DNA of 64,000 nucleotides from Corallococcus macrosporus DSM 14697 (lineage in GTDB: Bacteria > Myxococcota > Myxococcia > Myxococcales > Myxococcaceae), in contig NZ_CP022203.1 in the NCBI RefSeq assembly GCF_002305895.1, positions 3,078,501 to 3,142,500 on the forward strand, given 5' to 3'. The position numbers and the translations under genes were made by a program. This document shows positions 1 through 64,000 of the stretch, in pieces. Position 1 is the stretch's first letter; each line of letters begins with the position of its first letter. The notes under the pieces are model-generated. The model worked only from the letters and a program-made list of their open reading frames with translations, was not told where the DNA came from and made no database searches.

Positions 1-754
1 ACACGTGGACCTCGCGCTTCTGCTTGGGCCGGTCCAGGCGCACGGCGGTGCCCGTCATGTGCCAGGCGTTGAACTGGCCCAGGGGGGTGGTCACCTGTTC
101 GCGCTTCAACACCGAGCCCTGCATGCGCCACATGCGGCGCACGCCGTATACGTCGAAGCACACGTCGAGGTTTTCCTTCAGGGGCAACTGGCGCAGCAGG
201 TAGATGGCGCCGGCCACGTCCAGGCCGTCCTTGTCGAAGGTGTAGTTGAACTGGCCCTTGGGGCGCTGACCGAACTGGTAGTCCACCTTGACGGTGCGCT
301 CCTTCTGTCCAAAGGCGACGTCCACCTTGCGGCGCTGCTCGTTCTCCATCGTGTCCTCGACGTAGCGCTTGGGGCGCAGCGTGCGGGGGTGGAGGTACGC
401 GGTGGCGCTGCCGCGCACGCGCCGCACCTTGGAGAAGAAGGAGTTCGTCTTCGCCTCCACCTGGATGGGCAGGTTCCCATCCTTCTGCTTGTGGACGCGC
501 ATCGTCATGGTGCCCGCCTGCGCGCCCATGGCGTCGAGGTCGAATTCGAGCACCTCGCCGGGCATGAACGACATGGGCGTGCGCAGCGCCGGCAGCGCGG
601 AGGTGCACGGCGCGACGGTGAGCGGCGCCTTGGGCTCCGACGCCTTGGCGCTCTCGGCCTCCGGGGCGTCCGCCTCCGTGTCTGGAAGCTGGGCCCAGGC
701 GCTGCCGGTGGACAGGGACAACACGGCCGCGAAGAGGGTGCGCAGGGGGCTCAT
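1..754 (-). CDS. DUF3108-family exported protein, 3' end beyond the window
   Basis: An open frame runs from ATG at 754 to the left edge, about 251 codons, with no stop, so the C-terminus is missing. The N-terminus is a signal peptide (a hydrophobic stretch ending in SAWA before Gln22), followed by an acidic low-complexity linker to about residue 45. The part after that resembles DUF3108 proteins: an FMPGE-type opening strand and a run of beta strands with conserved PKRYVED and QFNYTF segments. DUF3108 proteins are exported beta-rich proteins of unknown biochemical function. The gene lies 18 bases downstream of the DUF4091 gene on the same strand and is probably co-transcribed with it; a second DUF3108 gene sits on the other side. 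Family assignment is from pattern only. Confidence 0.72.
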   Translation of the reverse strand, partial: MSPLRTLFAAVLSLSTGSAWAQLPDTEADAPEAESAKASEPKAPLTVAPCTSALPALRTPMSFMPGEVLEFDLDAMGAQAGTMTMRVHKQKDGNLPIQVEAKTNSFFSKVRRVRGSATAYLHPRTLRPKRYVEDTMENEQRRKVDVAFGQKERTVKVDYQFGQRPKGQFNYTFDKDGLDVAGAIYLLRQLPLKENLDVCFDVYGVRRMWRMQGSVLKREQVTTPLGQFNAWHMTGTAVRLDRPKQKREVHV

Positions 755-772
755 CCTTATCCTTCCAGGGGA

Positions 773-2458
773 CTACGGGGTGCTCTGCGGCGTCTGACGG
801 TCCGGGCGCTTCGCATATTCGGATTCCGCCCAACGCTTGCGGAGCCGGACGGTGACTTCCGCTCGGACCGCCTCCCATTCTCCCGCATCCACGTTGATGT
901 CCCAACCCGTGCGCGCCAGCTTGCGCGCCGCCGTCCGGGCGAACGCGGCGTCACCCAGCTCGGCGAGCAGCCGGAGGTACTCGTAGTCCTCCAGCCCGTC
1001 CCGGATGTGCTTCAGCCGCAGCGTGAGGATGGGCTGGTGGCCGGAAGGACCCACCCTGGCGGGTGTGCCGGGGTAGAAGAGGGTGCCGTCGCCGTTGCCG
1101 CCGAACTCGAAGACGTCCTTCCAGGGGTCCTTCTTCGTGTTGTAGGCGAAGACGGTGTCGAAATAGAGCTCGCCGTCCACGCCGGAGGAGAAGGCGAGCA
1201 CGCCCATGGCGCGGTTGAGCGGGGCGGGGTGGTCCACCATGTACGACGCCCACCCGCTGTAGGCCGCGTCCACCGCCTTGTCGGCCGGCGGGCCGCCGTT
1301 GCAGCCGTGCGAATTGCAGCTCTGGTACCACCACACCCGGGTGGCATCCGCCAACCGCTTGCGCAGCGCGCGGGCCTCCACCACGCGCTTGCACGTCTGC
1401 GGACCGGGGCGGGGATAGAAGCAGTTGAGCGTGGGCGTGAGGATGTCCGCCGAGCCGTTCAGCGCGTCATCCAGCGGACTGGTGACGAGCACCGGAATCC
1501 CGCCCGCCGCGCGCACGCGCGTGGACTGCGCCTTCACCAGCGGCACGTCCTCGGGCTTGGGTTCGTCCTTGGCGTAGAAGAAGAGCTGCGCGGGCCAGCC
1601 CTTCCGGCGGTAGTGCTCGGCGAAGGCGCGGTAGTACGCCGTCTTCTCCGCGTCCGTCCGGGCCTGCTTGTTGTCGCGCACGTCGGAGCTGGTGAAGCGC
1701 GCGCCGGAGGGCAGCAGGCTGCCGTCCAGGAAGGGCCCCAGCTCCGCGTCGTAGGCGCTCCAGTCCACCACCGCGCGGCCCTTCTCGAAGCGGACGGGCG
1801 GCGGGTCCATGCTCATGCCGTGGGCGCTCACCCGGTGCTCCAGCAGCGCGCGTCCGTAGTCGCGGAGCAGCTTGCGCGCCTCCGCCGACTCCGGGGCCAC
1901 GCCGTGGCCGCGCGCGATGCTGTACTTCGACACGCCGAAGCTGTTGGGCAGCGAGGACGTGGCGGGCAGCGCGAAGGGCTGCACCTCCGCGGTGAAGGAC
2001 ACCGGCGTGGGCTTCGCGTCCCCCGCCTTGACGCGGAGCTGGCCCTTGTACGTCCCGGGCTCCTGCTTCTCCGGGGCGCACACCTCCACGTAGAAGACGG
2101 TGGGCAGCTTCGGGTCGTGTCCCGGCGCGTTCACCGGCACCAGCGCGTCCGGCCACGGGCCCGCGCGGCCCTGGCCATTGGACGGCGTCTTCACGTCGAT
2201 GAAGGCCTCGCGCCACACACGGGCCGTCAGCGTCGCGCCGGGCCCCTTCAGCGACAGCGGCTCCACGGAGGGGCGCTCCACCCGTCCGGGCAGCACCACC
2301 TGCGCCGCCTCGCACTCACCCCGCGCGAGGCTGAGCCGGGCCTCCTTGCGGCCCTTCACGGCTTCGCCCGGCCGGACCTTCACCAGGGGCGACACCACCT
2401 GAGGCTCCTGCGTGGCGGACATCGCCGCCACCACCGCCCACGCCCATCCCGCTCCCAT
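773..2458 (-). CDS. Exported DUF4091 (GH123-like) glycoside-hydrolase-type protein
   Basis: The 561-residue protein starts at ATG 2458, preceded by a GGAGAG/AAGGGG purine-rich region. A short hydrophobic N-terminus ending in AMSA suggests export. The middle has a beta-sandwich-like N-terminal domain and the end carries the DUF4091 signature: a GDGTLFYPG segment followed by RLKHIRDGLEDYEYLRLL (about residues 465-510). DUF4091 is related to the catalytic domain of GH123 beta-N-acetylgalactosaminidases, where neighbouring acidic residues in a TIM barrel act on the substrate; here a FYAKDEP segment is a plausible active-site strand. The substrate is unknown. It stands between two DUF3108 genes (gaps 26 and 18 bases), so a three-gene operon is likely. 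Confidence 0.8.
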   Translation of the reverse strand: MGAGWAWAVVAAMSATQEPQVVSPLVKVRPGEAVKGRKEARLSLARGECEAAQVVLPGRVERPSVEPLSLKGPGATLTARVWREAFIDVKTPSNGQGRAGPWPDALVPVNAPGHDPKLPTVFYVEVCAPEKQEPGTYKGQLRVKAGDAKPTPVSFTAEVQPFALPATSSLPNSFGVSKYSIARGHGVAPESAEARKLLRDYGRALLEHRVSAHGMSMDPPPVRFEKGRAVVDWSAYDAELGPFLDGSLLPSGARFTSSDVRDNKQARTDAEKTAYYRAFAEHYRRKGWPAQLFFYAKDEPKPEDVPLVKAQSTRVRAAGGIPVLVTSPLDDALNGSADILTPTLNCFYPRPGPQTCKRVVEARALRKRLADATRVWWYQSCNSHGCNGGPPADKAVDAAYSGWASYMVDHPAPLNRAMGVLAFSSGVDGELYFDTVFAYNTKKDPWKDVFEFGGNGDGTLFYPGTPARVGPSGHQPILTLRLKHIRDGLEDYEYLRLLAELGDAAFARTAARKLARTGWDINVDAGEWEAVRAEVTVRLRKRWAESEYAKRPDRQTPQSTP

Positions 2459-2484
2459 CCGCCCCTTCGCTCTCCGGCGGGGTG

Positions 2485-3288
2485 CTACCCGCCATTCTCG
2501 GCACGGGCCACCGTCATGTTCCGGCCCGGCTTGTAGTCGGTCAATTCCGCGACGATGGTGCCCAGCGCGAACTCCGCCTCCACCCGCACCGGCACGTGGT
2601 TCGGGTCGGTGGTGAAGTAGACGAACATGTCCCGCTTCGAGGCGAGGTTGCCGCCGAACTCCGTCTTCACGCTGAGCTTGAAGACCTCCTTGTCGCCCAG
2701 CACGGTGTCCAGGACCTCGCGCCCCTCCACCTTCGCGCGGAGGGTGAACGTCTTGCTGCCGGTGAACACCGGATAGGCATACTCCTGCCCCACGACCAGC
2801 TCCCGGTTGCGCAGGGCGAACGTCGCCCCCGTCACGTCCAGCGTGCCTTCGGCCAGCTCACGCGTGGACTCCCTCGGGGACTCTCCTTCCTTCTGCTTCA
2901 CGACGAAGACCGTCTTGCCGTCCGCCTCCAGCTTGATGCGCTGGCGGCGGCGCGAGCCGTTCTCGTCCGCGTGCAAATCACTGCCCACCACCCGCTGGCG
3001 CTCCGGCTGCCAGTAGGACACGAACTTGTCCTTGATGGGCCACACGCCCAGCATGTCGTTGGAGCGCGCCACCGCGACGATGGGCCAGACGTCATGGCCC
3101 CATTGCTTCATGTGGGCGCCCACCGTCACCTGCGCGGTGCCCGCGGTGATGCCCAGATACCTGACGCGATAGGAGCTCTGCTCCCCGGGGCCGAACGCCG
3201 GGTTCACGGATTCCTGGGCCATGGCCGTCGCCGACCAGACCAGGCCCGCGAGCGCCGCCGCGAACCCCCACTTGTGCGTCGTTTGCAT
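2485..3288 (-). CDS. DUF3108 domain-containing exported protein
   Basis: 267 residues with a clear signal peptide ending ATAMA before Gln. The body has the DUF3108 layout: GEQSSYRVRYLGITAG near the N-terminus, KDKFVSYW, then a C-terminal KRDMFVYFTTDPNHVPVRVE segment and ALGTIVAELTDY. The family has a lipocalin- or LolA-like beta fold and no established activity. It is the first gene of the leftward DUF3108-DUF4091-DUF3108 run and starts opposite the zinc-ribbon gene, so the promoter should lie in 3289-3524. Start ATG 3288 has GGGAG about 12 bases upstream. Role in cell-envelope polysaccharide or lipid handling is only a guess. Confidence 0.82.
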   Translation of the reverse strand: MQTTHKWGFAAALAGLVWSATAMAQESVNPAFGPGEQSSYRVRYLGITAGTAQVTVGAHMKQWGHDVWPIVAVARSNDMLGVWPIKDKFVSYWQPERQRVVGSDLHADENGSRRRQRIKLEADGKTVFVVKQKEGESPRESTRELAEGTLDVTGATFALRNRELVVGQEYAYPVFTGSKTFTLRAKVEGREVLDTVLGDKEVFKLSVKTEFGGNLASKRDMFVYFTTDPNHVPVRVEAEFALGTIVAELTDYKPGRNMTVARAENGG

Positions 3289-3524
3289 CGGGTGAGCTCC
3301 CTTGCTTGGAAGTTAGGTAGCCTGGGTGCGATCTGCCAGACCCGGCTTGGAACCATTCCCGCCACCGCCCATTTCCACTGACGCGGTTGTTGACCAGCCA
3401 TTCATTCATCGGCTGCTCGCTTCACGGGAGGGCGGCGGGGCGGCATGTCCACTCGCCGACACCGCTGGTAGCCTCCCGCCTGGGGCAGCCCGCGGTGCCG
3501 GGCGCCATCCCGCAGGAGGGGCAC

Positions 3525-3749
3525 ATGTCTGGTGGTGGCGGTTCTTACGATTTCGACGACGACGCCGAGAAGGAGTCCGGCCGGGGCGGTGGCAGGGCGC
3601 AGAAGGACTTCGACTGCCCTTCGTGCAATGCCAACAACCCCGTGGACGAGCCGCTCGCCCAGGGGGACGAGGTGCGCTGCAACTACTGCGGCTCCGAGTT
3701 CAAGGTCTCCGTGAACTCGGAGGGGCGGGTGCGGTTCAAGGAGGTTTGA
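3525..3749 (+). CDS. Small zinc-ribbon protein
   Basis: 74 residues from ATG 3525, preceded by a strong AGGAGGGG site at 3514-3521. A disordered Gly/Asp/Glu-rich N-terminus of about 28 residues leads to a zinc ribbon with two CxxC knuckles, CPSC and CNYC, 20 residues apart, and a short basic C-terminus. The longer in-frame opening upstream (from 3387) lacks a ribosome site and was not used. Function is unknown; such single ribbons bind nucleic acid or protein partners. The 3' end overlaps the convergent yggS gene by 14 bases. Confidence 0.75.
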   Translation: MSGGGGSYDFDDDAEKESGRGGGRAQKDFDCPSCNANNPVDEPLAQGDEVRCNYCGSEFKVSVNSEGRVRFKEV

Positions 3750-4419
3750 GCTCGCGCTCGCCGAAGAGGGCGGTGCCCACGCGGACGACGGTGGCGCCCT
3801 CCTCGATGGCCCATTCGAAGTCGTGGGTGGTGCCCATGGACAGCTCCGGCAGCCCGTGGGCCCCCGCCAGCGCGCGCAGGGACTGGAAGTCCGCCCGGGC
3901 GCGGGCCTCGTCCTCGGTGGGGGGCGGCAGGGCCATCAGCCCCACCACCTGGAGGCCGGGCAGGGCGCGGGCCTCGGCCAGGAAGTCCCCGAGCGCGGCG
4001 GGCGCCAGCCCGCTCTTGGTGGCCTCCGCGCCGACGTTGACCTCGACGTAGACGGGCAGGGGCGCGGCGCCCTCGCGGCGCTTCGACAGCTCGCGGGCGA
4101 CCTCCAGCCGGTCCAGCGCGTGGAAGGCCCCGGCCACCCGGGCCACGTACTTCACCTTGTTCGTCTGGAGCGCGCCAATGGCGTGCCAGCGCAGCCCCTC
4201 CAGGTCGGCCAGCTCCGCGGCCTTGTCCCGCAGCTCCTGCGCGTAGTTCTCCCCGAAGTCGCGCTGGCCGGCGGCGTAGGCCTCGCGGATGAGCGCCGCG
4301 GGCTTCAGCTTGGACACCGCCACCAGCGTCACCGACTCCACCGGCCGCCCCGCGCGGGCACACGCCGCCGCCACCCGCTCCCGCACGGCCGCCAGCCGCT
4401 CCGCGACCTGGGCGCTCAT
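3736..4419 (-). CDS. yggS: YggS/PLPBP-family pyridoxal-phosphate homeostasis protein
   Basis: 227 residues, the normal length for the family. Recognised by VAVSKLKP with the PLP lysine near residue 37, the GENYAQE segment, [15 protein letters not shown], and the C-terminal [25 protein letters not shown] phosphate-binding region. YggS is a cytosolic single-domain alanine-racemase-fold protein that binds PLP and affects vitamin B6 and amino-acid balance without a known catalytic role. It follows maf with a 4-base ATGA overlap, so the two are translationally coupled. Confidence 0.95.
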
Positions 4420-5012
4420 GACGCCCTCCAGGGCACCGGCACGCCGGCCCGCTCCAGCAGGGCCACGGTTTCGGCCAGCGGCAGGCCCACGACGTTGGAG
4501 GGGCTGCCCTCCACGCCCGCGACGAGGACGCCGCCGCGGCCCTGGATGGCGTAGGCGCCCGCCTTGTCCAGCGGCTCGCCGGTGTTCGCGTACCAGGCCA
4601 GCTCCGCGGCGCTCAGGGCGCGGAAGGTGACGCGGGTGTGGACCACCAGGGCCTCCTCGTGCCGGCCCGCCAGGGCCACGCCGGTGTAGACGTCATGCGT
4701 GCGCCCGGACAGGCGCGTGAGCATGGCCTGGGCCTCCCCGGCGTCCCGGGGCTTGCCCATGAGCTCGGCGCCCAGGGCGACGGTGGTGTCGGCGGCCAGC
4801 ACCCAGGCGCCAGGGTGGCGGGCGGCCACCACGCGGGCCTTCTCCCGGGCCAGCCGGCCCACGTAGTCCCGCGCCGGTTCGCCAGCATGGGGCGTCTCGT
4901 CGATGTCCGCCGCGGAGACGGTGAAGCGGAGGTCCAGCTGGGACAGAAGTTCCCGGCGTCGCGGGGACGCCGAGGCCAGGACGAGCAACGTTTGATCTGC
5001 GTTCATGTGCAT
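4416..5012 (-). CDS. maf: Maf family nucleoside triphosphate pyrophosphatase
   Basis: 198 residues with the Maf signature [12 protein letters not shown] near the N-terminus, the catalytic ADTTVALG segment, GKPRDAGEA and [14 protein letters not shown]. Maf proteins hydrolyse dTTP/UTP or modified nucleotides and were first named for septum inhibition. Two starts are possible, ATG 5012 or ATG 5006, separated by two codons; neither has a clear ribosome site. It leads a two-gene transcript with yggS and is divergent from the diguanylate cyclase, only 53 bases away. Confidence 0.95.
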
Positions 5013-5065
5013 GTTACGGCTCGGGCCGGCCTTACCAGACTTGTGCCTCGGAGTGGACTCTCCGG

Positions 5066-6160
5066 ATGAATCCCGCGGACCTCCTGTCGGCCATGAAGCG
5101 GACGGTGGAGCAGCTCGCCGCCTTCAATGAGATGGCCAAGGCCCTGACGTCGACGCTCGAGCTGCGCGAGGTCCTGGCGCTCGTGATGCAGAAGGTCAGC
5201 AGCCTGCTGCTGCCCCGCAACTGGTCGCTCATCCTCCAGGACGAGCGCACCGGGAAGCTCTACTTCGAAATCGCGGTGGGCGACGGCGCGGACGTGCTCA
5301 AGGGCCTCCAGCTCAACCCGGGCGAGGGCATCGCCGGCGCCGTCTTCACGTCCGGCGCGGCGCGGCTCGTCCACGACGTGGGCGGAGACCCCAGCTTCTC
5401 CCCGCGCTTCGACGAGGCCTCCGCCTTCCACACCCGCTCCATCCTCGCGGTGCCCCTGCTGGCCCGGGGCCGCGTGCTGGGCATCATCGAGCTGGTGAAC
5501 GGGCCCATGGATCCGCCCTTCACCAACGAGGACCTCACCATCCTCACCGCCATCGCGGACTACGCGGCCATCGCGATTGAGAACGCGCGCAACTTCCGGC
5601 GGGTGCAGGAGTTGACGATTACGGACGAGCACACCGGCTGCTACAACGCCCGGCACCTGCGCGCCCTGTTGGACCAGGAGGTGAAGCGCTCGGAGCGCTT
5701 CCGCCATCCGCTGTCGCTCGTCTTCCTGGACCTGGACCACTTCAAGAGCGTCAACGACACCCACGGGCACCTGGTGGGCAGCGCCACCTTGAAGGAGGTG
5801 GGGGACCTGCTGATGACCCTGGGCCGGCAGAACCTGGACGCCGTGTTCCGCTATGGCGGGGACGAGTTCGCCATGCTCCTCGTGGAGACGGACCAGGACG
5901 GCGCGGCCATCATCGGCCAGCGGGTGTGCGAGGCCTTCCGGGGCCGCGGCTTCCTCCGCGAGCAGGGCCTGGACGTCCGCATCACCGCCAGCGTGGGCGT
6001 GGCCACCTACCCGGACCACGCCTCGTCCGCGCTGGACCTCATCCGCGCCGCGGACTTCGCCATGTACGGGGCCAAGGCCCGGGGCCGTGACGCGCTCTGC
6101 GTCGCCGAGCCCACCGCGCCCAGCGGCGGCACCGGCTCCCACGAGTTCCCGGAGCGGTAG
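5066..6160 (+). CDS. GAF-GGDEF diguanylate cyclase
   Basis: 364 residues. A GAF sensor spans roughly residues 25-178 and a GGDEF domain 185-345. The active-site motif is intact (FRYGGDEF, G264-F268) as is the metal and substrate strand [12 protein letters not shown], so c-di-GMP synthesis is expected. The inhibitory I-site RxxD that should sit nine and six residues before GGDEF reads Q255-N-L-D258, so product feedback may be weak. No membrane segment, so it is cytosolic. Start ATG 5066 has GGAG 12 bases upstream. A PilZ receptor gene lies about 7 kb away in the same window. Confidence 0.93.
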
Positions 6161-6189
6161 CCGCCAGGGCCCCTCGGGCCCGCAATGAG

Positions 6190-6228
6190 CGAGGGCCGGG
6201 GAGGGGAGTGCCCTCGGCCCGGCCCTCG
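6190..6228. terminator. GC-rich stem-loop between convergent genes
   Basis: An 11-base perfect inverted repeat, CGAGGGCCGGG at 6190-6200 and its complement at 6218-6228, with a 17-base loop. It lies between the ends of the cyclase and the PpiD gene. No T-tract follows, so it would be an atypical intrinsic terminator or a transcript-stabilising structure. Confidence 0.5.
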
Positions 6229-6254
6229 GGGGCGTCACGGATGGACGCCGCGAA

Positions 6255-7820
6255 TCACCCGGTGCCCACCACGGAGTCGATGGCCGCCGTGTTCGTCACC
6301 ACCGAGCCCTGCTCGCGCAGCGCCTTGAGGAACGAGTCCGTCAGCTCGATCTGCTTGGCCTGACGGGCCTGGTTGCGCAGCTCCTCCTTGCGCTTGTCGA
6401 AGCCCTCGGTGTCCGGCTTCTGGCGCTCCACCACCTGCGCCACCACGAAGCCCTCACCCAGGGGGAACACGCTGTCGAGCGCCTGCGGGGCGCCGACGGC
6501 GAAGGCCGCCTTCACCAGCTCCGGCGCGGGCCCCAGGTGCGGCACCGCCTCACCCTCGGCGGTGAAGCTGTCCGTCTCCACGGCCTCCGGGCGCGTCTCC
6601 GTCTCGAAGCGCAGCAGCGCGGGCTGCTCCTTCTCCGCGGGGAACAGCGTCTTCAGGGCCTGGCCCGCCTTCACGCTGGCCAGCGCCTTCTCCGCCTCGG
6701 CCTGGGCCTGCTGCTTGGCGCGCTCCTGCTTGTAGAGCGTGGTGGCGATCTCATCCTGGACGTCCTCGAGCTTCTTGTCCTGGGCCGCCTGCTTCTCCTC
6801 CACCTTCACCAGGTGCACGCCGAACTTCGTCTCCACCGGCTGCGTCACCTCGCCCTGCTTCAGCGCGAAGGCCGCGTCCGCCAGCGCCGGCTCCCAGCTC
6901 CCGCGCTCCACCCAGCCCAGGTCGCCACCGCGCGCCTTGCTGCCCGGGTCCTCGCTGCTGTCGCGCGCCACCTGGGCGAAGTCCTTGCCGCCTTCAATCT
7001 CCTTGCGCAGCGCCTGCGCCTTCTCCAGGGCCGCCTTCTTCTGCTCCTCGGTGGCCTCCGGGGACAGCTTCACCAGCACCTGCCGCGCGCGGATGCGCTC
7101 CGGCTGCTGGTACACGAAGCGGTTGGCCTCGAAGTACTCCTTGATCTCCTTCTCGTGCGCCTTCTTCCACTCGGAGAGCTGCGCCGCGGTGGGGGCGGGG
7201 ACCTGGTCGGCGTACATGGCCGGCAGGAAGCGCGCGAAGACGAGCTTCGCCTGGTTGCCTTCCTTCTCGTACCGGGCGCGGACCTCGTCGTCCGACACCA
7301 CGGCGTTGGCGCGCACCACGTCCATCATCTTCTGGGCGGCGAGCTGGCGGCGCAGCTCCGTCTCGAAGTCCTGCGGCGTCTTCCGGTAGAAGTCGCGCAG
7401 CACCTGCTGGTAGCGCTCGAAGTCGAACTGGCCGTCCTTCTGGAAGTCCGCGTTCTGGTGGATGAGCTTGCGCAGCTCCTCGTCGGACGGGTTGATGCCG
7501 TGGCGCTCGGCCGCCTGGGCGAGCAGCTCCGTGTTCACCAACCGGTCGAGCACCTGGTTGTGCATGCCGAACTGGCGGGCGAGCGACTCCGGCACCGGGC
7601 TGCCCTGCGAACGCAGGAAGCTCATCTGCTGGGCCCACGCCGCGGCGAAGTCGCGCAGCGGGATTTCCTTGCCGTTCACCGAGGCCACCGAGCCAGGCGC
7701 CGTCATCCCACCCGTGGCGCCGAAGCCGGTACTGCCCGGGCCGAACTGGAGCGTGAACACCACCGCGATGCCGATGATGAACAGGAGCGAGGCAACCTTC
7801 CGGGGATTCAGACCGTCCAT
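6255..7820 (-). CDS. Membrane-anchored PpiD/SurA-type peptidyl-prolyl isomerase
   Basis: 521 residues from ATG 7820 (a GTG at 7829 is an alternative). One N-terminal membrane segment (about residues 10-27) anchors a periplasmic SurA_N-like chaperone region, then one parvulin (PPIC) domain at roughly 235-345 with the typical RARQVLVKL opening and GGKDFAQVARDSSEDPGSKARGG core (in two pieces), and a long C-terminal region. This is the PpiD arrangement: an inner-membrane foldase for outer-membrane and secreted proteins. The gene is divergent from mreC across a shared regulatory region. Confidence 0.88.
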   Translation of the reverse strand: MDGLNPRKVASLLFIIGIAVVFTLQFGPGSTGFGATGGMTAPGSVASVNGKEIPLRDFAAAWAQQMSFLRSQGSPVPESLARQFGMHNQVLDRLVNTELLAQAAERHGINPSDEELRKLIHQNADFQKDGQFDFERYQQVLRDFYRKTPQDFETELRRQLAAQKMMDVVRANAVVSDDEVRARYEKEGNQAKLVFARFLPAMYADQVPAPTAAQLSEWKKAHEKEIKEYFEANRFVYQQPERIRARQVLVKLSPEATEEQKKAALEKAQALRKEIEGGKDFAQVARDSSEDPGSKARGGDLGWVERGSWEPALADAAFALKQGEVTQPVETKFGVHLVKVEEKQAAQDKKLEDVQDEIATTLYKQERAKQQAQAEAEKALASVKAGQALKTLFPAEKEQPALLRFETETRPEAVETDSFTAEGEAVPHLGPAPELVKAAFAVGAPQALDSVFPLGEGFVVAQVVERQKPDTEGFDKRKEELRNQARQAKQIELTDSFLKALREQGSVVTNTAAIDSVVGTG

Positions 7821-7937
7821 TGTCGTCACTTCTGGGGCAAACGCGCCGAGAAAAGCCGTGCGGAAGGACTCGCGACGCGGTGTTGTTGGTAGCCCGGCCG
7901 GTGGGTGGTGGACCAGGAACCGCCCCCCATGCAGGCC

Positions 7938-7967
7938 TTGACTGCCTAGGACAACGCACCGGAAAAT
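7938..7967 (+). promoter_or_regulatory. Possible sigma-70-type promoter for mreC-rodA
   Basis: In the 212-base gap between the divergent ppiD-like gene and mreC there is TTGACT at 7938-7943 and GAAAAT at 7962-7967, separated by 18 bases, in a patch of lower GC than its surroundings. It is the best promoter-like pair seen there, about 65 bases before the mreC start. Not proven. Confidence 0.28.
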
Positions 7968-8032
7968 GCAAGCGATTTAGAGCCCTTAGCCAGCCCCCCG
8001 CTCCCCCGTCACACCCCTGGAAACTCCTGCCT

Positions 8033-8893
8033 GTGTGGTCGCTCCTCAAGCGGTATTACCGCCCCCTCACCGTGGGCTTCCTGCTCCTCGCCCCGCTGGT
8101 GGCCTTCCTGCTCGGCGGCCGGAAGGTCCGGGAACCCAACTTCGTGGACCGGGCGATCATCGCCGTGGCGTCCCCCGTGCAGCAGGGCCTCACGTCCGTC
8201 ATCGAGGGCGGGGTGGCCGCGGTCCAGAACTACCTGGACCTGCGCGGGGTGCGGCAGGAGAATGACGCGCTGCGGCTGGAGAACCTCCAGTTGCGCGCGG
8301 CGGTGCAGGCGTTGGGCGAATCCCGGATGGAGAACGAGCGGCTGCGCAAGCTGCTCAACTACGCGGAGGCCGAAGCCGGGCCGGAAATCCCCGCGCGGGT
8401 GGTGGGCGTCAATCCAGTGGCGAAGCTGCTGTCGGTGCGCATCAGCAGCGGCGAGCAGCAGGGTGTGTTTCGCGGCATGTCCGTGGTGACGCCGGATGGA
8501 ATCGTGGGACAGGTCATCCGGGCCACGGGCGGGTACGCGGACGTGGCGCTGGTGACGGACCCGCAGAGCCGGGTGGCGGTGCGGGTGCAGCGCTCGCGGG
8601 CCCGGGGCACGGCGGCCGGGACGGGAGGCGGGCCCCTGAAGCTGGAGAACATGCTGCGCACCGAGGATGTGGAGGACGGCGACCTCATCATCACCGCGGG
8701 CACGGACGGCATCTACCCGCCCGGCGTGGTGGTGGGGCGCGTGACGAACCTGGAGAAGAAGGAGCACGGCATGTTCCAGGGCGCGGACATCGTCCCGGCG
8801 GTGGATACGAGCAAGCTGGAAGAGGTGTTGGTGGTGGGCAGCCCCTACAGCGCCATGGCGCCGGGCAGCACCGCGGAGGGCGCGTCGAAATGA
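8033..8893 (+). CDS. mreC: Rod shape-determining protein MreC
   Basis: 286 residues from GTG 8033; upstream in-frame sequence does not look like MreC. One N-terminal membrane segment (about residues 10-28), a coiled coil of roughly residues 65-110 rich in Glu, Leu and Arg, then the MreC beta domains with the signature VVGVNPVAKLLSVRI, GMSVVTPDGIVGQV and ITAGTDGIYPPGVVVGRV. MreC is the periplasmic scaffold that couples the MreB cytoskeleton to PBP2/RodA. It starts a tightly packed operon: mreD begins 4 bases before its stop. No mreB is next to it in this window. Confidence 0.95.
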   Translation: MWSLLKRYYRPLTVGFLLLAPLVAFLLGGRKVREPNFVDRAIIAVASPVQQGLTSVIEGGVAAVQNYLDLRGVRQENDALRLENLQLRAAVQALGESRMENERLRKLLNYAEAEAGPEIPARVVGVNPVAKLLSVRISSGEQQGVFRGMSVVTPDGIVGQVIRATGGYADVALVTDPQSRVAVRVQRSRARGTAAGTGGGPLKLENMLRTEDVEDGDLIITAGTDGIYPPGVVVGRVTNLEKKEHGMFQGADIVPAVDTSKLEEVLVVGSPYSAMAPGSTAEGASK

Positions 8894-9390
8894 AGTTCCT
8901 GGTGTCGGTGGCACTCGCGCTGGCGTTGCTCACGCTGGAGTCGGTGGTGGTGAAGCAGGCGGGCCTGGAGCTCGGCCGGATTGACGTCACCGTGGTGCTG
9001 GTGGCGTTCCTGGCCCTGCGGGCCTCGCTGCTGGAAGGGGCCTTCTCCGCCTTCTCGGTGGGGTACCTGCTGGACTTGATGAGCGGGCAGCCCACCTGGC
9101 TGTACACCTTCCTGGCGGTGTTCATCTTCCTGGCCGGCCGGCTGGTGCCCACCTTCGTGGAGGTGCGCGGCGCGCTGCCCTTCGCCATGTTCGCCATGGC
9201 GGCGGACGTGGGCCATTCGCTGCTCGCCACCTTCTTCACCTGGCTGACGGTGAAGGAGGACGGGCCGGGCTCGCAGCTCGCGGAGCTGCCGCTGCAGGTG
9301 GCGCTCACGGGGCTGGCGGCGCTGGCGCTCTACCCGCTCCTGAAGCGCTTCGAGGCGTCTCAGGAGCGGCCCGCGGGGTTGTTGAGGTGA
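8890..9390 (+). CDS. mreD: Rod shape-determining protein MreD
   Basis: 166 residues, almost entirely hydrophobic with about five membrane segments, starting at an ATGA overlap with mreC. The pattern (an N-terminal LALALLTLE helix, then GAFSAFSVGYLLDLMSG in the middle, the typical MreD core) and position between mreC and mrdA give the assignment. MreD is an inner-membrane partner of MreC and PBP2 in lateral wall synthesis. Confidence 0.92.
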   Translation: MKFLVSVALALALLTLESVVVKQAGLELGRIDVTVVLVAFLALRASLLEGAFSAFSVGYLLDLMSGQPTWLYTFLAVFIFLAGRLVPTFVEVRGALPFAMFAMAADVGHSLLATFFTWLTVKEDGPGSQLAELPLQVALTGLAALALYPLLKRFEASQERPAGLLR

Positions 9391-11426
9391 CGCCTCCCAC
9401 CTTGGGCAATACGACGCCGGGGCGCGAGCTCAAGCGGCGCTTCGTGTGGCTGGGCCTGGCCATGCTGATGGGGCTGGGCCTCATCAGCATCCAGCTCTAC
9501 CGGCTGCAGATCACCCGGGGCGAGGAGTACGCCGCCAAGAGCGTGGCCAACTTCGTCAAGGAGGTGCGGCTGCGCGCCGACCGCGGCGTCATCAAGGACG
9601 CGCGCGGCACCATCCTGGTGGACAGCCGTCCGTCCTTCGACGCCTTCATCACCCCGGCCTTCTGCACCGACTGCTACGAGCAGGTCATCCCCCGCCTGGC
9701 GGAGCTGCTCCAGTGGGACGCGGACCAGCGCAAGAAGGTGGAGGACCTGGTGCGCATGGGGCGGCGCAACGCCCCGTTCCAGCCCGTGCCGGTGCGCGTG
9801 GACCTGTCGCGCGACGAGTACGACCGGCTGGCCGCGCGCCGGGACATCCTGGACGGCGTGGAGGTGGCGCCGGTGCCGCACCGGCACTACCGCACCAACT
9901 CCGTGCTGTCGCACGTGCTGGGCTACATGAACGAAATCACCCAGGAGGAGCTGGAGCGCCTCAACGGCGACGGCGCCCGCTACGCGCTGGGGGACTACAT
10001 CGGCCGGCGCGGCCTGGAGCGCTACTTCGAGCAGCACCTGCGCGGCACCGACGGCGTGCGCAAGGAAGTGGTGAACGCGCGGGGCCAGACGATTGAGGAG
10101 CTGAACGACAAGCTGGGGGACAACGCCGTGGTGGCGCCGCGGCCCGGCAGCAACCTGGTGCTGTCCATCGACATGCGGCTGCAGGAGGAGGCGGAGCGGG
10201 CCTTCCCCGGCGTGACGGGCGCGGTGGTGGCCATCGACGTCAACACCGGCTTCATCCGCGCGCTGGTGTCGCGGCCGGGCTTCGACCCCAACCTGCTCAC
10301 CGGCCGCGTGACGCCCCAGCAGATGGCGCTGCTGTCGCGCGACCCGCTGGACCCGATGATCAACCGCGTGGCCGCCGAGCACTACAGCCCGGGCTCCACC
10401 TTCAAGGTCGTCACCGCGCTGGCCGCGTTCAAGTCAGGCGCGTTCCGTCCGGAGACGGTGGTGAACTGCCCCGGCGGCTACCGGCTGGGCGCGCGGACGT
10501 GGCGCTGCCACAAGGACGCGGGCCACGGGCACATGGATGGCTACCAGGCCATGAAGACGTCGTGCGACACCTGGTTCTACAAGGTGGCGGACACCATCGG
10601 CCTGGACCCCATCGGGGAGATGGGCAAGTCGCTGGGCCTGGGCAGCCCCACGGGCGTCAACGTCGTGGCAGAGGTGCCTGGCATCATGCCGACCAGCGCC
10701 TACCACGACAAGGCGTCGCCCGGCGGCTACACCAAGGGCATGGCGCTCAACAGCTCCATTGGCCAGGGCGACAACAACGTCACGCCGCTCCAGCTCGCGC
10801 TGCTCTACGCGGCCATCGCCAATGGTGGCACGCTCTACAAGCCGCAGATGGTGAGCCGCATTGAGAACCTGGACGGGCAGACCATCGAGTCCTTCCAGCC
10901 GGAGGTGGTGCGCAGGGTGGAACTGCCCGCGCCGCACCTCAAGGCGGTCATCGACGGCCTGGTGAAGGTGGCGCACGAGCCCGGCGGTACCGCCTACCGC
11001 GCGCGGATGAACCACATGCGCGACAAGGACATCCTCGTCGCGTCCAAGACGGGCACCGCGCAGGTGGCCCGCCTGGGGGCCATTCGCCTGAAGACGCACC
11101 AGATGAGCTTCTTCGAGCGTGACCACGCCTGGTACGCGGGCTTCGCGCCGGCGGAGAAGCCGGAGCTGGCCATCATCGTGCTCAACGAGCACGGCGGCCA
11201 TGGTGGCTCGGACGCGGCGCCCACCGCGATGGCGGTGTTCCAGAAGTACTTCGACTTGAAGAAGCTGGACGCCACGGCGCCGCCGCCGCGTCCCAACCAG
11301 CCCTACACGCCGTCCTCCGTGAAGCGCGCGCCCCATCCCGACGAGGCGGCGCTGACGCGGGGCGTACGGCCACCGGCCCGGCTTCCGGGCGACGAAGAGG
11401 AACGCGCGCGTGCAACTGCGGATTGA
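9387..11426 (+). CDS. mrdA: Penicillin-binding protein 2 (elongasome transpeptidase)
   Basis: 679 residues from GTG 9387, overlapping the mreD stop as GTGA. One N-terminal membrane helix, a class B PBP dimerisation domain (ADRGVIKDARGTIL, IGRRGLERYFEQHLRG) and a transpeptidase domain with the three motifs: SxxK as S337-T-F-K340, S-C-D-T, and K554-T-G-T. It cross-links peptidoglycan in the cylinder wall together with RodA. A roughly 60-residue Pro/Arg-rich tail after the transpeptidase domain is longer than in E. coli PBP2. The 3' end overlaps rodA by 17 bases. Confidence 0.96.
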   Translation: MTPPTLGNTTPGRELKRRFVWLGLAMLMGLGLISIQLYRLQITRGEEYAAKSVANFVKEVRLRADRGVIKDARGTILVDSRPSFDAFITPAFCTDCYEQVIPRLAELLQWDADQRKKVEDLVRMGRRNAPFQPVPVRVDLSRDEYDRLAARRDILDGVEVAPVPHRHYRTNSVLSHVLGYMNEITQEELERLNGDGARYALGDYIGRRGLERYFEQHLRGTDGVRKEVVNARGQTIEELNDKLGDNAVVAPRPGSNLVLSIDMRLQEEAERAFPGVTGAVVAIDVNTGFIRALVSRPGFDPNLLTGRVTPQQMALLSRDPLDPMINRVAAEHYSPGSTFKVVTALAAFKSGAFRPETVVNCPGGYRLGARTWRCHKDAGHGHMDGYQAMKTSCDTWFYKVADTIGLDPIGEMGKSLGLGSPTGVNVVAEVPGIMPTSAYHDKASPGGYTKGMALNSSIGQGDNNVTPLQLALLYAAIANGGTLYKPQMVSRIENLDGQTIESFQPEVVRRVELPAPHLKAVIDGLVKVAHEPGGTAYRARMNHMRDKDILVASKTGTAQVARLGAIRLKTHQMSFFERDHAWYAGFAPAEKPELAIIVLNEHGGHGGSDAAPTAMAVFQKYFDLKKLDATAPPPRPNQPYTPSSVKRAPHPDEAALTRGVRPPARLPGDEEERARATAD

Positions 11427-12561
11427 GCGGCGGATGGTGCCCCACATCCCCTGGGGCCTCATCTTCTCCGTGCTGGCGGTGTGCGCGCTGGGCATCTGGA
11501 ACCTGGCCTCGGCGTCGCGGCCCCCGCACTCGCCGGTGTGGGGCTCGCAGATGCTGTACCTGGGGGTGAGCATCACCGCGGTGCTGGTGGTGTGCCTGGT
11601 GGACTACCGGTGGATCCAGCGCATGGCGCTGCCCATCTACGTCACCAACATCCTCCTGCTCATCGCGCTGCGCTTCTTCGGGCACACGGCCAAGGGCGCC
11701 GAGAGCTGGTTCGCCATTGGCCCCTTCCGCATGCAGCCCGCGGAGTTCATGAAGATTGGCGTCGTGTTGATGCTGGCCAAGGTCTACCACGACGACTTCC
11801 AGCCCAATGAGCCGTCCTATGGCCTGACGCGGCTGTGGAAGCCGGTGCTCGTCGTCCTCGTGCCCTTCACCCTGGTGCTGGTGCAGCCGGACCTGGGCAC
11901 GGCGATGATGATTGGCCTGTCGTCGCTCACCATCATCCTCTTCGGCAAGGTGCGCTGGTACCTGGTGGCCACGCTGGTGGCGGGCGTGCTCGCCGCGGGC
12001 ATCGTCATCTGGAACGACTACATCCGCGACGTGCCGGAGCCCCGGCCCACCATCGTCCGGCACCACCTGAAGAAGCACCAGAGCCAGCGCATCTCCGGCT
12101 GGTTGGACCCGGAGGCGGACCTGCGCGGCAGCGGCTACCACGCGGCGCAGTCGAAAATCGCCGTGGGCAGCGGCGGCGTGTCCGGCAAGGGCTGGCGCGA
12201 AGGCACCCAGACGGGCCTGCGCTTCCTGCCCGAGCAGCACACCGACTTCATCTTCTCCGTGTGGGCGGAGGAGCACGGCTTCGTCATGTGCATCCTCCTG
12301 CTGGTGCTCTACGGCGCCATCTTCATCTTCGGCCTGGGCGTGGGCTTCAACGCGCGGGACAGGTTCGGCGCCTTCGTCGCCGTGGGCGTGGTGGCCGTGC
12401 TCTTCTGGCAGGTGTTCGAGAACATCGGCATGGTGATTGGCCTGCTGCCGGTGACGGGAATCACCCTGCCGTTGATGAGTTATGGCGGCTCATCCCTGCT
12501 TTCCGTGATGCTCAGCATCGGCTTGCTGGTGAACATCAGCATGCGCCGTCACATGTTCTGA
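11410..12561 (+). CDS. rodA: Rod shape-determining glycosyltransferase RodA
   Basis: 383 residues from GTG 11410. SEDS-family polytopic membrane protein with about ten membrane segments. Key segments are AESWFAIGPFRMQPAEFMKIG, LVQPDLGTAMM, WREGTQTGLRFLPEQHTDFIFSV (read as two adjoining pieces) and the C-terminal LPLMSYGGSSLL. RodA polymerises lipid II into glycan strands and pairs with PBP2, whose gene overlaps it. Last gene of the mre/mrd operon. Confidence 0.96.
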   Translation: MQLRIERRMVPHIPWGLIFSVLAVCALGIWNLASASRPPHSPVWGSQMLYLGVSITAVLVVCLVDYRWIQRMALPIYVTNILLLIALRFFGHTAKGAESWFAIGPFRMQPAEFMKIGVVLMLAKVYHDDFQPNEPSYGLTRLWKPVLVVLVPFTLVLVQPDLGTAMMIGLSSLTIILFGKVRWYLVATLVAGVLAAGIVIWNDYIRDVPEPRPTIVRHHLKKHQSQRISGWLDPEADLRGSGYHAAQSKIAVGSGGVSGKGWREGTQTGLRFLPEQHTDFIFSVWAEEHGFVMCILLLVLYGAIFIFGLGVGFNARDRFGAFVAVGVVAVLFWQVFENIGMVIGLLPVTGITLPLMSYGGSSLLSVMLSIGLLVNISMRRHMF

Positions 12562-12617
12562 GAATTTCCGGAATTTATCCTCGCGAGACGGGCGCAAGCG
12601 TTTCTCGGCGCGCGGCA

Positions 12618-12669
12618 TGGGGTGGTGTATGAATCACCCCACCAACGCAGGTGGAGGGTTTGGCCCTCC
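12618..12669 (+). other. Two small stem-loops between rodA and the PilZ gene
   Basis: TGGGGTG at 12618-12624 pairs with CACCCCA at 12635-12641, and GGAGGG at 12653-12658 pairs with CCCTCC at 12664-12669. They occupy most of the 128-base gap, which also contains the palindromic TTCCGGAA core. They could end the rodA transcript or sit in the leader of the PilZ mRNA; which one is not clear from sequence. Confidence 0.35.
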
Positions 12670-12689
12670 CGGGCAGATGAGGACGCGTC

Positions 12690-13382
12690 ATGCAGAGGAA
12701 GGGTGGCCAGAAGGCAGTCGGGAGCACGCGGGTGGAGGCGCCGGTGCGCGCGCCCGCGCGAGCGCCAGCACCGCAGGCCGCGGCGGTGGCGAAGGCGGCC
12801 CGCCCCGCGGTCGTCCCACCGCGTCCCGGTGGCAACGTGGCGACGGTGAGCCCCGAGCCAAGGCCCGCGTTCTCCCCGCTGATTGAGATGAATCAGGGGG
12901 AGGCCGAGCACCGCCACTTCCCCCGCGCCCAGCTCGCCACGCGCTTCGAGGTCTGGGTGGACGACGAGGCGGGTGAGCGGCGCTTCGAGGCCAGCCTCGT
13001 CTCCGTCAACGTCAGCGTCAGCGGGGCGTTCCTGGAGAGCACCTTCTACCTGCCGCTGGGCACGGTGCTCGGCGTGCGCTTCGCGCTGGAGCCGGACGCG
13101 GCGCCAGTGCAGGCGCGCGCGGAAATCGTGCGGGAGGAGCGGGGGAACGGGCCGGAGGGGCGCAGCGGCTTCGGGGTGCGCTTCCTCGACTTCAGCGGTC
13201 AGACGGAGGTGGCGCTGGCGCGGCTCTTCGTGGGGATGCGGCTGAGGGCCTTCGCGGAGGACTATCTCCAGTCCCAGCGGGCTCGCTCCCTGCCCAACGA
13301 GGTGGAACGCGTGGTGGACGTCCTGGCGGCCTGGGAGCTGCTCAAGGCGACGTCGTCCGTCTCCGACCCCTGGCAGGGCTGA
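12690..13382 (+). CDS. PilZ domain c-di-GMP-binding protein
   Basis: 230 residues from ATG 12690 with GAGG 7 bases upstream. The first 75 residues are a disordered Ala/Pro/Arg-rich extension. A PilZ domain follows (about 75-185): RHFPR gives the RxxxR motif and NVSVSG gives the [DN]xSxxG motif, so the c-di-GMP contacts look intact. The C-terminal 45 residues are helical. PilZ proteins transmit c-di-GMP signals to motility, polysaccharide or gene expression. It lies 128 bases after rodA on the same strand; a link to cell elongation is conceivable but unsupported. Confidence 0.9.
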   Translation: MQRKGGQKAVGSTRVEAPVRAPARAPAPQAAAVAKAARPAVVPPRPGGNVATVSPEPRPAFSPLIEMNQGEAEHRHFPRAQLATRFEVWVDDEAGERRFEASLVSVNVSVSGAFLESTFYLPLGTVLGVRFALEPDAAPVQARAEIVREERGNGPEGRSGFGVRFLDFSGQTEVALARLFVGMRLRAFAEDYLQSQRARSLPNEVERVVDVLAAWELLKATSSVSDPWQG

Positions 13383-13387
13383 TGCGT

Positions 13388-13424
13388 CGGACCGGCCATC
13401 GCCCAGGGCCGTGGGCGGGGGTCC
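13388..13424. terminator. Stem-loop between convergent genes
   Basis: Outer stem CGGACC at 13388-13393 with GGTCCG at 13419-13424, inner stem CGCCCA at 13400-13405 with TGGGCG at 13412-13417. It fills the gap between the ends of the PilZ gene and the AT-hook gene and probably terminates both. Confidence 0.45.
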
Positions 13425-13437
13425 GGTGTGCAGGCAC

Positions 13438-13773
13438 TCAGGCCGACTTGCTGCTCGAAATCTGGCGGCGGCGTTCGGCCTGGTAGTGCGCGGAGCACAG
13501 CCCCTTCGAGCGCTGTTCGCGAGTACAGCCGTCCATCGTGCAGCGGCGGTCCAGGGAAACCAGGCTGGCGCCCGCCATCACCTTCGGGGGACGTCCCCGA
13601 CGGCGGCCAGCGGTGAGCGCGGAGGTGCTGGGCGCGGCGCTCCCCAGCCGGGGCATTCCGTCATTGAGCGCGCGCAGCATGCCGCGGCCAATGGCGTCTC
13701 CCAAGGCTTCGGCCCAGTTCACCATGGCCGGCGTCAGCGGGACGGAGGACAATTCTTTGCGAGGACGTGCCAT
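13438..13773 (-). CDS. Small AT-hook and zinc-motif protein, putative DNA-binding
   Basis: 111 residues. A helical N-terminal half is followed by GRRRGRPPK, an AT-hook core (RGRP flanked by basic residues) that binds the minor groove of AT-rich DNA. The C-terminal third holds CTMDGC and GLCSAHY, a Cys4-Cys...Cys2-His arrangement like small zinc fingers of the CxxxxC-x(n)-CxxH type. AT-hooks are rare in bacteria but known from the myxobacterial regulator CarD. No exact family is recognised. The gene is divergent from ppk2, and the 99-base gap is AT-rich for this genome, so it might act there. Confidence 0.72.
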   Translation of the reverse strand: MARPRKELSSVPLTPAMVNWAEALGDAIGRGMLRALNDGMPRLGSAAPSTSALTAGRRRGRPPKVMAGASLVSLDRRCTMDGCTREQRSKGLCSAHYQAERRRQISSSKSA

Positions 13774-13872
13774 GAATACTCCAGGTGAAAACAGTCAACC
13801 AACACAGACACTGCTCTGCGCCTATTTGGCGGTTGCAGTCATCGCTGTCAATACAACCTTGGAGGGTCTGTC

Positions 13873-14652
13873 TTGACTCGTAAACGATCTCAGAAAATTG
13901 ATGACAAGACTGCAAATGGATACGTATTTCCCGTATGTCCTCACGGCACTGTGACACTCGCAGCGGTCGACCCGTCTGTCTCGGCGGGTGAACACGCGAA
14001 ATATGAGAAGACGCTCAAGGCGCTCCAGGAGCGCGTCTTCGAGCTGCAGATACGCAACTACCTGGCAGGGCAGAAGGCCGTGGTCGTCTTCGAGGGCTGG
14101 GATGCGTCCGGAAAGGGCGGCGCCATTCGCAGGCTGACCACGCTGATGGACCCGCGTGGTTACAAGGTCTGGCCCATCTCCGCGCCCTCCGAGGAGGAGC
14201 AGCGACACCATTATCTGTGGCGCTTCTGGCGCAAGATTCCGGGTGCGGGCGAGGTGTGCATGTTCGACCGGAGCTGGTACGGGCGGGTGCTGGTGGAGCG
14301 GGTGGAGGGGCTCGCGAAGCCCGCGGCGTGGCGCCGGGCCTACGATGAAATCAATGCTTTTGAACACATGCTCACCGCGGACGGTGTGCGGATGGTGAAG
14401 TTCTTCATCCACATCGACAAGAAGACGCAGTTGCAGCGCTTCCGCGAGCGCGAGGCGGATCCGGCCAAGCGCTACAAGCTGGGGCCCGAGGACTGGCGCA
14501 ACCGGGCGAAGTGGAAGAAGTACGAAGCGGCCATCCAGGACATGCTGGACCGCACGCACCGCCCCGACGCGCCGTGGCACGTGGTGCCGGGCAACGACAA
14601 GCGCCACGCGCGGCTGGAGGTGCTGCGCCGCTGCGTGGCGCTGCTGTCGTGA
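13873..14652 (+). CDS. ppk2: Polyphosphate kinase 2 family protein
   Basis: 259 residues starting at TTG 13873 with GGAGGG 6 bases upstream. Hallmarks: Walker A FEGWDASGKGG (K81), PISAPSEEEQRHHYLWRFW, Walker B D132-R-S-W-Y-G-R, and the lid-region RFREREADPAKRYKL. Class I PPK2 enzymes transfer phosphate between polyphosphate and nucleoside diphosphates. The first 30 codons use AT-ending codons unusual here (ACT, AAA, TCT, GTA, TTT), unlike the rest of the gene. Lies opposite the AT-hook gene and converges on trxA. Confidence 0.93.
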   Translation: MTRKRSQKIDDKTANGYVFPVCPHGTVTLAAVDPSVSAGEHAKYEKTLKALQERVFELQIRNYLAGQKAVVVFEGWDASGKGGAIRRLTTLMDPRGYKVWPISAPSEEEQRHHYLWRFWRKIPGAGEVCMFDRSWYGRVLVERVEGLAKPAAWRRAYDEINAFEHMLTADGVRMVKFFIHIDKKTQLQRFREREADPAKRYKLGPEDWRNRAKWKKYEAAIQDMLDRTHRPDAPWHVVPGNDKRHARLEVLRRCVALLS

Positions 14653-14660
14653 GGCGAAGG

Positions 14661-14712
14661 GCCGCGGGGGGCGCGGGGAGCAGGGGGCTCTCCCGCGCGC
14701 TCGGCCCGCGGC
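14661..14712. terminator. Large GC-rich stem-loop between ppk2 and trxA
   Basis: Outer stem GCCGCGGG at 14661-14668 with CCCGCGGC at 14705-14712 and inner stem GCGCGGG at 14671-14677 with CCCGCGC at 14692-14698. Placed between two convergent genes, so a bidirectional terminator is likely; there is no T-run. Confidence 0.5.
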
Positions 14713-14719
14713 GGTGAGG

Positions 14720-15052
14720 CTAGGTGAGGGCCTTCTTCACGGCGTCTTCGATGCGGGCCTTGGGCACCGCGCCGACAATCTGCTCCACCACCTTGCCGCC
14801 CTTGAAGACGAGCAGGGTGGGGATGGAGCGGATGCCGTACTCCTGCGGCGTGTCCTGGTTCTCATCGATGTTGAGCTTGGCGAACTTCATCTGGCCCTTG
14901 TACTCGGTGGCCAGCGCCTCGATGGAGGGCGCGATGGCGCGGCACGGCGCGCACCACGTCGCCCAGAAATCCACCAGCACGGGCTCCTGGGAGTCCAGGA
15001 CCTGCTGCTTGAAATCGCCATCCCCGATGTTCGTCACGTCCGCGCCTGCCAT
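14720..15052 (-). CDS. trxA: Thioredoxin
   Basis: 110 residues from ATG 15052, with GGAGAC just upstream; a longer in-frame opening to 15142 has no ribosome site. Thioredoxin fold with LVDFWATWCAPCRAI (redox pair C-A-P-C rather than the usual C-G-P-C), the cis-proline segment RSIPTLLVFKGG and normal length. No signal peptide, so cytosolic. The CAPC centre may give a slightly different redox potential from CGPC. Confidence 0.95.
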   Translation of the reverse strand: MAGADVTNIGDGDFKQQVLDSQEPVLVDFWATWCAPCRAIAPSIEALATEYKGQMKFAKLNIDENQDTPQEYGIRSIPTLLVFKGGKVVEQIVGAVPKARIEDAVKKALT

Positions 15053-15236
15053 GGTGTCTCCTCGTGCCCTTTCCAGGCACCTCCGCCGCGTCCTGTAGTA
15101 CGCGTCCGGTGGGCCTGCAAGGATCGGCCGGCCATCAGCCAATCTGGCGGCTCAGATGCGGCTGGGTGGCGCTTGTTTCAACCATTTCCCCCAAGCGTCC
15201 CCCTCCGGGAGGGGTGGCTGGTGTAAGCTGGCGGGC

Positions 15237-15617
15237 GTGACGAAGCTCTTCCTGCCCCAGACCCAGCTCGAGGAGTGGGCGCTGGCGGACAAAGCAGACC
15301 TGCGCGAAGGCCGGCTGGTGGTGATGGCGGAGGGCGGCGCCGCCTTCCCCGTCACGCCCGCGGTGCACTTCGTCCAGCTCGTGTCGGGTGAGGACACCCA
15401 GGGGCTGGTGTCCCGGGTGAAGACCGAGGAGCAACTTGCCCGACTGGGTGCCGAGCAGATGGCCGACTCGGTGCTGGTGGGGGACAACGCCTATGAGGTC
15501 GTTCCAGGGTATGTAGCGGAGGTCGCCGCTGGCGGCCCCCGGCCAGGGGGCTCGGAGAAGAAGCCGGACTCCGAGGCGGACCTGCTGGCCGCGTTCATCC
15601 TCAACAAGATGGGCTGA
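15237..15617 (+). CDS. Unknown small cytosolic protein upstream of hem genes
   Basis: 126 residues if translation starts at GTG 15237; an in-frame opening begins at 15156 but that part is unlike protein. No signal peptide or membrane segment. The N-terminal half alternates hydrophobic strands (VTKLFLPQ, GRLVVMAEGGAAFPVTPAVHFVQLV) and the C-terminal 25 residues are acidic and helical. I do not recognise a family. It lies 34 bases before the HemX-like gene on the same strand, so it may belong to the heme biosynthesis transcript. Ribosome site is weak, so the start is uncertain. Confidence 0.68.
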   Translation: MTKLFLPQTQLEEWALADKADLREGRLVVMAEGGAAFPVTPAVHFVQLVSGEDTQGLVSRVKTEEQLARLGAEQMADSVLVGDNAYEVVPGYVAEVAAGGPRPGGSEKKPDSEADLLAAFILNKMG

Positions 15618-15651
15618 TTCGCCCGTCCTCCGTGGTTATGAGCCTGCCCCT

Positions 15652-16467
15652 ATGAGCCACACGCTCGTCTCGCTCGCCTGCCACGCGTATGGCGTCGCCG
15701 CCGTCGTCTACCTGGCCTACCTGGTCCGTCAGTCCGAGGCGCTGGCCACGGCCGGGCGCGTGCTGGTGGGCGGCGGCCTGGCGCTGCACGGCGTGGCGCT
15801 CTTCGAGCTGCTCGGGGCGCAGAGCGGGCGGCCGGTGGGCCTGGCGCAGGGCTTCTCCGCGCTGGCCTTCCTGCTGCTGGCCATCTTCCTGTTCCTGGAC
15901 GTGCGCTACCGCCGCCCCGTCATCGGCGCGTTCCTCACGCCCCTGGCCCTGGCGGCGCTGCTGCCCGGGCTCCTGCTGCAGGGCGGGCAGGCGCCGCTGC
16001 CCCCCGGGGTGCGCCAGCCGCTGCTGCCCCTGCACATCACCCTGGCGCTGCTGGGGCTGGCCGCGTTCGCGGTGGCCGCGGGCGTGGGCGTCATGTACGT
16101 GCTCATGGAGCGGCAGGTGAAGGCCAAGCGCTTCGGGCTCTTGTTCTCCCGGCTGCCCTCCCTGGAGTTCCTGGACACGCTGAACCGGCGCCTGGTGGTG
16201 TGGGGCTTCCTGGCCCTGTCCATCACCCTGGCCACGGGGGCCTTCTTCGTGGGCACCGCGCCGGGCCCCTGGTCCGTGGATGGGAAGACGCTGGCCACCC
16301 TGGTCGCGTGGGCCGTCTTCGCCGCGCTGCTGGTGGCGCGCTCCGTCGCGGGCTGGCGGGGACGCCGCGTGGCCTTCCTCACCATGGCGGGGTTCTGCCT
16401 GGTCCTGGTGTCCTTCCTGTCCTCGTATGACGTGTCGCCCACGGCGGCGGCCATGAGGATGCCGTGA
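15652..16467 (+). CDS. HemX/CcsA-type integral membrane protein
   Basis: 271 residues with about eight membrane segments. Resembles the CcsA/CcmC/HemX group: conserved His in LPLHITLALLGLAAF, VMYVLMERQVKAK, LDTLNRRLVVWGF, and a C-terminal VSFLSSYD. The tryptophan-rich WWD motif of true cytochrome-c assembly proteins is not obvious (the comparable loop reads GPWSVDGKT), which fits HemX better than CcsA. In Bacillus HemX is encoded with hemA and lowers glutamyl-tRNA reductase level; here it directly precedes hemA with a GTGA overlap. Confidence 0.83.
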   Translation: MSHTLVSLACHAYGVAAVVYLAYLVRQSEALATAGRVLVGGGLALHGVALFELLGAQSGRPVGLAQGFSALAFLLLAIFLFLDVRYRRPVIGAFLTPLALAALLPGLLLQGGQAPLPPGVRQPLLPLHITLALLGLAAFAVAAGVGVMYVLMERQVKAKRFGLLFSRLPSLEFLDTLNRRLVVWGFLALSITLATGAFFVGTAPGPWSVDGKTLATLVAWAVFAALLVARSVAGWRGRRVAFLTMAGFCLVLVSFLSSYDVSPTAAAMRMP

Positions 16468-17795
16468 GTATGGAGCTCATCTGCATCGGCCTGTCCCACC
16501 GGACGGCGCCCCTCGACGTCCGAGAGCGGCTGGCGCTGCCGGAGCCGCGCCAGCTCGTGGTGCTCCAGCGCCTGGCCCAGGCGCCCGTGGAGGCGCTGTG
16601 GGTGTCCACGTGCAACCGCGTGGAGGTGTACCTGGCCGCGCCCAGCGCGGAGATGGCCCGGCAGCGCGCGCTGGCGGAGCTGGAGTCCCTGGGGGGCGCG
16701 GCGGCCCTGGAGCACCTCTACGAGCACCAGGGCGAGGCGGCGCTGGTGCACCTGTTCCGCGTGGCGTGCAGCCTGGACTCCATGGTGCTGGGCGAGGCCC
16801 AGATCCTGGGCCAGGTGAAGGAGGCCTTCGAGCGGGGCCAGGGCGCGGGCGCGGTGCGCGGCGAGCTGATGCGCGCGTGCGCGGCGGCCTTCAGCTGCGC
16901 CAAGCGCGTGCGCACGGAGACGGCCATTGGCCGCGCGGCCACGTCCATGGCGGCCGCGGCGGTGCAGCTCGCCAGCAAGGTGTTCGACGGGTTGGCGGGC
17001 AAGACGGTGCTGGTGGTGGGGGCGGGGGAGATGGGGGAGCTGGCGGCGCGTCACCTGAAGCAGGCCGGGGCGTCGAAGCTGTACGTCACCAACCGCACCC
17101 TGTCGCGCGCGGAGGCGCTGGCGTCCGAAGTGGGCGGTCAGGCGCGGCCCTTCGAGGAGCTGCTGGGCCTGGTGGCCGCCGCGGACGTGGTGGTGTGCAG
17201 CACCGCGTCGCCGGTGCCGCTCTTCACGAAGGAGAACGTGGGGGCGCTGGGGCGTGGGCGCCGGGGCCGGCCCCTGTTCATGGTGGACCTGGCCGTGCCG
17301 CGTGACATCGACCCGGCGGTGGGCACGCTGGACTGGGTGCACGCCTACGACGTGGATGACATCCAGAAGTTCGTCGCGGACAACGCCGCGGCGCGCGCGG
17401 AAGAGGCGCAGAAGGCCGGCGTGCTGGTGGCGCAGGAGGTGGCGCGCTTCGTCAAGGAGCGCGCGCTGCGCGAGGGCACGCCGGTGCTGGCGCGGCTGCG
17501 GCAGCGCGCGGAGGCCATTGCCCGCTCCGAGGTGGAGCGCACGCTGGGCGCGCTGGGTGACGGACTCAACGACAAGCAACGCAAGAGCATCGAGGCCATG
17601 GGCCGAGCCATCGTCAACAAGCTGCTGCATGAGCCCACCGCGCGGCTGCGCGCCGTGGGGCCGGAAGGTGAGGGCAACCGGCTGGCCGGCGCCGCCGCCG
17701 AGCTGTTCGGGTTGCTGGAGGAGGAGGTCGGCGCCGCGGCCTCGGCCCCCTCCGTCCTGGCGCCGCAGGTCCAGGCCGCCACGGGAGGCAAGTGA
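16464..17795 (+). CDS. hemA: Glutamyl-tRNA reductase
   Basis: 443 residues from GTG 16464 (ATG 16470 is also possible and matches the family N-terminus [15 protein letters not shown]). Catalytic Cys in [23 protein letters not shown], the NADPH-binding [15 protein letters not shown] and the C-terminal dimerisation domain. It reduces glutamyl-tRNA(Glu) to glutamate-1-semialdehyde, the first committed step of tetrapyrrole synthesis. It draws on the same charged tRNA made by GltX, encoded at 41-42 kb. Its stop overlaps the hemC start. Confidence 0.97.
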
Positions 17796-18736
17796 TGCCC
17801 CACGTGCGCATCGCCACCCGGCAGAGCCCGCTGGCGCTCTGGCAGGCGCGTCACGTGGGCGCGCTCCTGACGTCGCGTCACCCCGGCCTGGAGGTGTCCC
17901 TGGTGGAGATGACCACCGAGGGGGACCGCTTCCTGTCCGCGCCGCTGTCCGCGGTGGGCGGCAAGGGCCTGTTCGTGAAGGAAATCGAGCAGGCGCTGCT
18001 CGACGGGCGCGCGGACCTCGCCGTGCACAGCCTCAAGGACATGACGTCGGTGTTCCCGGAGGGGCTGATGCTCGCGGCGGTGCCGGAGCGCGAGGACCCT
18101 CGCGACGCCTTCTGCGGCCTGGGCGGGCTGACGCTGGACACTCTGCCCCAGGGCGCGCGCGTGGGCACGTCGTCGCTGCGCCGGAGCTGCATCCTGCGCT
18201 CGCGGCGGCCGGACGTGGACATCGTCAGCGTGCGCGGCAACGTGCAGACGCGCCTGGCGAGGACGCGTGAGCAGGGATTGGCGGGCGCGCTGCTGGCGTA
18301 TGCGGGCCTCAAGCGCCTGGGCTTGGAGGACGTCATCACCCAGGTGCTGCCGCCCGAGGTGAGCCTGCCCGCGGTGGGGCAGGGCGTGCTGGCCATCCAG
18401 TGCCGCACGGAGGACTCGCGCGTGCGCGAGCTGCTGGCGCCGCTGGAGCACGCCACCACGCGCATCGCCGTCACCGCCGAGCGCGCGCTGCTGGCGAAGC
18501 TGGAGGGGGGCTGCACCGTGCCCCTGGCCGGCCACGCCACCGTGTCCGGCGACAGCGTGTGGCTGCGCGGACTGGTGGGCCGTCCGGATGGCACACACGT
18601 GGTGCGGGGCGAGGTGCGCGGGCCCGTGTCCCAGGCGCATGCGCTGGGGGAGGCCCTTGCGGACGACCTGCTGTCGCGTGGGGCCGCGGACATCTTGCGT
18701 GATTTCGCGCGCCGCGCCGAGGCGCGGGAGTCCTAG
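17795..18736 (+). CDS. hemC: Hydroxymethylbilane synthase (porphobilinogen deaminase)
   Basis: 313 residues from ATG 17795, with GGAGG 6 bases upstream; GTG 17792 would add one residue. [15 protein letters not shown]-terminus, VHSLKDM, GTSSLRR, the RGNVQTRL substrate-binding arginines, and the dipyrromethane cofactor cysteine C240 in GGCTVPLAG. It polymerises four porphobilinogens into hydroxymethylbilane. Coupled to hemA by overlapping stop and start. Confidence 0.97.
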
Positions 18737-18748
18737 ACTGTCGCTCGC

Positions 18749-19519
18749 GTGGAACGGCGACTGGAAGGCAAGAGAGTCTTGGTGACGCGCCCGCGTGAGC
18801 GGGCCGAGGAGCTGTGCTTCCTCCTGGAGGACGAGGGCGCGGAGGTGCTCAGCGTGCCCTTGTTGGAGCTGCATCCTCCGGAGGACCCGCGTCCGCTGGC
18901 GTCCGCGGCCGAGCACATCCAACGCTACGCCTGGGTGGTGTTCGCGAGCCCGTCGGGCGTGGAGGCGCTGATGGAGGCGCTGCGCGAGGCGGGCACGCAG
19001 GACCGGATGCAGCGGGTGAAGGTGGCCACCGTGGGGCCACGCACGACGCGCGCCGCGGAGGGCTACGGGCTGGACGTGGTGGCCGAGCCCGCCGAGGGCA
19101 CGGGAGAGGCCCTGTTCAACCTCATCAAGGACGCGCTGCAGCCGGGTGATGAGGTCCTGCTTCCCGCCGCCGAGGAGGGCCGCAGGGAGCTGGAGGACTC
19201 GCTGCGGGAGCATGGCGTTCTGGTGACGCGGGTGACGGCGTACCGCTCCACCCCCGCCGCCCTGCCGCCCGAGGCGCTGGCCCTGCTGGATGCGACCCCG
19301 CCGGACGTGGTGCTCTTCGCCTCGCCGCGCACGGCCGAGGCCTTCCTGGAAGAGGCCGGCCGCGAGCGCCTGGCCACCGCGCGCGTGGTGGCCATTGGCC
19401 CGACGACGGCGTCCGCCCTGGAGCGGCTGGGGGTGCCCGCGGCGGCCGTCGCCGAGCGGCCGACCCCGGAGTCCCTGGTGGACGCCACGGTGCTCGCGGT
19501 GACGAGCACCGTGCACTGA
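18749..19519 (+). CDS. hemD: Uroporphyrinogen-III synthase
   Basis: 256 residues from GTG 18749, twelve bases after hemC. HemD is poorly conserved, but the two-lobe pattern is clear: KRVLVTRPRERAEEL at the N-terminus, YAWVVFASPSGVEAL, VATVGPRTTRA, a second lobe with VVLFASPRTAEAFLEEA and VVAIGPTTASAL. It cyclises hydroxymethylbilane to uroporphyrinogen III. Position directly after hemA-hemC supports it. The pathway genes hemB and hemE are not in the window. Confidence 0.93.
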   Translation: MERRLEGKRVLVTRPRERAEELCFLLEDEGAEVLSVPLLELHPPEDPRPLASAAEHIQRYAWVVFASPSGVEALMEALREAGTQDRMQRVKVATVGPRTTRAAEGYGLDVVAEPAEGTGEALFNLIKDALQPGDEVLLPAAEEGRRELEDSLREHGVLVTRVTAYRSTPAALPPEALALLDATPPDVVLFASPRTAEAFLEEAGRERLATARVVAIGPTTASALERLGVPAAAVAERPTPESLVDATVLAVTSTVH

Positions 19520-19739
19520 GCGAGCAGCGACGCAGCGCCCGCACGGCCGCGTGACGGGGCGCGCGCTCCCAAGCCGGCACGGCTGCACGCCGGGCCGCGC
19601 GGCGGCGTGCTGCCTGCCTGGTGACGTGAGGGGCGCCAGGCGTGTTGGCGCGCGAGACGTCCGCCAGGGGGCGGTGCCCCGTCTGCTACGCTCTGGGCTC
19701 GCACTCCGGCAGAGGCCGCCGGGGTGAAAGGAGACGCGC

Positions 19740-21584
19740 TTGGTACAGCCGATGAGCGGCGTGGGGGGCACTGCTCCGCAGAAGAGCCGGGATGACTTCA
19801 CCACGCTGTTCGTGCTGGAGGCGCTCGTCGCCCAGGGGCTGCTGCAACCCCAGCAGGCGCAGGAGGTGCTGGCCCGCGAGGGCGCCGCGCGGGCCCGGGT
19901 GCTGAAGGCCCAGGGGGCCACTGGCGGCAAGGAGGCCGCCCGGTATGACGTGTCCCCGGTGGAAATCGTGGCGGCGTTCCAGGTGCCGCTGTCCAACGGC
20001 CGGGGCGTGCTGGACGAGGACCGCGTCACCGAGGCCGCCGCGCGCGCCGCCGGCATGACGTACCGGAAGATTGACCCGCTCAAGCTGGACATGGCGCTGG
20101 CCACGCGCACCGTGTCCAGGCCCTACGCCCAGAAGCACGTGCTGCTCCCGCTGGAGCGCACGCCGCAGGGGCGGTTGCTGGTGGCGGTGGCCAACCCCTT
20201 CGACCGCGAGCTCTTCGAGAGCTTCCACCGCCTCACGGGCCTGCCGGTGGAGCCCGTCCTCAGCGCGAAGGCGGACATCCTCAAGTCCATCAGCGACATC
20301 TACGGCTTCAAGAAGACGCTGGCGCGCGCCGCGGACGACTTCAGCGCCGCCGCCGGGGCGCAGGTCGCGAACTTCGAACAGCTCGTGTCGCTCAGCGGCA
20401 CCCAGGAGCTGGAGGCGTCGGACCGGCCGGTGGTGCAGGCGGTGGACTACCTGCTGCGCTACGCCTTCGACAACCGCGCGTCGGATATCCACATCGAGCC
20501 CAAGCGCACCACCAGCGTCGTCCGGCTGCGCATCGACGGCGTGCTGCACCCGGTGCACACGCTGCCCGCGCCGGTGCACCCGCCCATCGTCTCGCGCGTG
20601 AAGATGCTGGCGCGCATCGACATCTCCGAGCGCCGCAAGCCGCAGGACGGCCGCATCAAGACGGAGCGCGACGGGCGCGAGGTGGAGCTCCGTGTCTCCA
20701 CGCTGCCCACCGCGTTCGGTGAGAAGGTGGTCATCCGCATCTTCGACCCGGAGACGCTGGTGCAGGACATCGCCCAGCTCGGCTTCGAGCCCGACGAGAA
20801 GAGCGCCTTCGAGTCCTGGATTGACCAGCCGCACGGCCTCATCCTCGTCACCGGCCCCACGGGCAGCGGGAAGACGACGACGCTCTACTCCGCGCTCAAG
20901 GCGCTGGCCGGCCCCGACGTCAACGTCACCACGATTGAGGACCCCATCGAAATGGTGTGGGACGCCTTCAACCAGGTGCAGGTGCAGCCCAAGGTGGGGC
21001 TCGACTTCGCAGGGGCGCTGCGCCACATCCTCCGCCAGGACCCGGACGTCATCATGGTGGGCGAGATTCGCGACCCGGAGACGGCGGAGAACGCGATTCA
21101 GTCCGCGCTCACCGGCCACCTGGTGCTGTCCACGCTACACACCAATGACGCGCTGGGCGCGGTGGCGCGCATGCGGGACTTGGGCGTGCCGTCCTTCCTG
21201 CTGGCGCAGAGCCTCCTGGGCGTCATGGCCCAGCGCCTGCTGCGCCGGGTGTGCAGCCACTGCGCGCAGGAGACGACGCTGACGCCGGATGAGCTGCTCG
21301 CGCTCCAGGCGCCGCTGCCGCTGCTGCCGGGGGGCGTTCGCCTGCTCAAGGGCGCCGGGTGCGTGCGCTGCCGCGGCACCGGCTTCGCGGGCCGCACGGG
21401 CGTCTTTGAAATCGTCACCGCCGCGGGCGAGCTGAGGGACCTCATCGCCAACGAGGCGCCCTACTCGCGGATGGTGGAGGCGGCCCGGCGCGCGGGCATG
21501 CGGACGCTGCGCGAGGCGGCCGTGCGGAAGCTGGCCCAGGGCCTCACCGCCTTCGACGAGGTGGTGCGCATGACGACCGTCTGA
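19740..21584 (+). CDS. GspE/PilB-family secretion or pilus ATPase, orphan
   Basis: 614 residues from TTG 19740, supported by AAAGGAG 6 bases upstream (ATG 19752 is the alternative). An N-terminal T2SSE_N-like domain (about 60-200), then the ATPase: GPTGSGKTT Walker A with K378, Asp box and Walker B RQDPDVIMVGEIRDPE, His box LSTLHTND, and a zinc module with CSHC and CVRC. Such hexameric ATPases drive type II secretion or type IV pilus assembly. No pseudopilin, GspF/PilC or secretin gene is beside it, so it may work with parts encoded elsewhere. 220 bases without a gene separate it from hemD. Confidence 0.9.
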   Translation: MVQPMSGVGGTAPQKSRDDFTTLFVLEALVAQGLLQPQQAQEVLAREGAARARVLKAQGATGGKEAARYDVSPVEIVAAFQVPLSNGRGVLDEDRVTEAAARAAGMTYRKIDPLKLDMALATRTVSRPYAQKHVLLPLERTPQGRLLVAVANPFDRELFESFHRLTGLPVEPVLSAKADILKSISDIYGFKKTLARAADDFSAAAGAQVANFEQLVSLSGTQELEASDRPVVQAVDYLLRYAFDNRASDIHIEPKRTTSVVRLRIDGVLHPVHTLPAPVHPPIVSRVKMLARIDISERRKPQDGRIKTERDGREVELRVSTLPTAFGEKVVIRIFDPETLVQDIAQLGFEPDEKSAFESWIDQPHGLILVTGPTGSGKTTTLYSALKALAGPDVNVTTIEDPIEMVWDAFNQVQVQPKVGLDFAGALRHILRQDPDVIMVGEIRDPETAENAIQSALTGHLVLSTLHTNDALGAVARMRDLGVPSFLLAQSLLGVMAQRLLRRVCSHCAQETTLTPDELLALQAPLPLLPGGVRLLKGAGCVRCRGTGFAGRTGVFEIVTAAGELRDLIANEAPYSRMVEAARRAGMRTLREAAVRKLAQGLTAFDEVVRMTTV

Positions 21585-21591
21585 CGCACGA

Positions 21592-21624
21592 CGGCCCGGC
21601 CTCCCACGAGGAGAGACCGGGCCG
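21592..21624. terminator. Stem-loop between the ATPase and the outer-membrane protein
   Basis: CGGCCCGG at 21592-21599 pairs with CCGGGCCG at 21617-21624, with an inner CTCC/GGAG pairing. Located between convergent genes; likely bidirectional terminator, without a T-tract. Confidence 0.48.
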
Positions 21625-21663
21625 CGGCACCTTCCGGCTGCCCCGGCGGGGCAGGGGCGCGGC

Positions 21664-23199
21664 TTAGAAGCGCGCCTGGAGCAGGGTGTTGAAGCCCAGC
21701 GCGTGCGGACGCTCGAAGCTCGGCTGCGCCACGCCCGTCACGTCATCCCGGAACGTGGTCCGGTTGGTGTCGTACGTGTAGTAGACCTCGCCCACGGCGG
21801 CGACGGAGTCCGACAGGTCCCACCGGAAGGTGGCCTTCGCGGAGTAGATGGGCTCCGCCTTGCACGCCGCGTTGCCGCGGCCGCAGGTCTCCGGAAGGAT
21901 GCTGAGCTGATTCACGTCACGCACCACGACGGTGCGCGTGCCGATGAGGCTCACCGGCGGGTTGTTGCCGCCGAGCACCGGCGTGGGGCTGCGGAACGAG
22001 GCCGGCTGCTGCACGCCGAGGATGAAGCCCGGCGTGAAGTGCAGCTTGGGCAGGTGGTAGTCCGCGCCCACCGCGAGGAACATCTCCGGCTTCAGCTCCG
22101 TGCCCTCCGGGAAGTCCTGGAACGGCGGGAAGCCAGGCACCTCGAACTGGATGAAGGACAGGCTGCGGTACAGGCCGAGGAGGCTGACGCGGAGCAAGTC
22201 ATACTTCGCGCGCGCCTGGAGGGCCACGGCGGTGGCGCCCTGCGGCTTGGTGGCGCCGAACTCGTTGGGCTTCTCCAGCGTCTGCGACAGGTAGCTGCCT
22301 TCGAGCGAGACGGTGTACGACAGACCGCCCGGGTACTGCTCCGGCGCGAAGAAGCGCTGATAGATGTCCGGGTCGTTCTTGTAGAGCCGGAAGTCCACGC
22401 TGGTGCCGACGGGCACGCCCACGTGGTAGACGATTTGACCGGACACGCCCGCGGCGTTCACCGGCGCCTCCACGCCGAGCGTCGCCAGGCCGGGCACCAG
22501 GCCCTTCTGGAAGTAGCCGCCGCCCGCCTCGACGCGCAGCGTCTCCAGGATGTCCCAGCCCGCGCCGGCCATGAGGCCGTACTTCGTCTCCTCCTCGCGG
22601 ATGAGCTCGTTCTGCATCAGCGCCGTCTTGCCGCCGACGTACGCGTACCAGTTGTCGCGGGTGATCTGCAGCTTGCCGCCGGGCACGCCGTTGGTGGCGG
22701 CGCGGGTGGTGAACACGCCGCTGCCACCCCAGGAGATGCGGTACGCATAGCCCAGACGGAAGCGGTCCGCGGACACCGGGAAGCCGACGAGCGAGATGCC
22801 TTCCTTCTCGCTCCAGCCCGGCGGCTGGTAGTTGAGCCGGATGTAGCTGGAGTTGTCGCGGATGTCGACGCCACCCGACGGACGCTCGAGCACCAGCAGC
22901 GTCAGCGCCGCTTCGGTCGTCAGCCCCTCGAAGAAGGCCGGCGCCCGCTTGTAGAGCACCACGTTCGACAGGGACTCGAAGCCGGAGAACCGGGTGTTGA
23001 AGTTGTCGTAGAACTGCGTGTTCTGGTTGCCGGCGCCGAACCGTGCATCGGGGCTGTTCGGCGTCGTCTCACCAGAGCCCGCGAGCACGTTGTCGTCCGC
23101 GAAGACGAACGACAGACGGGTGTCCACGAAGTCACTGGCCCACGCGGGCGCACTCAGGGAAATCAGGCCGGTCAGGGCCAGCTTCTGCAGCGTTTTCAA
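21664..23199 (-). CDS. Outer-membrane beta-barrel protein of surface module
   Basis: 511 residues from TTG 23199, chosen because GGAGAGGG lies directly upstream and the resulting N-terminus is a proper signal peptide (ends SAPAWA before Ser). The mature part is built of alternating strands typical of a barrel and ends with the terminal aromatic signature QARF. I see no porin family motif. It is the last of three leftward genes (78 bases after the lipoprotein). A transport or anchoring role for the neighbouring lipoproteins is an inference. Confidence 0.78.
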   Translation of the reverse strand: MKTLQKLALTGLISLSAPAWASDFVDTRLSFVFADDNVLAGSGETTPNSPDARFGAGNQNTQFYDNFNTRFSGFESLSNVVLYKRAPAFFEGLTTEAALTLLVLERPSGGVDIRDNSSYIRLNYQPPGWSEKEGISLVGFPVSADRFRLGYAYRISWGGSGVFTTRAATNGVPGGKLQITRDNWYAYVGGKTALMQNELIREEETKYGLMAGAGWDILETLRVEAGGGYFQKGLVPGLATLGVEAPVNAAGVSGQIVYHVGVPVGTSVDFRLYKNDPDIYQRFFAPEQYPGGLSYTVSLEGSYLSQTLEKPNEFGATKPQGATAVALQARAKYDLLRVSLLGLYRSLSFIQFEVPGFPPFQDFPEGTELKPEMFLAVGADYHLPKLHFTPGFILGVQQPASFRSPTPVLGGNNPPVSLIGTRTVVVRDVNQLSILPETCGRGNAACKAEPIYSAKATFRWDLSDSVAAVGEVYYTYDTNRTTFRDDVTGVAQPSFERPHALGFNTLLQARF

Positions 23200-23277
23200 T
23201 GTCCCTCTCCACGGAGCGGCTTGGGGGGGCCACTCCTCCCTGCTTCCCGTCACCGGGTCGCGAGAATCATCAGAAGA

Positions 23278-25248
23278 CTACGGATTGACGCAAGGCCGGA
23301 TCGGCTGCGGGCACTCCATGCCCGGGCCGGGGTAGCAGCAGATGTCGTCCAGGTCGCGAGGCAGCACGTTCCACCGGGGGCGGGCGGCGCTCACCTGGCG
23401 CAGGTGGCCCACGACGTCGAAGCTGGCCGCGTGCAGATTGCGGCACTGCTGGGCCGCCTCGGCGTCCGGGTCGTCCTCGCTGCAGTCCGGAGCCAGGTCC
23501 GGCACGGCGTCCTTCGTGACCAGGTTGATGCGCGTGCGCGCATCCGCGGCCACCTTGCAGGTGAGGGTGCCGTCCTCGCGGTTCTGGACGGAGGCGAAGA
23601 CGATGCCCTCTCCCGCGCCCATGACGTGCTGCAGCGGGGTGTTCGCGGCCAGCGCCACCGGCGTCCCGTTGGCGCCGAAGCGCACGTTGGCCGGCTTGTC
23701 GCAGGACACGTTGATGCGCTGGTCCCGGCTGAAGGTGTCCGACTGGGCCCAGTTGACCACGGTGGGGTCCACGTTGACGTCCGTGGTGAAGGTCTGGATG
23801 CGGTTGGGGACGGACTCGTCGAGCCCGGCGGCGGCGGCGCCGGTGGGGTTCATCTCCACCACGAACTGGCCGAAGCCGTTGTACGTGTTGCGCTCCGTGC
23901 AGTGGACGCCGGCGAACTGGCCGATGCCCAGCGTGCAGTCGATGTTGCACTGGCGCTCGGCGATTTCCGGATCGCTCGGGTTGTCCGTGCCGCAGCTTCC
24001 CCACGTTCCCGCGCGGGTGTTGGGGCAGAAGAAGGGCACCGTGCCGTTGCCGTTGGCGTCACAGTTCTGGAAGACGCGCGGGAACTTCACCCGCGTGAGC
24101 TTCACCAGCGACGACTCCAGGCTCTCCATCTTGTAGTTGCCGTAGCTGTAACCACACAGTGGGTCCGTCAGGTAGAGCGAGCCGCTGTAGCCGCACAGCC
24201 GGCCGTTGATCTCCACGGGGGGATTCAGCTTCAGGTACTTGTCCCACTCCGTCTGGGGCAGCAGCCGGACGCGCTCGCGCGTCGTCCAGGCGGGGAAGGT
24301 GAGCTGCGTGGTGGAGGTGAACTCCTGCACGGAGCCGGACACCGACCACAGCAGGTCACCCGGGTCGAGCCCTTCGGGGAAGGAGTAGTTGTAGATGTAG
24401 AGCGAGTTGAAGCGGCCGGGGTAGTAGCCGTCCGGCTCACCCGTCTGGATGTTGGCGCCGGGGACGCTGTCCTCGCGCACGCGGCAGGCCGTCATGTCCG
24501 TGACGAAGAAGCCGCCCGGGTCCGTGCCCGTCACCAGCAGCGTCACCGGCTGCTTGTCGTTCGTGTCGCCCTCGGGGCAGTTCTGCAGCAGCGGCGGCCC
24601 GGCCTCCGGGTTGCGCCCGATGCGCATGTACGTCCCGGCGTACGCGGTGAGCTGGTCGCTGTTCTGCGGGACCTGCACGGTGGCGATGGTCGGCTCCTCG
24701 AACTTCATCAGCCGCGACAGGCCCGTGGCGTTGGTGCGCGTCGCCGGCTCCTGGGGCAGCTCGCCGGGGACGACCTGCCCGTCGGCGTAGTCCACCTGGG
24801 GCGGCTCGTCCTGCACCCAGACGTGGGCGTCTCCGTAGAGCTGGCCGGAGCGCACCGTGCCGGTGCCCCGGCCGTTGGTGAGCTGGGTCCAGCGGTAGCG
24901 GTACTCGCCCATGATGTTGCCCGGCACCGTGCGGAAGGACACCGGCCCGTTGAACGACTCCATGGGCTGGCCCTTCGCGTCCAGGGCGGTGATCTCCACG
25001 TCGAAGTCCACCGGCGTGCGGGGCAGGGCCAGCCGGCAGTCGTCCGTGCCGCGAACCTCCAGCGGGACCTGGTCCTGGCCGCCGTGCGCGTCAGCGCATT
25101 CATTGACGACCGGCAGCGGCGTGCGCGTGCCTCCGGTGTAGATGCCCGTGAGGTTGACCTGGAAGGAGGCCACGCCGTCAGGCTGCGGCGTTTCCTGGGT
25201 GTAACAGCCGGCCGCCGCGAGGGCCGACAGGAAGAGCAGGCGCTTCAT
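23278..25248 (-). CDS. Large Cys-rich lipoprotein of unknown function
   Basis: 656 residues with lipobox LAAAGC (Cys15), so lipid-anchored in the envelope. It has Ig-like beta stretches (for example VDFDVEITALDAKGQPMESF, resembling bacterial Ig/invasin-type domains), and a central and C-terminal region with many cysteines (CGYSGS, CGYSYG, CGTDNP, CNIDC, CCYPG) that probably form disulfides. No known family. Its ATG abuts the stop of the 5'-nucleotidase-like gene with zero spacing, so the two are certainly co-translated. The partner barrel gene follows. Function unknown. Confidence 0.8.
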   Translation of the reverse strand: MKRLLFLSALAAAGCYTQETPQPDGVASFQVNLTGIYTGGTRTPLPVVNECADAHGGQDQVPLEVRGTDDCRLALPRTPVDFDVEITALDAKGQPMESFNGPVSFRTVPGNIMGEYRYRWTQLTNGRGTGTVRSGQLYGDAHVWVQDEPPQVDYADGQVVPGELPQEPATRTNATGLSRLMKFEEPTIATVQVPQNSDQLTAYAGTYMRIGRNPEAGPPLLQNCPEGDTNDKQPVTLLVTGTDPGGFFVTDMTACRVREDSVPGANIQTGEPDGYYPGRFNSLYIYNYSFPEGLDPGDLLWSVSGSVQEFTSTTQLTFPAWTTRERVRLLPQTEWDKYLKLNPPVEINGRLCGYSGSLYLTDPLCGYSYGNYKMESLESSLVKLTRVKFPRVFQNCDANGNGTVPFFCPNTRAGTWGSCGTDNPSDPEIAERQCNIDCTLGIGQFAGVHCTERNTYNGFGQFVVEMNPTGAAAAGLDESVPNRIQTFTTDVNVDPTVVNWAQSDTFSRDQRINVSCDKPANVRFGANGTPVALAANTPLQHVMGAGEGIVFASVQNREDGTLTCKVAADARTRINLVTKDAVPDLAPDCSEDDPDAEAAQQCRNLHAASFDVVGHLRQVSAARPRWNVLPRDLDDICCYPGPGMECPQPIRPCVNP

Positions 25249-27633
25249 TTACTTCACCCTCCGGCCGATACGGGAATCCTCCACCGCGTCCGCGATGGAC
25301 ACGGAGGTGGGGTTCTCACAGAAATTCCGAAGCTGGTTCGTCACCGTGCCGCAGATGGGGTTGTTGCCCGCCAGCACGTCCCGGCAACTGCACCGGCCGG
25401 TGTACGGGCCCTCCGGCACGTTGCACTGGCTCTGGATGTCCTCGGCCGTCAGGCCCGGCACGCCGCAGCGCTCCGCCGCGTCCGAGGGGAGCGACAGCAG
25501 GTCCTTGCAGGCGCAGCTCCCCACCTCCTTGTTCAGCGCGGCCTTGAAGTCGGCGGCGGCGCGGCAGGAGCCCACCACCTGCTCATTCACCGTCCAGCGG
25601 CCGTTGATGAGGTTGCCGCAGTAGTGGCCCGACTTGGACATCTCGTTCCCCGCGAGGATGTCCTCGCAGGTGCAGAAGCCCTGCATGTAGCCGATGAGCG
25701 AGTCGCGCAGGGAGATGCCCGTCTCGATGCGGGTGGTGTTGCGCTTCAGGATGTTGAAGCCCGAGCCGCCCTTGGCGATGTAGTCGTTGACGGCGATCTT
25801 GTACGTGCCGGTGATGTCCAGCGGCTTGCCGTTGATCTGGATGTCGGTGCCCGGGTGGGCGTAGCAGCGGCCCACGCTGGAGTCGTTGCTCTGGTCCACC
25901 AGGCACTGCCACGGCGCGTGGCCCTGGCGGTCCTGGTTGGGGCAGTCCGTGCCGTTGAGCGCCGGGTCGCAGGCGATCTGCAGGTCGTTCACCTGCACCT
26001 GGGCGCAGTCCATGGTGAAGCGGGCGCCGGAGATCTGCGCCTGGCTGACGCAGCCGCGCTCCGCGGAGCGCTCGGTGACGAAGTCGAACAGCTCCTGCAT
26101 CTCCTTGCCGGAGAGGTACATGATGTTGATGGTGTTCTCGAACGGGAACACGTTGAACATCGACTCCTGGCTCACCACGCCCGCGTAGAGGTTGTCGCGG
26201 ATGCCCAGCGAGTTGGTGAGCGCCATCTCCGCCTCGACGCGGCGACGCTTGCGCATGGAGTCCGCGGCGATGTTGCCCAGCGGCGAGTCACCGCCCGTGG
26301 AGTTGTTGCGGCGCTGCACGTCGCGTGGCGCGTAGGAGAAGATGGACGTCAACTGGTAGTTGAAGTCCATGCCCAGGATGTACGGCTGGAGCAGATGCGT
26401 GGTCATCCGGTCCTCCTGGTTCCGGCACGCCTCGATGGCCTGACGGACGCGCTCGTCGCGGAGGAACTGGCCCTCCTCCCAGAACACGTTGGAGTCGTGG
26501 CGGAAGCGGCGCATGGCGTCGTCGCACCACAGGGCGTCCATGGGGAACACGCGGAAGTCCTGGCTGATGATCTCGCCGCCCTCACCGGCGCCGAGCACCT
26601 CCGGCATCTTCACCACCAGCTCCAGCCGGCCCACGTACTTGGCGAACGCGCCGGAGTGCGCGAGCACCACCTTGCGGCCCGCGGGGTCGGTGAGCAGCTG
26701 CGGCGGGTTGAGCACGACGTGCAGGTGGCCGCCCATCACCGCGTCCACGCCCACCACACCAGGGATGCGCACGCGCACCACGGACTTGTCGTCGCCTTCG
26801 GGGCCGAACCACTCCAGGACCTCCCACGGCTCCTTCTGGCGCTGCACGTAGGCCTTGGCGCGCTCGTACTCGTAATAGGCCTCGTAGCCCTGGATGACGT
26901 CCTGGTCCTCGTGGAGGCCCAGGTGGCTGACCAGCACGATGAGGTCCGTGACGGGGCGCAGCAGATCCACGTAGGCGCGCGCCACCTCGTTCTGCTCCAG
27001 CGGCGTCACCTGGAGGCTGTTGCCACCTTCGACGATGGAGTTGAGCGAGGAGATGTTGGCCATGCCGATGATGGCCACCCGCAGGCCCTTCACGTTGCGG
27101 ATGGTGTACGGCTCCACCTCCAGGGCCGTCTGGTGGTTGCCGTTCGCCCGCCAGTCGTCCCAGAAGTAGTTGGCCGCCAGCAGCGGGAACATCGCGTGCT
27201 GCTGCGCCATCTGGGTGAAGTTGAGCAGGCCCGCGTCGAACTCGTGGTTGCCCACGACGGCCGCGTCGAGCCGCGCCTCGGAGAGGAACTTGAACTCCAC
27301 CTCGCCGGTGTTGAGGTTGAAGATGGGCGCGCCCTGGAAGCAGTCGCCCGAGTCCACGTGCAGCACGCGCTCGCCCTGGGCGCGCTCGCGCTTGAGCAGC
27401 GCGCCCATGCGCGTGGCGCCACCGAAGGGGCCCGCTTCCGGGATGGTCCCCAGGTCCACGTCCGTCTTCAACGGCGTGAAGTCATAGGGGATGAGGCGCG
27501 AGTGAATGTCCGAGGTATGAAGGAGCGTCAGACGCACCTCCTGCCCCTCGAGGTTGTAATCCTGGCCTTCCAACACCGGCATGCACGAAGCAGAGGCCAG
27601 GGCGCAGCAGAGGCCGAGCAGGAGGCGACGCAT
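25249..27633 (-). CDS. UshA/5'-nucleotidase-family lipoprotein with Cys-rich tail
   Basis: 794 residues from ATG 27633. Lipobox LASASC places Cys17 as the lipid anchor. The metallophosphoesterase core is intact: D42-x-H44 in HTSDIHS, DSGDCFQG, GNHEFD (128-133) and a later GVDAVMGGHLHVVL. A 5'-nucleotidase C-terminal substrate domain follows. The last roughly 140 residues hold three cysteine repeats (CTCEDILAG, CACKDLLS, CSCRDVLAG). Expected to hydrolyse nucleotides or other phosphoesters outside the cytoplasm. First gene of the three-gene surface module. Confidence 0.88.
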   Translation of the reverse strand: MRRLLLGLCCALASASCMPVLEGQDYNLEGQEVRLTLLHTSDIHSRLIPYDFTPLKTDVDLGTIPEAGPFGGATRMGALLKRERAQGERVLHVDSGDCFQGAPIFNLNTGEVEFKFLSEARLDAAVVGNHEFDAGLLNFTQMAQQHAMFPLLAANYFWDDWRANGNHQTALEVEPYTIRNVKGLRVAIIGMANISSLNSIVEGGNSLQVTPLEQNEVARAYVDLLRPVTDLIVLVSHLGLHEDQDVIQGYEAYYEYERAKAYVQRQKEPWEVLEWFGPEGDDKSVVRVRIPGVVGVDAVMGGHLHVVLNPPQLLTDPAGRKVVLAHSGAFAKYVGRLELVVKMPEVLGAGEGGEIISQDFRVFPMDALWCDDAMRRFRHDSNVFWEEGQFLRDERVRQAIEACRNQEDRMTTHLLQPYILGMDFNYQLTSIFSYAPRDVQRRNNSTGGDSPLGNIAADSMRKRRRVEAEMALTNSLGIRDNLYAGVVSQESMFNVFPFENTINIMYLSGKEMQELFDFVTERSAERGCVSQAQISGARFTMDCAQVQVNDLQIACDPALNGTDCPNQDRQGHAPWQCLVDQSNDSSVGRCYAHPGTDIQINGKPLDITGTYKIAVNDYIAKGGSGFNILKRNTTRIETGISLRDSLIGYMQGFCTCEDILAGNEMSKSGHYCGNLINGRWTVNEQVVGSCRAAADFKAALNKEVGSCACKDLLSLPSDAAERCGVPGLTAEDIQSQCNVPEGPYTGRCSCRDVLAGNNPICGTVTNQLRNFCENPTSVSIADAVEDSRIGRRVK

Positions 27634-27776
27634 CAAGAGAATTCCGTGTTTCGGGGGGTGGACAGCGGTAAAGCGGGCGCAAGGTACGGGATCGAGCTTT
27701 GTCGAGCAAGCAACGCCACCATGGCGGGCCGGGTTCCGGCCATTGGCGTTCCTACTCCCCAGGAGAGCAGGCGAAC

Positions 27777-28457
27777 ATGCGGCAGCGGCATTCCAGTGTG
27801 ACTGACATCGAGATCATCGAGGATTTCTCGTCTACCGCGAGATGCGACGAGGGCTTTCTCCGGGTTCGGCGGCTGCGCTGCCGCAACCGGCGCGCGGATG
27901 GTTCTTCCTCTCCCATGTACCGGGTGGACGTGGTGGATCGCCCCCGCTTGGACGCGGTGGCGGTGCTCGTCTATCGCCGCGGCGCGTCAGGTCTTGAGGT
28001 CCTCACGCGGATGAACCTCCGGCCCGCGGCGTATTTCCGGAAGGACAACCGCGACGCGATGACCGTTCCAGACCCCGCGTCCGGCTACTTGCGCGTGGAA
28101 GAAATCGTCGCGGGACTGCTGGAGCCGGAGGACAAGGGCGAAGAAGGGCTGCGGCGGCGCGCCGCGGCGGAGGTCCACGAAGAGGCGGGCTACGCGGTGA
28201 AGCCGGAGGCCATCCAATTGTTGGGAGGCGCCTTCTTCCTGGCGCCGGGCATCCTGTCCGAAAAGGTGTTTCCCGCCGCGGTGGATGTCACGGACCTGGC
28301 ACCGGAGGAGCCCGAGGGGGATGGCTCGCCGCTGGAGGAGGGCACGCTGCTGCAGTGGCGCCCCGTCCAGGACGTGCTGGCCGCGTGCCGGCGCGGTGAC
28401 ATCCCGGATGCGAAGACGGAGGTCGCGCTGACGCGGCTGCTCGCCCTCCATCCCTGA
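27777..28457 (+). CDS. Nudix hydrolase, nucleoside-diphosphate-sugar type
   Basis: 226 residues from ATG 27777 with AGGAGAG about 9 bases upstream; the longer opening to 27699 was dropped. The Nudix helix reads EEGLRRRAAAEVHEEAGY, with the metal-binding E-E-x-G part intact, Ala in place of the usual Arg in RE, and the Gly of the motif displaced by four residues (AGLLEPED). That spacing is like UDP-glucose pyrophosphatase NUDT14 and related ADP-sugar hydrolases. Preceding VAGLLE strand and PGILSEKV segment also fit the sugar-nucleotide group. Substrate unproven. Divergent from the 5'-nucleotidase gene. Confidence 0.85.
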   Translation: MRQRHSSVTDIEIIEDFSSTARCDEGFLRVRRLRCRNRRADGSSSPMYRVDVVDRPRLDAVAVLVYRRGASGLEVLTRMNLRPAAYFRKDNRDAMTVPDPASGYLRVEEIVAGLLEPEDKGEEGLRRRAAAEVHEEAGYAVKPEAIQLLGGAFFLAPGILSEKVFPAAVDVTDLAPEEPEGDGSPLEEGTLLQWRPVQDVLAACRRGDIPDAKTEVALTRLLALHP

Positions 28458-28536
28458 AGGGCGTGCATTGGTTTCGCGCGGCCGCGCGCCGGGGTAGGGT
28501 GCGCGGCGTTCCGAAATCCACCGCAGAGGTCGCTGC

Positions 28537-30000
28537 ATGTCGTCGCTGCCCCCCTGGCTGGCCCAGTTCCTGCCCATCCTCATCCTCCTGGGGGCCATCG
28601 GCCTCGTCCTCGCGCGCCTGCCCAAGGTGGAGCTGGGACACTCGGAGGCGTTCAAGCGCCGCCGGCTGTTCAACTGGTTCCCGTTGGGCATGACGTACGC
28701 GTTCCTCTACATGGGGCGCTACAACCTCAACGTGGCCACCAGCGCCATGGGGGACCGCACCTCCAACGCGGACTTCGGCACCATCTTCGCGTGGGGCACC
28801 GCCGTCTACGGCGTGGCCTTCCTGCTCAACGGCCCGCTGACGGACAGGCTCGGCGGCCGGAAGACCATCCTGATGTCGGCCGCGGGCTCGTCGCTGGCCA
28901 ACGTGGCCATGGGCGGCGTGGTCTACGCGGTGCTGACGCACAACTGGGCGCCGCCGGGCGGCCTGGTGGCGACGCTGTCGTTCCTCTACGCCGTCAACAT
29001 GTACTTCCAGAGCTTCGGCGCGGTCTCCATCGTCAAGGTGAACGCGGCCTGGTTCCACGTGCGCGAGCGCGGCCTGCTGGGCGGCGTGTTCGGCATCCTC
29101 ATCTCGCTGGGCGTCTACTTCGCCTACGACTGGAGCCGGCTCATCGTGAAGGCCGCGCCCACGTACTGGGCCTTCTTCGTGCCCGCCGCCGTGCTCGCCG
29201 TGTTCCTGGTGGTGGACTTCTTCGTCATCCGCGACACGCCTGGCCACGCGGGGCACCCGGACTTCGACACGGCGGACGCGTCCTCTGGAGAGACGGGGCC
29301 TCAGCTCGGCGTGGGCGGCGTGCTCAAGCGCATGCTGACCAACCGCGCCATCATCATCATCCTCTGCATCGAGTTCTGCAGCGGCTTCATGCGCAACGCC
29401 ATCATGCAGTGGTACCCCAAGTTCGCGAAGGCGACGGGGCTCGGTGAGACCTTCGTCGCGGCCAACTGGGGCATGCTGCTGTGCGTGGCGGGCATCACCG
29501 GCGGCATGTTCGCCGGCGTCATCAGCGACCGCGTCTTCGACTCGCGCCGCGGCCCCGTGTCCGCCGTGCTCTACGCCGGCATGTCGGTGGGCGCCGTCAT
29601 CTCAATCTTCGTGCTGGAGAACGCCGCCCTGGGCTGGACGGTCATCTTCATGTCCCTGTGCGTCATCGGCGTGCACGGCATGCTGTCCGGCACGGCCAGC
29701 ATGGACTTCGGCGGGAAGAAGAACGCCGGCCTCGCGGTGGGCATCATCGACGGCGCGGTGTACGCGGGCACGGCCCTGCAATCCATCCTGCTGGGCTCCA
29801 TCCTGCCGACGGGCGACGAGGCGAAGCTCGCGGCCAACTGGGGCAACTGGCCCTACGCCATGCTGCCGCTGTCCTTCCTCGGGCTGCTGCTGGCCACCCA
29901 GGTGTGGAACGCCCGGCCCCAGCCGAAGTCCACGCCCGTGCCGGCCACCCTCCCGGTGCCGCCGGCGGCGCCCGCGAACCGGACTGGGACTGGCGGGTGA
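28537..30000 (+). CDS. MFS transporter, organophosphate:phosphate antiporter-like
   Basis: 487 residues, twelve membrane segments, MFS signature loop GPLTDRLGGRK after TM2, and TM1 segment YAFLYMGRYNLNVA as in the GlpT/UhpT branch. Second half has GGMFAGVISDRVF and MDFGGKKNAGLAVGIIDG. GlpT-type carriers exchange sugar- or glycerol-phosphates for phosphate across the inner membrane. A Pro-rich 25-residue cytosolic tail closes the protein. Substrate cannot be told; the presence of a phosphoesterase and HAD phosphatase nearby is suggestive only. Confidence 0.86.
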   Translation: MSSLPPWLAQFLPILILLGAIGLVLARLPKVELGHSEAFKRRRLFNWFPLGMTYAFLYMGRYNLNVATSAMGDRTSNADFGTIFAWGTAVYGVAFLLNGPLTDRLGGRKTILMSAAGSSLANVAMGGVVYAVLTHNWAPPGGLVATLSFLYAVNMYFQSFGAVSIVKVNAAWFHVRERGLLGGVFGILISLGVYFAYDWSRLIVKAAPTYWAFFVPAAVLAVFLVVDFFVIRDTPGHAGHPDFDTADASSGETGPQLGVGGVLKRMLTNRAIIIILCIEFCSGFMRNAIMQWYPKFAKATGLGETFVAANWGMLLCVAGITGGMFAGVISDRVFDSRRGPVSAVLYAGMSVGAVISIFVLENAALGWTVIFMSLCVIGVHGMLSGTASMDFGGKKNAGLAVGIIDGAVYAGTALQSILLGSILPTGDEAKLAANWGNWPYAMLPLSFLGLLLATQVWNARPQPKSTPVPATLPVPPAAPANRTGTGG

Positions 30001-30074
30001 TTTCCCTGTGGCCCCAACGATGTGTGACGTCGGGGTCACTCCCGCGTGACAGGGATGTAACGTAGACTCCGCGG

Positions 30075-31637
30075 GTGTTCCAGTCACCCGCACCCCTGCA
30101 GAGCCGCTTCGAGGTCCACGACCGGAAGCAGTTCGAAATCAAGCTCGAGTACCAGCCCTCCGGGGCGGACGAGACGCGCTACCTCGTGGAGGCGTACCTC
30201 TTCCTGCCCGGGAGCCTGAACATCGACGCGGAGACGTACCCGCGTGCGGACTTCTACGCGGACATCCACAACTACGTGCGCTTCAAGACGCCGGTGATGG
30301 CGGTGAACGAGCTCTTGTGCTCGGACACCTCGCCGCTGGTGCGCCTGGAGGCGTGGCTGCGCACGGGGATGGGGTCCGAGAAGGACGTCGTGTACCAGGC
30401 CAAGCTCCTGTCCTGCGTGCTGCGCGGGGCGCTGCGCCGCTTCGCCACCGGGGTGGAGTCACGGTGCGAGGGCCCCGTGTCGCTGCCCACGGACGCGTGC
30501 GCGGCGCTGGAGTCCGAGGTCATCGCCATGCAGGCCGGCGTGTCCCAGGTGCTGGAGCGCTTCCGCGCGTGGCTGCGCGCGGTGGGGGAGCTGCACCTGC
30601 AGGAGCGCTCGCGGGCGTCGCTGCGGCTGGTGGACGAGTACGTCAGCCTCCTGGTGGAGGGGGGCTTCAGGCGCTCCGTGGCGGACATGAAGGCCCTGCC
30701 GCGCGGCGAGCCCTGGCACGGGCTGCGAAAGGGGCTGATGGAGGCGGTGCTGCGCGAGGAGGCGTACCGCAAGGAGCACCGGCTGCGCAGCGTGCTCAGC
30801 CCCACGGGGGACAACGAGGAGTACATCCTCCGGCTGGGCTTCCTGAAGAAGTTCTGCATGAACGTGCTGTTCCTGTCGTCCAAGCGGCGCCAGAAGCGGC
30901 AGGGCTGGGAGGAGATGCTCTTCGCGCTGGCCGCGGGCGTGGCGATGACGGTCGCCACCGCGGTGGCCTTCTGGGCCCAGGAGCGCTACGCGCAGGCCAG
31001 CCTCAACTTCTTCCTCATCCTCGTGGTGGGGTACATGGTGAAGGACCGCATCAAGGAGGGCCTGCGCCGGATGCTCAGCCGGGTGGCGGCCATGCACCTG
31101 GCGGACCGGACCACGGACCTGGTGGACCCCGTCACCGGGCGCGTCATCGGCGCGTGTGAGGAGCGGGTGGACTACGGGCCCTCGTTGAAGGTGCCGGACG
31201 CGGTGGCGGCGCTGCGCCAGCGGGACGACTTCCTCACCGCGACGCAGGGCGAGCTGTCGGAGACGGTCATCCGCTACCAGAAGCAGATCGTCCTGGATGC
31301 CCGGCACCTGCCCCGCACGCAGCGGGGGCTGACGGGCGTGACGGACATCCTCCGCCTCAACGTGGAGCGCTTCCTGCGGGACATGGACGAGCCGGAGCTG
31401 GCGCTGGAGTACGTGGACCTGGCGGACATGTCCGTGGGCCACATCCGCGGCACCAAGCGCTACCCGGTGGACATGGTGTTCCGCTTCACGGTGGAGGAGG
31501 AGTCCGACAAGTGCCAGGACTCCGTCCAGTTCGTGCGGCTGGTGCTGGACCGCAACGGCATCCAGCGCATGCAGCGGTTCTCGGACCCGGGGCCCGGCGC
31601 GCCGCCCAGCCGCTCCGGCTGGAAGTCCGCGGCGTGA
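30075..31637 (+). CDS. Membrane protein of unknown function
   Basis: 520 residues from GTG 30075. A soluble N-terminal part of about 280 residues with beta strands first and long helices later, then two membrane segments around residues 285-330 (ALAAGVAMTVATAVAFWAQ and FFLILVVGYMV) and a C-terminal soluble domain of about 180 residues. No recognised family, no catalytic motif visible. It starts 74 bases after the MFS gene and ends 99 bases before the HAD gene. Ribosome site is weak, so the first codons are uncertain. Confidence 0.72.
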   Translation: MFQSPAPLQSRFEVHDRKQFEIKLEYQPSGADETRYLVEAYLFLPGSLNIDAETYPRADFYADIHNYVRFKTPVMAVNELLCSDTSPLVRLEAWLRTGMGSEKDVVYQAKLLSCVLRGALRRFATGVESRCEGPVSLPTDACAALESEVIAMQAGVSQVLERFRAWLRAVGELHLQERSRASLRLVDEYVSLLVEGGFRRSVADMKALPRGEPWHGLRKGLMEAVLREEAYRKEHRLRSVLSPTGDNEEYILRLGFLKKFCMNVLFLSSKRRQKRQGWEEMLFALAAGVAMTVATAVAFWAQERYAQASLNFFLILVVGYMVKDRIKEGLRRMLSRVAAMHLADRTTDLVDPVTGRVIGACEERVDYGPSLKVPDAVAALRQRDDFLTATQGELSETVIRYQKQIVLDARHLPRTQRGLTGVTDILRLNVERFLRDMDEPELALEYVDLADMSVGHIRGTKRYPVDMVFRFTVEEESDKCQDSVQFVRLVLDRNGIQRMQRFSDPGPGAPPSRSGWKSAA

Positions 31638-31736
31638 AGCGGGGCCGGCCCGGCGGGCGGGGAGGGGGCTTATGAGGCGCCGGGTGGAGGTTTCGGCGGC
31701 GCGGGTGCGCGGGCGCGGGTAATCTCCCCGGCGCAC

Positions 31737-32483
31737 ATGGCTTACGACGACTTCAAGACGCGAATCCGCGACGACTGGCGAGACACCCTGCGGTCCATCC
31801 TGGAGCGCGCCCGCTCCCTGGGCTCCTCCGCCGTGCTGGCGTTCGACCTGGACTCCACCCTGTTCGACAACCGGCCCCGGCAGGCCCGCATCCTCCGGGA
31901 GTACGGCGCCGCCCGCTCGCTGGCCGTGCTGGCCGCGTGTGAGCCGCGCCACTGGGTGACGGGCTGGGACATGAAGGAGGCCATGCGCGCCTGCGGTCTG
32001 GAGGACGCCCTGGTGGAGGCCCACTTCGCGGACGCCCGCGGCTTCTGGGCCGAGCGCTTCTTCACCAGCGACTACTGCGTGGACGACGAGGCCATCGACG
32101 GCGCGGCCCACTTCACCCACCAGGTGGTGGCCACCGGCGCGCGGCTCGTCTACGTCACCGGCCGCCACGAGGGCATGCGGGAAGGCTCCGTCTCCTGCAT
32201 GCGCCGCCACGGCCTGGCGCTACCGGATGAGGAGCGCGTGCTCCTCGTGATGAAGCCCACGCTGGCCGAGGACGATGACGCCTTCAAGCGGGAGGCGCAC
32301 GCGCGGCTGGGCCGGCTGGGGAGCGTGGTGGCTGCCTTCGACAACGAGCCCACGCACGCGAACGACTACCGGCGGAAGTTTCCAGAGGCCACCGTCATCC
32401 ATCTGGCCACGGACCACTCGGGCCGGCCGGTGGAGTTGCTGGACGGCGTCATCTCCGTCCCGCACTTCGCGCTGGGTTCCTGA
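31737..32483 (+). CDS. HAD-superfamily phosphatase
   Basis: 248 residues with the HAD motifs: I AFDLDSTLFDN (D37, D39), II YVTGRHEG, III lysine in VMKPT and IV AFDNEPTHAND. A large helical cap lies between I and II. No signal peptide, so cytosolic. Acid-phosphatase or nucleotidase type; substrate unknown. Its transcript probably ends at the small CGCCT-GAAA-AGGCG hairpin at 32491-32504. Confidence 0.88.
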   Translation: MAYDDFKTRIRDDWRDTLRSILERARSLGSSAVLAFDLDSTLFDNRPRQARILREYGAARSLAVLAACEPRHWVTGWDMKEAMRACGLEDALVEAHFADARGFWAERFFTSDYCVDDEAIDGAAHFTHQVVATGARLVYVTGRHEGMREGSVSCMRRHGLALPDEERVLLVMKPTLAEDDDAFKREAHARLGRLGSVVAAFDNEPTHANDYRRKFPEATVIHLATDHSGRPVELLDGVISVPHFALGS

Positions 32484-32490
32484 CGCACCG

Positions 32491-32504
32491 CGCCTGAAAA
32501 GGCG
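32491..32504 (+). terminator. Small tetraloop hairpin after the HAD gene
   Basis: Five-base stem CGCCT (32491-32495) and AGGCG (32500-32504) around a GAAA tetraloop, 8 bases after the HAD stop and about 115 bases before pdhA. Short stem without a T-run, so weak as a terminator. Confidence 0.3.
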
Positions 32505-32617
32505 TGTCGTTGAAGGGGTTTGAAAGGCTTTGAAGTCCCCCTGCCGCGCGCTATTGAGTCGCTCGGCGTTCGCCGCCCCGGGAGCCCCGGGGGCGGCCTG
32601 CATGGAGGCGTTCCGCG

Positions 32618-33739
32618 GTGGCCAGCTCGTACTCGAAAGAACTGCTGTTGGACATGTACCGGAAGATGTACCTCATCCGTCGCTTCGAGGAGCGCGCGGG
32701 TCAGCAGTACACGCTGGGGAAGATCGCCGGGTTCTGCCACCTCTACATCGGCCAGGAGGCCGTGGCGGTGGGACCCGCGGAGGCCCTGCGTCCGGATGAC
32801 TACATGCTCAGTGCGTACCGTGACCACGGCCAGCCGTTGGCCCGTGGCAGCGACGCGGGCATGGTCATGGCCGAGCTGATGGGCCGGGGCACCGGCTACA
32901 GCAAGGGCAAGGGCGGCTCGATGCACATCTTCGACATCGAGCATCACTTCTACGGCGGCTACGGCATCGTCGGCGGCCAGATTCCCCTGGCGGCGGGCAT
33001 GGCCTTCGCCAGCCGCTATCGCAACGAGGACCGCGTCACGGTCTGCTACTTCGGTGACGCGGCCGCCAACCAGGGCTCCTTCCACGAGACGCTCAACATG
33101 GCGTCCAAGTGGAAGCTCCCGGTCATCTACATCTGCGAGAACAACCGCTACGGCATGGGCACGGCCATCTCCCGCACGTCGGCGGTGCCGGAGATCTACA
33201 AGCGCGCCAGCGCCTATGACATGCGCGGCGAGCCGGTGGACGGCATGGACGTGTTGACCATGTACGAGGCCGTCAAGGACGCCGCCGAGTACTGTCGCGC
33301 CGGCAAGGGCCCCGTGCTGCTGGAGGCGAACACGTACCGCTTCCGCGGCCACTCCATGGCGGACCCCGCCACCTACCGCACCAAGCAGGAGGTGGAGGCG
33401 GAGCGCAAGGGCGACCCGATTCCGAAGCTGCGCGCCTACATGCAGAAGCACGGCATGGCCGAGGACTCGGTGTTCGAGACCATCGAGGAAGAGGTCAAGG
33501 CGCTGGTGGACCAGGCCGTGAAGTTCGCCGACGAGTCGCCCGAGCCCAGCCTGGACGAGCTGTGGCGCGACACCATCGTGGAGGAGGGCGAGGAGGACGT
33601 GCGCCCCCGCGAGCGCGTGCTGGGCCAGAAGGTGAACTGGCCCAAGTACCCCAGTGGCCAGGAGCTGAAGGTGACGTGGGACCTGGAGCCGCGCGAGCAG
33701 GCCGAGGCGGCCGACAAGAAGGCGGGCCTCATCCGCTAG
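32618..33739 (+). CDS. pdhA: Pyruvate dehydrogenase E1 component, alpha subunit
   Basis: 373 residues from GTG 32618, GGAGG nine bases upstream. The thiamine-diphosphate motif is GDAAANQGSFHETLNMASKW (a GDG-N-like segment ending near ICENN), and the regulatory loop YRFRGHSMADPATYRTKQE is of the mitochondrial-type heterodimeric E1alpha. Together with PdhB it decarboxylates pyruvate and acetylates the E2 lipoyl arms. First of three genes; no E3 (lpd) follows, so dihydrolipoamide dehydrogenase must come from another locus. The C-terminal extension after about residue 320 is acidic. Confidence 0.96.
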   Translation: MASSYSKELLLDMYRKMYLIRRFEERAGQQYTLGKIAGFCHLYIGQEAVAVGPAEALRPDDYMLSAYRDHGQPLARGSDAGMVMAELMGRGTGYSKGKGGSMHIFDIEHHFYGGYGIVGGQIPLAAGMAFASRYRNEDRVTVCYFGDAAANQGSFHETLNMASKWKLPVIYICENNRYGMGTAISRTSAVPEIYKRASAYDMRGEPVDGMDVLTMYEAVKDAAEYCRAGKGPVLLEANTYRFRGHSMADPATYRTKQEVEAERKGDPIPKLRAYMQKHGMAEDSVFETIEEEVKALVDQAVKFADESPEPSLDELWRDTIVEEGEEDVRPRERVLGQKVNWPKYPSGQELKVTWDLEPREQAEAADKKAGLIR

Positions 33740-33794
33740 GCGCCGCGCCGACCTGTCTACCAACCCTTATTTCAATTTCGAGTCGGAGCCGACG

Positions 33795-34781
33795 ATGCCC
33801 GAGTTGATGTACCGCGAGGCGCTGAACCAGGCGCTCGCCGAGGAAATGGAGCGCGACGCCAACGTCTATCTGATTGGCGAGGAAGTGGGCCGCTACAACG
33901 GCGCCTTCAAGGTGTCGCAGGGACTGCTCGACAAGTTCGGGAGCGCGCGCATCATCGACGCGCCCATCGCCGAGCTGGGCTTCACGGGCCTCAGCGTGGG
34001 CGCGGCCATGGTGGGCTTGCGCCCCGTGGTGGAGATGATGACCTGGAACTTCGCGATTCTCGCGATGGACCAGATTGTCAACAACGCCGCCAAGCTGCGG
34101 CACATGTCCGGTGGCCAGCTCCGCTGCCCCATCGTGTTCCGCGGACCGGGCGGCGCCGGCGGCCGGCTGTCCAGCCAGCACAGCCAGGCGCTGGAGGCCA
34201 ACTACGCGCACTTCCCGGGCCTGAAGGTGATTGCGCCCGCCACGCCGGCGGACGCCAAGGGCATGCTCAAGGCGGCCATCCGGGATGACAACCCGGTGGT
34301 CATGTTCGAGGGCGAGCGGCTCTACGCCATCAAGGGCGAGGTGCCGGAAGGCGAGCACGTCGTGCCGCTGGGCAAGGCGGACGTGAAGCGCGAGGGCACG
34401 GACGTCACCATCATCACCTGGAGCCGCATGTATTACTTCTGCATGCAGGCGGCCGAGGAGTTGGCGAAGGAGGGCATCAGCGTGGAGGTCCTGGACCTGC
34501 GCACGCTGCGGCCCCTGGACGAGGAGGCCATCCTGGCGAGCGTGCGCAAGACGAACCGCGCCGTCATCGTGGAGGAGGGCTGGGTGCTCGCCGGCGTGGG
34601 CGCCTCCGTGGTGGACATCATCCAGTCCAAGGCGTTCGACGACCTGGACGCGCCGGTGGAGCGCGTCACGGGCCTGGACGTCAACATGTCCTATGCCGCG
34701 AACCTGGAGAACGCGACGCAGCCGGACGCACCGAAGATCATCGCCGCGGTGAAGAAGGTGCTGTACCGCGAGGGAGCCTGA
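33795..34781 (+). CDS. pdhB: Pyruvate dehydrogenase E1 component, beta subunit
   Basis: 328 residues, full length for E1beta. Typical segments: YLIGEEVGRYNGAFKVSQGLL, RIIDAPIAELGFTGLSVGAA, the GPGGAGGRLSSQHSQALEA loop with the proton-relay histidine, and VEVLDLRTLRPLDEEAIL. Forms the E1 heterotetramer with PdhA. Lies 55 bases after pdhA and only 6 bases before the E2 gene. Confidence 0.97.
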   Translation: MPELMYREALNQALAEEMERDANVYLIGEEVGRYNGAFKVSQGLLDKFGSARIIDAPIAELGFTGLSVGAAMVGLRPVVEMMTWNFAILAMDQIVNNAAKLRHMSGGQLRCPIVFRGPGGAGGRLSSQHSQALEANYAHFPGLKVIAPATPADAKGMLKAAIRDDNPVVMFEGERLYAIKGEVPEGEHVVPLGKADVKREGTDVTIITWSRMYYFCMQAAEELAKEGISVEVLDLRTLRPLDEEAILASVRKTNRAVIVEEGWVLAGVGASVVDIIQSKAFDDLDAPVERVTGLDVNMSYAANLENATQPDAPKIIAAVKKVLYREGA

Positions 34782-34787
34782 ACGCGC

Positions 34788-36410
34788 ATGGCCATTCCCA
34801 TCCAGATGCCGAGCCTGTCCCCGACGATGACGGAGGGGAAGATCGTCAAGTGGCTCAAGAAGCAGGGGGACAAGGTGTCCTCCGGCGAGGCCGTGGCCGA
34901 GGTGGAGACGGACAAGTCCAACCTCGAAATCGAGGCCTACGACGACGGCTACCTGCTGCAGGTGCTCGTCGGCGAGGGCGAGATGGCCAAGGTGGGCGCG
35001 CCCATCGCCTATCTCGGCGCCCAGGGCGAGAAGGTGGACGCAGCCAAGCAGGCCGCGCCCGCCGCCACGCCGCCCGAGCAGAAGCCGCAGCCCGCGCCCG
35101 AGGCCGCCGCGCCCAAGGCCGAGCCGAAGCCGACGTCGTCCGGTGGCGGTGACAACCGCATCGCCATCCAGATGCCGAGCCTGTCCCCGACGATGACGGA
35201 GGGGAAGATCGTCAAGTGGCTCAAGAAGCAGGGGGACAAGGTGTCCTCCGGCGAGGCCGTGGCCGAGGTGGAGACGGACAAGTCCAACCTCGAGATCGAG
35301 GCCTACGACGACGGCACCCTGGAGGAGATCGTCGTCGGCGAGAACCAGATGGCGAAGGTGGGCGCGCCCATCGCGTACCTCGCGGGCAAGGGCGCCAAGG
35401 CGGCTCCGGCGGCGAAGCCCGCGGCTTCCGCTCCGGCTCCGGTTCCGGCGAAGCCGCAGGCTGCGCCCGCTCCGGCGCCCACGCCTGCTCCTGCCGCCGC
35501 GAAGCCCGCGGCGGCGCCGGCCCAGGCCGGTGGCCGTCGTGTCCGCGCCAGCCCGGTGGCGAAGAAGATCGCGCGTGAGAAGGGCCTGGACCTCGCCCAG
35601 GTGAGCGGCTCCGGTCCGTCCGGCCGCGTGGTGAAGCGCGACATCGAGGCGGCGCTTTCGCGTGGACCCGCGGCGGCGCCGGCGGCCGCGGCGAAGAAGG
35701 CTCCGGCCGCGCAGCCGGCTCTGGGCGTGCGTCCCGAGCCGACGGTGGTGCCCCTCACGTCCATGCGCAAGGTCATCGCGCAGCGGATGACGGAGGTGAA
35801 GCCCGGCGTGCCCCACTTCTACCTCACCATCGAGGTGGACATGGAGGCGGCGTCGAAGGTGCGCGAGGAGGCGAAGGCGATGGACCTCAAGGTCTCCGTC
35901 AACGACCTCATCGTGAAGGCCGTGGCCATGGCGGTGCGCCGCTACCCGAAGATCAACGTCTCGCTGCAGGGCGACCAGGTCGTCCAGTTCCACAGCGTGG
36001 ACGTGGGCATCGCGGTGGCGCTGGAGGAGGGCCTCATCACCCCCGTCCTCCGGGACGCGGACCAGAAGGGGCTTCAGGCCATCGCCTCGGGCGTGCGGGA
36101 GCTGGCCGAGCGCGCCCGCAAGCGCGCGCTCAAGCCGGAGGAGTACACCGGCGGCTCCATCACCGTCAGCAACCTGGGCATGTACGGCATCGACCAGTTC
36201 GTCGCCGTCATCAACCCGCCGCAGGCCTCCATCCTCGCGGTGGGCGCCGTCACGGAGAAGGCGGTGGTGCGTGACGGTCAGCTCGCGGTCCGGAAGGTGA
36301 TGACGGCCACGCTGTCGTGCGACCACCGCGTCATCGACGGGGCCATTGGCGCCGAGTTCCTGCGCGAGCTGCGCGGGCTGCTCGAGCACCCCACGCGGCT
36401 GCTGTTCTAG
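34788..36410 (+). CDS. pdhC: Dihydrolipoamide acetyltransferase (PDH E2), two lipoyl domains
   Basis: 540 residues. Two almost identical lipoyl domains (about 1-78 and 124-200; acceptor lysines K43 and K165 in ETDKSN), an Ala/Pro linker, a peripheral subunit-binding domain (about 248-288, RASPVAKKIAREKGLDL), a second linker and the catalytic acetyltransferase domain (about 315-540) with H513 and D517 in DHRVIDG. It moves acetyl groups to CoA and forms the core of the complex. The two lipoyl-coding segments are a 152-base direct repeat. Confidence 0.97.
   Translation: MAIPIQMPSLSPTMTEGKIVKWLKKQGDKVSSGEAVAEVETDKSNLEIEAYDDGYLLQVLVGEGEMAKVGAPIAYLGAQGEKVDAAKQAAPAATPPEQKPQPAPEAAAPKAEPKPTSSGGGDNRIAIQMPSLSPTMTEGKIVKWLKKQGDKVSSGEAVAEVETDKSNLEIEAYDDGTLEEIVVGENQMAKVGAPIAYLAGKGAKAAPAAKPAASAPAPVPAKPQAAPAPAPTPAPAAAKPAAAPAQAGGRRVRASPVAKKIAREKGLDLAQVSGSGPSGRVVKRDIEAALSRGPAAAPAAAAKKAPAAQPALGVRPEPTVVPLTSMRKVIAQRMTEVKPGVPHFYLTIEVDMEAASKVREEAKAMDLKVSVNDLIVKAVAMAVRRYPKINVSLQGDQVVQFHSVDVGIAVALEEGLITPVLRDADQKGLQAIASGVRELAERARKRALKPEEYTGGSITVSNLGMYGIDQFVAVINPPQASILAVGAVTEKAVVRDGQLAVRKVMTATLSCDHRVIDGAIGAEFLRELRGLLEHPTRLLF
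34798..35315 (+). repeat. Direct repeat coding the two lipoyl domains of PdhC
   Basis: Bases 34798-34949 and 35164-35315 (152 bases each, offset 366) are identical except for one synonymous A/G difference at 34928 versus 35294. Outside this block the two lipoyl domains diverge. Such identity at third codon positions means a recent duplication or ongoing gene conversion. Confidence 0.95.
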
Positions 36411-36420
36411 GCCCGCGGGC

Positions 36421-36466
36421 TGCCCCGCTCCGCGCCCCCGTCTCCGGGGCGCGCGAGGGCGGGGCA
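36421..36466. terminator. Bipartite stem-loop after pdhC
   Basis: Outer stem TGCCCCGC at 36421-36428 with GCGGGGCA at 36459-36466; inner stem CGCGCCCC at 36431-36438 with GGGGCGCG at 36446-36453; 7-base loop. It lies between pdhC and a convergent small gene and should stop both transcripts. Confidence 0.6.
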
Positions 36467-36476
36467 GGTGCCCTTG

Positions 36477-36725
36477 CTACTTGCGCGTCGGCTCCTTGCG
36501 GCCGTGCGCCTCTTGCTCCAGCTTGCGCTGGGTCTCCGTCACGCCTGCCTGGCGCTCACGCGGCGTTCCGGTCGGCAGCTCGTTCTCCTCTTCGTCCGAG
36601 CGGCCGCGAATGCCAGGCCAGGGCTCTGGCCGCGTGCCCTCCACATGCTCGATGCGCTCCGCGTAGCCGTTGTCCCCGGCCGCGTCGTGCTTCGTCTCTT
36701 CGGATTTACCCTTGTTGTCCGCCAT
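36477..36725 (-). CDS. Small hydrophilic, probably disordered protein
   Basis: 82 residues from ATG 36725, with GGGAGGG about 7 bases upstream; the upstream in-frame extension to 36818 was not used. Almost no hydrophobic residues: rich in Glu, Lys, Arg, Gly, Asp and Pro, so intrinsically disordered, like small stress or hydrophilin-type proteins. No family recognised and no targeting signal. Stands alone on its strand between pdhC and the DUF2795 gene. Confidence 0.6.
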   Translation of the reverse strand: MADNKGKSEETKHDAAGDNGYAERIEHVEGTRPEPWPGIRGRSDEEENELPTGTPRERQAGVTETQRKLEQEAHGRKEPTRK

Positions 36726-36895
36726 GCCGTGCCCTCCCGAGCTGGTGCCATCTGCACGCTTCGTGGCGGTAACGGTGGGACGTGTGCCGCGCGCTGACCA
36801 CCCACGGGCGGCCCGCATGGCTCGGTCTCCTGCCTGCCCTCCGAGCTCAAAAAAAGGACAGCAGCCGTGCGCGTTCGCTGCTTAACTTGCTCCCA

Positions 36896-37192
36896 ATGAA
36901 CGACGACATGACACGCGAACGGCTTGCCCAGGGTGTGTCGGAGTTGGAGTCACGCGTAGGCCAGCCGCTGCCCCTCGCGGAATCGCTGCACAAGGCGCTC
37001 GAAGGCGCCGTCTATCCGCTGTCCGCGCGACAGTTGACCTGGGTGGCCCGTGAGAACGAGGCCCCCGCCCTGGTGCTCTCGCTCCTGGGCTCGCTTCCCC
37101 GGTCGAGCTTCGGCTCCGTGGACGCGGTGGCCCGGGCCCTGGATGGTGACCTGGACGCCACGGCGCCGCAACCGTCGGCGTCTTCGCGCTGA
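36896..37192 (+). CDS. DUF2795-like small protein
   Basis: 98 residues from ATG 36896. The central part matches the DUF2795 pattern: a YPLSARQL segment, ARENEAPALVLSLLGSLP and FGSVDAVARAL, a small helical fold of unknown function found in many actinobacteria and myxobacteria. The N-terminus (RERLAQGVSELESRV) is helical. No ribosome site of note; the preceding AAAAAAAGGAC tract 40 bases upstream is A-rich and unusual here. Confidence 0.68.
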   Translation: MNDDMTRERLAQGVSELESRVGQPLPLAESLHKALEGAVYPLSARQLTWVARENEAPALVLSLLGSLPRSSFGSVDAVARALDGDLDATAPQPSASSR

Positions 37193-37356
37193 GCTGGCCT
37201 TGAAGGGCGGGCGCCCGCGGGGAGGTGCGACGCGTCAGGCGCTCGTCCTATGCTGGTGGTTCGCGCGGTACCCAGCAGATCGCGAGGGGGCGGAGGCGCT
37301 ATCCTGGGCCCTAACTGCCTGGCCCCCTTCATGGGACCCTGGCCAGGAGGAGCGCC

Positions 37357-38514
37357 ATGAACCCGTCTGAACTCCCCGCGGTCCTCTACGTCGACGATGA
37401 CGCGCTGAACCTCCGGGTCTTCGACGCGAACTTCGGGCAGCGCTTCCGCATCTTCCGCAGCTCCTCGCCCAGCGAGGCGCTGGCGCTCCTGGAGCAGCGC
37501 CGGGGCGAGATTGGCGTCATCCTCTCCGACCAGCGCATGCCCGGCATGACGGGCGTGGAGCTGCTGGAGCGGGCGCGCACGATTGCGCCGGACGCCAAGC
37601 GCATGCTCGTCACGGCCTACGCGGACATGCAGGCCGTCATCGACGCCGTCAACCGCGGCCAGGTGACGCGCTACTTCGTCAAGCCGTGGGACCGGACGGA
37701 GCTCCAGGCCGCGCTCGATGACGCGCTGAAGATTGCCCGCCTGGAGCTGCGCATCCGCGAGGTGGAAGGGCGCATGATGAAGTCCGAGCGTCTGGCCACC
37801 CTGGGCCAGGTGACGGCGGGCATCGCGCACGAGCTGATGGGCCCGGTGGGCTACCTGTCGCAGAACGTGGTGTCGCTGCAGCGCGACCTGGGCAGCGTCA
37901 TCCAGTACGTGTCGCGGCACCTGCAGGAGGACCCCGACGCCGCGGTGGCGGAGACGGTGGAGGACCTGCCCGCGCTCATCAAGGACCTGGCGGAGGGGGC
38001 GGAGCACCTGCGGCAGGTGGCCCTGGGGCTGAGGGCGCAGGCGCGCGGCGAGGACCTGGAGGCCACGGCGGACGTGGCCGAGGTGGTGTCCTTCGCGGTG
38101 AAGCTGGCGCGCGCCGAGGTGCGGGAGCGGGCGCGGCTGACGAGCAACGGCGAGCCCGTGCGCGTCACCTTCGGGCCGGTGAAGCTGTGCCAGGTGCTGC
38201 TCAACCTCATCGTCAACGCGGCGCAGGCCATGGGCAGCACGGGCCGCGCCGGGCGCATCGAGGTCCGGTGGACGGCGCGTCCGGACGACGTGGTGCTCAC
38301 CGTGGCGGACAACGGCTGCGGCATCCCCCTGGAGCTCCAGGAGCGCGTCTTCCAGCCCATGTTCACCACGAAGCCGGTGGGCGTGGGCACCGGCCTGGGG
38401 CTGTCCATCTGCCGGGAGCTCGTCACGCAGTTCGGCGGCAGCCTCCGGTTGTCCTCCACGCAGGGCGAGGGCACCGAAATCGAAATCACCCTCCGGCGAG
38501 CCCCGCTCCCCTGA
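37357..38514 (+). CDS. Response receiver-histidine kinase hybrid (REC-HisKA-HATPase)
   Basis: 385 residues, no membrane segment. An N-terminal receiver domain (about 5-120) with acidic pair DDD, phosphoacceptor Asp in ILSDQRMPG, Thr in LVTAY and Lys in FVKPW. Then a HisKA helix with HELMGPVGYL in place of the more usual HEINNPL, and a complete ATPase domain: N box LLNLIVNAAQAM, G1 VADNGCGIP, F box FTTKPVG and G2 GTGLGLSICRELV. RR-first kinases of this type usually take a signal from another kinase. GGAGG is 8 bases upstream. Its 3' end overlaps the convergent PH-like gene by 29 bases. Confidence 0.92.
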   Translation: MNPSELPAVLYVDDDALNLRVFDANFGQRFRIFRSSSPSEALALLEQRRGEIGVILSDQRMPGMTGVELLERARTIAPDAKRMLVTAYADMQAVIDAVNRGQVTRYFVKPWDRTELQAALDDALKIARLELRIREVEGRMMKSERLATLGQVTAGIAHELMGPVGYLSQNVVSLQRDLGSVIQYVSRHLQEDPDAAVAETVEDLPALIKDLAEGAEHLRQVALGLRAQARGEDLEATADVAEVVSFAVKLARAEVRERARLTSNGEPVRVTFGPVKLCQVLLNLIVNAAQAMGSTGRAGRIEVRWTARPDDVVLTVADNGCGIPLELQERVFQPMFTTKPVGVGTGLGLSICRELVTQFGGSLRLSSTQGEGTEIEITLRRAPLP

Positions 38515-39070
38515 GCCCGAAGGCGTTGCTGAGCAGGCGCCACACGCGGTGCAGCGTCTCCGTCTCCGTCGGGCGGATGTGCTCCACCAGCACCGCGCGG
38601 CGCAGCGGGCCCTCCGTGTCGTCCAGCGCGTACTCCACCACCAGCGCGTAGCGAGGCCCGGGGCGCTCCACCATGTGGACGGCGCGCACCGCGTCAAAGG
38701 GCACCTGCTCCGCCTGGGTGGCGCCCGGCGTCCAGGCCAGGCGCTCCAGGCGCAGCGTCTCCGAGCGGAAGTGCAGGACGAAGCGCCGCCGGCCCAGGTG
38801 GGCCTCCAGCTTGAGGGCCAATCCCACCAGGGCCGCCGCCAACAGCCCCAGCGCGAAGGCCGGTGTCGCGCCGTCCCGGGCGCCCACCAGAACGGCGGCA
38901 CCCACCGCGCACCCCAGCCCCATGCCCACACACAGGCTGGGGAGGGCCCGCCGCTCCCAGGAGGGCGGCCGTGCCTCACCCATCAGCCGGCCGCCGTCAT
39001 AGCGCAGCCTTACGTCGCCCAGCCGCCCGGGCACCCGGTTGTCCTGCAACGCGTTCTCGAAGCTCGCCAC
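38486..39070 (-). CDS. Putative two-pass membrane protein with PH-like C-terminal domain
   Basis: 194 residues if GTG 39070 is the start (weak ribosome site). Two adjacent membrane segments (LCVGMGLGCAVGAAVLVGA and FALGLLAAALVGLALKLEA) follow a polar N-terminus, and after them a beta-rich domain with LHFRSETLRLERLAW, VPFDAVRAVHMVER and YALVVEYAL, which resembles bacterial PH domains. It could instead be any small beta domain. No function known. The response-regulator gene starts divergently 70 bases away. Confidence 0.62.
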   Translation of the reverse strand: MASFENALQDNRVPGRLGDVRLRYDGGRLMGEARPPSWERRALPSLCVGMGLGCAVGAAVLVGARDGATPAFALGLLAAALVGLALKLEAHLGRRRFVLHFRSETLRLERLAWTPGATQAEQVPFDAVRAVHMVERPGPRYALVVEYALDDTEGPLRRAVLVEHIRPTETETLHRVWRLLSNAFGLRGAGLAGG

Positions 39071-39139
39071 GGCCCCAGCATAGCGGGCCTCAATTGCGGG
39101 CTTCGTAGTTGGAACAGAGCTGTGCGAATCTGCGCGGCC

Positions 39140-40111
39140 ATGGAGCTCCCGTTCGAGTCCGGTGAGGGTGAAGGAGGGGAAGGGGGGACGCTCGCCTCGA
39201 CGGTGCTGGTGGTCGATGACGAGCCCGTCGTGTTGGACATCTGCGCCCGCCTCCTGGAGCGCGACGCCGACCTGGTGGTGACGCTGGCCGCGAGCGCCGA
39301 GGAGGCGCTCCCGCTGCTGCAGGAGCAGCGCTTCGACGTCCTGGTGACGGACAAGAACCTGCCCGGCATGGGCGGGGTGGAGCTCATCGCCGAGGCGCGC
39401 CGTCTCCAGCCGTCCCTGGAGGCGGTGATGATTACCGGCTACGCCAGCTCGGAGTCCGTCGTCGCCGCCTTCGCCGCCGGCGCCAGTGACTACATCCTCA
39501 AGCCCTTCGATGACCTGCGGGTGCTGCGCGCCAAGGTGCGGGCGGCCCTGGAGCGCAGGACGGCGGGCATCCGCGTGCGAGAGCAGGCGCGGGAGGTGGC
39601 CCGCGAAGCCGCGGCCCTCCTGGCCTCCGGGCAGGACGCGCCGGAGCCCGCCCATGAAGCGCTGGAGTCGGAGCTGCGGGCCTACGAGGAGGCGGTGCGC
39701 CTGGGCCTGAATGGCCGGGTGGCCGTCGTGGGCAGCGCCAACACCGTCACCGTCCTGAAGGACGCGGGGTTCGACGCGGTGGAGCTGCCGCCCTACACAC
39801 CCGAGCTGGAGCATGTGGACGTCGTCGTCGTCGAGACGGGAGACCCGCAGTGGCGCACGCTCGCCGAGCGGCTCCAGCGCCGTCCGCCCGACGTGCTCCT
39901 GCTCGCCAGCCCGCAGGCCGACCTGGGTGACCTCCTGGAGGCGATTACGCTGCGCATGGACCTGGTGGGCTTCGGCACCAGCCAGGGCGCCGTCGCGCTG
40001 CCAGAGAAGGTGCGCATGCTCCTGCTGCGTCGGGGCGTGGAGCGCGCTCAGGACCGGCTCGCCGCGGCCCTGGCCACCTTCCGGCAGAGCATCGCCGCGT
40101 CGCCTTCCTGA
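39140..40111 (+). CDS. Response regulator with a second, degenerate receiver-like domain
   Basis: 323 residues from ATG 39140. The first domain (about 18-140) is a normal receiver: VVDDEPVV, phosphoacceptor in LVTDKNLPGM, Thr/Tyr-like MITGYAS and Lys in YILKPFDD. A charged helix (about 140-190) links to a C-terminal alpha/beta domain whose strand pattern (RVAVVGSA, VDVVVVET, DVLLLASP, DLVGFGT) looks like a receiver or Rossmann-type fold with no phosphoacceptor Asp or acidic pair. It has no DNA-binding or enzyme output domain. Role unknown. Confidence 0.85.
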   Translation: MELPFESGEGEGGEGGTLASTVLVVDDEPVVLDICARLLERDADLVVTLAASAEEALPLLQEQRFDVLVTDKNLPGMGGVELIAEARRLQPSLEAVMITGYASSESVVAAFAAGASDYILKPFDDLRVLRAKVRAALERRTAGIRVREQAREVAREAAALLASGQDAPEPAHEALESELRAYEEAVRLGLNGRVAVVGSANTVTVLKDAGFDAVELPPYTPELEHVDVVVVETGDPQWRTLAERLQRRPPDVLLLASPQADLGDLLEAITLRMDLVGFGTSQGAVALPEKVRMLLLRRGVERAQDRLAAALATFRQSIAASPS

Positions 40112-40190
40112 AGCACCTGGAGCGCGCCAGACGGCCGGGAAGGGGGCGCTTCGAAAGGAGCGCCCGTGCCAGCCTGGCCCGCAAAGCGAA

Positions 40191-40220
40191 ACGCCCACCT
40201 TCTTTCAGAAGGTGGGCGTC
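40191..40220 (-). terminator. Terminator after the tRNA pair
   Basis: Perfect 10-base inverted repeat (ACGCCCACCT at 40191-40200, AGGTGGGCGT at 40211-40220), one extra T-A pair and a small loop. Read on the minus strand it follows tRNA-Glu by 7 bases and is followed by TTTCGC, a short T-run, so it fits an intrinsic terminator of the tRNA transcript. Confidence 0.75.
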
Positions 40221-40227
40221 TCAGTGT

Positions 40228-40298
40228 GACCCTGCCGGGATTCGAACCCGAGTTTGAGCCGTGAGAGGGCTCCGTCCTAACCGCTAGACGACAGGGCC
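40228..40298 (-). tRNA. tRNA-Glu (anticodon CTC)
   Basis: Minus-strand cloverleaf: acceptor GGCCCTG pairs with CAGGGTC, T arm with GGTTCGAATCC, and an anticodon arm GAGCC-loop-GGCTC whose loop carries CTC. CCA is not encoded, so it must be added. Ends could be off by one base. It lies 128 bases after tRNA-Gln on the same strand and is followed by a terminator hairpin. Confidence 0.92.
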
Positions 40299-40426
40299 GA
40301 TGCTTGTTTCAGTCGCTGCTAACTGCCCGCGCTTTCTACCTTTTTTCGTCTGCCCTCGTCAACCCTTTTGTTTCTTTCTACCAGGTTGCTTCGGACCGGC
40401 GAGAACTGCAACTGCGGTGCTGCGAG

Positions 40427-40497
40427 CTGGGGAACTAGGATTCGAACCTAGATAAGCAGAGTCAGAGTCTGCTGTCCTGCCGTTAGACGATTCCCCA
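40427..40497 (-). tRNA. tRNA-Gln (anticodon CTG)
   Basis: 71-base minus-strand tRNA: acceptor TGGGGAA pairs with TTCCCCA plus discriminator G, anticodon arm GCAGA-loop-TCTGC with CTG in the loop, T arm CTAGG-TTCGAAT-CCTAG. CCA is not encoded. Placed 69 bases beyond the small exported-protein gene and upstream of tRNA-Glu; both are read leftward as is gltX. Confidence 0.93.
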
Positions 40498-40566
40498 AGG
40501 ACCTGCTCGACTGCGGCGCTTCTCTACCAATACCACTTCGGGACTGCAACAACTTCGGTGAGGCGT

Positions 40567-40974
40567 TTACTTCTTCCTGCGCTTCGTCGTCTCGGGCTTC
40601 TTCGCGGGCCTGGCTGCCTGCTGGAGCGGGACGATGTAGATGCGAACCTCGTCGTTCGCCTCGTAAATGTTCAGCCCCGCGAAGTTCTTCCCCGAGGGGT
40701 TGCTGATGTGGACCGCCTTCACGCCCGGCTGGTTCACGATCTGCCGCCGGGGGTAACCGCTCGTCGAGTAGACCGCGCGGTAGTAATCCAGCGTGCCATC
40801 GAAGTCCCTGGGCGACCGGTAGCGATTCTCACCGACCCGCCGCGAGCCATCCGGCAACTGCGCGCCGTTGACGACCTCGGCGCCCGCTGAAACCGCCCAG
40901 AGCGCCACCAGCGCCGCTCCGAGCGGGCGCGCCTTATAGAAACCGCGTTTCAGGCTGTCAAGGGCACGTATCAT
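40567..40974 (-). CDS. Small exported protein of unknown function
   Basis: 135 residues from ATG 40974 (the longer frame to 41229 runs into gltX and was dropped). A basic N-terminus and hydrophobic stretch ending VSAGA form a signal peptide. The mature part has a GTLDYYRAVYSTSGYPRRQIVNQPGVKAVHI-type segment (here in pieces), GLNIYEANDEVRIYIVPL and a strongly basic Lys/Arg tail. Myxobacterial proteins of this layout are common but I know no function. Between gltX and the tRNAs, all leftward. Confidence 0.7.
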   Translation of the reverse strand: MIRALDSLKRGFYKARPLGAALVALWAVSAGAEVVNGAQLPDGSRRVGENRYRSPRDFDGTLDYYRAVYSTSGYPRRQIVNQPGVKAVHISNPSGKNFAGLNIYEANDEVRIYIVPLQQAARPAKKPETTKRRKK

Positions 40975-41020
40975 GGGTCCGAAAGATAGGGGCCTGCGCT
41001 GCTGACGTCCACCGCAACCT

Positions 41021-41041
41021 GCGCCTGACACGCTCAGGCGC
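41021..41041 (-). terminator. Stem-loop overlapping the gltX stop
   Basis: GCGCCTGA at 41021-41028 and TCAGGCGC at 41034-41041, 5-base loop; the right arm contains the gltX stop codon. Could end the gltX message or slow decay; no T-run follows. Confidence 0.4.
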
Positions 41042-42473
41042 GGGTCAGCGCCGCGTCGATGCGCCGCAGGGCCTCCTCGCGGCCCACCAGCACCAGCGTC
41101 TCGCCGATGCCCGGGCTGGTGGTGTTGCCGGTGAGCGCCACGCGGATGGGCTGCGCCACCTTGCCCATGCCGACGCTTGCGGCCTCGCTCACCTGCTTCA
41201 CCACGCCGTCCAGCGCCTCCACGGACCACCCGGGCAGGGCGGCGAGCGTCTCGCGCACCTTGCGCAGCAGGTTGAGGGACTCTCCGGACAGGTGCTTGGC
41301 GGCGGCCTTCTCGTCCAGGGTGATGCCGGAGCGGAAGTAGACGTTGGCCGCGGTGGTGGCGATGTCCTCCAGGGTGTTGGAGCGCTCGCGCAGCGTGCGC
41401 ACCAGCGTGTCCAGCCGCGGGTCACCCTTGGCCTGGACGCCCTTCGCCTCCAGGAAGGGGAGCAGCCGCTCCACCACGGTCTCCACCGGGAGCTGCTTCA
41501 TCCACTGCTGGTTGAGCCACAGCAGCTTCTCCGGGTTCCACACGCCGGAGGTGGTGCCCACGTCGCTGAAGTCGAACCACTCCAGCATCTGCTCGCGGCT
41601 GATGACCTCGTCGTTGCCGTGGCTCCAGCCCAGCCGGATGACGAAGTTGAGCAGCGCCTCCGGCATGATGCCGTTGCGCTTGTGCACCATGACGTCCGCT
41701 TCCGGGTGCTTGCGCTTGGACAGCTTCTCGCGGTCCGGGCCCAGGATGAGCGGCAGGTGCGCGAAGTCGGGCGGGGTCCACCCCAGCGCCTGGTACAGCA
41801 TGAGCTGCGGGAAGGTGGAGTTGACGTGCTCCTGGCCACGCGCGACCAGGGTGATGTCCATCAGGTGGTCATCGATGACGCACCCGAAGTTGTAGACGGG
41901 GATGCCGTCCGCCCGCATCATGACCCAGTCGTCCAGGTCGCTGTGCGTCTTGGTGATGGTGCCCAGCGCCTTGTCGGTGAAGGACACGGAGCCGTCGCCC
42001 GCGGGCATCTTGAAGCGGATGACCGCCTCCGAGGCGCTGCGGCCGGCGGGGGGCTCGGTGCGCTCGCGGCAGGTGCCCGGGTACTTGAACGCGCCGCCCG
42101 CCTTCTCCGCCGCCTGCCGCTGCGCGTCGAGGTCTTCCTTGGTGCAGTAGCACCGGTAGGCCTTGCCCTCGGCGATGAGCTGGTCGGCGTGCTGGCGGTA
42201 GGTGTCCAGCCGCTGCATCTGGAAGTAGGGGGCGTAGGGGCCCTCCTTGCCGGGGCCCTCGTCCCAGTCGATGCCCAGCCAGCTCAGCCCGTCCAGGATG
42301 GCCTGCACCGACTCCGGGGTGGAGCGGCCCTGGTCCGTGTCCTCCATGCGCAGCACGAAGGTGCCGCCCTGGCGCCGCGCCTGGAGGTAGTTCATCAGCG
42401 CGGTACGGGCACCGCCAATGTGAAGGTAGCCGGTAGGCGAGGGAGCGAAGCGGACGCGAAGGGCAGGAGGCAT
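41034..42473 (-). CDS. gltX: Glutamyl-tRNA synthetase
   Basis: 479 residues from ATG 42473 with AGGAGG-like CCTCC complement immediately upstream. Class I synthetase: HIGH-type HIGG at 18-21 in PSPTGYLHIGG, the KMSKS equivalent K250-L-S-K-R, and a zinc-type cluster C108, C110 and C135. It charges tRNA(Glu), and in many bacteria without glutaminyl-tRNA synthetase also tRNA(Gln); whether that is so here cannot be told. Glu-tRNA also feeds HemA. tRNA-Glu and tRNA-Gln lie downstream on the same strand. Confidence 0.96.
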   Translation of the reverse strand: MPPALRVRFAPSPTGYLHIGGARTALMNYLQARRQGGTFVLRMEDTDQGRSTPESVQAILDGLSWLGIDWDEGPGKEGPYAPYFQMQRLDTYRQHADQLIAEGKAYRCYCTKEDLDAQRQAAEKAGGAFKYPGTCRERTEPPAGRSASEAVIRFKMPAGDGSVSFTDKALGTITKTHSDLDDWVMMRADGIPVYNFGCVIDDHLMDITLVARGQEHVNSTFPQLMLYQALGWTPPDFAHLPLILGPDREKLSKRKHPEADVMVHKRNGIMPEALLNFVIRLGWSHGNDEVISREQMLEWFDFSDVGTTSGVWNPEKLLWLNQQWMKQLPVETVVERLLPFLEAKGVQAKGDPRLDTLVRTLRERSNTLEDIATTAANVYFRSGITLDEKAAAKHLSGESLNLLRKVRETLAALPGWSVEALDGVVKQVSEAASVGMGKVAQPIRVALTGNTTSPGIGETLVLVGREEALRRIDAALTRA

Positions 42474-42560
42474 ACGGGCGCGCGGATTAGCAGGGCGTGA
42501 ATGGAGGGTCAACGCGCAGGGGCGTTCCTGGAGTAAGTTGGATGGCCAGGGAGAACTCGT

Positions 42561-43115
42561 ATGTCGATTCGTCAGGTAGTTCGCACGTTGCTCCTGGCTG
42601 TCCTCCTGGTGGGCGTGCCCGCGAGCGCCACCACCCAGCTCCGCGTGGACCTGGCCGGGCTCGCGGTTGGGGCGGACACCGTGGTGCACGGCGTGGTCCG
42701 GCGCGTGGAGAGCCGCTGGAGCGGCGACAAGATGCGCATCCTCACCGACGTCGAAATCCAGGTGACGGAGTCCCTCAAGGGCCAGCCCGGGAGCACGGTG
42801 CTCGTCACGCAGCCCGGGGGCCGCATGGGCGACATCGGCCAGGTGGTGCACGGCCTGGCGTCCTTCACCGCGGGCGAGGAGGTGGTCGTCTTCCTCCAGA
42901 AGCGGGGCCCGCGCGCCTTCCGCGTGTCCGACCTGGCCCAGGGCAAGTTCCAGGTGAAGCGCGAGGGGAGGGAGGCGCTCGCCGTCCCCGAGCCCACCGA
43001 GTCCCAGCTCCTGGACCCCGCCACCCGCAAGCCGGCCGCGTCCGCGCTCCGGTCCATGACGCTGGCGGAGCTGAAGGCCGCCATCCGGGAAGCGCTCGGG
43101 GAGCAGAAGCCGTGA
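42561..43115 (+). CDS. Exported protein of unknown function, partner of proteases
   Basis: 184 residues with a signal peptide (LLLAVLLVGVPASA) and a beta-rich domain of about 110 residues, VVHGVVRRVESRW, VEIQVTESLKGQPGSTVLVTQPGG and VFLQKRG. The C-terminus (ALRSMTLAELKAAIREAL) is helical. The pattern resembles small exported proteins encoded before metzincin proteases in myxobacteria, but no family name is known to me. ATG 42561 follows AGGGAG; the stop overlaps the protease start (TGATG). A role as inhibitor, chaperone or co-secreted factor is an inference. Confidence 0.72.
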   Translation: MSIRQVVRTLLLAVLLVGVPASATTQLRVDLAGLAVGADTVVHGVVRRVESRWSGDKMRILTDVEIQVTESLKGQPGSTVLVTQPGGRMGDIGQVVHGLASFTAGEEVVVFLQKRGPRAFRVSDLAQGKFQVKREGREALAVPEPTESQLLDPATRKPAASALRSMTLAELKAAIREALGEQKP

Positions 43116-43993
43116 TGCCGCCCGTTCCCCTGATGCTGGCCCTGAGCCTGGGCCAGGCGGACCCCTACGTCCGCAGCCGCGTCGACGCGGGCGACACGCG
43201 CACCCAGTGCCTCTTCTGGACGTCCAACCGCGTCGTCTGGAGCCAGAGCACCTTCGGCAACCCGGACACGGCGGGTGACACCGAGTTCGACGCGATTCGC
43301 GCCTCGTTCCAGAGCTGGCAGGACATCTTCGCCGAGTGCGGCAACCTCACGCTGGAGGAGGGCCCGCGCGTGGACGAGCGCGAGGTGGGCTACCGGCGCC
43401 AGGGGAGCAACACCAACCTGGTGCTGTTCCGCACGCGGGACTGCAACACGGTGGTGCCCGCGGACGATGCGTGCTGGGACGACGACACGTGCGCCAACAC
43501 CTTCGACTGCTGGGACGACGATGACAACACCATCGCCATCACCCTCACCACGTACGACGAGCGCTCGGGCATCATCTACGACTCCGACATCTCCTTCAAC
43601 GCGGCGCGCTTCTCCTTCACCACGGCGAATGGCGGCACGTGCTTCCCGCCGGTGACCACAAACTGCGTGGCCACGGACGTGCAGAACACCGCCACGCACG
43701 AGGTCGGCCACCTCATCGGCCTGGACCACACCCGCGCCTCGGGCTCCACCATGAACCCCAGCGCGCCGCCGGGCGAGGTGTCCAAGCGCGTCGTGGACAC
43801 GGGCTCGCGCGACTTCGTCTGCGCCGCCTACCCGAAGGGCCAGGCCAGTCAGGCGTGCCTCCACCCGGTGACGGCCGCCGACCTGGGCCCCAAGGCTGGA
43901 GGCTGCGCCGCCGCGGGTTCGGGTGGGGCGCTGTCCCTGGTGGGCCTCTGGTCGCTGTGGCTGGCGCGCCGCCGCAAGGAGGCGGTCCGGTGA
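43115..43993 (+). CDS. Metzincin-type metalloprotease with MYXO-CTERM tail
   Basis: 292 residues from ATG 43115. Signal peptide is short (LMLALSLGQA). The zinc site HEVGHLIGLDH (H195, E196, H199, H205) is a matrixin/metzincin motif, followed by GSTMNP, the Met-turn. Several cysteine pairs (CNTVVPADDACW, CANTFDCW) suggest a disulfide-rich extracellular enzyme. The C-terminus is a MYXO-CTERM-like signal: a GGC motif, a hydrophobic stretch and RRRK, which is cleaved and anchored by myxosortase in Myxococcus. Paralog of the next gene. Confidence 0.92.
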   Translation: MPPVPLMLALSLGQADPYVRSRVDAGDTRTQCLFWTSNRVVWSQSTFGNPDTAGDTEFDAIRASFQSWQDIFAECGNLTLEEGPRVDEREVGYRRQGSNTNLVLFRTRDCNTVVPADDACWDDDTCANTFDCWDDDDNTIAITLTTYDERSGIIYDSDISFNAARFSFTTANGGTCFPPVTTNCVATDVQNTATHEVGHLIGLDHTRASGSTMNPSAPPGEVSKRVVDTGSRDFVCAAYPKGQASQACLHPVTAADLGPKAGGCAAAGSGGALSLVGLWSLWLARRRKEAVR

Positions 43994-44931
43994 GCAAGGC
44001 CCTGGTGCTCGCGGCCGCGTTCGTGGCCTCCTCCGCGCAGGCGCAGGAGCATTCCTACCGCCGCACCCTGGTGCCAGGGCACCCGCTGTGCCTGCTCTGG
44101 CCGGTGCGCGAGTACGTCTATCACCTGGACGCCGCGGGCAGCGCGCGCACGCCCGGGGACTCCGAGGTGGCGGCCATCGAGGCGTCCTTCGACTCGTGGC
44201 GGCGCGTCTCCGACGGGTGCAGTGACTACCGGTTCACCCGGGGCGCGGACCGGGCGGGGCCCATCCTGGTGGGCTACGACGAGACGCGTCCCCGGGAGAA
44301 CTACAACGTCGTCACGTTCCGCGAGCGGGCGTGCAACGAGGTCGCGCCCGCGGACGACGCGTGCTGGCTCGATGAGAGCTGCGGCAACGCCTATCAGTGC
44401 TGGGAGCACGGGGAGGGCACCATCGGCCTGACCACGTCCACGTTCTCCTATCGGGACGGCCGGGTGCTGGACTCGGACATCGAGCTGAACGCGTCCAATC
44501 CGGACGGGCGCTACGGCTTCCTCTTCACCACCGTGGACTCACCGGTGTGCGAGGCCGAGCCTGCGGTGGACTGCGTGGCCACGGACGTCCAGAACACCAT
44601 GACGCACGAGATTGGCCACGTGGTGGGGCTGGACCATGCCTTCACGCCAGGCTCCACCATGGAGGCCACCGCGCCGCCGGGGGAGACGCGCAAGCGCGTC
44701 ATCGACCCGGGCTCGGTCGCCGGGTTCTGTGACATCTACCCGCGCCACCTGCCGCCGACGCAGTGCTTCGTGCGTGAGGGCGCCGGGCTGGCGCTGAAGG
44801 CGGACGGCCGGGGCAGCGGCTGCGCGGCGGCGCCCGGGCCGGTGACGCTGGGGCTGGGCCTGGCCGCGCTCGTCCTGGCGCGCGCCCGGCGGCGTGCGCT
44901 CCGCGCCGCGGCGCTCCTCCGGCGGAATTAG
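43990..44931 (+). CDS. Metzincin-type metalloprotease with MYXO-CTERM tail, paralog
   Basis: 313 residues from GTG 43990, overlapping the first protease stop as GTGA. Signal peptide VSKALVLAAAFVASSAQA. Zinc motif HEIGHVVGLDH (H206, E207, H210, H216) and Met-turn GSTMEA. Shares with its neighbour the CNEVAPADDACW, GNAYQCW and CVATDVQNT segments, so the two arose by tandem duplication. The end is again Cys-Ala-Ala-Ala-Pro, hydrophobic stretch, RRR: a MYXO-CTERM-type sorting signal. Substrate unknown; the pair may act on cell-surface or prey proteins. Confidence 0.9.
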   Translation: MSKALVLAAAFVASSAQAQEHSYRRTLVPGHPLCLLWPVREYVYHLDAAGSARTPGDSEVAAIEASFDSWRRVSDGCSDYRFTRGADRAGPILVGYDETRPRENYNVVTFRERACNEVAPADDACWLDESCGNAYQCWEHGEGTIGLTTSTFSYRDGRVLDSDIELNASNPDGRYGFLFTTVDSPVCEAEPAVDCVATDVQNTMTHEIGHVVGLDHAFTPGSTMEATAPPGETRKRVIDPGSVAGFCDIYPRHLPPTQCFVREGAGLALKADGRGSGCAAAPGPVTLGLGLAALVLARARRRALRAAALLRRN

Positions 44932-44941
44932 AGGTCCAGCC

Positions 44942-45661
44942 GTGGCCGTCGCCTTCTTCGACCTGGACAAGACGCTCATCGCCGCCAACTCGGGCTCGCT
45001 GTGGATTCGCCGCGAGCTCGAGCTGGGGCACATCTCCCGCTTCCAGGCGCTGCGCGCCAGCCTCTGGATTGCGCGCTACCACCTGGGCTTCGTGTCCATG
45101 CAGGACGCCGTGGCGCGGGCCATCGCGCAGCTCGCGGGGACGCTCGCGAAGCCGCTCCAGGAGCGGACCGCTGTCTTCTACGCGGAGCAGGTCCGGCCGC
45201 TCTACCGGCCTGGGGCCTGGGCCGTGCTGGACTCGCACCGGCGCGCTGGCGAGCGGCTCGTGCTGTTGACGTCGTCCACGGGCTACCTGTCGGAGCTGGT
45301 GGCGCGGGAGCTGGGGCTGGACGCGGTGCTGTGCAACCGCTTCGAGGTCGACGGCGAGGGGCGGCACACCGGGCGCGCCCTGGGCACCATCTGCTTCGGC
45401 GAGGGCAAGCGCGTCTGCGCCGAGGCCTACGTGCGCGAGGCGGGCGTGCCGTTGTCGGCGTGCGCCTTCTACACCGACTCGTACTCGGACCTGTCGGTGA
45501 TGGAGGTGGTGGGGCGGCCGGTGGCGGTCCACCCGGACCACCGGCTGCGGCGCCACGCCCGGAAGCGAGGCTGGCCCGTGGTGGACTGGGGCGTCCCGCC
45601 CGGAGGCGGCGTGCCGGCCGGTCCGCCCGCCCCGCCCGTGGTGCCGTCCACCGGAGCCTGA
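44942..45661 (+). CDS. HAD-IB phosphatase (SerB-like)
   Basis: 239 residues from GTG 44942, AGAGG about 6 bases upstream, ten bases after the protease gene. HAD motif I FFDLDKTLI (D7, D9), II LLTSSTGY, IV AFYTDSYSDLSVMEVVG. Lacks a signal peptide and has the long helical C1 cap of the phosphoserine-phosphatase-like HAD-IB group (also many lysophosphatidate or sugar-phosphate phosphatases). The C-terminal Gly/Pro-rich tail of about 25 residues is extra. Substrate undetermined. Last of a four-gene run. Confidence 0.86.
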   Translation: MAVAFFDLDKTLIAANSGSLWIRRELELGHISRFQALRASLWIARYHLGFVSMQDAVARAIAQLAGTLAKPLQERTAVFYAEQVRPLYRPGAWAVLDSHRRAGERLVLLTSSTGYLSELVARELGLDAVLCNRFEVDGEGRHTGRALGTICFGEGKRVCAEAYVREAGVPLSACAFYTDSYSDLSVMEVVGRPVAVHPDHRLRRHARKRGWPVVDWGVPPGGGVPAGPPAPPVVPSTGA

Positions 45662-45706
45662 CGCGCGGCGCGCGCCCGGTCCGGTGGGGACGTCACGCCG
45701 GACGCT

Positions 45707-47764
45707 TCAGCGGCGCGGTGCCACCAGGCGCATGCTGAAGGTGTAGTCCACGTTCACCGGGTAGCCCTTGTAGATGATGGGCTTGTAGGTGCGGGACGCG
45801 AGGGCATCGAGCACCACGCGCTCCATGTGCGCCACGGACTTGATGGTGCGGCACCTCTCCACGCGGCCCTGCTGGGTGATGGTGCAGCGGACAATCATCA
45901 CCCCGCTCGACTTCGCGGCCATCGCCTCGCGCGTGTAGATGATGTCCTTGCCCTGGTCGACCATCTCCGGACGGGGCATGTCCTCGTTGTAGGGGAGCAC
46001 GTCGCCGCGCGCGGAGGCGACCGCCGCGGTGGGGAGGACCGGCAGCGCGAGGCCCGTCGCCGAGCCCTTGGCTGGCGCCGGAGCGGACGCCGCGGCCGTG
46101 GCGGCACCGACGGCCGCCGCGACGGGCAGCTCGGCGGCGGGAGACGTCGTGGGCGCGAGCATCACCGGCGCGGACATGCCGCCCGGCGTGGCCACCGGCT
46201 CGACCTCATCAACCGCCTCGTCCGTGCTCACCGAGGCCACCTCGACGTGACGGCTGCCGCCCGAGCCGCCCCGGCGCCTCTGCAGCTTCTGCGACAGCAC
46301 CACCTCGCCGGTGCCGCCCGTCACGACGGTCTCCATCTGGTGGCCCTCCAGCGCGAAGGTCAGCTCCACCGTGACGGAGCCATCCTGGCCGGCCGGAATC
46401 TCCAGGGTGAAGGGCGTGACGCCGCGCTCCTTGCCCCGGTAGAAGACGCGGGCGCCGGTGGGCTGGCTCATCAGCTTGAAGCGGACCTTGCCCGCGTTCG
46501 CGGCGGCGGGCTCGGCCGCGGGCTCCGCGGCGGGCGCGGCCGCGACAGGCGCGGCGGGGGCCGCCACCTGGGGCGTCGTGGGGGCCGGCGGCGCTTCCTT
46601 GTTCGCCAGGAAGAACACCGCGCCGCCCGCGATGAGGCCGGCGACCACCAGGCCGCCCAGGCCCCCCGTCAGCAGGGTGCGCTGCCGGGCGCGCTCGACG
46701 TCCTTGGGCACCTCCACGCTGATGTCCACCGCCAGCGTGTCCCCGGACTCCGTGTTGTTGCCCACGTTGGAGAACAGCGCGGGGGACGGGTAGGGGCCCG
46801 TCGTCGTCGCCCCGCCGGGCCGCTTGAAGATGCCGCTGTTGCCGCCCGCCGCCATGCTCGCTTCGCGCAGGCCGTCGAGCAGCTCATCCATGGTCTGGTA
46901 GCGCCGCGCCGGGTCCTTCTCCAGGCAGCGGCGCACCACCGCCTCGATTTCCGGCGGCACGTGGAGGTCCGGCCGCACCTGCTGGAAGGTGGGCGGGGCT
47001 TCCTTGTAGTGGGCGAAGATGAGCTCGATGTGGTCGCGCGCGATGAACGGCGGACGCCCCATCAGCATCTGGAAGAGCACGATGCCCAGCGAGTACACGT
47101 CACTGCGCGCGTCGGTGGCGTTGCGCGCCTGCTCGGGCGCCATGTACTGCGGCGAGCCGAGGAAGGTGCCGTTCTGGGTGATTTCGGGGGAGAGCTGCCC
47201 CTCCTGGGGCGCCGCCACGGACTTCACCAGGCCGAAGTCCAGCACCTTCACCAGGTCCTGATCCTGCTCGTTGAGGAGCATGATGTTGGCTGGCTTCAGG
47301 TCGCGGTGGATGATGCCCAGGCTGTGCGCCTCGCGCAGCGAGCGGCAGATCTGCTGCGTCACGGCGATGGCGCGCGCCCATGGCAGAGGGCCGGCCTGCC
47401 CCAGCACCTGGGCCAGCGTCCGGCCGTCCAGGTACTCCATGGCGATGTAGAAGATGCCGTCGTCCGTCTGCCCGTAGTCGATGACGGTGACGGTGTTGGG
47501 GTGGCGCAGCTTGGACGTCAGCGACGCCTCGCGCAGGAAGCGCTTCTGGAAGCCCGGATCCCTGCTGCTGGGGAAGCTGGGGTTGAGCACCTTGAGCGCC
47601 ACCACGCGCTCGAGCGGTGCCTGGAGGGCGCGGTAGACCCGCCCCATGCCCCCGATGCCCAGCGGTTCCAGGATGCTGAAGCGGCCGTTCAGGGTCCGCC
47701 CGATGAGCGGATCCGCGCCTGTTCCAGTGGGTGCCTCGGGATTCGGCGAGTCGCCCTTGATCAT
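45707..47764 (-). CDS. Ser/Thr kinase fused to PEGA-like and TonB C-terminal domains
   Basis: 685 residues from ATG 47764 (the frame stays open to 47899). Cytosolic kinase domain (about 27-300): Gly loop GIGGMG 36-41, K58, catalytic HRDLKPAN (153-160), DFG 176-178 and APE 209-211, all intact, so active. A single membrane segment about 363-387 leads outside to a Pro/Ala linker, a PEGA-like beta domain (425-497), a disordered region and a TonB/energy-transducer-like C-terminal domain (about 605-683; VMIVRCTITQQGRVERC, YPVNVDYTFSMRLV). A kinase joined to TonB_C is unusual: the outer domain may sense an outer-membrane or wall ligand. Confidence 0.9.
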   Translation of the reverse strand: MIKGDSPNPEAPTGTGADPLIGRTLNGRFSILEPLGIGGMGRVYRALQAPLERVVALKVLNPSFPSSRDPGFQKRFLREASLTSKLRHPNTVTVIDYGQTDDGIFYIAMEYLDGRTLAQVLGQAGPLPWARAIAVTQQICRSLREAHSLGIIHRDLKPANIMLLNEQDQDLVKVLDFGLVKSVAAPQEGQLSPEITQNGTFLGSPQYMAPEQARNATDARSDVYSLGIVLFQMLMGRPPFIARDHIELIFAHYKEAPPTFQQVRPDLHVPPEIEAVVRRCLEKDPARRYQTMDELLDGLREASMAAGGNSGIFKRPGGATTTGPYPSPALFSNVGNNTESGDTLAVDISVEVPKDVERARQRTLLTGGLGGLVVAGLIAGGAVFFLANKEAPPAPTTPQVAAPAAPVAAAPAAEPAAEPAAANAGKVRFKLMSQPTGARVFYRGKERGVTPFTLEIPAGQDGSVTVELTFALEGHQMETVVTGGTGEVVLSQKLQRRRGGSGGSRHVEVASVSTDEAVDEVEPVATPGGMSAPVMLAPTTSPAAELPVAAAVGAATAAASAPAPAKGSATGLALPVLPTAAVASARGDVLPYNEDMPRPEMVDQGKDIIYTREAMAAKSSGVMIVRCTITQQGRVERCRTIKSVAHMERVVLDALASRTYKPIIYKGYPVNVDYTFSMRLVAPRR

Positions 47765-48008
47765 TCGTAGCCCCAGACAGCAAGCAACATCGGTTCTCCT
47801 GAAGTGTCGCCGCGCTTCATCAAACCATACCTGCCTCGTGCTCCGCACCAGGGGGCTGTCCGATCCAGCACGTCTGATGCCTTCCGTTGACGCCATCACT
47901 CGTCAAACGTGTGAGAGTGCATGCCGGTCAGCCCGCATTGACGCTTCTTTGTCTGACAGACTAGCGTGCTCCAATCCCGCGCTTCAGTGACAGGCGGGAG
48001 TTCCCCTG
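47765..48008. promoter_or_regulatory. Regulatory region between the kinase gene and the Che operon
   Basis: 244 bases separate these divergent genes. For the Che operon the best match is TTGACG at 47938-47943 with CTAGCG 17 bases later, weak at the -10 site. GGCGGGAG at 47993-48000 is the ribosome site of cheW. No sigma-54 GG-N10-GC pair with good flanks was found by eye. Confidence 0.25.
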
Positions 48009-48572
48009 ATGCCAGACACACCAGAGAATCCCATGGCAGCGCGGTCGCGCCGTCTCTCCGTCGAGGAGCGGCTGGGGCAGCTCGAGGCGGAGCAGGCCCG
48101 GCTGCGCCAGGAGCTGGCGTCGCTGGCGGGTGAGCTGCGACTGCCGGGCATGTACCTGACGGTGGACGCGGCGGGGACCAGCGCGCTGCTGGACGCGGAG
48201 TCGGTGCAGGAGGTGGTCCGCCTGGTGGAGCTGGAGCCCCTGCCGGGCGCGCCCGCGCACGTGGCGGGGACCTTCGTCTACCGGGGCAGCCCGGCGGTGG
48301 TGGTGGACCTGGCGGCGCTGCTGGGCGTGAAGCGGGAGGCCTCGCTGGACGCGCACCTGGTTGTCTGTGGTGGCGCCAGGACCATCGCCGTGCTGGTGGA
48401 CCGCGTTCGCGACCTGGTGGAGGCCCCGGTGCTGGTGGACGGGACGCCGGAGGGCACGTCGCCGCTGCCCTGGGATGCCAGCGGGTTGATGGCGGGCCTG
48501 TGCCGGACCCCTGAAGGTGTGCGTCCGCTGCTGCGGATGTCCGCGGTGCTGGTGGGGCCGGAGGCGCCGTGA
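48009..48572 (+). CDS. cheW: CheW-like chemosensory coupling protein (first copy)
   Basis: 187 residues. A helical N-terminus of about 45 residues (VEERLGQLEAEQARLRQELASL, likely coiled coil) then a CheW-type beta-barrel domain (about 47-180): MYLTVDAAGTSALLDAESVQEVVRLVELEPLPGAPAHVAGTF-type pattern with VYRGSPAVVVDLAALLG. CheW links receptors to CheA. The ribosome site GGCGGGAG is eight bases upstream. First gene of the Che operon; its stop overlaps cheR (GTGA). Confidence 0.88.
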   Translation: MPDTPENPMAARSRRLSVEERLGQLEAEQARLRQELASLAGELRLPGMYLTVDAAGTSALLDAESVQEVVRLVELEPLPGAPAHVAGTFVYRGSPAVVVDLAALLGVKREASLDAHLVVCGGARTIAVLVDRVRDLVEAPVLVDGTPEGTSPLPWDASGLMAGLCRTPEGVRPLLRMSAVLVGPEAP

Positions 48573-50032
48573 GCGAGGGCGTGCTTGACGACGCGACGCT
48601 GGGCCGGGTGGAGGAGGTCCTCCTGTCCGCCTGTGGCGTGACGTTGGCGCGCAGCCTGCGGCGCTCGCTGGAGGCGGCGCTGGGCCGGGCCGCGCGCTCG
48701 CGGGGGCTGGAGCCCGAGGCCTTCCTGCGCAAGCTGTTGGTGCGCGAGGCCGCGGCGGTGGAGTGCTTCATCGAGCACGCCGTCATCGGCGAGACGTACT
48801 TCTTCCGCCACCCGGAGCACCTGCGCGCGGTGGCGCGGCTGGGGCGAGCGCACCCGGCCCCGTGCTTCCAGGTGTGGAGCGCGGGCTGCGCCAGCGGCGA
48901 GGAGCCCTACAGCATCGCCATGGCCTTGCTGGCGGAGGGGCTGCCCGAGGGCCGCTTCCGCGTGCTGGCGACGGACGTGTCGGGCCGGGCCATCGAGCGC
49001 GCGCAGGAGGGCGTCTACGGGCCGTGGTCCCTGCGCCGCATCGAGCCGGAGCAGGAGAAGCGCTTCCTGGTGGCGAACGGCGAGGGCTTCTCCGTCATCC
49101 CGCAGGTCCGGCGCGCCGTGGAGTTCCGGCGCCACAACCTGGTGGTGGACCCGCCGCCCTTCATGGGGCTGGGCGCCATCTTCTGCCGCAACGTGCTCAT
49201 CTACTTCCCGACGGAGCTGGCGCGCGAGGTGCTGCGGCGCTTCATTGACGCGCTGGCGCCTGGCGGGCTGCTCTTCGTCTCGCCCGCCGAGGTGCCGCTC
49301 ACCAATGGCCTGGGCCTGGAGACGGTGGACGCCGAGGGGAGCGTGGCGCTGCGGGTGCCCGTGCCCGGGGCGGCGCAGGCCGTGACGCCGGAGGCGCGGC
49401 TGCCGCGCGTGGGGGGCCGCCGTGATGCCCTGGCCGCGGGCGCGCTGGCCGTCTCGCCAGCGCCGCCGGACACGCGTGGGGGAGCGGGGCGCCCGTCCGC
49501 GGCGCGAGCCGCCGAGCCGCCACGCCTGGCCTGGGCTGGAAGCGCGAGCCCAGGGGCGTTCCCGCCGGTGGCCGGGGCGCCGCGTGGGGTGGGGACCGGA
49601 AACGCGAACGTGGTCGTGCCTACGCCCGAGGAGGACCCGGCGCTGGCGCGGGCCATCAGCGCCGCGCGCTCGGGGCGCTTCGACGAGGCGGAGGCGCTGG
49701 CGCGTCAGGCCGCGAAGGCGCTCGTCCCGGAGGCGTACCTGCTCCTGTCCATGGTGGCCGATGTGCGCGGCGACCTGAACGGGGCGGTGGAGGCGGTCCG
49801 CAAGGCCTTGTACCTGGAGCCCCGCCTGGCGCTTGGGCACGCCACCCTGGTGGCCCTGTACGGCCGCATGGAGCGGCGCGAGGACGCGGAGCGTGCGAGG
49901 CAGAACGCCCTGCGCGCGCTGGATGGATTGGACGACGAACACCCGCTGCGTGGGGTGGAGACGATGACGGCCGGTGGCCTGAGGCAGGCCCTGGCGCCAG
50001 TCGAGCAGGCTGGCTGGCAGGGGGCGCGCTGA
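48569..50032 (+). CDS. cheR: CheR methyltransferase with C-terminal TPR-like region
   Basis: 487 residues from GTG 48569. CheR N-terminal helix bundle, then the SAM-binding domain with SAGCASGEEPYSIAM, LATDVSGRAIERAQEGVYG, and FCRNVLIYF. A Pro/Ala-rich linker (about 280-350) joins a C-terminal tetratricopeptide-like part (about 355-470, with YLLLSMVADVRGDLNGAVEA and AVEAVRKALYLEP). It methylates receptor glutamates. The TPR extension is known from CheR proteins that bind other partners. No cheB demethylase is in the operon. Confidence 0.92.
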   Translation: MSEGVLDDATLGRVEEVLLSACGVTLARSLRRSLEAALGRAARSRGLEPEAFLRKLLVREAAAVECFIEHAVIGETYFFRHPEHLRAVARLGRAHPAPCFQVWSAGCASGEEPYSIAMALLAEGLPEGRFRVLATDVSGRAIERAQEGVYGPWSLRRIEPEQEKRFLVANGEGFSVIPQVRRAVEFRRHNLVVDPPPFMGLGAIFCRNVLIYFPTELAREVLRRFIDALAPGGLLFVSPAEVPLTNGLGLETVDAEGSVALRVPVPGAAQAVTPEARLPRVGGRRDALAAGALAVSPAPPDTRGGAGRPSAARAAEPPRLAWAGSASPGAFPPVAGAPRGVGTGNANVVVPTPEEDPALARAISAARSGRFDEAEALARQAAKALVPEAYLLLSMVADVRGDLNGAVEAVRKALYLEPRLALGHATLVALYGRMERREDAERARQNALRALDGLDDEHPLRGVETMTAGGLRQALAPVEQAGWQGAR

Positions 50033-50065
50033 GCGGCGCGCGCTCCTCACGAGGTGGGAGGCAAC

Positions 50066-51670
50066 GTGGACGTCAAAGAGACGCACCTGACACCGCCGGG
50101 CCGCGCGCCGGGGAGCAGGCTCAGTCTGCGGATGAAGATCCTCGCGCTCACCGGGGCGACGGGGGGACTGGTGGCCGTCTTCCTCATCACCACGACGTGG
50201 GTGCAGATGGGGGATGCGCTTCGCAATGACCTGTCCCGCCGCGCCAACTCGGTGAGCGTGGAGCTGGCGAGGACGCTGACGCCCATGCTGGGCGCGAGGC
50301 GCGACCCGGAGCGGCTCCAGGAGCTGGTGCAGGGCGCGCTGAGCCTGGGGCCCGAGGTCGCCTACGTCCGCGTCCACGACGCGGACGGCACGCTCCTGGG
50401 CGAGGCCGCCGCGGAGCGTTACGTCGGCGAGGCCCAGTCGCCCGCCGCCATCGAGGGCGACGCCTCGGTGCTCCGCCGCAGGGCCGTGAAGGGCACGGGC
50501 CTGGTGGAGACGACGACGCCGGTGCTCGCGCCCGGGTCCACCTCGCACCTGGGCACCCTCCAGCTCGCGCTGCACGAGGAGGGCCTGCGCCAGACGCTGC
50601 GCGAGGCCACGCGCTTCACGGCCATCATCAGCCTGCTGGTGCTGGTGGCCTGCCTGGTGGCGGCCTGGCTGGTGTCCGGGATGCTCGTGGTGCCGCTGGA
50701 GCGGCTGGCGCACGCCGCGGCGGGCATCGCCGCGGGGGACCTGCGCCAGCAGGTGGACCTCCAGGGCTCGGATGAGATTGGCGACGTGGCGCGCAGCTTC
50801 GCGGTGATGACGGACGCGCTCTCCCACTTGCTGCAGGACCTGCGCGGCGCGGCGGCGGAGATGGAGCGGGAGGCGGCGGGCGTGCTGGCCACCTCCACCC
50901 AGCAGTCCGCCATGGCCCACCAGCAGGCCTCCGCCATCAACGAGACGAGCACCACGGTGGCGGAGATTGCCCAGACGTCCAAGCAGGCCACCGCCTACGC
51001 GGACTCGGTCATCTCCCAGACGCAGAAGTCGGAGGCGCTCAGCGCGGAAGGGCAGCAGGTCGTCAGCGAGAGCGTCTCCGGCATGGAGAAGCTGGGCGAG
51101 CAGGTGAAGGCCATTGCCCTGGCCATCTCCGACCTCAGCGAGCGCACGCTGCAGATTGGCGACATCATCAGCACGGTGAAGGACGTGGCCGAGCAGTCCA
51201 ACCTGTTGGCGCTCAACGCCTCCATCGAGGCGGCGAAGGCGGGCGAGCACGGCCGCGGCTTCGCGGTGGTGGCCACGGAGATGCGCACGCTGGCGGAGCA
51301 GTCCCGCATCGCCGCGGAGCAGGTGCGCGGCCTGCTCAACGAAGTGCAGAAGGGGACGCGTCAGGCCGTCAGCGCCACGGAGGAGGGCAGCCGCCGGGCG
51401 CAGGCGGCCATGGAGCTGGCGCGCGAGGCGGGGACGACCATCCTGGGGCTGTCGGAGGTCATCCGCGAGTCGTCGGGCGCGGCGCGGCAGATTGCCGGCA
51501 ACACGCGTCAGCAGACCATTGGCGTGGAGCAGATCTCCACCGCCATGAGCGAGCTGACCTCCGCCATGGGAGACTCGGTGGAGAGCACCCGGCGCATCGA
51601 ACAGGTGGCGGGCAATCTGACCAATCTCTCGAAACGGTTCTCGGACCTGGTGGGTAGGTACCAGTTATGA
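50066..51670 (+). CDS. mcp: Methyl-accepting chemotaxis protein
   Basis: 534 residues from GTG 50066, GGGAGG four bases upstream (GTG 50054 has none). Two membrane segments (about 23-43 and 190-212) flank a periplasmic sensor of about 150 residues; HAMP follows ([18 protein letters not shown]), then a cytoplasmic signalling domain with the hairpin tip [20 protein letters not shown]. No C-terminal NWETF-like pentapeptide for CheR tethering. Ligand unknown. Its last base overlaps cheY by four. Confidence 0.94.
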
Positions 51671-52050
51671 ACGCAAAGGTGCTCATCGTCGAAGACACGA
51701 AGACCATCACCAACCTGCTTCAGGTGTACCTGATGGGGTGGGGGCTGGAGTTCTTCGACGCTCCGAACGGCGCGCAGGGCCTCACCAAGGCGCGTGAGCT
51801 CAAGCCGGACCTCATCATCTCCGACGTGCAGATGCCGGAGATGGATGGCTTCGCGCTGTGCGCGGCGGTGCGGGCGGACCCGCAGCTTCACAACACGCCC
51901 TTCATGATGCTCACCTCGCTGAAGGACGACGCGAGCCGGCAGAAAGGCAAGCTGGTGGGGGCCAGCGCCTTCCTCAACAAGCCGGTGTCGGTGGACGACC
52001 TTCGTTCGAAGGTGCGCGACATCCTGAAGCTGCCCGCGACCCGGTACTGA
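51667..52050 (+). CDS. cheY: CheY-like single-domain response regulator
   Basis: 127 residues, a lone receiver domain: [12 protein letters not shown] with acidic pair E-D, phosphoacceptor Asp in [12 protein letters not shown], Thr-Ser MLTSLKDD and Lys in AFLNKPVSV. No effector domain. Overlaps the receptor gene by four bases (ATGA) and precedes the second cheW by four bases. Probably the diffusible output of this Che pathway, or a phosphate sink. Confidence 0.93.
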
Positions 52051-52054
52051 GCGC

Positions 52055-52639
52055 ATGTCGAAGGACGACGCCAAGATGGATTACGCCGGGCTGAAGCGAC
52101 AGCTCTCCGAGGCGCACGCGCTGCTGGACGGCAGGCAGGGGGTGAGCCCGGAGAAGCGGCGCGAGGTGCTGAGCGCCCGGGCCCGCGCCCTGGCCGAAGC
52201 CCGCCACGAGGAGCGCCAGGAGGTGCTCTCCGTGCTGGCCTTCCAGGTGGGCGGTGAGCGCTACGCGGTGCGCATCGAGCACGTGGACCACGTGCTGGAG
52301 GCGCGCGGCATCAGCGCGTTGCCCGGCGCGCCCCGGCACGTGCTGGGCGCGCTGGTGAGCCGCTCGCGCGTGGTGCCGGTGCTGGACCTGCGTCAGCTCC
52401 TGGGGCTGGAGGGGGGCGGCATGTCGGACCTCGGCAAGGTGGTGGTGGTCGAGGCAGGGGACAGTGAAGAGAGTTTCGGGCTGGCGGCCGAGTCCGTGGA
52501 GGGCCGCAAGGAGTTGCCGAAGACGGAGCTGTCCCAGCCTCCGCCCGGGCCCTTCTTGTTCCTCACGCCGGACCGGCTGACGGTGTTGGACCTGGAGCAG
52601 CTCGGGGGCCCGTCCGCCACGCGGCCCGAAGGGGAGTAG
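52055..52639 (+). CDS. cheW: CheW-like coupling protein (second copy)
   Basis: 194 residues. An N-terminal helical extension of about 60 residues (QLSEAHALLDGRQG, ALAEARHEERQEVLSV) leads to a full CheW domain: VLAFQVGGERYAVRIEHVDHVLE, LPGAPRHVLGALVSRSRVVPVLDL (in overlapping pieces) and VVVVEAGDS. Different from the first copy in sequence and length, so not a duplicate in tandem. It sits between cheY and cheA. Confidence 0.92.
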   Translation: MSKDDAKMDYAGLKRQLSEAHALLDGRQGVSPEKRREVLSARARALAEARHEERQEVLSVLAFQVGGERYAVRIEHVDHVLEARGISALPGAPRHVLGALVSRSRVVPVLDLRQLLGLEGGGMSDLGKVVVVEAGDSEESFGLAAESVEGRKELPKTELSQPPPGPFLFLTPDRLTVLDLEQLGGPSATRPEGE

Positions 52640-52648
52640 GCACGCGCC

Positions 52649-55198
52649 ATGGATCCTCAGCTCTTGCGCAGCATCTGGCCGGTGTTCTCCGCGGAGACGC
52701 GCGAGCAGATTCAGGCCATCGGGTCGAAGGTGTTGGGGCTGGAGGGCCCGGCGCAGGGGCGCGAGCCGGACCTGCTTCCGTCGCTCAAGCGGCTGGTCCA
52801 CAGCCTCAAGGGCTCCGCGGCCAGCCTGGGGCTGGACGACATCGAGCAGGTGGTGCACGCCATCGAGGACGGGCTGGCCGCCTTCAACCAGGAGGAGCGG
52901 CTGCCTCGCGACACGGTGGAGGCCATGCTGCGGGGCCTGTCCGCCATCGAAGGCGCCATGGCCCGGGGCGACGCTGGGCAGACGCCCGCGGTGGAGGGCC
53001 TGGCCTCCCTGCTGGCCGCGCTGGGGCACGAGTCCGCGGAGGCCGCTCCGCGGTCGGCCGCGTCCGGGGCCGCCGCGCAGGGCATGGAGGTGCTGGACCT
53101 GCTCGAGGCGGGGCTGAGCGCGCTGTGCTCGCCGGACGTGCCGGACCGGGCGGCGGTGGTGCGCACGGCGGTGGAGCGGGCGCGGACGCTGAAGTCCTCC
53201 GCCGAGGCCGCCGGGGTGGAGAAGGTGGCCTCGCTGGCGGAGGCCGCGGCGCTGGGCTTCACGCGCATGGAGCCGGGCGGTGATTCCGCGGGGGTGGCGG
53301 CCTCGGACGTCGCTGGCACGCTGGTGGAGCTGCGGACCGCGCTGGAGGCGGCGGGTGGGGCGGGGGCGGTGGCCCGCGCCGTCCACGCGCTCCGCGCGGC
53401 GCCAACGCCCGTGCCCACCGAAGGCGGCGCGGCGGCGCAGGGCCCGGCGGGCACGGTGGCTCCAACAGAGAGCCGCGGGCCGGCGGACCAGACGGTGCGC
53501 GTGTCGGTGAAGACGCTGGAGTCCATCGCGCTCCAGGTGGAGCTGCTCCTGGCGGGGCGCGCGCAGCAGACGCGGCGGGGCGCCGCGCACCGCGTGTTGA
53601 TGGACGGGATGCGCGAGGTGCTGATGCACCTGGAGCGCGCGGCGTCGCAGCTCGCGATGGCGGGCGGCGGCCCCGCCCTGGAGCCGCTCCGCGCGGGCGT
53701 GACGCAGATGCGCGGGCTCCAGAAGCAGTTGCTGGAGCTGACCAAGGAGTCCCACCGCGACGGCGAGCAGCTCACGCTGGTGGCCCAGGTGGCGCGGGAC
53801 GACCTGCGTGACTTGCGCATGGTGCCGGCCTCGCAGGTGCTGGAGCCGCTGCGGCGCACCGTGCGGGAGACGGCCGCGCGGCTGGACAAGCAGGTGACGC
53901 TGGAGCTGACCGGCGGCGAGGTGCGGTTGGACCGGCGCATCCTCGACGCGCTGAAAGACCCGCTGCTGCACCTGGTGCGCAACGCCATTGACCACGGCCT
54001 GGAGTCCACCGAAGCGCGGCGGGCCGCGGGCAAGCCCGAGGCGGGGCGCCTGATGGTGCGGGTGGAGCCCCGGGGGCCGCGCATCGCGGTGGTGGTGGAG
54101 GATGACGGCTCCGGCCTGTCGCCTGGCCGCGTGCGCGCCACGGCGGTGCGGCGGGGCCTGCTGTCGTCCGAGGAGGCGGAGAAGCTCTCCGACGCGGAGG
54201 CCGCGCGGCTCGTGTTCCAGCCGGGCTTCTCCACCCGCGAGCAGGTGACGGCGACCTCTGGCCGGGGCGTGGGCCTGGACGTGGTGCAGGCCACGGCCCA
54301 GCGGCTCCAGGGCTCGGTGGACGTGGCCTTCACGGCGGGGCAGGGCACGCGCTTCACCATCGACCTGCCGCTGACGCTGGCCGCGGCGCTGGGGCTGCTG
54401 GTGCGCACGGGCACCACGGTGTCCGCCATCCCTTCGGACAGCGTGAATCGCATCCTCCGGCTGAACCCGGACGACGTGGGCACCGTCGCGGGCCGCGTGG
54501 TGGCGCGCCTGGACGGGGAGCAGCTCACGTTCCTCCCGCTGGCGGAGGCCATTGGCCTGCCCCGGTTGCCGCTGGCGCTGGACTCCGGAAAGGTGCAGGC
54601 CGCCGCGCTGCTGACGGTGGGCGAGGACAAGGTGCTGTACGCCATCGACGAGGTGGTGGGGCAGCAGGAGATTGTCGTCCGCTCGCTGGGGCGCCACCTC
54701 AAGGGCGTGCGGCACCTGGCGGGCGCGGCGGTGCTGGATGACGGCCGCGTGGTGCCGGTGCTCAACGCGGCGGAGCTGGTGCGCGCGGCCCGGCCGGAGA
54801 CGCGCTCGGTGGCCCGTGAGACGGCGCGGCCGCGCGTCCTCGTGTGTGACGACGCGCTCACCACGCGCTTCGCCATGAAGTCGCTGCTGGAGATCGCCGG
54901 CTACCCGGTGGTGACGGCGGCGGACGGTGAGGAGGCGTGGGGCATCCTGGAGCGCACGCCCTGTCAGCTCGTGGTGAGTGACTGGCAGATGCCCCGGCTG
55001 GATGGCGTGGGGCTGGCGCGGCGAATCAAGGCCCACCCGCAGCTCCACCGCACGCCCATCATCCTGGTGACGTCGCTCGACAGCCCCGAGGACCGCGCCG
55101 CCGGTCTGGAGGCGGGCGCGGATGGCTACCTCGTCAAGCGCGAGGTGGAGCGGGGCCGCCTGCTGGAGCTGGTGCGTCAGCTCCTGCCCGCGTCCTGA
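52649..55198 (+). CDS. cheA: Hybrid CheA histidine kinase with CheW and receiver domains
   Basis: 849 residues. Hpt domain with H51 (LVHSLKGSAASLGL); a second Hpt-like helix pair at about 145-205 reads RARTLKSSAEAAG with R179 where the His should be; P3-like dimerisation (285-335); HATPase with N445 in VRNAIDHG, VEDDGSGL, FSTRE and GRGVGLDVV; CheW domain about 578-712; receiver domain 728-849 with D778 in VSDWQMP and K830. The receiver likely competes with CheY for phosphate. The operon has cheW, cheR, receptor and cheY upstream but no cheB or cheZ. Ends 18 bases before a convergent gene. Confidence 0.93.
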   Translation: MDPQLLRSIWPVFSAETREQIQAIGSKVLGLEGPAQGREPDLLPSLKRLVHSLKGSAASLGLDDIEQVVHAIEDGLAAFNQEERLPRDTVEAMLRGLSAIEGAMARGDAGQTPAVEGLASLLAALGHESAEAAPRSAASGAAAQGMEVLDLLEAGLSALCSPDVPDRAAVVRTAVERARTLKSSAEAAGVEKVASLAEAAALGFTRMEPGGDSAGVAASDVAGTLVELRTALEAAGGAGAVARAVHALRAAPTPVPTEGGAAAQGPAGTVAPTESRGPADQTVRVSVKTLESIALQVELLLAGRAQQTRRGAAHRVLMDGMREVLMHLERAASQLAMAGGGPALEPLRAGVTQMRGLQKQLLELTKESHRDGEQLTLVAQVARDDLRDLRMVPASQVLEPLRRTVRETAARLDKQVTLELTGGEVRLDRRILDALKDPLLHLVRNAIDHGLESTEARRAAGKPEAGRLMVRVEPRGPRIAVVVEDDGSGLSPGRVRATAVRRGLLSSEEAEKLSDAEAARLVFQPGFSTREQVTATSGRGVGLDVVQATAQRLQGSVDVAFTAGQGTRFTIDLPLTLAAALGLLVRTGTTVSAIPSDSVNRILRLNPDDVGTVAGRVVARLDGEQLTFLPLAEAIGLPRLPLALDSGKVQAAALLTVGEDKVLYAIDEVVGQQEIVVRSLGRHLKGVRHLAGAAVLDDGRVVPVLNAAELVRAARPETRSVARETARPRVLVCDDALTTRFAMKSLLEIAGYPVVTAADGEEAWGILERTPCQLVVSDWQMPRLDGVGLARRIKAHPQLHRTPIILVTSLDSPEDRAAGLEAGADGYLVKREVERGRLLELVRQLLPAS

Positions 55199-55216
55199 CG
55201 GCGCCGCCCGGGCGCC

Positions 55217-56299
55217 TCACGCGTCGCGCGGCGCCACGGGCACGGTGTCGTCCACCGGCAGGTGGACCACCCAGCCGTTGCCCGTCTCCTCCGGCAGCGA
55301 GAGCCCGCCGCGCAGCCGCTGCGTCAGGTGCCGCAGCAGGGTGAGGCTCTTCTCCGGCAGCGCCTTTCCGCTCCGCAGGGTGACGCGGAGCTGCCACACG
55401 CCCGCGTCCCCCGCGGACTCCACGCGCACCGCGGCGGGCGCGCCCGAGGACGCCACCGCGCGGGCCAGCGTGCGCACCAGCAGCTCCACATCGTCGCGGG
55501 GGCCCGGGACGGCCACGGGGCGGTCCGGGAGCGTCATCGTCGTGTCCACGGCGCGGTGGCCCCGCGCCGAGGGGATGAAGGCGGTGCGCAGCAGGGGGCG
55601 CAAGTCCTCCACGCCCTCATGCCGCACCTTCGCGAGCCGGCGCTCGATGATGGCGCTCTGGTCGTCCGCCGAACGGCGCAGCCGCTCCAGATAGCGTTGG
55701 ATGGGAGCCGTCAGCCCGCCCGTCGTGCCCTTCAGCATCATGTCCACGTATCCCTTGATGACCATCAATGGTGTCCTGAGGTCGTGTGACGCCCGGGAGC
55801 GCTGGTGCTCCTGGTGCGTCAACCGCCGCGTCAGTCGCTGCTGCGTCTTCAGGAGCTGCACCTGCCGCGCCGCCGCGTCCTGCTCGCGGGCTCGGGCCGC
55901 CAGCAGGGCCGCGCCGAACGCGGACATCCGGGCCAGCACGCGCACCTCCCGGGCCGTGGGCAGCTCCGGCCACACCACCAGGACAGGCCGGCGGCTCGGC
56001 CCGGGAGACGCACGCGGCAGCGCGCCCAACCCCGTCCGCGCCACGTAGACGCGCCCGTCATGGAACGCGGCCCCGGAGGCGCCCGTGAGGCGCTGGGCCT
56101 CCTGGACCAGGGCCTCCAGCCCCGCGCGTGCCCCGCACCGGAATGCGCGCTCGGCGGCTCTCGCGAGCGCCTGCTCCACCCCTGCATCGAGGTCGTCCTC
56201 GATGCGCCACCCCATCCAAGCACCGTCCAGCACACCGGAAGGTATGAGCACGCCCCGCGCACGCCGCAACGCTGCGCAAGGTGAGAGGCCGGCGCCCAT
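55217..56299 (-). CDS. Histidine-kinase-like protein with degenerate ATPase domain
   Basis: 360 residues if ATG 56299 is used (other starts are possible, the ribosome site AAGGA is 11 bases away). A GAF-like N-terminal part (about 30-130), a coiled-coil, and an intact HisKA box SHDLRTPLMVIKGYVDMM. The following domain should bind ATP, but the Asn box reads LLVRTLARAVASSGA, no DxGxG is present and the G2 loop is lost. It therefore probably cannot autophosphorylate and may act as a phosphotransfer or scaffold protein. Convergent with cheA, 18 bases apart. Confidence 0.85.
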   Translation of the reverse strand: MGAGLSPCAALRRARGVLIPSGVLDGAWMGWRIEDDLDAGVEQALARAAERAFRCGARAGLEALVQEAQRLTGASGAAFHDGRVYVARTGLGALPRASPGPSRRPVLVVWPELPTAREVRVLARMSAFGAALLAARAREQDAAARQVQLLKTQQRLTRRLTHQEHQRSRASHDLRTPLMVIKGYVDMMLKGTTGGLTAPIQRYLERLRRSADDQSAIIERRLAKVRHEGVEDLRPLLRTAFIPSARGHRAVDTTMTLPDRPVAVPGPRDDVELLVRTLARAVASSGAPAAVRVESAGDAGVWQLRVTLRSGKALPEKSLTLLRHLTQRLRGGLSLPEETGNGWVVHLPVDDTVPVAPRDA

Positions 56300-56454
56300 C
56301 AGTCGGAAATCCTTTTCCCTCCAGGGCGTGTGATCCCCCCACTTTTTACCGTCAGGGGGAACGGAGCGACCCCGCAACCCCGCTCAATTCCTGAGAACAC
56401 GCTCCTGGCCGGGCACTTGCTAACGGCATCCGGCACGGGTGGCGGAAGGGGCGA

Positions 56455-58530
56455 ATGGGGACTCTCGATTACTACGCGGCAATCGCTCGACTTGCTCCAG
56501 GTGGACTGGCGCGCAGCGCGGTCCGGCGTGTTCAAGGCGTGGCGCGGCAGGCGCTCTACCGTCGGCGCGAGCGCGCGGACGAGGTGCAGCTCCTCGAGTG
56601 CTACGGCGCGGCGGATGGCGCGGAGCTGGTGGAGCTGGCGCTGGGCCAGCGCGGCTCGCGCGGTTGGTGTGAGGTGTCGCAGCGCGCGTCGGTGCTGGAG
56701 GCGCTCGCCTCGGTGCCCGGCGGGGTGGAGCGCGCCCGGGCCCGCGCGCAGGCGGCGCTCCGGCAGGAGTGGGACCTCTTCGGTACGCCGGTGTCCTTCG
56801 GCGAGGGCCGCCCGGTGGATTGGTCCCTGGACCCGGTGAGCGGTCACCGCTACCCGCTGGAGCCGGTGGAGCGGCTGTCGCTCGCCGTGACGGGGAGCGA
56901 CCCGAAGTACCCGTGGGTGATGGGCCGGCTCGACAGCGTCGTGGCGCTGGGCCAGGGCTACTGGGTGGAGACGGCCGCCGAGGCGCGCGCGCGGCTGGCG
57001 CGCGCCTTCGTGGCGCAGGTGCTGGACTTCCTCCAGGCCAACCCCGTGGGCCAGGGCGTGCACTGGACGTGCGCCATGGAGGTGGCGCTGCGCGCCGCGA
57101 ACCTGGCGCAGGCGCTGGCCATGTTCTCCGACGCGCCCGAGGTGGCGCGGCCGGACTTCCTGGTGCCGGTGCTGGGCGCGCTGGCCGAGCACACCGCCTG
57201 GGTGGAGGCCCACCTGGAGGACCGGGGCGCGGTGCCCAACAACCACCTGGTCTCCAACTATGTGGGCCTGCTGGTGGTGGGCCTGCTCTTCCCGGAGCTG
57301 CCGGGCGCGCCGCGGCACGTGTCGCTGGCGGTGGGCGGGCTGCGAGAGCAGATGGAGAAGCAGGTGCACCTGGAGGGCACGTCCTTCGAGGGCTCCATTC
57401 CCTATCATCGCCTGTCGGTGGAGCTCTTCACCCTGGCGTACCTCACCGCGCGCGGCGCGGGCGTGCCGCTGGGGCCCAGGTACGAGGCCCGGCTGCGCCG
57501 CATGTTCCACGCCGTGCGCGCGTGGTGCTCCGAGCAGGGGCTGGCGCCACAGATTGGCGACAACGACTCCGGCCGCGTCTTCCCGCTGCGCGAGCGCGAG
57601 GACAACGCGCACGGCTACCTGGTGGGGCTGGGCGCGGCGCTCTTCGGTGACGCGGGGCTGGGCGGCGGCGAGCTGGTGGACGAGGCCGCGTGGCTGCTGG
57701 GCCGCGCCGGGCAGGCGCGCTTCGCCGCGCTGGCGCCCGCGCCAGAGCCCGTGTCGGTGAGCTTTCCGGAAGGTGGCTTCCACATCTTGCGCGGCGCGGG
57801 GGTCGTTATCACTGTCAGCGCCGGCAAGCAGGGACAAGGTGGGGTGGGGGGACACAGCCACAACGACAAACTTTCATTCGAGCTCCACGTCGACGGGCGC
57901 CCCGTCATCGTGGATCCGGGCACCGGCACCTATACGCGTGAGCCCGCGCTGCGGAACTGGTTCCGCGGAACGGCCGCGCACAACACGGTGCAGGTGGATG
58001 ACGCGGAGCAGGCGTCCCTGGACCCGGCGCGCCTGTTCGCGCTGCCGGAGGAGGCTCGGGCGCGGGTGGTGGCCTTCCTGCCGGGGAAGTCGGTGGACAG
58101 GCTGCTGGTGCGGCATGACGGCTACCGCCGGCTGCCGGCGCCCGTGGGGATTGAGCGCACGTTCCGGCTGGACCGGGGCGAGCGCGCTCTGGCCGGACGT
58201 GACCGCTTCGTGGGCACGGGCCGGCATGACGTGGTCGGCAGGTTCCATCTGCCGGATGAACAGGCGCGAGTGGTGTCGCCTCAGGTGCAGGTCCTGTCAC
58301 GCGCGGGTCGTGTGATGGAAGAGCCGGTGTCGTTCGAGCCGCTCGTGGTGGAGCTGGGCCCGGAAGGGGCCCCGCTCGCCTGGGTGGTGCTGGAGCAGGG
58401 CCTGACGGCGCGGTTGGTGCCGTCGAAGTTTTCGCCAGGGTACGGGCGGGTGGTGCCGTCGTTGGCGGTGGAGTTCCGGGGGCAGGTGACGCCTCCGGCG
58501 TGGCTGAGGTGGGTGGTCGTTTTCCGCTGA
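56455..58530 (+). CDS. Heparinase II/III-family polysaccharide lyase-like protein
   Basis: 691 residues from ATG 56455, GGAAGGGG about 5 bases upstream. N-terminal alpha/alpha toroid domain with SPIPYHRLSVELFTLAYL-type helices (HLEGTSFEGSIPYHRLS) and a C-terminal beta domain with HSHNDKLSFELHVDGRPVIVDPGTGTYT (in two adjacent pieces), the heparinase II/III signature. No signal peptide is evident. Such enzymes act on uronate-containing glycans or are found in exopolysaccharide gene sets. The next gene makes a UDP-amino-sugar uronate, so both may serve the same polymer. Confidence 0.9.
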   Translation: MGTLDYYAAIARLAPGGLARSAVRRVQGVARQALYRRRERADEVQLLECYGAADGAELVELALGQRGSRGWCEVSQRASVLEALASVPGGVERARARAQAALRQEWDLFGTPVSFGEGRPVDWSLDPVSGHRYPLEPVERLSLAVTGSDPKYPWVMGRLDSVVALGQGYWVETAAEARARLARAFVAQVLDFLQANPVGQGVHWTCAMEVALRAANLAQALAMFSDAPEVARPDFLVPVLGALAEHTAWVEAHLEDRGAVPNNHLVSNYVGLLVVGLLFPELPGAPRHVSLAVGGLREQMEKQVHLEGTSFEGSIPYHRLSVELFTLAYLTARGAGVPLGPRYEARLRRMFHAVRAWCSEQGLAPQIGDNDSGRVFPLREREDNAHGYLVGLGAALFGDAGLGGGELVDEAAWLLGRAGQARFAALAPAPEPVSVSFPEGGFHILRGAGVVITVSAGKQGQGGVGGHSHNDKLSFELHVDGRPVIVDPGTGTYTREPALRNWFRGTAAHNTVQVDDAEQASLDPARLFALPEEARARVVAFLPGKSVDRLLVRHDGYRRLPAPVGIERTFRLDRGERALAGRDRFVGTGRHDVVGRFHLPDEQARVVSPQVQVLSRAGRVMEEPVSFEPLVVELGPEGAPLAWVVLEQGLTARLVPSKFSPGYGRVVPSLAVEFRGQVTPPAWLRWVVVFR

Positions 58531-58588
58531 GTGTCGGGTCGGGACGTGACCGTCTTAACGGCACGTCGCATCAGGAGAGGTGAGGACG

Positions 58589-59917
58589 ATGAGGGTGATG
58601 GTGAGCAGCCCGCTGCTGGATCGCATCAAGAAGCGGGACGCGCGGGTGGGTGTGGTCGGGCTTGGCTACGTCGGTCTTCCGCTGGGCATGGCCTTCGCGG
58701 AGGCGGGCTTCCCGGTGATGGGGCTCGACATCGACAAGCGGAAGATTGACAAGATTGAAAAGGGGGAGAGCTACATCAAGCACATCCCCAGCGCGCCGCT
58801 GTCGGAGCTGAGCAGGTCAGGCAAGCTGAAGGCCACCACGGACTTCGCCAAGGCGAAGGACATGGACTGCGTCATCATCTGCGTGCCCACGCCGCTCACC
58901 GCGTCGCGTGAGCCGGACATGAGCTACATCATCCAGACGGGCGAGGCGCTCGCGCCGCACGTGCGTCCCGGACAGCTCTTCATCCTGGAGTCCACCACGT
59001 ATCCAGGGACGACGGAGGAGGTGCTCAAGCCGCTGCTGGAGAAGAACGGCCTCAAGGCGGGCAAGGACTTCTACCTGGCCTTCAGCCCCGAGCGCGAGGA
59101 CCCGGGCAACAAGAGCTTCAACACCAAGACGATTCCGAAGATTGTCGGCGGCTACTCGCCCGAGTGCTCCGAGGTGGCCGCGGCCCTCTACGGCAGCGCG
59201 CTGAAGGAAGTGGTGCCGGTGTCCTCCACCCGCGTGGCGGAGCTGGCCAAGCTGCTGGAGAACATCTTCCGCTGCGTCAACATCGCCATGGTCAACGAGA
59301 TGAAGATGCTCTGCGACCGGATGAACGTGGACGTGTGGGAGGTCATCCAGGCCGCGAGCACCAAGCCCTTCGGCTTCATGCCCTTCTTCCCGGGCCCTGG
59401 CCTGGGCGGGCACTGCATCCCCATTGACCCGTTCTACCTGACGTGGAAGGCGCGCGAGTACGAGTTCCACACCAAGTTCATCGAGCTGGCCGGCGAGGTG
59501 AACTGGCAGATGCCGTACTACGTGGTGCAGCGCACCATGGAGGCGCTCAACAAGAACAAGCAGACGCTCAACGGCGCGAAGGTCCTCTGCCTGGGCGCGG
59601 CGTACAAGAAGGACATCGACGACATGCGCGAGAGTCCTTCGCTGCGCATCATGACGCTGCTGGCGGAGAAGGGCGCGGACCTGTCGTACCACGACCCGTA
59701 CGTCCCGGAGCTGCACAAGGGCCACGGCTTCAACATGGAGATGAAGTCCGTGCCGCTGAAGCCGGAGACGCTGGGCCAGTACGACGCGGTCCTCATCCTC
59801 ACGGACCACTCGGACATCGACTACGCCATGGTGGTGGACCGCGCCAAGGTCGTCATCGACACGCGCAACGCCACCAAGGGTGTCAGCAAGGGTCGTGAGA
59901 AAGTGACGAAGGCCTGA
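58589..59917 (+). CDS. wbpA: UDP-N-acetylhexosamine 6-dehydrogenase (WbpA/TviB type)
   Basis: 442 residues from ATG 58589, eight bases after AGGAGAGG (the GTG at 58580 overlaps that site). Rossmann motif VVGLGYVGLPLGMAFAEAG at the N-terminus, CVPTPL, the catalytic Cys276 in GPGLGGHCIPIDPFYLTWKA, and LGAAYKKDIDDMRESPS. Oxidises UDP-N-acetyl-glucosamine or mannosamine to the uronic acid for capsule or exopolysaccharide. WbpA versus WecC substrate choice cannot be made from the sequence alone. Downstream of a heparinase-like gene. Confidence 0.9.
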   Translation: MRVMVSSPLLDRIKKRDARVGVVGLGYVGLPLGMAFAEAGFPVMGLDIDKRKIDKIEKGESYIKHIPSAPLSELSRSGKLKATTDFAKAKDMDCVIICVPTPLTASREPDMSYIIQTGEALAPHVRPGQLFILESTTYPGTTEEVLKPLLEKNGLKAGKDFYLAFSPEREDPGNKSFNTKTIPKIVGGYSPECSEVAAALYGSALKEVVPVSSTRVAELAKLLENIFRCVNIAMVNEMKMLCDRMNVDVWEVIQAASTKPFGFMPFFPGPGLGGHCIPIDPFYLTWKAREYEFHTKFIELAGEVNWQMPYYVVQRTMEALNKNKQTLNGAKVLCLGAAYKKDIDDMRESPSLRIMTLLAEKGADLSYHDPYVPELHKGHGFNMEMKSVPLKPETLGQYDAVLILTDHSDIDYAMVVDRAKVVIDTRNATKGVSKGREKVTKA

Positions 59918-59930
59918 CAGTCACCAGCCG

Positions 59931-59959
59931 CCCGCCCGGATACCGACCCTCCGGGCGGG
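59931..59959 (+). terminator. Stem-loop after the dehydrogenase gene
   Basis: Perfect 10-base inverted repeat, CCCGCCCGGA at 59931-59940 and TCCGGGCGGG at 59950-59959, with a 9-base loop, 14 bases after the stop. Good candidate terminator; followed by GGGCCCC rather than T-rich sequence. Confidence 0.55.
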
Positions 59960-59971
59960 GGGCCCCACGTT

Positions 59972-59999
59972 CACGGATACCGCCCGGGCGGCATCCGTG
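59972..59999. other. Imperfect 28-base palindrome before the TldD gene
   Basis: CACGGAT at 59972-59978 with ATCCGTG at 59993-59999 around the self-complementary CGCCCGGGCG (59981-59990), one mismatch. It is separate from the terminator above and only about 50 bases upstream of the GTG start. It could be an operator or a second hairpin. Confidence 0.4.
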
Positions 60000-60047
60000 A
60001 GCGCGGAGCTGCTCGTATCGTGGAGGGGATGGGCTAGTGTCGGGGCC

Positions 60048-61772
60048 GTGCAAGCCCTCCTTCGAACCGTGTTTCCCCTGCTGGCTCTCTCGGCGCTGCT
60101 GACGGCGGCGGCGCCGGTGCCGGATGCGCGCGTGAAGCTGCTGGACTCGATGTCCGCCGAGCTGGCGCGCAACCACCAGCAGTTGAAGATGCAGAACCAC
60201 GAGCCCCCGTACTTCATGAGCTACCAGCTCAAGGACTACGAGCAGTACGTGGTCTCCGCGCGCTACGGGGCGCTGTTCATGGACGACGGCTACCGCGAGC
60301 GGAAGCTGTACGTCGACGTGCGCGTGGGGGACTACGACTTCGACAGCTCGGTGGTGGAGGGGCTGGAGTTCACCTTCTCCAGTCGGGGCACCAGCTACGT
60401 GTCGCGCAAGGAGGGCCCGCTGGATGACTCGCCGCTGGCCCTGCGCACCGCGCTGTGGCTCATCACCGACGAGAAGTACAAGTCCGCGCTGTTCCAGTAC
60501 CTGAAGAAGAAGGGCGAGCGGGTCTACGCGGTGGAGGACCCGAAGCGCCCGCCGTCCTTCTCGCGCGAGAAGCCGGTGCGGCACGTGTCGCCGCCGGTGA
60601 CGGCGCCGTTCAACCGCGAGCGCTGGGTGAAGCTGGCCCGCAGCGTGTCGGCGCGCTTCAACGCGCACCCGGAGCTGTTCGACTCGGAGGTGCGCGTCAC
60701 CAAGGACAAGGTGACGCGGCTGTTCGTGTCCTCGGAAGGCAGCCGCATCATCACCGAGGAGATGCTGTACGGCCTGCACGTCTCCGCCGTCACGCGGGCG
60801 CCGGATGGCCAGCTCCTGGACAACTCGCGCGACTTCTACGTGCCCACGGAGGCGGGGCTGCCGGACGCCGCGCGGCTGGAGAAGGCGGCGGATGACGTCA
60901 TCCGGGAACTGCTGGCCCTGCGCGCGGCGCCCGCCATCGACCCGTACACCGGCCCCGCCATCCTCGCGCCGGAGGCGGCCGGGGTGCTCTTCCACGAGGC
61001 CGTGGGGCACCGGCTGGAGGGAGACCGGCAGGACGGCGACAACGAGGGCAAGACGTTCAAGGGCCAGGTGGGCAAGCAGGTGCTGCCGGCGTTCATCTCC
61101 ATCCACGACGACCCGACGCGGCGTGTGCTGGAGGGTGAGCCGCTCAACGGCTACTACCTCTTCGACGAGGAGGGCGTGCGCGCGCAGCGGGTGACGCTGG
61201 TGGAGAAGGGCGTGCTGCGCAACTACCTCCAGGGGCGCCGGCCCGTGGAGGGCTTCCTCCAGTCGAACGGCCACGGCCGCAGCCAGGGCAACCTGAAGCC
61301 GGTGGCGCGCATGGCCAACCTGCTGGTGGAGAGCACCCACGGCCTGAGCGACGCGGAGCTGAAGAAGCGCCTGATCGCCGAGGCGAAGCGCCAGGGCAAG
61401 CCGTACGGCCTCATCATCCGCGACATCACCGGCGGCAACACCAACACCTCCAGCGCCGGCTACCAGGCCTTCAAGGGCGTGCCGCGCATGGTGTACCGGG
61501 TGGACGTGAAGACGGGGAAGGAGACGCTGGTGCGCGGCGTGGAGATTGTCGGCACGCCGCTGTCGGCGGTGAACCGCATCCTGGCCTCGGGGCAGAAGCA
61601 GGGCATCTTCAACGGCTTCTGCGGCGCGGAGAGCGGCAACGTCCCGGTGTCCACCGTGGCGCCGGCCATGCTGCTCCAGGAGCTGGAGCTGCAGCGGACC
61701 ATGGAAGGCAAGGACCGCCCGCCCATCCTCACCAGCCCGGCGGCGCTGGAGGCCCCGCCGGCGGAGCCGTAG
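60048..61772 (+). CDS. tldD: Exported TldD/PmbA-family metalloprotease
   Basis: 574 residues from GTG 60048, which gives a signal peptide (a hydrophobic LLALSALLTAAA stretch). The TldD zinc motif is HEAVGH (H316, E317, H321) followed by RLEGDRQDGDN, with an LRNYLQGRR segment and a CGAESGNVPVSTVAPAMLL tail. TldD normally works in the cytosol with TldE; here no TldE/PmbA gene is adjacent and the protein appears exported. Co-directional with the dehydrogenase but separated by two hairpins. Confidence 0.88.
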   Translation: MQALLRTVFPLLALSALLTAAAPVPDARVKLLDSMSAELARNHQQLKMQNHEPPYFMSYQLKDYEQYVVSARYGALFMDDGYRERKLYVDVRVGDYDFDSSVVEGLEFTFSSRGTSYVSRKEGPLDDSPLALRTALWLITDEKYKSALFQYLKKKGERVYAVEDPKRPPSFSREKPVRHVSPPVTAPFNRERWVKLARSVSARFNAHPELFDSEVRVTKDKVTRLFVSSEGSRIITEEMLYGLHVSAVTRAPDGQLLDNSRDFYVPTEAGLPDAARLEKAADDVIRELLALRAAPAIDPYTGPAILAPEAAGVLFHEAVGHRLEGDRQDGDNEGKTFKGQVGKQVLPAFISIHDDPTRRVLEGEPLNGYYLFDEEGVRAQRVTLVEKGVLRNYLQGRRPVEGFLQSNGHGRSQGNLKPVARMANLLVESTHGLSDAELKKRLIAEAKRQGKPYGLIIRDITGGNTNTSSAGYQAFKGVPRMVYRVDVKTGKETLVRGVEIVGTPLSAVNRILASGQKQGIFNGFCGAESGNVPVSTVAPAMLLQELELQRTMEGKDRPPILTSPAALEAPPAEP

Positions 61773-61781
61773 CCGCGCGCC

Positions 61782-63158
61782 TCAGTGCCCCAGCCGCCCG
61801 CGGGCGGTGGCCAGCACGCCCTGGAGGCGCTGGGGCTCGAAGGGCTTGGTGAGCAGCGGGTTCTTCACTTCCTTGAGGAAGCGCTGCATCTCCCCGGAGA
61901 AGACGCCGCCGGAGATGAAGACGATGCGCTCGTGCAGGCCCGGCCAGGTGGCGCGCACCGCCTCATAGACGTCCATGCCGGTGAGCTCCGGCATCATCAG
62001 GTCACAGAGGATGACGTCGAAGTCCGGGGTGGCGCGGATCCGCTCCAGGGCTTCACGGCCGTTGGCGGCGCTGACCAGCTCATGGCCTCGCATCAGCCGG
62101 CGCAGCAGGTCCACCACCCGGGGCTCGTCGTCCACCACCAGGATGCGCCGGGCGCGTTGGGGCGGTGGGGCGGCGCGCTCGGCGGCCTGGGGCTGCTCGG
62201 GCAGGTCGGCGCGCCGCAGCGTCACCTCCACCGTGGTGCCCTTGCCAGGCTCGCTGTCCACGCGGATGCTCCCGCCCAGCGAGGTGATGATGTCGCGGCA
62301 GATGGGCAGCCCCATGCCCATGCCCCCGCCGCGCGTGGTGAAGAACGGGTCGAAGACGTGGGGTAGCACGTCCGGTGGGATGCCCCGGCCGGTGTCGGAG
62401 ATGGACAGCACCACGACCCCGGGCTCCTCGCGCAGGGCGAGCGTGAGCTGGTTCTCCGAGACGCGCCCTTCGGGGAGGGCCTGCGCGGCGTTGATGACCA
62501 GGTTGAGCGCGACCTGGCCCAGCTTCGTCGTCGTGCCCACGACGCGGGGCACGTTCGTCCCGTAGCCGCGCACCACGCGCGCCCGGTGGCGCAGGTGGTT
62601 GGCGGCCATGCGCAGCGTGCGCTCCAGGACGGCGGGGAGGTCCACGGGCTCTTCGGTGCTGGAGTCTCCCTGCGAGAGGGCGCGGAGGTCCGCCACGACG
62701 CGCCGGATGTGCCGCGCGCCCTCCAGCGCCTCGTCCAGCACCTGGTGGCACTCATCGGCCAGGTGGGCGGGCAGCGCGTGGCAGGGCAACTGCTGCTGGA
62801 GGTATTCGATGTTCCCCGTCGTGTACGCGAGCGGGTTGTTGATTTCGTGCGCCAACCCCGCGGCGAGCAGGTTGAGCGACAGCGTCCGGTGCTCGCGCGC
62901 CTGCTCCTCGTTCAGCCGCGCCTGCCGCTGCTCGCGCTCCACCGCACACTGGGAGAACAGGGCCTCCAGCTCTCCCCGCATCCGCCGCAGGGCGGCCGTC
63001 TCCCGCTGAAGCGACTCGCGGACGGACTCGGACATGTCCGGGGCCGCCACCTGGGTGAGCCGCTCCAACGCCGCGACGGACGCCTGCATGCGTTCCATCA
63101 GCGTGGGTCCGTCCGGCACCTTGCCGGACTGAGGCTCCCGGCCGTCCTCCTGTTCCAT
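61782..63158 (-). CDS. Hybrid sensor histidine kinase with C-terminal receiver
   Basis: 458 residues, cytosolic. An N-terminal coiled-coil of about 100 residues, HisKA with LAAGLAHEINNPLAY, a full ATPase domain (N box LNLVINAAQALP, G1 ISDTGRGIP, F-box FFTTRGGGMGMGL) and a receiver domain (about 340-458): VVDDEPRVV, phosphoacceptor in ILCDLMMPELTG, FISGG and LLTKPF. The Thr switch position is Ser, which is common. No membrane or sensor domain. Start ATG 63158 follows GAGGGG. Convergent with tldD across 9 bases. Confidence 0.94.
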   Translation of the reverse strand: MEQEDGREPQSGKVPDGPTLMERMQASVAALERLTQVAAPDMSESVRESLQRETAALRRMRGELEALFSQCAVEREQRQARLNEEQAREHRTLSLNLLAAGLAHEINNPLAYTTGNIEYLQQQLPCHALPAHLADECHQVLDEALEGARHIRRVVADLRALSQGDSSTEEPVDLPAVLERTLRMAANHLRHRARVVRGYGTNVPRVVGTTTKLGQVALNLVINAAQALPEGRVSENQLTLALREEPGVVVLSISDTGRGIPPDVLPHVFDPFFTTRGGGMGMGLPICRDIITSLGGSIRVDSEPGKGTTVEVTLRRADLPEQPQAAERAAPPPQRARRILVVDDEPRVVDLLRRLMRGHELVSAANGREALERIRATPDFDVILCDLMMPELTGMDVYEAVRATWPGLHERIVFISGGVFSGEMQRFLKEVKNPLLTKPFEPQRLQGVLATARGRLGH

Positions 63159-63256
63159 GGTGTGTGCCCCTCGAACCGAGACCGACGCCGCCCCGCGGCT
63201 TCCAGTTTCCCATCAAGTGAGAAGCCTGTCCGCGCCTCTATACACTGCATCCATTG

Positions 63257-63275
63257 TGCACTTTTAAAAAGTGCA
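63257..63275 (-). terminator. AT-rich palindrome, terminator or operator
   Basis: 19-base palindrome TGCACTTTTAAAAAGTGCA with one central unpaired base. It is 17 bases after the stop of the peptidase-like gene and about 100 bases before the kinase start, both read leftward. Strikingly AT-rich for this genome. Both roles, terminator for the peptidase and operator for the kinase, are possible. Confidence 0.55.
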
Positions 63276-63292
63276 GAGGGAGCGTCAGCGCC

Positions 63293-64000
63293 TCATTGGA
63301 GGGTAGGTAGGGGTGCGACAGGGAGCGGCCTGGCGGGGCGTGGGCGGAGCGGGTGGAGCTGCCGGGCGCCCTTGAAGCCGCGCAGGCGCACGTACCGGCG
63401 GAAGTCCTGGAGGAAGCGCTCCTGGGGGACGCCCACGGCCTGCTGGAAGGCGCGGTCGAAGTCCGGGCCCCGGCCCATGGCGTCCAGCACGCCGCGGATG
63501 GCGTCCTCGCCGTAGCGGCGCACCAGGAAGGTGAAGGCGTGGTGGGCGGCGCCATACACGACGCCGCTTTCGGCCTGGTAGAGCGCGTCCGCTTGCGACA
63601 GCGGGTCCGCGTGGGGGTGCTTGCGCCAGTACTGCTCCAGGTCATCCAGGCTGGAGACGCGGTAGCCCTGTTCGGCGGTGTAGGAGGCCATGCCCTCGCG
63701 GAACCAGAGGGGGATGCGCTTGCGTGTCCAGCCGAGCCGGTCCGAGGCCACCTGGTACATGAGGCTGTGGGTGAGCTCGTGCAGCAGCAGCTCATCCACC
63801 TGGCCCTGGCTGGCGCCCCGGGAGCTCCAGGTGCGCGGGCTCTGCAGCTCAATCTGCTCGTAGCGGGCCCAGGCGCGCAGGAAGTCATGCCCCGGGCGGT
63901 TGGCGGCGCGCTCCAGGGAAGCGTGGTTGGGGTGGACGACGATGGTGACGGTGTCGTCGAAGGTGCCCCAGCGCTGGAGGCGGGGGAGGGCGCGCTCGAC
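63293..64000 (-). CDS. Peptidase-MA-like protein, 5' end beyond the window
   Basis: The frame is open from the right edge to the stop at 63293, 235 residues visible, so the N-terminus is missing. Zinc-type HELTHSL motif and downstream WFREGMASYTAEQ, which carries the third ligand Glu of Peptidase-MA/gluzincin proteins, and a TIVVHP N-terminal strand. A further conserved AAHHAFTFLVRRYG follows. Such proteins are often exported and of unknown substrate. Followed by an AT-rich palindrome and the hybrid kinase. Confidence 0.78.
   Translation of the reverse strand, partial: VERALPRLQRWGTFDDTVTIVVHPNHASLERAANRPGHDFLRAWARYEQIELQSPRTWSSRGASQGQVDELLLHELTHSLMYQVASDRLGWTRKRIPLWFREGMASYTAEQGYRVSSLDDLEQYWRKHPHADPLSQADALYQAESGVVYGAAHHAFTFLVRRYGEDAIRGVLDAMGRGPDFDRAFQQAVGVPQERFLQDFRRYVRLRGFKGARQLHPLRPRPARPLPVAPLPTLQ

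Follow-up and report, generated by a model that had tools for sequence, protein, structure and literature searches.

An open reading frame in Corallococcus macrosporus DSM 14697 (positions 13438 to 13773, minus strand, of the 64,000-nucleotide stretch of DNA analyzed here, hereafter the window) encodes a 111-residue protein and lies divergent from ppk2 (PF03976; 13873 to 14652, plus strand), raising the question of what this protein is and whether it acts on its neighbor. The frame opens with ATG, and GGAG (13779 to 13782, minus strand), a likely ribosome-binding site, stands 5 nt 5' of it. A whole-genome search for full-length matches at E ≤ 1e-30 identified orthologs in 59 genomes, all from the window's own family, and 15 pairwise comparisons between orthologs gave dN/dS values of 0.066 to 0.290, indicative of purifying selection; with orthologs in so many genomes and these dN/dS values, the frame is a real gene. 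A chance reading frame or a wrong strand is ruled out by the dN/dS values and by conservation in an alignment of 25 hand-picked orthologs (A1; a wider set, A2, contains 27). The protein is not universal in the family, because 37 of the 96 genomes sampled have no full-length ortholog. It has no match among NCBIfam profiles or, by sequence, in the PDB. Fold searches of the PDB with a model of the protein returned nothing significant (best E 4.0), and tblastn against phage records reached E 0.04 at best, with no match over 80% of the query.

A preliminary description of this DNA noted that the gap between the two genes and the start of ppk2 are A/T-rich, and this holds relative to their surroundings: GC content is 50.5% in the gap (13774 to 13872) and 50.8% in the first 120 nt of ppk2, against 70.4% in the window. 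Equal A/T richness is found at six separate sites across this stretch, one of them the gap. The gap contains TTGACA (13846 to 13851, minus strand), a -35-like element 78 nt before the ATG, followed after 18 nt by a conserved block, AAATAG (13822 to 13827, minus strand), which is probably -10-like and reads AAATAG or AAATAA in many loci. An exact TTGACA facing the gene within 140 nt is found in 50 of 54 distinct loci (those with distinct gene DNA), with or without ppk2, which identifies the A/T-rich gap as the gene's own promoter. The protein would be made from this promoter and may bind the gap in autoregulation. TTGACA and gap are both missing from the remaining four loci (L115, L116, L119, and L120), where upstream GC content is 0.67 to 0.74; the gene is nonetheless kept there, so an AT-hook in its product is not kept for the A/T-rich gap alone. 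In this region (13774 to 13880 in the window) and at related loci, a CGAGTC block overlaps the start of ppk2 at a distance of 20 to 45 nt upstream from TTGACA. The block is kept in 41 of the 50 loci, including 22 of 30 in which ppk2 was not detected, and can be read either as a fossil of the ppk2 start or as an upstream promoter element.

Conservation of ppk2 follows a different course from that of the gene. It is adjacent and divergent in 16 of the 59 ortholog-bearing genomes, lies on another contig in one (G090), and has no match at E ≤ 1e-70, our threshold for absence, in 42. Counted by distinct locus, a full ppk2 stands next door in 16, a fragment in 4, and none in 31, with 3 not judgeable. 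The four fragments (L033, L062, L098, and L111) are ppk2 N termini close upstream of the gene with the remainder gone, which suggests ppk2 decay. The preliminary description had linked the protein to ppk2 through the shared gap. A local ppk2 regulator acting there would suit the divergent gene order seen in the window, as in those 16 genomes, and the A/T richness of the gap, but ppk2 is absent from most ortholog-bearing genomes, the gap and promoter outlast it, and the gene is kept without the gap. We therefore regard this reading as extremely improbable, and ppk2 is probably an incidental neighbor.

Other neighbors are conserved. In 50 of the 54 loci, the same strand carries a thioredoxin gene, trxA (14720 to 15142, minus strand), upstream of the gene, and a convergent gene with a PilZ domain assigned by Pfam (12690 to 13382, plus strand) lies downstream in 48; the neighborhood also includes a gene (11410 to 12561, plus strand) that we take to be of the rodA type. 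The constancy of trxA, which ends 5 to 16 nt before the gene in the four deep-branching loci without a gap (the L116 start being extrapolated), could point to a redox-linked regulator in which TrxA reduces the cysteine site of the protein and so tunes DNA binding. In most loci, however, several hundred nucleotides and a separate promoter lie between trxA and the gene, and the synteny may be passive, making such a redox link quite unlikely.

In sequence and in an AlphaFold2 model, this small, strongly conserved myxobacterial protein has a three-part architecture, joining a predicted helix, a putative AT-hook, and a phage-like zinc knuckle. The AT-hook-like motif (GRRRGRPPK, residues 56 to 64; 13582 to 13608, minus strand), which includes RRRGRPPK at residues 57 to 64, is a low-confidence coil in the model. 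Pfam AT_hook (PF02178) scores the protein at 8.2 bits (E 3.5), below the 17.4-bit cutoff, and at E ≤ 1 it finds 8 of the 27 sequences in A2. RGRP appears in 1.3% and [RK]RGRP in 0.05% of 100,000 shuffled versions of the protein. Because HemA, encoded in the same window, likewise has RGRP, and because the Pfam score is below cutoff, RGRP by itself is weak evidence. The case for a predicted AT-hook rests on conservation, and a lack of it among homologs is what the preliminary description had named as one refutation: G60, R61, P62, and K64 are invariant in all 25 A1 orthologs, and exact RGRP is present in 24, with PGRP in the other (L059). Of the gap-less loci, those whose genes A1 includes under the handles L055, L056, and L059 also retain GRP and the lysine. 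At the motif level the protein counts as an AT-hook protein, its orthologs keeping an (R)GRP core between basic residues, and we would expect it to bind A/T-rich DNA in the minor groove. A single AT-hook per chain binds weakly unless multimerized.

Two further elements precede the hook. RPRK at residues 3 to 6 (13756 to 13767, minus strand) may be half an AT-hook; M1 and R3 are invariant in A1. Residues 15 to 38 (WAEALGDAIGRG; 13660 to 13731, minus strand) are predicted to form a conserved Gly/Ala-rich helix that is amphipathic by a permutation test (hydrophobic moment 0.42, p 0.004) and in which A21, G25, A27, G29, and R30 are invariant across A1. We propose that this helix is a self-association segment. 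The preliminary description mentioned neither the helix nor the promoter. The AlphaFold2 model contains two helices, at residues 15 to 38 and 94 to 108, and is confident for the zinc region alone and moderately so for the first helix; because pTM is 0.31 to 0.33, it does not establish the shape of the whole chain.

The third element is a zinc-knuckle motif (residues 78 to 96; 13486 to 13542, minus strand) followed by a basic helix. Its residues C78, C83, C93, and H96, spaced C-x4-C-x9-C-x2-H, are invariant in A1 (25/25) and in all 27 members of A2, the adjacent Y97 is invariant in A1, and a C/C/C/H spacing of this kind occurs in 0.03% of 100,000 shuffles. The four residues are predicted to bind zinc. 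The model is well defined here, with a mean pLDDT of 87 over residues 81 to 90 and 93 over residues 91 to 100. Pfam Zf_WRKY19 (PF24906) matches at 24.2 bits (E 3e-5), below its 27-bit cutoff, and 23 of the 27 A2 members match it at E ≤ 1. With both motifs conserved throughout A1, the preliminary interpretation is borne out insofar as it described a conserved, likely DNA-binding AT-hook-like and zinc-motif protein of 111 residues, although not in its link to ppk2.

The knuckle resembles those of phage nucleases. A profile of phage HNH endonucleases (phrog_5351) matches residues 76 to 104 (E 2.2e-6), a match confined to the knuckle, and the module C-x4-C...RGLC-x2-HY is shared with phage HNH/endonuclease VII proteins and Zf_WRKY19. 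Comparing the local fold of the zinc region with viral proteins gave no match at E 0.001; named HNH entries rank 2 (rmsd 2.4, 36 columns, E 0.05) and 4 (rmsd 0.5, 28 columns, E 0.10), and p30 of Myxococcus phage Mx8 overlays the region with an rmsd of 0.6 over 27 columns (E 0.78). Given this common module, the protein could be a phage HNH endonuclease remnant, domesticated and now serving in defense or mobile elements, a reading made very unlikely by the gene's fixed chromosomal place beside trxA and pilZ and by a Pfam scan in which no HNH or endonuclease VII domain was found. Unlike in the phage proteins, the knuckle is here joined to an AT-hook-like stretch and a helix. With the likeness limited to the knuckle and no nuclease domain, identity as an HNH nuclease is ruled out. 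In an actinobacterial protein from Microtetraspora (L122, 3857 to 4957, plus strand), an endonuclease VII domain is preceded by several zinc knuckles in tandem.

One of the closest known systems is CarD, the HMGA-like regulator of Myxococcus, which is likewise a myxobacterial protein with RGRP AT-hooks and is partnered with a zinc protein, CarG. Our literature search on AT-hooks in Myxococcus and other myxobacteria led to CarD only, with no description of a helix/AT-hook/zinc family, and a search combining AT-hook, nucleoid-associated protein, zinc, and dimerization found nothing. The 111-residue protein differs from CarD in having one AT-hook-like motif where CarD has three or four, in carrying the zinc motif in the same chain, and in having no RNA polymerase-binding domain (no Pfam match to CarD_TRCF_RID, PF02559). 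Three CarD_TRCF_RID genes are found elsewhere in the genome, and with PF02559 missing from the protein, kinship with CarD is ruled out. A CdnL-sized CarD_TRCF_RID gene with a 164-residue frame lies about 13 kb before the window (G000:C1:3065230-3065406, L153). The CarD/CarG pair raises an alternative in which the protein is a protein-protein adaptor whose zinc knuckle would bring in RNA polymerase or some other factor while the AT-hook merely tethers it, as if the two chains had been combined. Published work on CarG describes it as zinc binding but not DNA binding, working through the AT-hook protein CarD (PMC8156234), which lends the adaptor some plausibility. On the other side, nucleases have a similar zinc module, and in paralogs the module accompanies DNA-binding parts; we consider an adaptor unlikely.

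The xenogeneic silencers Lsr2 and H-NS are also small, with an RGR-type minor-groove motif and, as may be the case here, a self-association segment. According to one study, AT-hook-like Q/RGR motifs serve both silencers, with RGR favored in low-AT genomes (PMC4466236). The 111-residue protein nevertheless has neither silencer's domain, and its zinc knuckle is an addition; with no Pfam match at E ≤ 10, membership in either family is ruled out. CdbA, a nucleoid-associated protein of Myxococcus xanthus, comes from the same bacteria and may share a chromosome-organizing role, but it is a ribbon-helix-helix protein with a GC-rich consensus site (PMC7156744).

The genome encodes further proteins with the zinc module. 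One paralog (L002) has two AT-hook-like stretches, another (L003) has a long K/A-rich tail, and in a third (L004) the knuckle follows an N terminus read by eye as an XRE-type helix-turn-helix. A 312-residue paralog (L070, 2119 to 3057, minus strand) combines a zinc knuckle with a long K/A-rich, histone H1-like tail. The K/A-rich type may resemble VegA, an old histone-like protein. In CarD, AT-hooks and the H1-like tail replace each other across species (PMC9304148), and a similar alternation is seen among the paralogs. Other families of the order also have proteins built from helix, AT-hook-like stretch, and zinc knuckle. A genome from one of these (G137) has six copies (L128, L138, L144, L148, L150, and L151), all with M(A/P)RP or MPRG at the N terminus and a like helix and knuckle; the strict RGRP/PGRP pattern is present in four and missing from L150 and L151. 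Across 24 distant open reading frames examined, 9 have the strict pattern and 15 fail it, among them L127 and L131 with GGRPR and L135 with VGRPRK, indicating that it is the knuckle that stays constant and that the hook varies more beyond the orthologs. Two matches from Gemmatimonadetes (L124 and L125) proved to be chance matches inside an unrelated protein.

The reading that we favor, at somewhat better than even likelihood, is that of a small, self-associating, A/T-preferring DNA-binding protein with an architectural (nucleoid-associated) or broad regulatory role, a proposal drawn from sequence and model. Helix 15-38 would pair the subunits, and the flexible RRRGRPPK arm would occupy the minor groove at A/T-rich tracts, the probable targets. 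The zinc knuckle, together with the basic helix (HYQAERRR) that follows it, would touch DNA at a second point. A dimer or larger assembly could hold several A/T-rich sites, which would imply an architectural or broad regulatory role rather than that of a private ppk2 regulator.

Myxobacterial genomes are very large and GC-rich. Neither Lsr2 (PF11774) nor H-NS (PF00816) was detected in any of the 21 genomes searched, with 150 candidates scored per genome for H-NS in most. A bolder possibility, which we hold only tentatively and think rather doubtful, is that the protein is the founder of a class of Myxococcota AT-hook/zinc nucleoid proteins that stand in for H-NS or Lsr2: in a genome of 70% GC, their self-associating helix, RGRP arm, and phage-nuclease-like knuckle would jointly cover A/T-rich stretches, which are often of foreign origin. 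The family is conserved and combines an RGRP arm with a helix that likely self-associates, and it offers a specific candidate to fill this vacancy. If the favored reading is true, a knuckle common to phage HNH nucleases would serve in a chromosomal DNA-binding protein, and the exchange of AT-hooks and histone H1-like tails known from CarD would extend to a second myxobacterial family.
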